From a virus: 23,242 nucleotides of DNA. A program made the translations under genes and the position numbers. Every line of letters begins with the position of its first letter. Within the stretch, counting starts at the first letter, position 1. Under the pieces are notes generated by a model. It had not been told where the DNA came from and did not search any database. It saw only the letters and a list, made by a program, of their open reading frames with translations. Positions 1 through 23,242 of the stretch are shown one piece after another. Location: positions 1 through 23,242 of the IMG/VR virus record IMGVR_UViG_3300030450_001297; one strand, 5' to 3'.

Positions 1-790
1 AAGAATTTTGCAATAGATTGACTATTATTACTATTTTGTATATGAACTTCACTACCACTTAGAGCTAAAACTCCAGTACCAGCATCATGAATTCTACTGT
101 TACTTCCATCATGGTAAATTTTTAGATCTTCACCAGCACCAAAATATGTACCATTATTATCGGGGAAATAAGCATGTCCAGTTATTGATACTCCACCACT
201 ATTAGTTTCAAACTTCTTAGAGTTACTGTGATAAAGTGATACAGCTCCACCCTCGACTGCTGTCATGTAGAACTCATCATCATCAGCATTCTTTATTTGT
301 AAATCTTTAGCACAAATATTTAAGTCACCTGGACCTACATCTTTTATCCAAGACTCTGTTCCATCATGGTAGATTTGTAGATCATTTCCAGTACCAAACC
401 TTACCTTAGTACTATCTGGTATATCTATGTTAGCACCAGTAAAAGATACCCTGGCAGCATTATTTACATTATCATGGAGTGTAAGTGTTGCAGTTGAATT
501 ATACAAACTCCATTTATTAGTACCTGATACTGCCCAACGTAGAGCAGTATCGCCACTACCATCTAATACAGCATCAATACCAATTTTTACACCAGCACTA
601 GTAGTTTCAAGCTTCTTAACGTTGTTATGAAAGAGTTCTACAGCTCCGTCAGGTATACAAGTAATTGCATACTCGTTAGCTTTAGCCCATACCCTTAACT
701 CACCACCGCCATTATAGATATAGCTGTTTGAACCATCATGATATAGCTGTAAATCATCACCTGCACCAATTTTTACTTTAGCAGTATCTG
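1..790 (-). repeat. Three long YHDG modules in distal fibre shaft
   Basis: Three consecutive modules share the pattern F/I-G-x-G-x-DL(Q/K)(L/I)YHDG(S/T), then a strand, an LYH/LFH element and K(K)(L/F)ETxSxGV. The YHDG codons lie near 740, 370 and 115, so the spacing is uneven (about 370 and then 255 bases). Modules of this kind are common in tails of marine phages and probably fold as beta-rich segments of the trimer. The third module is cut by the window edge. Confidence 0.75.
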
Positions 791-3212
791 AGTTTATATC
801 TATACCACCTGTAGTTACAATATCTATGTCTGCAGCTAAATGTGCAGTATCTATACTTCCATCTACGTAGTGTTCAGAATTAATAGAATCGTCTGCAATC
901 TTTGTACCATCTACAGCATCTGCAGCAATCTTAGCAGTCGTAACACAACCACTTTGTAAGATATCTGCATCAACTGTATTATCACTAGGTGTACCAATTG
1001 AAACAGTGTCACCTAAGACAACTACAAAATAATCAGATCCAGTAGCTGGTGCGTTAGATAACTTAAGTGTGTTACTACTTATAGCAAAACCTTCACTAGG
1101 TGTACTTGTACCAGCATTAGGTTTTTGTATAACACCGTTGATACTGACAATAGTTGACTGAGCATCTGTAGCTGCAGTAGACATTGTAAAGTCTGTTGTA
1201 GAGCCATCAAATGCCGGACTTAATGTTACTATATGTGAAGATGAAGATTGAGCTACATCGTCCCATGCAGAAGTAGTAGCATTATAAACCTTCATTTTGT
1301 TGGCACTTGTATCATAATACAAATCACCAGCATCATTACTAGATCCAGGTGCAGATGAAGCTATACGGTATCTAGCTTTAAAGTCATTAATATCATCAGA
1401 TAATTGTTTTATATCATCTTCTTTACCTAGTATCTTATGATAGTTATATGTCTGACTTGATCCTGTAGAGCTGACCATTAGGCCCATACCAGCAGCTAAG
1501 GTTGTGCCTTGTAAAGTAGTTGGGAAGTTATTAATAATTACATTATCAGACCCATTACCTACAGTTCTAGCTGTTGTAGATCTACCTGCTACTCCACTAC
1601 CATCTTGGACAACTATACCACCAGCATCAGAAATACTTATTACAACACCAGCAACTGGTTGAGTTGTAGGGAAATTATCTTCATCTGCTATGACTTCAAA
1701 GCCACCAAATGGTAATAGTTGTGCTTCTACATAATCAACAACAGCTCCTGAAGTTGGATAATGAACATCACTATCTGTTATGGTAGCTTGCTTAGTCATA
1801 CCATCGCAAATACCATCAATCTCATCGATAGTAGAATTAAGCTCAGAAGCAGCTGCTAAGGTTGAAGCAGTGACTGAATTCATACTAGATAACGTGGTAA
1901 GACGAGCATTCTGAAGATGTTCAGTTTGTACTGCATCATCTGCTATTTTAGCTGCTGTAACGCAATCAGCTCCTAAAGCTGCATTATCTACAGACAAAGG
2001 AGCATAATGCTCAGTATCTATAGAATCAGCTACATAATGTTCAGAATTGATTACATCATTTTGTATGTTATCACCGTCTATAATATCAACAGCTAAATGT
2101 TCATGGTCAATAGAACCGTCTACATAATGTTCAGAATTTATAGCATTATCTTCAATTTTAGTACCATCTATAGCATCATTAGCTATTTCAGATCTTGCTA
2201 TAGTACCGTTGCTTGCAGCAGTTATTCTACCTTGTGCATCTACAGTAAGATCAGTTGCAGTATAAGAACCAGCTGTTACTGTTGTATGTGCCAAAGCATC
2301 GGCATCTACAGAGTTAGGTGCATAGTGTTCAGAATCTATAGAATCAGGTGCATAATGTTCTGACTCTATAACATCATCAGCTATTTTCGTACCATCTATA
2401 ATGTCTGCTGCTAAGTGTTCTCTGTCAATAGACCCAGCTGCATAATGTTCAGAGTCAATTGTATCATTAGCTATTTCAGCACCAGTAATAGTTTTTGATG
2501 CTATCTCATCAGCTGTTACTGCTCCATTAGCTATATCAGCTGTTGCAATTGTACTATCTACTAGGTTAGCACTCGCAACTGTAATATTAGTTGGAAGTGC
2601 ACCAGCTCCTAGTTTAGTTAAAGTAATAGCAGCTGAAGAGTTAATATCTTGATCAACAATAGTATCATTAGTTATCATTGTTGATGTTATTTTTTGGGAG
2701 TCACCAGTAGATACTAATTCATAAGTACCAGCAGAGTTATTAGGTAATTTATATGTTTGATCACTTGTAGGATCTGTTACCTTTAAACTTGTTTGAAATG
2801 TATTTACAGTATCTCCTTCAAAGACAAGTCCTTGACCTTTACCAAATTCTAAGTCACCTTGCATAGGAGAATCTCCTAAGGTGCTCATGGCATTGTTATC
2901 AACTTCTTGAGCTACGTAAAGTATTTGATCAAAGTTATCGTTTAAATCTTCAGCTTTAATCGCTGAACCTGCATAAAACGTTCCTCGTTTAATATCGTTT
3001 GCTGTATTTCTATATACAATTACTTCAGCATCATCAGGTGCTGCACTATTTAATTGTAGTTCTGTAGCGCTTGCCCATGTGTATTCAGTTGTTGCTTGAG
3101 TCGTTCCGTTAATTTTTATTTTAACATCTGACTTAACTAGATATGGAAATGTGAATGCAAAGTTGGTGGTTGTTGCATTTGTTGTCGTATAATTATTTTG
3201 TGTAACAGCCAT
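1..3212 (-). CDS. Tail fibre protein, T7 gp17-like N-terminus, 3' end outside window
   Basis: I read this frame by hand: it starts with ATG at 3210-3212 and stays open for about 1,070 codons to the left edge, so the C-terminal receptor-binding tip is missing. The first ~150 residues (MAVTQNNYTTTNATTNFAFT, then FPYLVKSDVKIKI, a VIVYRNT strand and AIKAEDLNDNFDQILYVAQE) match the T7 tail-fibre N-terminal domain that docks the fibre to the tail. The shaft then holds many short motifs of the type SEHYAxxSIDxEHLA and AAKIADDAV, and near the edge three long modules each containing DLQ/KxYHDG. These are typical of trimeric shafts in marine phage fibres. No Shine-Dalgarno sequence is visible upstream. 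The gene is last in the structural series, as in T7. Fibre identity is firm; the receptor is unknown. Confidence 0.93.
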   Translation of the reverse strand, partial: MAVTQNNYTTTNATTTNFAFTFPYLVKSDVKIKINGTTQATTEYTWASATELQLNSAAPDDAEVIVYRNTANDIKRGTFYAGSAIKAEDLNDNFDQILYVAQEVDNNAMSTLGDSPMQGDLEFGKGQGLVFEGDTVNTFQTSLKVTDPTSDQTYKLPNNSAGTYELVSTGDSQKITSTMITNDTIVDQDINSSAAITLTKLGAGALPTNITVASANLVDSTIATADIANGAVTADEIASKTITGAEIANDTIDSEHYAAGSIDREHLAADIIDGTKIADDVIESEHYAPDSIDSEHYAPNSVDADALAHTTVTAGSYTATDLTVDAQGRITAASNGTIARSEIANDAIDGTKIEDNAINSEHYVDGSIDHEHLAVDIIDGDNIQNDVINSEHYVADSIDTEHYAPLSVDNAALGADCVTAAKIADDAVQTEHLQNARLTTLSSMNSVTASTLAAASELNSTIDEIDGICDGMTKQATITDSDVHYPTSGAVVDYVEAQLLPFGGFEVIADEDNFPTTQPVAGVVISISDAGGIVVQDGSGVAGRSTTARTVGNGSDNVIINNFPTTLQGTTLAAGMGLMVSSTGSSQTYNYHKILGKEDDIKQLSDDINDFKARYRIASSAPGSSNDAGDLYYDTSANKMKVYNATTSAWDDVAQSSSSHIVTLSPAFDGSTTDFTMSTAATDAQSTIVSINGVIQKPNAGTSTPSEGFAISSNTLKLSNAPATGSDYFVVVLGDTVSIGTPSDNTVDADILQSGCVTTAKIAADAVDGTKIADDSINSEHYVDGSIDTAHLAADIDIVTTGGIDINSDTAKVKIGAGDDLQLYHDGSNSYIYNGGGELRVWAKANEYAITCIPDGAVELFHNNVKKLETTSAGVKIGIDAVLDGSGDTALRWAVSGTNKWSLYNSTATLTLHDNVNNAARVSFTGANIDIPDSTKVRFGTGNDLQIYHDGTESWIKDVGPGDLNICAKDLQIKNADDDEFYMTAVEGGAVSLYHSNSKKFETNSGGVSITGHAYFPDNNGTYFGAGEDLKIYHDGSNSRIHDAGTGVLALSGSEVHIQNSNNSQSIAKF
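1890..2580 (-). repeat. Degenerate short repeats in tail fibre shaft (SEHY/AAKIADD type)
   Basis: Within the fibre gene a run of roughly 10-14 residue units recurs: an (I/V)(A/D)xxxIxSEHYA half and a GSIDxEHLAxDIIDGTKIADD half. SEHY codons fall near 2440, 2350, 2325, 2130, 2040 and 2010, and the block recurs once more near 865. The periodic Ile, Val and Ala with intervening polar residues suggests a triple-stranded fibrous shaft. At DNA level the repeated bases cataatgttcaga make this stretch a candidate for slippage or recombination. Confidence 0.75.
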
Positions 3213-3243
3213 TTACGCTATGTTAGAAAAGGTTATGGGTAGA

Positions 3244-6200
3244 TTATTTATAGATTAATGTTTTTAGACGTTCTATTTCGCTTCTTATTTGATTTGCTCT
3301 CCTATTCTTACCTTGCTTACGGTTCCAAGATTCTAATTCTTCATACTGATGTAACTTCAGTAAGTCATCTGCAGTTGTATTACCTTCCCGCTTAAGTTGT
3401 CTCCAAGCCCTTGCTTTCGCATTCTTGAAGATTTGTCTTATTAATTGAGCGTGTAAAGTATCATTAGGGTTATATGTACCTCTACCTGCAGCTCTATCAG
3501 CTTCCATATTATATATAGATTGTACAACAGCAGAGTTATTAAATAATTCTCTGAGTTGTTCTTCTATATTCTGTTGTCCCATTAAGAATTGGAATTCAGA
3601 TCTTAATTTAGGTAAATGTTTAAGAGATATACCACCAGGAGCTGTATTGAATGTTTGTTTGAGGTTAATTCCACTACGGAATAATAATTCTCTAGTAGGA
3701 GTTGTGCCAATATTTATTTGGAAAGGACTAATAGCATTATACAAACGGGTTATAGGATCATAAGCTTTAATTTTAGATCCATCTAATATATCGTATTTAT
3801 AAGGAAGTTTTCCAGAATCTCCTCCTGTTAAATCAGTCCAAAGGTTCCTATTACCAATACTTTGTAACACTCCACTCTCTAATTCCCTCATACCAGGACT
3901 TAATAGTTTACCTACTTCATTTCTAAAGCTAGATAATGGTATTTGGTTATTTAAAAACATACCTACAACACGGTTACTATCTGCACCTCTACTGGTCCAT
4001 AAGTCTTGGAATTGTAATAAACCGGCTAAGAAGGTTCTGTTAGTAACATTAGCACTAATTAAATAAGCTAATCTACCATACCAATCTCCGGCCCATTGCT
4101 CACCCATAACTTTTTGTCCATCTACTACATCAGCAGAGAAACTAAGAATCATATTAAATGGTTCTAAAGATTCATAACTAACATATCCACCACCAATTTT
4201 AACTGATCTTGGTTGCCATCCAGCTTGAATCCAACTATTTCTTAACTGTCTATCAGGAGGCCCATTGCCTGTAATTTGACCATTTAATGCAGCCCAAGTA
4301 GCACTAAATGCTACACCATTACCAATAGCCATCCTACCTTTCATAGTGCTTCTAGCGATCTCTAAATCATTCGCACTTTTTATACCATACTTAAGCATCT
4401 CTGGATCATTCCAGGATTTAGTCATGATATCATGGTGTTCTTTTATAAAGAGGTTTAAACCAGGTGTATACTTAGAAGTCATTTCTAAAGCGTTAACACC
4501 AGTTCTAGCAAATAAGAAGAATGGTTTTAAGAATGGGGTTCTATCAAAAACTCTATCTAATGATTGAATTCTACCTGTAAGTTCTTTAGTTAACTTAGCT
4601 TCATCAGCTGCGAAACTAGCCATTTCATCTGATAGTTGCCCATCCGAAGAAAATACCCTACTTTCAAAGCTCATTTCTCCAGCTCTAATAAGGTCAGCAA
4701 AGTCTTCATCAGATACTGTTAAATTCTGAGCTTTTAATTTACTATAAACATCGTTAAAGGCTAACTGTTTGATACGTCCTCTACCAATCATATTAGTAAA
4801 GAATGCATCTTGAGCTGACATTAGGCGAGGACCATAATTAAATAATGGTACTTTGTTTAACCACCTTAACCAATCAGCAGTTCTATATACAGCTTTATCA
4901 GAATCACTACCATATTTTTCAGACCAATCTTTTAATGCTGTCCACTCAGTATCTGATTTAGTAGAAGTAAATCCTCTAAATCCTTCAGGGTGCATATTAT
5001 ATGATTGGAAATCTGCTATTGCTTTACGCCAAGAATCATTAACACTAGATACCATACCAGCTAAATTAGCAAAAGCACCTCTTGTTACTTCATCATTACC
5101 TGTTAAATAATCACCAGCACTACCTATAATAGTAGCTACAGGCCTCATAACTGTACCCACACCTGTACCAGCTAAAGCTCTCATAGGTGTTTTAGGTCCA
5201 GATAGCATGGAATTCATGCCCATTCTTTGTAATTCACCGATTATAGCGTTACGTGTATATTCATTACCTTCTCTATAACCATTTAAATTACGACTCATAA
5301 AGGCATGTAAGTCTTTCCAAGTTTGTTTATTACCATTACCACCTGCTATGAAATGTAAATAAGATTCTAAAAGTCCTTCACTTGCATCATTTTGAAGTAA
5401 TTGTTTAAGAGTTCTTATATCTTCAGCAACAGCATCTGATGCTCGACTGCGAGCTGCACTTAAATCAGGACTATCTTTTATTCCTCTTTTAAATCTGGCT
5501 AAGTTGAAACTAGATAATAAACTTGTTTCCTTTCTCATACGTGCTACTGCTGAGTATCTAGCAAGTATTCCTTCTAAAAAACTACCAGGATCTTTAGCAC
5601 TTATTTTATCAGCTACACTTAAAGCAGCTTTAGCTAAATCCCTTGCTTCATATAGGAATTGCCCTAACATTACATCAGTTGCAACAAGTTGTGATTTATT
5701 TAAAATACCAATACCTTCAATTACTGACGGTTTATTAGCATCTTTACGTTTAATATAATTAATTATATCTTCTTCAGGTATATCATTTAATCTACTATGA
5801 CCAGAGTCACTTAAGAATTGGGATAGTTCTGCTGAAGCCCTAGCTAAATCTTCAGTAATAACATCTGAATTAGCTCCGTTATATAATTTTTGATAAGCTG
5901 GATCAGCTACTAATCGTTTAGCTAACGCATTACGTTCTGTTATTACAGTACCAGGTGCTTGATATTCAATCCGACGTATATTAGCTTCAGTAATTGTACC
6001 TCTTGGGGATCCATACTTTTGACTAGGATCATTACGGATTTGAATTTGATCCCTAACACCTTTCATAGGTTTAGTAGAACTAGATAAAGCGTTATTCTCT
6101 GTTACATTATCACCGTCATAATAAGCTGGGTTCTCTCTTGGCTGGTTGTTAGATAAATCTTTTTGAAGTTGTTCTAAAGATAATTGCTCATGACTCTCTT

Positions 6201-7215
6201 GTTGCTTAACAGCACGTCTAGCTAGATTACGTTCTGGGCCCCAATCAATATTATCACCATCTGCAATTTCTTGCATTTTAGCTTCTTTTTGTTCTTTAGT
6301 TAATTTACTCCAAGGGTCGTTCTTTTTACGCCAGTTATCAATACCATCATTAGATTTAGTTTTACGATATTCAGCTCTTTCATATTTTACTTGAGCTAAA
6401 TTTTCTAAGTCATCTGTTTTTAAATCATAATCAAAATCAGCATTATCAAGCACAGCCTCAGTTAAAGGGTCTGGAGCTGTAAGATTCTTTTTAGTAAATT
6501 GTCTATGTCGTTGTGCTATTTCTCTAGATCCCCAACCTAAAGCTTCACCAGCAAGATCAAACATACCACCTAAACCTAAACCTTCACCAAAGTTATAGAT
6601 CGCTCGTTGAGCAGGTGACATATCTTCTGTTGTAGCAAAGGGGGTTAATGCTTCTTTCCATTGAGGTTTGATATCTATTAGAGATGCAGCTAAATTTTGT
6701 TCTTGAGATTGATTACTGATAACATCGTATATACCTCCTTGAACTGCTCCTAACCCTACACGACCCATACGTGTGGCCTTAGCAGCGGTTATAAGTCCAC
6801 GAGCTCCTTTGATACCCCACATCACTTTACCGGTCCCTACAAGGCCTGCAGCTATCTCTGTAGCACTTCTAACGAAACCACCCCACCTTGTACGTGTGAT
6901 AGGTTTACGATTAATTATCCAAGGAGCATTAAATTTATAAGGATCTTCAGGATCATCTTGTTGATAAAATTTAGGATCAAAGAATTTAGGAATGGAACCA
7001 ACACTATTAATAGCATCGATACCACCACCAGCAACTGCATTAACACCTTCTTTGAGATTCTCTAGTACACCGAAATCTTCAGGAGCTGTGCCTTCATGAG
7101 TTGATGTAATTTCAGGTTCTGGTGATTGATTTCGTTCTTCAATCTCTGGTGATACTTCTCTAGATTGATTCGCCTGTCTAGTTCTATTTACTAAATCTAG
7201 TTCATCAGATCTCAT
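3244..7215 (-). CDS. Internal virion protein, T7 gp16 position (1,323 aa)
   Basis: The size is close to T7 gp16 (about 1,318 aa) and the position, between the gp15-like gene and the fibre, is the same. T7 gp16 is part of the internal core that is ejected at infection and carries a lytic transglycosylase domain at its N-terminus. Here the N-terminus is instead acidic and low-complexity (residues 1-50), followed by a glycine-rich amphipathic stretch (about 110-165, GGFVRSATEIAAGLVGTG onward) that could insert into membrane. I see no ESxF...GLxQ-type transglycosylase motif. The middle and C-terminal thirds are alpha-helical in character, ending in a basic Arg/Lys-rich tail. The start is supported by a GAGGGGG ribosome site at 7226-7232. 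The core role is inferred from position and size. Confidence 0.8.
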   Translation of the reverse strand: MRSDELDLVNRTRQANQSREVSPEIEERNQSPEPEITSTHEGTAPEDFGVLENLKEGVNAVAGGGIDAINSVGSIPKFFDPKFYQQDDPEDPYKFNAPWIINRKPITRTRWGGFVRSATEIAAGLVGTGKVMWGIKGARGLITAAKATRMGRVGLGAVQGGIYDVISNQSQEQNLAASLIDIKPQWKEALTPFATTEDMSPAQRAIYNFGEGLGLGGMFDLAGEALGWGSREIAQRHRQFTKKNLTAPDPLTEAVLDNADFDYDLKTDDLENLAQVKYERAEYRKTKSNDGIDNWRKKNDPWSKLTKEQKEAKMQEIADGDNIDWGPERNLARRAVKQQESHEQLSLEQLQKDLSNNQPRENPAYYDGDNVTENNALSSSTKPMKGVRDQIQIRNDPSQKYGSPRGTITEANIRRIEYQAPGTVITERNALAKRLVADPAYQKLYNGANSDVITEDLARASAELSQFLSDSGHSRLNDIPEEDIINYIKRKDANKPSVIEGIGILNKSQLVATDVMLGQFLYEARDLAKAALSVADKISAKDPGSFLEGILARYSAVARMRKETSLLSSFNLARFKRGIKDSPDLSAARSRASDAVAEDIRTLKQLLQNDASEGLLESYLHFIAGGNGNKQTWKDLHAFMSRNLNGYREGNEYTRNAIIGELQRMGMNSMLSGPKTPMRALAGTGVGTVMRPVATIIGSAGDYLTGNDEVTRGAFANLAGMVSSVNDSWRKAIADFQSYNMHPEGFRGFTSTKSDTEWTALKDWSEKYGSDSDKAVYRTADWLRWLNKVPLFNYGPRLMSAQDAFFTNMIGRGRIKQLAFNDVYSKLKAQNLTVSDEDFADLIRAGEMSFESRVFSSDGQLSDEMASFAADEAKLTKELTGRIQSLDRVFDRTPFLKPFFLFARTGVNALEMTSKYTPGLNLFIKEHHDIMTKSWNDPEMLKYGIKSANDLEIARSTMKGRMAIGNGVAFSATWAALNGQITGNGPPDRQLRNSWIQAGWQPRSVKIGGGYVSYESLEPFNMILSFSADVVDGQKVMGEQWAGDWYGRLAYLISANVTNRTFLAGLLQFQDLWTSRGADSNRVVGMFLNNQIPLSSFRNEVGKLLSPGMRELESGVLQSIGNRNLWTDLTGGDSGKLPYKYDILDGSKIKAYDPITRLYNAISPFQINIGTTPTRELLFRSGINLKQTFNTAPGGISLKHLPKLRSEFQFLMGQQNIEEQLRELFNNSAVVQSIYNMEADRAAGRGTYNPNDTLHAQLIRQIFKNAKARAWRQLKREGNTTADDLLKLHQYEELESWNRKQGKNRRANQIRSEIERLKTLIYK

Positions 7216-7217
7216 GA

Positions 7218-10200
7218 CTAGTTATCCCCCTCAAGATTTCGGTCAATAACTTTACCAGCACTATCACGGAAAATCATATCAAACAAATTGCGATATGGGC
7301 TTAGTTGACTTGGTGACCATAATGGTTTAATTTCGGGTAAATTTATAAGTTCTTGCATAGTCAATGGTTCTGATGGGTTACCGTTTGGTAAAGTTATAGT
7401 ATATGATGATCCTTTTTTTCTAATATTCAACTCTTTTAATTTATGTTTTAGTACCTTTTGGGTGAAATCCTTCTTCAATTCCTTACGACTTTTTTCGAAA
7501 GGATTCATATTCTTATGCCAGGATTTAGAGTCGATACGCTCTTGAAAACTTTTAAGGTTTTCATTCAGCTCCTCAACTAGAGAAGTGGGGACATTTAAGT
7601 CCGTTCCATTTACGTTAAATTTAGTAGTTGGCTCTGGCTGAGATGTTGGTATCATTTTGGTTGTATGTTTGTCCTGATACCCTGCATCTTTCAAAATTTT
7701 AGCAAACTCTTTCTTTTTCCCACCTGGAAGAAATGATGTTGTTAAGTCATTCTTTCTAGCAAACTCTTGTAAATTATACAACATGTTAGGACGTAACATA
7801 TGTACATATATACCCGTCTTTCGGAATGTACCTTGTGCATCACCAGCGCCACTACCAATTGTTTCGTTTAAAAAATCTATTGTTGTTTTTTTGTCTAAAT
7901 AGGAGTCTACTCCCCCCATAGCTTTCCCTGACAAATTTTGTAACAGTACTTTCATACCAGAGACTTTATCTGTCACTGACCACTCACTAGTAGCTGATTT
8001 GAATTCAGCTTGACCCATTTGATTGATAATTTCTTCAGTTAATAATGAATCTCCGTCAATTAATCCTGACTCAATATAATGTTGAATTTCAGATCCATTA
8101 AGTCCAAATGCTGTAATTTCACTAATACGTCCTTCATTTAGTAATGAAACCATCTCAGTTGCTGTGAATTCGGTTATCTTTCTACCAGGGAATATTACAT
8201 CAAAAGCACCATGATTTTTACCAGAAACAGAACCATTTGTATTTATTTGACTAGTTGCAAGATTCATATGATCAATCTTTGTATTAGATTTTGACTTCTT
8301 TATATGATAATCTGTTGCAGCATCAAAAAACGGGTCAAATTCACCTTCACCTGCATTATACATCTGAAGTGTTTTCGTTAGATTCTCACTTGCAGCACTA
8401 CCATTACTAACTAGTCTGTAGTAGTCATTCGGAATTGCACTAGGTAATTCATAATGTTTTAAAACTATTTCTTGTAGATCTTGAGCACTCATGGCTTTAC
8501 CTTTTCCATAAGCTATACTAATGTCGGTATCTATAGTTGGTACACCTTTTTGGATATTTACTAAATTTTCAAAATAAGGATGAATTTCACCTAATTTTAT
8601 ATTCTGAGTTACCCACTCTTTGTCTGGTAAGAGCCCTTTATCTTCCCAAGGCACTGTTATTTGACTTATAAAAGTTTGGTTGGCTAACGGAGCGCTGTTT
8701 AAACGTAGAGTAGCTTGATAAGCCTGATCGCCTCCTGTTACATCGGTACTAAGTATTCTAGGCTTACCATTTATTAGTCGGAAAAACCCTGTATTTAACT
8801 TCGCCTGATCATGGTATTCCTTAATAACCTCTCTTTTTACCTCTGTCCAAGTTTTACCTCTCGACAGTTCATATCGATCCCACGTCTCTGCATTAATCTC
8901 ATTTGTTAAATCTTGCAGATGGTACGACCTATCAACTTCATCTGGTACAAGTTGATATAACTCACTGCTCTTCAAAACATTTTCTATATCTTTGGTTATT
9001 TGAGCTTGTGCTGTCGCTGCTTTATACCCATCCCCCAGACCTGCTTCCGTAATTAGCTTTTTTAATCTCTTATAATCTGGATGATTAGGAGGAATTTGAT
9101 TTAACATTTCTAGAGGGACTGGCTGCTGTGCTGAAATTCGACTCTCCACGTTTAGAATAGCCTCTTTAGGATCTATTGAACTATGATTCATATTCAGGTA
9201 TTTGCCTAATCTCAACTGCAAAATGTCTGGAGGTATTCCACTTGTTCGTATTATTTCAGCTTTTGCGTCAGGAGTCAAAGTATTGTTAGCTATATGCTGC
9301 TCAAAACGATTTCTAGTGAATGCAACAGCAGAAACCATTGCTTTATCTTCTTCGTCAGCTTGTTTTACTTCAGCTGCATAAATATTATTCAACACCTTAT
9401 CAAAACGACCGCCTAAAGCATTTGGATCACCTAATAGAACATCTCTATCCTTTCCATCCCACCCTTTAAATATCATATTTTTCATTTTCTCAATATCATC
9501 TTCATTCAACGCTGTCGGACCTTGTGCTGCTAATTTATCTAATTCTGCGAAGAATCTATCTAAAAGCTGCGTCCTAGTTAAATCACCGTCAGTATCTATT
9601 GTACCTTTTATATAAGTGAAAAGCTCACCACCAGTCATGTTAGGGGCGCTACGTACTCTCATGATTGTAGTTTGAATTTGATCTTGCGTAATCTTTGCTC
9701 TTTCTTTGAGATTATGATCATTGATTGCGGTAATAGCCTCAACTTGCTGTTGCTCACCATACTCTACTATACCTTGCCGAGCGAACAGACCTACCACGCC
9801 TTCAGAGAGGCCAGCGTCTATTAAACCTTTTGTCCGGTCCCGTTTAAGAGAATCGTATACTTGGTTTACTGTATCGACCGAATAGATTGTTGGATTATCA
9901 TTAAGATCATTAAGACTTACTTCACCATCATTAGTTTTAAATTTCTTACTACTATTCTTAGCAAAATAAGTTGCCATATTGGCTCTTGAAGAAGCTCCAG
10001 CTGCTATGACTCTAGGCATCATCATCTTCTGGAACCAATTAAGTTTTAATTGTTCGTTACCAGTAGCAGCATTATGCTTATTAATTGTTTGCATGTAGGC
10101 ATTAACTAACCCTACTTCATTAACTAGATTCTGATCCTGTGTTACAGTATCGATAGATACTCCAGACTGATTTATTTTTGTTGCTAGAGCTGCTTTTTCA

Positions 10201-10601
10201 AACTCTACGAACTTCGCTACTGCAGGACTTTGTGCAAGATTTGTTGCAGTCTTTGAGAAGTCTTTTAATACATCATATATTTTATTTTCTTGTTCATGCT
10301 TTGCTTTTAAATTCTCAATTTTTTTCTCTTGATTTGTTTTAACCTGATCTTGATAAGCTTGTTCGTACTCTATCCTATCGTTTTCATGGTCTTCGGCAGA
10401 TTGTCTTTCTTGATGATGAGCGTATTTAAGTTCTCTAAGGTACTCACTATTTGCATAACTTTCCTGCCTCTTAACACCTTGCATTTGAGCTACTTTATCT
10501 TTAGCTTCAGATTCAATTTCAGCAGCTTTATCGAATAATTGTCTAGCAGTGTAAGTACCTCTTGACGTTTGTTTTTTAAACGCTTTATCTTTAATAGTCA
10601 T
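7218..10601 (-). CDS. Internal virion protein, T7 gp15 position (1,127 aa)
   Basis: The protein sits between the gp14- and gp16-position genes and is about 380 residues longer than T7 gp15 (747 aa), which forms part of the ejected DNA-translocation channel. Residues 20-120 are strongly charged and coiled-coil-like (Lys, Glu and Gln rich). Residues 120-600 are helical with no motif I can name. Residues about 775-870 contain GAFDVIFPGRKITEFTATEM, then LLNEGRISEI and LLTEEIINQMGQ, which resemble the phage lysozyme-like domains that normally read RxLTxMTxxEI, GRxxAxGRYQF and TPExQD; the GRYQF core and a clear catalytic Glu are missing. The C-terminus is lysine-rich. A weak AAAAGGA lies about 20 bases upstream, too far to be a good ribosome site. 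The family assignment rests mainly on order. Confidence 0.75.
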   Translation of the reverse strand: MTIKDKAFKKQTSRGTYTARQLFDKAAEIESEAKDKVAQMQGVKRQESYANSEYLRELKYAHHQERQSAEDHENDRIEYEQAYQDQVKTNQEKKIENLKAKHEQENKIYDVLKDFSKTATNLAQSPAVAKFVEFEKAALATKINQSGVSIDTVTQDQNLVNEVGLVNAYMQTINKHNAATGNEQLKLNWFQKMMMPRVIAAGASSRANMATYFAKNSSKKFKTNDGEVSLNDLNDNPTIYSVDTVNQVYDSLKRDRTKGLIDAGLSEGVVGLFARQGIVEYGEQQQVEAITAINDHNLKERAKITQDQIQTTIMRVRSAPNMTGGELFTYIKGTIDTDGDLTRTQLLDRFFAELDKLAAQGPTALNEDDIEKMKNMIFKGWDGKDRDVLLGDPNALGGRFDKVLNNIYAAEVKQADEEDKAMVSAVAFTRNRFEQHIANNTLTPDAKAEIIRTSGIPPDILQLRLGKYLNMNHSSIDPKEAILNVESRISAQQPVPLEMLNQIPPNHPDYKRLKKLITEAGLGDGYKAATAQAQITKDIENVLKSSELYQLVPDEVDRSYHLQDLTNEINAETWDRYELSRGKTWTEVKREVIKEYHDQAKLNTGFFRLINGKPRILSTDVTGGDQAYQATLRLNSAPLANQTFISQITVPWEDKGLLPDKEWVTQNIKLGEIHPYFENLVNIQKGVPTIDTDISIAYGKGKAMSAQDLQEIVLKHYELPSAIPNDYYRLVSNGSAASENLTKTLQMYNAGEGEFDPFFDAATDYHIKKSKSNTKIDHMNLATSQINTNGSVSGKNHGAFDVIFPGRKITEFTATEMVSLLNEGRISEITAFGLNGSEIQHYIESGLIDGDSLLTEEIINQMGQAEFKSATSEWSVTDKVSGMKVLLQNLSGKAMGGVDSYLDKKTTIDFLNETIGSGAGDAQGTFRKTGIYVHMLRPNMLYNLQEFARKNDLTTSFLPGGKKKEFAKILKDAGYQDKHTTKMIPTSQPEPTTKFNVNGTDLNVPTSLVEELNENLKSFQERIDSKSWHKNMNPFEKSRKELKKDFTQKVLKHKLKELNIRKKGSSYTITLPNGNPSEPLTMQELINLPEIKPLWSPSQLSPYRNLFDMIFRDSAGKVIDRNLEGDN
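7226..7232 (-). promoter_or_regulatory. Shine-Dalgarno for gp16-like gene
   Basis: On the minus strand GAGGGGG lies 10 bases before the ATG at 7215, inside the last codons of the upstream gene. It supports this start and suggests translation largely independent of coupling. Most late genes here lack such a site. Confidence 0.6.
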
Positions 10602-10629
10602 AATGAATGTGTGTATGGAATCCTTTTAT

Positions 10630-12576
10630 TTAACCACCTAACGCTCCAACCACGGCACCACCAGGTCCTATACCACTAGTTGCACCAGATAAGAAACCTC
10701 TCCAACCACCGCCTGTGGCTTTAACACCTCTTACAGGTTTAGGAGGTTTACCAATATCTCTAGGATCAAGAGGATCTGTGAATTTAGTAAATGGTATTTC
10801 CATAGGCTTTTGCGCGACAGGACCTCGTACAGGTCTAGTCATTAGTTTAGCTTCAGCTAATACATCTTCTTGGAATTTTTGGGCAGTTAATTTTTTCTTT
10901 CTTTGTGCTGTTTCTTTTACTGCAAAATCCAACATTGATGCTATTACATCTGAATTAGTATCAAACTTAGATTCTTCTTGAACTAACTTCCAATTAATTT
11001 TCTCTTCTTTATGATCTTTGACATTTTGTTTATTCTTAAGAATATTACCAATATTTGTTAACTCTAAATTTCTAGTTAGATCTGCATTTTGCTGCTCCTT
11101 TGCTAATTCTTCTATTTCAAGATCAGTCATATCTGCTAAATTATCTAAAGATAACCCTCTACCTTTAATATCCATTTCGGATAATTTAGCTATATCTGTA
11201 ACTTGACTATCAAATTGTTGTTCTTTTAGCTTAGCTTTTTTACCAGCAATACCTAAATCAGCATCAGCTTTATCTACATCTATTTTAGCTTTAAGTGTCT
11301 TATCCCAAATAGATACATCTAAATCTCTAGATTTATGAGCTGCTCTCATTTGTGCTATTTCATGTTTGCTTTGAGCTTGCCAATTAAGGAGTTTTTCCAT
11401 ACCACCTTGCTGGTTAGCTGCATCTATTAAAGCTGATGTTTGTCTACCCAAAGCTGCAGTTATCGCTTGCATTGTAGCTAAATTTGAAGCACCAGCTTGG
11501 CCTAATCTAGCTTGACCTTTTTTAGCTATAGTTTGTAATGCTATCTCTTGAGCTTCATTTGCAGATTTAGTACGTAATTTATCTAAGTTTAATTGTGCTT
11601 CTTTTTGAGAAAATTTACGTTGTTCATCAGATTCAAAAACATCTAAACCCAAACCTTCTCTTGCTATACTTGTCTTCTTTTGTTCAGCAGTTAAATCTTG
11701 TGAAATAAATTTAGACTTTTGAGTGTTAACATTTAAAGCATCTTCAAAGTCATTTTTAGAATGTTCTCTATTAAATAACGCTTCACTTTGATCCATCTGA
11801 CCTTTTAAGCCAAGTCGTTGTTGTTCTAATTTTACTGCTTTAGTTTCACCTTCTAGTTTTTGAACTATTTGATCTCTTTTACTTAAAATAGATGAGCTTC
11901 TATCTTTATGTTGTTGTAAAACTTTTTGTTCACCATAACCTGCTGTATTCTCATCCTCTCGTAAATCTAATTCAACAGAAGCTTTTTCAAAATCAGCAAG
12001 TCCTGCAGTAGTAAACATTGTTTGTAGCAACTGTTTTTGATCATAAGCACTTTGTACTGCTGCTTCTTTAAATCTTAAATCTTCAGCCTCAATACCAAGA
12101 GCTAATTCTTGTTTATTAAATTTTAACTGATCTTCATAAGTATCTACAGAAGCATTATATGCTGCATTTTTTTGATTATGTTCAAAATCTGCAATTGCTA
12201 AGCTATGTCTCCAATCCTGTTCTCTTTGAGCATTTTGCAGATTAACTTGATCTATATTATTTTCTCTTTGATTATCAACATCTTCCTTTTTCCATTTATA
12301 CTGTTCCTTTGCTCCATCCCAATCATGTTCCCAATTCTTTTTATCGTATTGATATGTTAGTTCCGTCTGTTCATTCTGTTGGCGATCTCGTGCATTCCCT
12401 TCTACTGCACCAGCTATACCACCTAGTAGCATTGATCCTCCAATTAGTAACCCAGCTGTGAGTGGGTCAACTTGATGAGATACACCTGATTCTTGTAGTA
12501 TTCTATGTAATGGGTTATGTGAACCCGGTAAACCAATTTGTGGTTCCTCCATCACGAACATATTCATCTCATCCAT
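10630..12576 (-). CDS. Internal virion protein, T7 gp14 position (648 aa, enlarged)
   Basis: In T7 this slot encodes gp14, a 196-aa ejected protein with an N-terminal membrane segment that forms the outer-membrane part of the channel. Here the N-terminus also has a glycine-rich hydrophobic segment at residues 38-59 (DPLTAGLLIGGSMLLGGIAG), but it is followed by about 450 residues of highly charged Gln/Glu/Lys-rich helix, probably coiled coil, and a second Gly-rich hydrophobic end (GGGWRGFLSGATSGIGPGG). The two hydrophobic ends flanking a long helix are consistent with a membrane-spanning ejection protein. The start is supported by AGGAGGG eight bases upstream. Assignment is by position and N-terminal character, so sequence homology to gp14 is not proven. 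Confidence 0.7.
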   Translation of the reverse strand: MDEMNMFVMEEPQIGLPGSHNPLHRILQESGVSHQVDPLTAGLLIGGSMLLGGIAGAVEGNARDRQQNEQTELTYQYDKKNWEHDWDGAKEQYKWKKEDVDNQRENNIDQVNLQNAQREQDWRHSLAIADFEHNQKNAAYNASVDTYEDQLKFNKQELALGIEAEDLRFKEAAVQSAYDQKQLLQTMFTTAGLADFEKASVELDLREDENTAGYGEQKVLQQHKDRSSSILSKRDQIVQKLEGETKAVKLEQQRLGLKGQMDQSEALFNREHSKNDFEDALNVNTQKSKFISQDLTAEQKKTSIAREGLGLDVFESDEQRKFSQKEAQLNLDKLRTKSANEAQEIALQTIAKKGQARLGQAGASNLATMQAITAALGRQTSALIDAANQQGGMEKLLNWQAQSKHEIAQMRAAHKSRDLDVSIWDKTLKAKIDVDKADADLGIAGKKAKLKEQQFDSQVTDIAKLSEMDIKGRGLSLDNLADMTDLEIEELAKEQQNADLTRNLELTNIGNILKNKQNVKDHKEEKINWKLVQEESKFDTNSDVIASMLDFAVKETAQRKKKLTAQKFQEDVLAEAKLMTRPVRGPVAQKPMEIPFTKFTDPLDPRDIGKPPKPVRGVKATGGGWRGFLSGATSGIGPGGAVVGALGG

Positions 12577-12579
12577 ATT

Positions 12580-15500
12580 TTAAGCCCTCCTATAATATCG
12601 TGGTGAGTAATTCCCTTCCCACATCATAGAGGTTAAGGAAACTGGAAACGGTGATTCACTATACACTCTCAATGTAAAGTTAGTATTTTTTTGATGGATT
12701 GGTACAGTTAATATTGACTGATCTTCTAATGGTACATCGTTAGCTAGATATTGTTGAGCATCAATTGTAGATGACACATCTGTCCATTCAGTACCACCTT
12801 TAGGTAACAATTTAAAACCAACGACACCAGATAGTCCTACAGAAAATTTATATCTATTAATAACTAAAATTGCTGAGAAATCTGATCCATTTTGATTTCT
12901 AAAATATGTTCTAGGTAACGTTAAATCATAAATATAAGAATACCCTAATACCACTTTATCAGCAACAGCTGACAAATCTTTATCAAATACTGAGAAGTAT
13001 TCTCCAGTATCATCTGAACCTCTTGTAGGGTTCACGGTGAAACCAGATTCAACAAAGTCTGCTCCATCTTCAATTTCAGCTACATCACTACCTACTGTCA
13101 ATACTGGTGTTAAATCAGCGTCGTTTTTAAAAGGTATGTAACATTTAGTACCATCATAAACCGTAGGAGTAATAACAGTTTGTACTCCTGCAAAGTCCCA
13201 TTGTGTTGTACCATCTGTTATATTAGGTGTATCACCAGTTGGTCCATTACCAGACGCAGCTGATTCACCATTTGTATCACATGTATATATTTTACCACCA
13301 TTAACAACTTGATCACCTACTACATAAGCTTCGCTTTGTTTCCAAGGTTCACCAACAACAACGTTAATACCTTGTGAATATCCAGATCCAACAGCTGTTA
13401 TGGTGACTGCATTAACTACTCCGGCAGTACCACCTACAGTAGCTATAGTACACGTAGCAGTTGCTCCACTACCTTCTCCAGTTTGTGTAGGAGTTAATGT
13501 TATAGGAGGAGCACTTGTCCAACCATTACCAGCTGTAGTGATTGTAAGTGTATCCATAGCTTGATAAGGTGCTGATTTAGCGATAGCATATAAATCCATA
13601 CAAGGGTTAATCTTCTCCCCGTCAGAATTAACAAGAACTGTTTCCTCTGGTGTTTGGTTTATACTTGCACTAAGTAATGTATACTCTCCACCTTGAGTTG
13701 TAACTGCATACATGATATCAGAATCAACTACAACAAATTGCACTTCTCCTGGTAATGACCATCTAAACCAAGCTGACATTTTTTTGTTACGTCCGCCTGG
13801 ATTATATAATAGCATTGCTTCAGAATAACTACGATAGAAATATAGATCTTTTGTCTTAGTACCGTATAAAGCAATAAAAGTATTCTGTGGACTTGTTACA
13901 ATATGTTCAATTGTTTCAGGTATCCATTCAGATATAATTTTACCAATATCTTCTATCTGTGGGTTTCTTTCTTGACCTTGTGTGAATAACTGATATATAC
14001 GTGTAAAACCAGGAGTCTTACTTACAAAAATTAAATTAGTACCATTATCTACAGGATCAATATCTGTATCCATTTCGTAGTTTGAGACTGATTTAATATC
14101 AACTGTGGTAGGTGTTAAAGGACCGTTAATAGAAGTCAATAAAAACTGTTGATTTTTACTAAATAAGATTAAACCTTGTGCTGATGATACTGCACCATGT
14201 AAAACAACTGGTCTAATACTTGAACAGTTGGCATCAATAGGATCAGAATCTATTTGAATTCTCGAAGATTCTCTAAAGAACCTATAGAATTCTCCAGCCT
14301 GACTAAAGATTACATTATCTTGACATAAGATACCTAACCTATTACTATGAAAAAATACTTGTTGTAATTTTTTATCAACAAAACTAGGGTTCTGATTAGT
14401 TATTGTATTACCTGTATTCCTGAGATCCCATGAAATTTGTTGAAATTTAAATTTATTTTTTTCTGTATTAATTAACTCATGTGGCATTGTTTTAGGATCA
14501 AATCCTGTAGAAACACCTGGTGCCACACATTCTTCCCAGTTACCAGTACCATCAGTACCATTAGTACCAACAAACTTCACCCAAAAATCATCTTCATCAG
14601 CATTAGTGTTGAGTATTTTCACAACCCTACCATTCTTAGAACGTTCTGGTAATGAAGTAAAGACAGAGACAGCATCTTGATAAACAAAGACTCCTGTATC
14701 ATCTGAACCAGCTGTAGCTTTTAAATCAAAAGCAGTTGTTTTTGTTAACTCTAATGATGTATCCTGAGCACTTACTGTTAAACCAGTTATATTCTTACTA
14801 TTAATTTCAGTTTCTAATGCAGATATTATTTCAGATATCGTAGCATTACTATCTGATGTAATTGTAGAGGTAGTACTATCAACTGTAACTGTATATGCAG
14901 TGGAATTTAATACTGATTTAATGAATACAGTACCTTGTCTGTTCGCAGTGAATGAAGTTGCTGCAGACATTGATGCCTTAATTGTTTTATTTGTTATTAT
15001 ACTTGTATCTTGTATAGTTTTGATATCATAATCTACGACATTTTGTCCAGTTAAATAACTTAGATTAGCAGCAGTTATAGCTGGACTAAATGTAGCTTCT
15101 ACACCTGAATCAGCATTCCAAATATTCAAGCCACCTAAAGTTAATGTACCAACAATATTAGCAGTTGTATTACCTACATTAGCTTTATCAATAGTTAAAG
15201 TATCATTAGATGCATAATCTATACCAGCTGTATTGATAGTAATACTTGTAGCAGATCCTGAAGTAATCACAACATCCACTGTCATGCCTGTACCAGATCC
15301 ACTAGTCGTTGTTGCAACGTTTAAATATGTACCTGAAGTACCATTAGCACTAGCTGTAGTAATAGCTATTGAAGCAGCTTTAATACAACCTATATAATTT
15401 TCATCAGCATCTCTATGAATATGAAACCACTTACCATTTGTATGAGCAGCTTCGGAAGCACCAAAAGATTTGATATGTTTAAACCCAGGTCTTTTAGTCA

Positions 15501-15624
15501 TACCAAAAGTTGGGTCAGGGTAACCGTTTTGACAATCTCTTAGTTGACCTGGATCCTTTTTATCATCTGGGTATTTAGAAACACCACCAATATAATGAGG
15601 AATAGTTTGTGTTAAATTTGCCAT
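12580..15624 (-). CDS. Tail tubular protein B, T7 gp12 family (1,014 aa)
   Basis: The N-terminus (TIPHYIGGVSKYPDDKKDPG, then QLRDCQNGYPDPTFGMTKRPG) is the hallmark of the T7 gp12 nozzle protein, which forms the distal tail tube. T7 gp12 is 794 aa; the extra length here is largely explained by three insertions: a glycine/threonine-rich beta domain at residues about 86-165, a second GxGYxxG-type beta segment at about 687-758, and a WKQSEAYVVGDQVVNGGKIY segment at about 759-812 resembling small chitin/carbohydrate-binding modules. Its ATG overlaps the stop of tail tube A by one base (TAATG), so translation is probably coupled. The family assignment is strong; the roles of the insertions are inferred. 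Confidence 0.92.
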   Translation of the reverse strand: MANLTQTIPHYIGGVSKYPDDKKDPGQLRDCQNGYPDPTFGMTKRPGFKHIKSFGASEAAHTNGKWFHIHRDADENYIGCIKAASIAITTASANGTSGTYLNVATTTSGSGTGMTVDVVITSGSATSITINTAGIDYASNDTLTIDKANVGNTTANIVGTLTLGGLNIWNADSGVEATFSPAITAANLSYLTGQNVVDYDIKTIQDTSIITNKTIKASMSAATSFTANRQGTVFIKSVLNSTAYTVTVDSTTSTITSDSNATISEIISALETEINSKNITGLTVSAQDTSLELTKTTAFDLKATAGSDDTGVFVYQDAVSVFTSLPERSKNGRVVKILNTNADEDDFWVKFVGTNGTDGTGNWEECVAPGVSTGFDPKTMPHELINTEKNKFKFQQISWDLRNTGNTITNQNPSFVDKKLQQVFFHSNRLGILCQDNVIFSQAGEFYRFFRESSRIQIDSDPIDANCSSIRPVVLHGAVSSAQGLILFSKNQQFLLTSINGPLTPTTVDIKSVSNYEMDTDIDPVDNGTNLIFVSKTPGFTRIYQLFTQGQERNPQIEDIGKIISEWIPETIEHIVTSPQNTFIALYGTKTKDLYFYRSYSEAMLLYNPGGRNKKMSAWFRWSLPGEVQFVVVDSDIMYAVTTQGGEYTLLSASINQTPEETVLVNSDGEKINPCMDLYAIAKSAPYQAMDTLTITTAGNGWTSAPPITLTPTQTGEGSGATATCTIATVGGTAGVVNAVTITAVGSGYSQGINVVVGEPWKQSEAYVVGDQVVNGGKIYTCDTNGESAASGNGPTGDTPNITDGTTQWDFAGVQTVITPTVYDGTKCYIPFKNDADLTPVLTVGSDVAEIEDGADFVESGFTVNPTRGSDDTGEYFSVFDKDLSAVADKVVLGYSYIYDLTLPRTYFRNQNGSDFSAILVINRYKFSVGLSGVVGFKLLPKGGTEWTDVSSTIDAQQYLANDVPLEDQSILTVPIHQKNTNFTLRVYSESPFPVSLTSMMWEGNYSPRYYRRA
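12585..12591 (-). promoter_or_regulatory. Shine-Dalgarno for gp14-position gene
   Basis: AGGAGGG on the minus strand ends eight bases before the ATG at 12574-12576 and overlaps the last codons of the tail tube B gene. This is the strongest ribosome site in the window and fixes the start. Confidence 0.75.
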
Positions 15625-16565
15625 TAGCGTGTTAAAGCTTTGTAAGGTTCATAGCTATTATAATGGTTTCCACCATGTGGGTGTCCAAAGAAAGTATATT
15701 GACCTTGATTGCATTCATACTCCATAGCTTGAGTACGACAATATGCCTCTCGTTCTTTAACCATATTATATACGGTCGGATCCCCTAACACTCTACTTAC
15801 AAAGAAAGTAGCAGCACGGGCTGTGATATAATCTTGTATTGGTCCAGGGACATCGACCCAATCAAAGAACCAGACAACATCAAAATAGTATTTATCACTT
15901 GTAAATTCAAATGTATGTTTCTCTCTGTCGTATACAAGTCCTAATGGTTGAGTAGTTTCAGATATACTTGCTGTAACCTCTTTATCTGTTGTAGCGTTAG
16001 CTGCTGTGATAGTTATCTTATCTCCTAGTAAATAATTAATCCCAGGTTTTACAACTGATATGGTTGATACTACATTATTTGTAATAGTGAGATTAACCGT
16101 CATCCCTGATCCAGATGAAGATCCTGCTTCTTTAGTTTCTGTATTAAAAGCTGCAGTTGTACCTGTATCAATGTTTAATATAGTACCGTTAGTACCACCA
16201 CCTGTTCCGTTATCAATTATCGTTAATTTAGTAGGGAATACTGTATGAGCACCTACTCTACGTACTATATTTTTAGATCTATTTGCCCCTCTTGTTGGAC
16301 CGTATTCAGTAAGATCCATTTGCAATGCATTAGAAGGATACAGAATATGTTTATCAGCATTTGGTGTTAGAGGATAATTAAATTCTTTATTGAATGTCCA
16401 CCCTTCTGCCTGTACTTCTCTGGATACTTGTAATAAAGTATTATAAGCAATCGCAACGTCCGGGTTGGTTTGATCCAGAGTAGTCACAGGCGCTTGCCCA
16501 ACAGACATTATTATTTCATTTAACGCAGGTAATTCTTCTGCAGCATTAGTTGTTGGAAAAGCCAT
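15624..16565 (-). CDS. Tail tubular protein A, T7 gp11 family (313 aa)
   Basis: The segments ALNEIIMSVGQAPVTTLD, then LLQVSREVQAEGWTFN and DYITARAATFFVSRVLGD are diagnostic of T7 gp11, the adaptor ring between portal and nozzle. T7 gp11 is 196 aa. The difference is almost wholly one insertion at residues about 113-205, rich in Gly, Thr and Asn, placed between the strands that normally join directly (VFPTKL and LGLVYDREKHTFEF). The insertion resembles the one near the N-terminus of the neighbouring tail tube B. The gene follows the capsid terminator by 16 bases, has no clear Shine-Dalgarno, and overlaps the next gene by one base. Confidence 0.93.
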   Translation of the reverse strand: MAFPTTNAAEELPALNEIIMSVGQAPVTTLDQTNPDVAIAYNTLLQVSREVQAEGWTFNKEFNYPLTPNADKHILYPSNALQMDLTEYGPTRGANRSKNIVRRVGAHTVFPTKLTIIDNGTGGGTNGTILNIDTGTTAAFNTETKEAGSSSGSGMTVNLTITNNVVSTISVVKPGINYLLGDKITITAANATTDKEVTASISETTQPLGLVYDREKHTFEFTSDKYYFDVVWFFDWVDVPGPIQDYITARAATFFVSRVLGDPTVYNMVKEREAYCRTQAMEYECNQGQYTFFGHPHGGNHYNSYEPYKALTR

Positions 16566-16581
16566 ATTAATATTTGTGAAT

Positions 16582-16605
16582 AAAAAAAAGGGACCCGAAG
16601 GTCCC
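16582..16605 (-). terminator. Intrinsic terminator after capsid gene (T-phi position)
   Basis: On the minus strand GGGACC-TTCG-GGTCCC forms a perfect six-pair stem capped by a UUCG tetraloop and is followed directly by eight T residues (16589-16582). It lies 22 bases after the capsid stop and before tail tube A, exactly where T7 has T-phi. It probably lowers expression of tail genes relative to capsid; leaky read-through is expected because no obvious new promoter follows. Confidence 0.92.
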
Positions 16606-16627
16606 CATGTGTATAAATAAAAGTGGA

Positions 16628-17821
16628 TTAAGCAAACGCAGCAGGCTTAGTACCTGTACCTGCGAATAGTTCAACAGCAGCAGCTGGGTTGAGTGAATCA
16701 GCACCCATTGCCAAGCGACCCAAAATAACATCACCCTGGTAAACCACGGAGATATCACCTGAAGTTACCTGAACCTGAGGTCCGATTGCTTCAACTACAC
16801 CACAAGCTTCTCTTTGGAAGATAAGTCCACAAGAGTTTGCGAACTCTGATGCAGCACCGTATTCGTTAACGGTCTTCTGTCCTGCAGCAGGGGCTGTAAC
16901 AGCATCCTGATCTCCCATAGCCTCAGCAACAAACGAACCGGTGTTACCTGGATCAGCAGTAGCTGGGTCGGTAGCAGCAGAAGCGCCTGAAGAAGGTGCA
17001 TACTTAGTACCAAACTTACTGAAGAACGGTATGTTCATCGACTTGTAAATCTTGATACCTGCAATCTCAACAACACCTTGACCAGATTGCAAAGCTGTGC
17101 CTTGTGCATCACGGTTAATGAGTCCGTTAGATATAACACCAGAGCTAACATCATTGATCAAAGCATAGTACTGACGTGGGTTGAGGACACCTACACGTCC
17201 ATCTTGACTAACGCCTTTCTCATCTAGTGCAGCAGCAGCGTCATAGAAAGCATTTACCAAGAAGCCAGCATTGAGTGCAGCATCAGCATCATTACCTGCA
17301 GTACCAACTTGGATCTGTGTTCCACCTGGTTCTACGAAGTTGGTTGCAGAAACTGGTGAAGCAGAACGAGCAGCTTTAGTAACTGCACGGAAGATACGAC
17401 GGTCATAGTTCTCAGCTAGAGCATAACCAATCTTACGTGAAATTTCTCCACGAAGATCATAGTGTGCAAGAGTTTCATCGAGTTCATATACAAATGCAGA
17501 ACTGATTAAGAGGTCATCACAAGTGATGGTCTTCTCTGCTACTGGAGGTGCACCATCGGTGTTACCCATAATGCTTTGTCCAGGTACATGGAACTCACTC
17601 TTTGTACGACCTGTGAAGATAAACTGTAATGACTTACCGTTTGTCAAGGTCCTACGGGTAACCAAGTCACGTGCAATTGTGTTCCTTTGGAAACCCTTAA
17701 ACATCTCACCGCTAAATAGTTTGAGATATAAATTTCTTCTGGCATCAGTTGTAGATGAAGCCAGATTCGCGGCACCGCCCCAGGTTAACTCACCTTGAGC
17801 AGTAGTATTTTGTTGTGCCAT
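16628..17821 (-). CDS. Major capsid protein, T7 gp10 family (397 aa)
   Basis: The N-terminal segments NLYLKLFSGEMFKGFQRNTI, then RTLTNGKSLQFIFTGRT and a VPGQSIMG loop match the HK97-fold capsid protein of T7-like phages. The middle contains the usual ENYDRRIFRAVTKAARS helix and LNPRQYYALI strand. Length is similar to T7 gp10 forms. Codon use is visibly richer in G and C than in most neighbours, as expected for the most highly expressed phage gene. A 157-base leader with hairpins and an A-run precedes it, and a strong terminator follows, so the gene forms its own high-output unit. No Shine-Dalgarno is visible. Its first five codons (MAQQN) are identical to those of the 42-aa gene upstream. Confidence 0.96.
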   Translation of the reverse strand: MAQQNTTAQGELTWGGAANLASSTTDARRNLYLKLFSGEMFKGFQRNTIARDLVTRRTLTNGKSLQFIFTGRTKSEFHVPGQSIMGNTDGAPPVAEKTITCDDLLISSAFVYELDETLAHYDLRGEISRKIGYALAENYDRRIFRAVTKAARSASPVSATNFVEPGGTQIQVGTAGNDADAALNAGFLVNAFYDAAAALDEKGVSQDGRVGVLNPRQYYALINDVSSGVISNGLINRDAQGTALQSGQGVVEIAGIKIYKSMNIPFFSKFGTKYAPSSGASAATDPATADPGNTGSFVAEAMGDQDAVTAPAAGQKTVNEYGAASEFANSCGLIFQREACGVVEAIGPQVQVTSGDISVVYQGDVILGRLAMGADSLNPAAAVELFAGTGTKPAAFA

Positions 17822-17978
17822 TTATATGGATAATGTATAATTAACTTTCTTACGCGTAAAATTTTTTGATCATTTTTTTTTTGTGGTCTTTCCCACCGTC
17901 TAGACAGCTTAAGGGTATCCGCGTACGGGCCAAAAGCAAGGCAGGAGAGGTCCGACTCTGAGGTGCCTCTCCTACTGA
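17822..17978 (-). promoter_or_regulatory. Capsid gene leader, probable promoter region
   Basis: This 157-base non-coding stretch is the longest near the capsid gene. On the minus strand it holds, in order, an eight-pair hairpin, a GTCTAGAC palindrome (17898-17905), a GTGG-GAAAGA-CCAC hairpin followed by a run of A, a TTACGCGTAA palindrome (17850-17859), and AT-rich TATACATTATCCATATAA just before the ATG. T7-like phages carry a strong late promoter here. I cannot define the phage polymerase promoter from this window because I see no repeated copy elsewhere. Confidence 0.45.
17943..17973 (-). terminator. Strong hairpin after the 42-aa gene, possible terminator or processing site
   Basis: AGGAGAGG (17973-17966 on the minus strand) pairs with CCTCTCCT (17950-17943), giving eight perfect pairs with a 15-base loop. 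It begins five bases after the stop of the 42-aa gene. Downstream is GCCTTGCTTTTGG, which has only a weak T-run nine bases after the stem, so it could equally be an RNase-processed stem protecting the capsid mRNA 5' end. Confidence 0.5.
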
Positions 17979-18107
17979 TCATAAAGAAGTCAGTGCTTCT
18001 TCTAGATCTAAATCCTCTTTCTCTTCTTTAGGAGGATCTTTAATGTCAGGGATAGTTATGCGAGTTACTTTCGCAAGATTATCCCCTAATGAATTTTGTT
18101 GTGCCAT
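17979..18107 (-). CDS. Small acidic protein of unknown function (42 aa)
   Basis: An ATG at 18105-18107 opens a 42-codon frame beginning MAQQNSLGDNLAKV and ending in an acidic tail (DPPKEEKEDLDLEEALTSL), closed by TGA. Its start overlaps the stop of the beta-barrel-like gene by one base (TAATG), which argues for coupled translation and a real gene. The first 15 bases, ATGGCACAACAAAAT, are identical to the start of the capsid gene. No membrane segment or known domain is visible. It could be a small capsid-associated protein, but that is only suggested by position and the shared N-terminus. Confidence 0.6.
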   Translation of the reverse strand: MAQQNSLGDNLAKVTRITIPDIKDPPKEEKEDLDLEEALTSL

Positions 18108-18472
18108 TAGAAATTCAGTTTTGCACCGAGTTTGGTTGACCATGCTTTGTCATCATCGTCATCTTCTGCAGTTAGTACTGCAATTTCTCCGTAGATGCCA
18201 AGAGCATCTGTTGCACTGACGTTGATACCAGCTTTACCTGATAGACGTGTGTCTGTGTCGTCTCCGTCTTCGGCAACAATAGCCGGGCCTCCTTGAGCAT
18301 ACCATCCGATAGTTTCACCACCACCTTCTACACCAACGTGTAGGTCAGTGGTACGGTTATCATAATCAGAGCCATCGTAATTGGCATTCGATTCTACGTT
18401 TACGTAGGGTCCGGCGAAAGCAGGAGCTGTCGCTGATAGAGTGGCTGCGAGGGCTAGTGCTAGTCTTTTCAT
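18107..18472 (-). CDS. Secreted beta-barrel-like (outer membrane protein-like) small protein, 121 aa
   Basis: Residues 1-20 form a signal peptide (MKRLALALAATLSATAPAFA, cleavage after AFA). The mature ~101 residues alternate short beta strands with Gly/Asp-rich turns (GPYVNVESNANYDGSDYD, TTDLHVGVEGGGETIGWYAQ, DALGIYGEIAVL) and finish AWSTKLGAKLNF. A C-terminal Phe preceded by alternating hydrophobics is the usual signal for outer-membrane barrels. Two acidic loops (EDGDDTDT and EDDDDDK) could bind cations. About 100 residues would give a very small or partial barrel. It lies between the scaffold/hli group and the capsid gene, in a run of one-base overlaps with the 42-aa gene. A role at the infected cell's surface, such as exclusion or transport, is inference; a virion role cannot be excluded. 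Confidence 0.75.
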   Translation of the reverse strand: MKRLALALAATLSATAPAFAGPYVNVESNANYDGSDYDNRTTDLHVGVEGGGETIGWYAQGGPAIVAEDGDDTDTRLSGKAGINVSATDALGIYGEIAVLTAEDDDDDKAWSTKLGAKLNF

Positions 18473-18621
18473 TGTTAATAAAATTTAAATAGTTTTCGTG
18501 TAAGGCACGCCGCGATACTTTAGTTGGATCTTTTTTTGCATTGATCTGCTCCATAGTACCACACCCCCGTTCCATGATGTGGTTTCATGCGTCCCGTTAA
18601 GGATGAACGGACGCGGCGTTA
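18473..18621 (-). other. 149-base structured leader between microprotein and barrel-like gene
   Basis: On the minus strand a GCGTCCGTT/AACGGGACGC stem (18614-18589, nine pairs, one bulge, seven-base loop) is followed within a few bases by ACCACA/TGTGGT (18583-18558) with a 14-base loop containing GGAACGGGGG, then by a run of A and an AT-rich stretch before the barrel-like gene. There is no T-run, so neither stem is a normal terminator. A 22-codon frame (18588-18520, MKPHHGTGVWYYG...) overlaps the second stem. It has no ribosome site, so I do not call it a gene. The region is GC-rich relative to its neighbours, which suggests RNA structure. Confidence 0.4.
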
Positions 18622-18678
18622 TTATTTTTTAGGGGGTCTTCCCTTTTTTGTACCGTAAGTACCTTTACCTTTTGGCAT
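18622..18678 (-). CDS. Basic 18-aa microprotein MPKGKGTYGTKKGRPPKK
   Basis: ATG at 18676-18678 overlaps the hli stop by one base (TAATG) and the frame ends at TAA, giving MPKGKGTYGTKKGRPPKK. From memory, short Lys/Gly-rich proteins of this form occur in many marine cyanophages, which together with the translational coupling makes it more than a chance frame. Eight of 18 residues are Lys or Arg, and the GRPPKK end is reminiscent of an AT-hook, so nucleic acid binding is possible. Function is unknown and I cannot verify conservation from this sequence. Confidence 0.6.
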   Translation of the reverse strand: MPKGKGTYGTKKGRPPKK

Positions 18679-18839
18679 TAGAATAATCCTGGTATAATTT
18701 GTCCAGTAAATATATAGGAACCAAGTGCTGCAACAAACCCGATCATAGCAAGCTGTCCATTGACACGCTCGGCATTCTCATAATAGTTTACATCAAGTAC
18801 TTCTACTTTAGGCTCTGTTGCGTATTTGTTTTGTGGCAT
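18678..18839 (-). CDS. hli: High-light-inducible protein (Hli), 53 aa
   Basis: The frame starts MPQNKYATEPKVEV and contains ENAERVNGQLAMIGFVAALG, the single chlorophyll-binding helix of the Hli/LHC family (ExxNGxxAMxGF), then ends YIFTGQIIPGLF. Residues about 28-48 form the one membrane helix, with Glu and Asn of the motif as expected chlorophyll ligands. Host Hli proteins sit in the thylakoid near photosystem II and dissipate excess energy; phage copies are thought to keep photosynthesis running during infection. The gene lies between scaffold and capsid, the usual cyanopodovirus site, but psbA is not beside it. It follows the scaffold by 57 bases holding a hairpin, and overlaps the next frame by one base. 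Confidence 0.95.
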   Translation of the reverse strand: MPQNKYATEPKVEVLDVNYYENAERVNGQLAMIGFVAALGSYIFTGQIIPGLF

Positions 18840-18862
18840 TGTAGGTCATAATAAATGTACTG

Positions 18863-18887
18863 GGCGAGGACGAAAGTTCGGGTCGCC
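18863..18887 (-). other. Hairpin between scaffold and hli
   Basis: On the minus strand GGCGA and TCGCC pair around CCCGAACTTTCGTCC, which can form an inner CGA-ACTT-TCG stem. There is no T-run, so it is not a standard terminator. It may be a processing stem or part of the hli leader. Confidence 0.35.
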
Positions 18888-18896
18888 ACTACATGA

Positions 18897-19688
18897 TTAG
18901 AAATTTACATTTGAACGTTCTAATTTTCTCATAACGTCCTGACGATATGCAGGATCTTGATCATAACGAGGATCATTCATTGCTCGAACTAATTCAGCTT
19001 GACTTCTATACTCATCTTTAGGTGTTGATGAAGCTGGCTTGCCAGTTAATAGAGTAGGTTCAGTACCAATGCTATCAGTGTAACGAGAGAACAAAGCCTG
19101 TACAGCGAAGTAAGCTGAAAGTGGATCATTTCTCTGCATGATTTCATCATACATTTCAATGTCACCTTTAGATAGGTTCTCTTTCGCCCATCCTATCATA
19201 GCATTATATTCTTTTTCCCCACCAGCTATACCTTTAAGTCTTTGCTCAGATTCTTTAGTCATAGGCTCAGGCGATTTTACTTTTGATCTTGTAGATCTTT
19301 CTTCTAAATACATCTTAGCAAGTGACTGAGAATCCATACTAGATAATTCATTTAAAGTTTCTTCTTTAAAATTATTACCTTGTGATTCAACCCAAAGCTT
19401 TTCAAGAAATGAAGTATCAATCTTTTCTTCTTGTTCTTTTGGTTCTTCTTGTTCTTTTGATTCTATAAGTTCTACATTTGGTTCTGATTCTACTTCCTTC
19501 GGAGAACCTAATTTTTTTTCTAATGCAACATAAGCTTTCTCTAACTCCTCAGCATTTTGATACTTACCTGCTAAGAGTTGCTCTTGTTTAGCTACCAGTT
19601 CTTCTCCAACTTTTAATGAATCTACTTCATCTGGAGTAAGGTCTGGTGCTTGAGGATCAGCTGCCTCATATGTTAATGTCTCTGCCAT
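18897..19688 (-). CDS. Capsid scaffolding protein, T7 gp9 family (263 aa)
   Basis: The protein is acidic and hydrophilic, directly follows the portal gene and precedes the capsid unit, as T7 gp9 (307 aa) does. It begins with DPQAPDLTPDEVDSLKVGEE, then GKYQNAEELEKAYVALEKKL, a segment seen in many T7-like scaffold proteins. The middle (about 60-105) is a low-complexity Glu/Lys/Gln stretch, and the C-terminus is a basic, Arg-rich helix (YRQDVMRKLERSNVNF) of the sort that contacts the capsid. It guides prohead assembly and leaves before DNA packaging is complete. No Shine-Dalgarno is visible. Confidence 0.9.
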   Translation of the reverse strand: MAETLTYEAADPQAPDLTPDEVDSLKVGEELVAKQEQLLAGKYQNAEELEKAYVALEKKLGSPKEVESEPNVELIESKEQEEPKEQEEKIDTSFLEKLWVESQGNNFKEETLNELSSMDSQSLAKMYLEERSTRSKVKSPEPMTKESEQRLKGIAGGEKEYNAMIGWAKENLSKGDIEMYDEIMQRNDPLSAYFAVQALFSRYTDSIGTEPTLLTGKPASSTPKDEYRSQAELVRAMNDPRYDQDPAYRQDVMRKLERSNVNF

Positions 19689-19703
19689 AAGGGTGTTAAA
19701 TAA

Positions 19704-21383
19704 TTAAGACTGTGTAAGTGTTGGCGGTGTTTGCTCCATCTCAGGAGACATTGGATTCATTGATGGTGCACCTTCAGCTTCTAACTCTGCAGCAAGTGCA
19801 GGGTTTTTACTAGGATCAGAGATTGGTGCGTTCATTACTTGACCTCGTAATTGAGTATTTGCTAGTTGCTGTTCTTGTTGGAACTGGGCTTGTTGTACTT
19901 GTTGTGCCTCAGTCTGTACCTCTTGCATACTACGTACAAGATTAAGAACATCAATACCTTGAGCTGCAGCTAAACGTTTAATCACTTCATCAGTATTTAT
20001 AAATTTAGCAATAGCTTCAGGACCTATAGTCTGAGCTATAGTACCTAAGAATTGCTGTAAACTTTCTCTGTCTTGTCCTCTACCTAATGCGTTAACACCT
20101 GCAACAATAGTAGGTTTAACAACTTCAGCAGGTAGCTTCGGTATTATACCACTCTTTTGGAATACATTCAACTTACGATTCAAATAAGGTACTAAGAATT
20201 CAACAGTAAGTAAACTATATAAACCACCTAACTGTTGATCTAATTCCATCTGTGTCATACGTACCTCTTCAGCAGTAGTTCTTTCACTCTGCCTTACATT
20301 TAATATAAGGAAAGCTTCAGATAATCTACGTTCTAATTGCTGAATCATATCAAATGCAGTACGGAAGTCAGCTGTCTTACCAACTTGTACCACACCTATA
20401 TCGTCAGGCCTACCCTGAACGATTGCTCCATTACCAGCTTGAGCTAAGGTCTGTGGTTTAGTAGAGCTTGAAGGTGATACAGTGAAAACAACTTTAGCAG
20501 CTGCTGCAGAGCCTTCTACAAGAGCCTGACATAATGCTTCAAGTGATTTAAGATCACCCATAAACTCTTCACACCGACCACGCCCATATGCTTCACCATC
20601 TACTGAGTTGAATCTTAATGGTAACCAAGGGTTAGCATCTACTGGTGCTTTACCATGTGATTTAGGAAGGATGTGATCTTCAACTTCTTGATGCCAAACC
20701 AATCTGTTGTTATCTCGTTTGATGTGAGTGTAAACATCGCAATCTTTAGGAGTCTCTGTTACTTCACTTTCTGCTGACTCGTACTCATCCTTTTCTTTTT
20801 CTTCCTCTTCATACATAGAGTTCTTAGCTCTTAGTAACTCAAGAGGTAGTTGTCCTTCTAATAATTGATAGGCTATTCTTTCTTTAGTGATGATTTCAAT
20901 CACGTTGCCATTACCATCTCGTTCTATAACATAACGATTGAGAGGATACAATTTTAAACCTTCCTTAGCCATATAGATAAGGGAATTACCTGAAATTATA
21001 AGGTGCTTAAGTGCTTGATGAACAATAACACGATCACTAGAAGCAGCAATAGCTTCTAAGATTGTACGTTCAATCTTTGCAAAAGATAGATCTAATTCAG
21101 ATCTTACTGTTGGGTCAAAGTCATCACCAAGGGCACTTTCATCTACTTGTAATTTAAAGAAGCTTGTTTGTGGTGGTAGTAATGCTAGCATTAATTTTGA
21201 TGCTAAAGTAACTACACCTTTAGAGCCTACACTTTGCCACGGTGTGGTTAAAGTCCGAGCTCCTTTAGTATTCTCATCTTCTCTAACTAAATAAGGTAAG
21301 GTTAATTTTGTAGCTTCTCTTGCTATTTGTAGAAACTGGGAACGATCGCTGGATAAATCATCATATCTAGATTTTGCTGTCAT
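19704..21383 (-). CDS. Portal (head-tail connector) protein, T7 gp8 family (559 aa)
   Basis: The N-terminal region (RSQFLQIAREATKLTLPYLV, then TPWQSVGSKGVVTLASKLML and ALLPPQTSFFKL) is characteristic of T7-like head-tail connectors. Further matches are the ALKHLIISGNSLIYM segment and YGRGRCEEFMGDLKSLEALC. Length is close to T7 gp8 (536 aa). The C-terminal 75 residues are Gln-rich (QQVQQAQFQQEQQLANTQ) and end in a Pro/Met-rich tail. Twelve copies should form the packaging and ejection ring at one capsid vertex. The gene lies six bases after the upstream 459-aa gene and 15 before the scaffold gene. Confidence 0.95.
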   Translation of the reverse strand: MTAKSRYDDLSSDRSQFLQIAREATKLTLPYLVREDENTKGARTLTTPWQSVGSKGVVTLASKLMLALLPPQTSFFKLQVDESALGDDFDPTVRSELDLSFAKIERTILEAIAASSDRVIVHQALKHLIISGNSLIYMAKEGLKLYPLNRYVIERDGNGNVIEIITKERIAYQLLEGQLPLELLRAKNSMYEEEEKEKDEYESAESEVTETPKDCDVYTHIKRDNNRLVWHQEVEDHILPKSHGKAPVDANPWLPLRFNSVDGEAYGRGRCEEFMGDLKSLEALCQALVEGSAAAAKVVFTVSPSSSTKPQTLAQAGNGAIVQGRPDDIGVVQVGKTADFRTAFDMIQQLERRLSEAFLILNVRQSERTTAEEVRMTQMELDQQLGGLYSLLTVEFLVPYLNRKLNVFQKSGIIPKLPAEVVKPTIVAGVNALGRGQDRESLQQFLGTIAQTIGPEAIAKFINTDEVIKRLAAAQGIDVLNLVRSMQEVQTEAQQVQQAQFQQEQQLANTQLRGQVMNAPISDPSKNPALAAELEAEGAPSMNPMSPEMEQTPPTLTQS

Positions 21384-21389
21384 AATTTT

Positions 21390-22769
21390 TTATTGAATAG
21401 TTAACGCATCAGTACGGTGTTTGAAACCTCCAGTACCAAGAGTGTTAAGTTTCTTTTCTCGTTTAAAATTTCTAATAGTCATAGCAGTACCTGAAGGGCC
21501 TTCATATTTAGGTACATCAAGATTAGCTTGAGTAACAGAAGTTCCGTCTGTTGGAAGGCCTGGCTCAAGAAAATCAGCACTACGATCTGGGGTTGTGGTA
21601 TCTGATACCCGATCTGATACAGCACTGGTTGTATGTAGAGTACCTAGGCGTCCTTCCGCTCCAGTTTGCACACCCTCTGTACGAGTAATACCTAAGTTAG
21701 CTTGTTGAGTTGTAAGTTCTGATTCCCAATCTTTTTTAATATCGGCTGGAGTTAAATCCTTATCTTCTAAAACTTTACCAACGTTCTCATCTTTAGACCA
21801 CTCTGTGGATGTTTGTGGACCACCTACAAATTGTGTAGTTCCTTTTGTTAAGTAGTCACCTTTAGTTGCTTGGTTAACAGCTCGATCCTTTTCAGCTTGT
21901 TGGAATTGAGCAGTATCATCACCTGGCTGTCTTATGTATTTATCTAAATCATCACCGGTAGCAGCTCTTGCTTGATCAGCAACACTTTTATCAGTCGCTA
22001 TGTCCAGTAACTGATCATCCAAAGGTCTTATAGGTGTTATTGGTTTACCTTCTCTATTCTTACCTTCCCCGTAAGTATCTACTTTCCAAGCCTTTGATTC
22101 CTCTAACCAATCTTTAATGTTATACTTCTCTCTAAAATCTAACTTACTTTCTAATTCCCTCTCTCGATCCTTACCTGCTACATCATCCCAATCGTCAGAT
22201 ATTTCACCTTTACTTAGTTGATAAGCTTCCCACTTATCTTTATCATCCATATCATCCCAACTACCTTTATACTCTTCCCAAAGATGTCCGCGATCTTTAA
22301 ACTTTTGCTCCCAATTTACATCAGAATAATTTTTTTTATCTATATCCGAGAACCTAGTTTGACCAGTTAGTTCTCCGAACCTTTCCATCAAGGCTTTCGA
22401 ACCTTTATCCTGTAACCTCTCGAACTCTTTACCACTGATTGCTTCTGCTTGTTTATTACCTTTAATATATAAACCAGCATCTGCATACTGTTTCTCCCAG
22501 TTTACATGTCTAGGATCAAGCTTATCTTTCTCCTTCTCCTTAACATCCATCCAGTTAAATGGTTGGTCTCGATTAAAGGCTGGCTCATACCTTTTACCAT
22601 GTCTCTTAGTTAACTTCTTATGAAGTTTACCCATAGACTTGAGGCTCATATCCCTCATGGTTGAGCCTTTTACCAAGTCTCTGTGTCCATCACCTGCGAT
22701 ATAAAAACCTGATTTAGCATATGCTTTAATCCACTGATCTCTAGTTTTTCCTTTATATTTTTTAGCCAT
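21390..22769 (-). CDS. Hydrophilic repeat protein upstream of portal, possible gp7.3-position virion protein (459 aa)
   Basis: I do not recognise a named domain. The N-terminal 180 residues contain two clear and one weaker copy of a unit starting at W13, W91 and W153 (DQWIKAYAKSGFYIAGDG, NWEKQYADAGLYIKGNKQ, NWEQKFKDRGHLWEEYKG), each followed by a charged helix. The middle is very charged and probably flexible; the C-terminus ends MTIRNFKREKKLNTLGTGGF and then ALTIQ, a basic Gly-containing tail somewhat like the end of T7 gp7.3, a small virion protein whose gene also lies just before the portal. The start has an AGAGGAG ribosome site, and the ATG overlaps the upstream stop by one base. A virion or assembly role is inferred from position and tail only. 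Confidence 0.75.
   Translation of the reverse strand: MAKKYKGKTRDQWIKAYAKSGFYIAGDGHRDLVKGSTMRDMSLKSMGKLHKKLTKRHGKRYEPAFNRDQPFNWMDVKEKEKDKLDPRHVNWEKQYADAGLYIKGNKQAEAISGKEFERLQDKGSKALMERFGELTGQTRFSDIDKKNYSDVNWEQKFKDRGHLWEEYKGSWDDMDDKDKWEAYQLSKGEISDDWDDVAGKDRERELESKLDFREKYNIKDWLEESKAWKVDTYGEGKNREGKPITPIRPLDDQLLDIATDKSVADQARAATGDDLDKYIRQPGDDTAQFQQAEKDRAVNQATKGDYLTKGTTQFVGGPQTSTEWSKDENVGKVLEDKDLTPADIKKDWESELTTQQANLGITRTEGVQTGAEGRLGTLHTTSAVSDRVSDTTTPDRSADFLEPGLPTDGTSVTQANLDVPKYEGPSGTAMTIRNFKREKKLNTLGTGGFKHRTDALTIQ
22230..22733 (-). repeat. Tandem protein repeats in the 459-aa gene
   Basis: Units beginning at W13, W91 and W153 share W-(I/E)-K/Q-x-(Y/F)-x-x-x-G-(F/L/H)-(Y/L)-(I/W). The first two keep the YIxG turn and a following Lys-rich helix; the third has diverged. 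Spacing is about 78 and 62 residues. Confidence 0.6.
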
Positions 22770-22957
22770 TAACTTTTCTCCTCTAATCTATTACTCAACC
22801 ACTCCACTACAGAGCGTTGACCTGCTTTATACATAATAGTGTTCAACTCCTCTTTAGGATGTGGGTTAACAGGTGGGAATTTTTCCTCCATTTCTTTGAG
22901 GATGTGGTGGTAATTAGGGCCGAGCAAAGGCTCAAGCATATTGGGGTAAGTTGACAT
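22769..22957 (-). CDS. Small protein of unknown function (62 aa)
   Basis: The frame begins MSTYPNMLEPLLGPNYHHIL and has the segment ELNTIMYKAGQRSVVEWLSN. It starts 26 bases inside the end of the reductase gene and its stop overlaps the next ATG by one base, so it is embedded in a translationally coupled string. Length and composition suggest a compact helical cytoplasmic protein with no membrane segment. Similar short proteins ending in GQRSVVEWL occur, from memory, in marine podoviruses beside head genes, but no function is known to me. Confidence 0.75.
   Translation of the reverse strand: MSTYPNMLEPLLGPNYHHILKEMEEKFPPVNPHPKEELNTIMYKAGQRSVVEWLSNRLEEKS
22778..22784 (-). promoter_or_regulatory. 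Shine-Dalgarno for 459-aa gene
   Basis: AGAGGAG on the minus strand ends eight bases before the ATG at 22767-22769, inside the end of the 62-aa gene. It supports this start codon. Confidence 0.65.
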
Positions 22958-23242
22958 TGCTATGCTCGAAGAATGCTGGCATGCGAGCGGTCTTGGTAGA
23001 AATTAATTCAGGCGCTCTGCCCTCATACATTAACCGATCACTGGCATCCAGCCAGAATTTTTTGTCCAAATATTTACAGTCAGTATTTATACCTAAGGGT
23101 TGAACAACCCAGTTAATGGTGGCCTTCCTAAGTTTATCCAAAGAAGGAGAAGGAAGTAAGCCCAACTCAGCACATACAAGACTATTAGTTCCGACGTGGA
23201 TCTGCTCGTCGCGCGATATGTCAGCAGATACTGTACGCAAAG
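22932..23242 (-). CDS. Class I ribonucleotide reductase beta subunit, C-terminal part (5' end outside window)
   Basis: The frame is open through the right edge; 103 codons are visible and the first ATG is missing. The segment ISRDEQIHVGTNSL matches the fourth-helix motif of NrdB (IARDEALHLTGT in E. coli), in which Glu and His (ExxH) bind the di-metal centre. The partner alpha subunit is not in the window. The enzyme converts ribonucleotides to deoxyribonucleotides for phage DNA synthesis, and RNR genes are known upstream of the head genes in cyanopodoviruses. About 92 residues follow the motif, shorter than in E. coli NrdB, and the end NVNLPQYA is not the usual acidic NrdA-binding tail. The TGA stop lies within the next gene. 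Confidence 0.78.
   Translation of the reverse strand, partial: LRTVSADISRDEQIHVGTNSLVCAELGLLPSPSLDKLRKATINWVVQPLGINTDCKYLDKKFWLDASDRLMYEGRAPELISTKTARMPAFFEHSNVNLPQYA

Follow-up and report, generated by a model that had tools for sequence, protein, structure and literature searches.

The window analysed in this work, a stretch of 23,242 nt of DNA from a marine cyanophage (positions 1 to 23,242 of the IMG/VR record IMGVR_UViG_3300030450_001297), contains on its minus strand a group of small genes and an RNA element located between the gene for the scaffold protein (18897-19688; PF05396, phrog_1052), which forms the 5′ flank of this slot, and that for the major capsid protein (16628-17821; PF21703, E 6e-67), which forms its 3′ flank. 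Read 5′ to 3′ on that strand, the slot comprises hli as cargo, encoding a high-light-inducible protein (18678-18839; phrog_178, E 5e-20), the open reading frame of a very basic small peptide MPKGKGTYGTKKGRPPKK (18622-18678) whose ATG overlaps the hli stop codon, a Glutamine-II riboswitch aptamer (18558-18612), an 18-aa mini-peptide MQKKIQLKYRGVPYTKTI (18485-18541), the gene for a 121-aa outer-membrane-barrel-like protein (18107-18472, here called the barrel gene) and a 42-aa acidic ORF beginning MAQQNSLGDNL (17979-18107), whose ATG overlaps the stop codon of the barrel gene (TAATG). The same or a nearly identical copy of the MPKGKGTYGTKKGRPPKK peptide has been found at ten other loci, at varying places of the slot. 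The 42-aa ORF gave no Pfam match at 0.1 and no PHROGs match at 10; it shares its first five residues (MAQQN) with the capsid protein.

The 121-aa protein is a full-length member of the Pfam family PF24653 (E 1e-42; 145.7 bits against a curated cut-off of 27; profile positions 2-122 of 122 aligned), entitled "Cyanophage outer membrane protein like beta barrel domain" (Phage_OMP), and in PHROGs it belongs to phrog_417, a family of unknown function. The family is also designated DUF680, PhCOG173, gp222 and T4-GC 241, the name PhCOG173 probably going back to Kelly et al. 2013. The ORF pointed out in the first-pass annotation is real and lies on the minus strand, and comparison with nine relatives revealed purifying selection (dN/dS 0.12-0.17). 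Relatives were found in 468 phage records, all of them from cyanophages or marine/uncultured phages, which makes PF24653 a very common cyanophage gene with unknown function. Two subtypes, A and B, can be distinguished (encoded by what are called here A genes and B genes), and the window protein represents subtype A. A search of plasmids yielded no copies, and no credible cellular copy was detected, the only candidates being five matches in a genome collection. Host origin of the barrel gene was rejected, since no host homologue was found and these five matches look phage-derived. Two of them, on bacterial MAG contigs labelled Actinomycetota and Flavobacteriales (L024 and L028), encode phage portal, scaffold and psbA besides the barrel gene and are thus cyanopodovirus contigs binned with bacteria; the remaining ones also look like phage contigs in bins. 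A contig filed under Nonlabens xiamenensis (L027; NZ_RMVE01000006.1, 188,235 bases), as long as the genome of a T4-like cyanophage, contains a cyanophage barrel gene as well; it is likely a contamination. In view of its full PF24653 membership the 121-aa protein is not new: it belongs to a known and named, little-studied family, and the novelty lies in its regulatory setting.

The features that had led to the initial proposal of a secreted, barrel-like protein of outer-membrane type are well supported by the present analysis. The N-terminus corresponds to a Sec signal peptide (residues 1-20, 18413-18472) with predicted cleavage at AFA before glycine, MKRLALALAATLSATAPAFA|GPY; among 97 relatives A20 does not vary and A18 is retained in 87%, and the segment appears as a low-confidence helix in the AlphaFold model. 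Matches in tblastn starting at residue 21 were excluded as evidence of cleavage, since low-complexity filtering can produce them. The mature domain of 101 aa (18110-18412) is predicted to consist of six amphipathic strands (residues 22-33, 36-51, 55-68, 74-86, 91-100 and 110-119), placed alike in two AlphaFold predictions, the first with pLDDT 77 and the second, based on 88 sequences, with pLDDT 84.5 and pTM 0.67 (79.5-84.5 over five models). The alternation of polar and hydrophobic residues within the strands was equalled in none of 20,000 within-strand shuffles. Residues of the polar face (N25, E27, N29, D43, H45, E49, Q60, K80, E96, K114 and K118) are 98-100% conserved in the family, a pattern consistent with a small barrel whose charged core is packed; conservation concerns the inner face and not the loops, the exposed loops being short acidic stretches. 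The last eight residues, KLGAKLNF (18110-18133), follow the β-signal pattern recognized by the BAM machinery, polar-x-G-x-x-hydrophobic-x-aromatic. This pattern is shared by 96 out of 100 members of the family, whereas among the 93 frames in the window with 50 aa or more no other one ends in this way. The terminal Phe, noticed already in the first-pass annotation, is invariant and closes this signal. Taken from sequence features, location of the protein in the outer membrane is likely.

In a fold search of PDB the best matches were mostly outer-membrane barrels (best E 0.025; none at 0.001 or better), among them the transmembrane domain of OmpA as well as OprF, OmpX and Ail, the last three with TM-scores of 0.55-0.61. 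Sequence relatives in PDB were rejected as not credible (best E 0.12), and the score against the OMP_b-brl profile PF13505 was 24.0 bits, below its cut-off of 28.7. The protein shares with OmpX, Ail, the N-domain of OprF and the transmembrane domain of OmpA the alternating strands, the polar core and the C-terminal Phe closing a β-signal, but each of these forms a closed barrel of eight transmembrane strands whereas both models of the window protein have six. To our knowledge there is no natural closed outer-membrane barrel with as few as six strands; the protein is barrel-like in its alternating strands and its β-signal, while a closed monomer would go beyond the six-strand models. The packed charged interior makes a wide pore in a monomer unlikely, and the active form may be a dimer or a complex with a partner.

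The position of the gene between scaffold and capsid genes, pointed out in the first-pass annotation, is confirmed and general: it was found in 31 of the 31 non-identical contigs showing both flanks. Within the slot of these contigs the barrel gene stands alone or together with hli and psbA, in varying orders. The cultured phages NATL2A-133 and P-SSP10 carry it in the slot, the model podovirus P-SSP7 has hli and psbA there and lacks the barrel gene, and P-SSP2 has a diverged paralogue. The claim that such a gene is foreign to the T7 plan holds for T7 itself; among T7-like cyanophages, whose accessory slot holds hli and psbA, it is ordinary. Since this slot is the accessory-gene site of T7-like cyanophages, the position is no mark of a head protein, and the barrel gene is an accessory gene lying in the capsid operon by position alone. 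The neighbourhood of head genes could also be taken to mean that the product is a minor virion protein, decorating the head or associated with the tail, with an incidental barrel-like fold; two peptides of a DUF680 protein (25% coverage, subtype not stated) have indeed been detected by LC-MS in purified virions of the myovirus S-SZBM1 (PMC9146016). Membrane carry-over in particle preparations offers a simple alternative for that finding, and in a study of S-TIM4 the DUF680 gene was classified as nonstructural (PMC6224464). Against this explanation, which we regard as unlikely, stand also the signal peptide and the β-signal, the shifting position of the gene relative to hli and psbA, its absence from P-SSP7 and, in the myoviruses viewed, its location mostly far from the head genes. 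The barrel protein is not mentioned in the paper on the P-SCSP1u structure.

The first-pass annotation had overlooked the control region preceding the barrel gene, composed of the riboswitch and the mini-peptide. The aptamer, the sole Rfam match in the window, aligned to RF01704 over model positions 1-60 of 60 (55.4 bits against a gathering threshold of 33; E 4e-11). It ends 16 nt before the MQKKIQLKYRGVPYTKTI ORF, whose stop codon lies 12 nt before the barrel start. In front of the riboswitch, a simple scan for sigma-70 sites gave no promoter that was credible. With the covariance model, RF01704 was detected, starting 121-184 nt upstream of the barrel gene, in 48 of 62 podovirus loci, which had been picked for having upstream sequence and include some near-identical ones (locus L042 is counted among the 48). 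The order riboswitch-peptide-barrel gene recurs in podovirus loci, those of P-SSP10 and NATL2A-133 included, with peptides of 15-36 aa sharing a YRG..Y core. Among relatives of the window peptide the conserved part varies at codon positions 1, 2 and 3 by 0.13, 0.09 and 0.36, respectively, the excess of third-position changes being as expected of a translated peptide. The Glutamine-II motif, also named Downstream-peptide, was originally described with short peptides downstream (PMC2864571), an arrangement to which the window conforms in its full-model alignment and in the peptide that comes next. The motif has been described in front of short ORFs, of DUF4278 type or other, whereas here an outer-membrane-protein gene follows closely after the peptide; the PF24653 family entry, for its part, covers the protein alone. 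No report of a Glutamine-II riboswitch before an outer-membrane protein gene was found in the literature searched. Relatives of the peptide containing YRGVPYTKTI resemble, weakly, the end of DUF4278: the 20-aa and 36-aa relatives scored 15.0 and 14.7 bits, below the PF14105 cut-off of 25.3 (E 0.033 for the former), and the 18-aa peptide of the window is too short to scan. Possibly, these peptides are phage-made mini-versions of host nitrogen regulators.

In type-2 glutamine riboswitches, which in picocyanobacteria are linked to DUF4278 genes, binding of glutamine activates expression (PMC6316151). This classical association would suit a riboswitch that serves the mini-peptide only, with the barrel gene as a read-through passenger free of glutamine control, and P-SSP7 and P-SSP2 indeed retain riboswitch and peptide with no barrel gene behind them. 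In the podovirus loci read, the window included, peptide stop and barrel start are 0-12 nt apart, which favours translational coupling instead; we therefore consider the passenger arrangement a minority possibility, and glutamine gating of the barrel gene, as judged from the arrangement of the elements, probable. Such gating is not universal, since about one podovirus locus in five has the barrel gene in front of psbA and not behind the riboswitch; the placement of the riboswitch in this order can be read only where the contig reaches it, as in L076 and L078, in which the riboswitch comes after psbA. In P-SSP7 (L107:20522-20575) and P-SSP2 (L109:5581-5634) the riboswitch and a YRG peptide are located shortly before the capsid gene, and the riboswitch may thus also affect capsid expression.

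A relation to nutrients is further indicated by the paralogues in myoviruses. In P-SSM2, S-SM2, S-SM1, S-TIM5 and S-8S55 a PF24653 gene is the immediate upstream neighbour of pstS, which may or may not be accompanied by phoA; the A gene, the B gene and pstS are consecutive in P-SSM2, S-SM2 and S-TIM5, and phoA follows pstS in S-SM2 and S-SM1. Of the two P-SSM2 proteins, PSSM2_246 belongs to the subtype of the window protein (48% identity) and PSSM2_247 to the second one (27% identity); unlike the window gene, neither is preceded by RF01704. A two-part Pho-box-like repeat was detected upstream of the B gene in P-SSM2 and S-TIM5 (shuffle p 0.003 and 0.007) and, weaker, in S-SM1, and none was found before the A genes; as 17 leaders were tested, these p values are suggestive only. 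In cells starved of phosphate, the P-SSM2 B gene (g247) is presumably induced along with pstS. For the window gene, Pho control was rejected, its leader being without a pho box. DUF680 and pstS are among the phage genes over-represented at BATS (subtype not stated; PMC3686209), and when S-TIM4 was evolved on WH8102 with nutrients replete, its DUF680 gene (subtype not stated) was hit in all lines, by 13 mutations of which many were disruptive (PMC6224464). The phosphate-responsive gene S-PM2d169, of similar size (PMC10976474), was ruled out as a relative: it belongs to a different cluster, GC 355, and no PF24653 member was found in S-PM2, so that this dataset has no bearing on the barrel gene. 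The paralogues adjoining pstS and phoA, the glutamine riboswitch in the window and the loss in one nutrient-replete evolution experiment together give indirect support to nutrient adaptation.

What can be read from the DNA and its translation is thus a signal peptide, six predicted amphipathic strands whose polar/charged inner face is invariant, a β-signal, membership of PF24653, a riboswitch with a mini-peptide upstream and a place in the hli/psbA slot. From these features we think it somewhat probable that the gene encodes a nutrient-gated small outer-membrane protein that the phage contributes to the host cell in the course of infection. Binding of glutamine to the riboswitch would allow translation of the mini-peptide and of the coupled barrel gene, the Sec and BAM machineries of the host would place the product in the outer membrane, and the protein, perhaps as a dimer or with a partner, would adjust the envelope of the infected cell to its nutrient state; nutrient acquisition or balance would be its most likely part. 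Small phage-encoded surface proteins that block superinfection exist in other phages, and an outer-membrane-type protein produced during infection might likewise mask or alter a receptor. Such exclusion seems quite improbable here, because the exposed loops are short and acidic, the inner face and not the loops is the conserved side, and one would not expect an exclusion factor to be regulated in connection with nutrients. Help with lysis or release by weakening of the outer membrane would agree with the location in the capsid operon, which suggests late synthesis, but no known lysis gene adjoins the barrel gene in the window, and the myovirus homologues have promoter-like leaders of their own and nrdC, Hsp20 and pstS as neighbours; we give this role very little credence. 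Nothing favours either the superinfection block or lysis, both raised in the first-pass annotation, over nutrient adaptation.

Upstream of cyanomyovirus A genes RF01704 was not found, and these genes are preceded by a different leader, which gave no Rfam match and consists of a hairpin with a variable stem and a GUCGA loop, a spacer ending in CAUC and a second hairpin, UGCGGG-UAACCAU-UCCGCA, whose end lies some 20-25 nt upstream of the A-gene start. When viral contigs were scanned with a DNA pattern for this second hairpin, 119 places were found, and the barrel gene came next in all 113 with enough sequence; the first stem was at least 5 bp long in 112 of the 119 (13 of 119 after shuffling), with 36 different stems. 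In an alignment of 41 leaders 93.3% of the cells are paired; two-sided changes occur at 9 of 12 pairs, and covariation scores 0.470, as compared with 0.161 for shuffled and at most 0.153 for slid structures. With a covariance model, each of nine myovirus genomes yielded a single copy, located in every case immediately in front of the A gene (the P-SSM2 match being weak, E 0.006); no match was obtained in S-PM2, from which the barrel gene is absent, or in the podoviruses examined. By these comparative criteria there is good support for the myovirus leader as a candidate new structured RNA. The presence of dedicated RNA leaders in both phage types argues for a conditional rather than a structural role of the protein. 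We tentatively suggest, as something short of an even chance, that two unrelated cyanophage lineages have placed the same outer-membrane-protein gene under different structured RNAs, the Glutamine-II riboswitch with its DUF4278-like peptide in podoviruses and the two-hairpin leader, present once per genome and only there, in myoviruses, thereby connecting nutrient sensing with remodelling of the outer membrane; the myovirus leader would then represent a hitherto undescribed regulatory RNA, perhaps a riboswitch. If so, with glutamine as the signal in podoviruses and another one in myoviruses, these phages would read the nutrient state of the host by RNA and act on the outer membrane, a compartment that studies of phage metabolic genes have seldom taken into account.

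Sub-threshold Glutamine-II matches (20-30 bits) occur once per genome in several myoviruses, far from the barrel gene (W01, W02, W03 and W06-W10), and are perhaps a diverged aptamer. An example of the two-hairpin leader (model R1), which was encountered at about 120 loci in all, is located in S-SM2 at L023:2864-2913 (GU071095.1 163366-163415). In S-SM1 the leader match revealed a previously unseen A gene, whose product was confirmed as PF24653.
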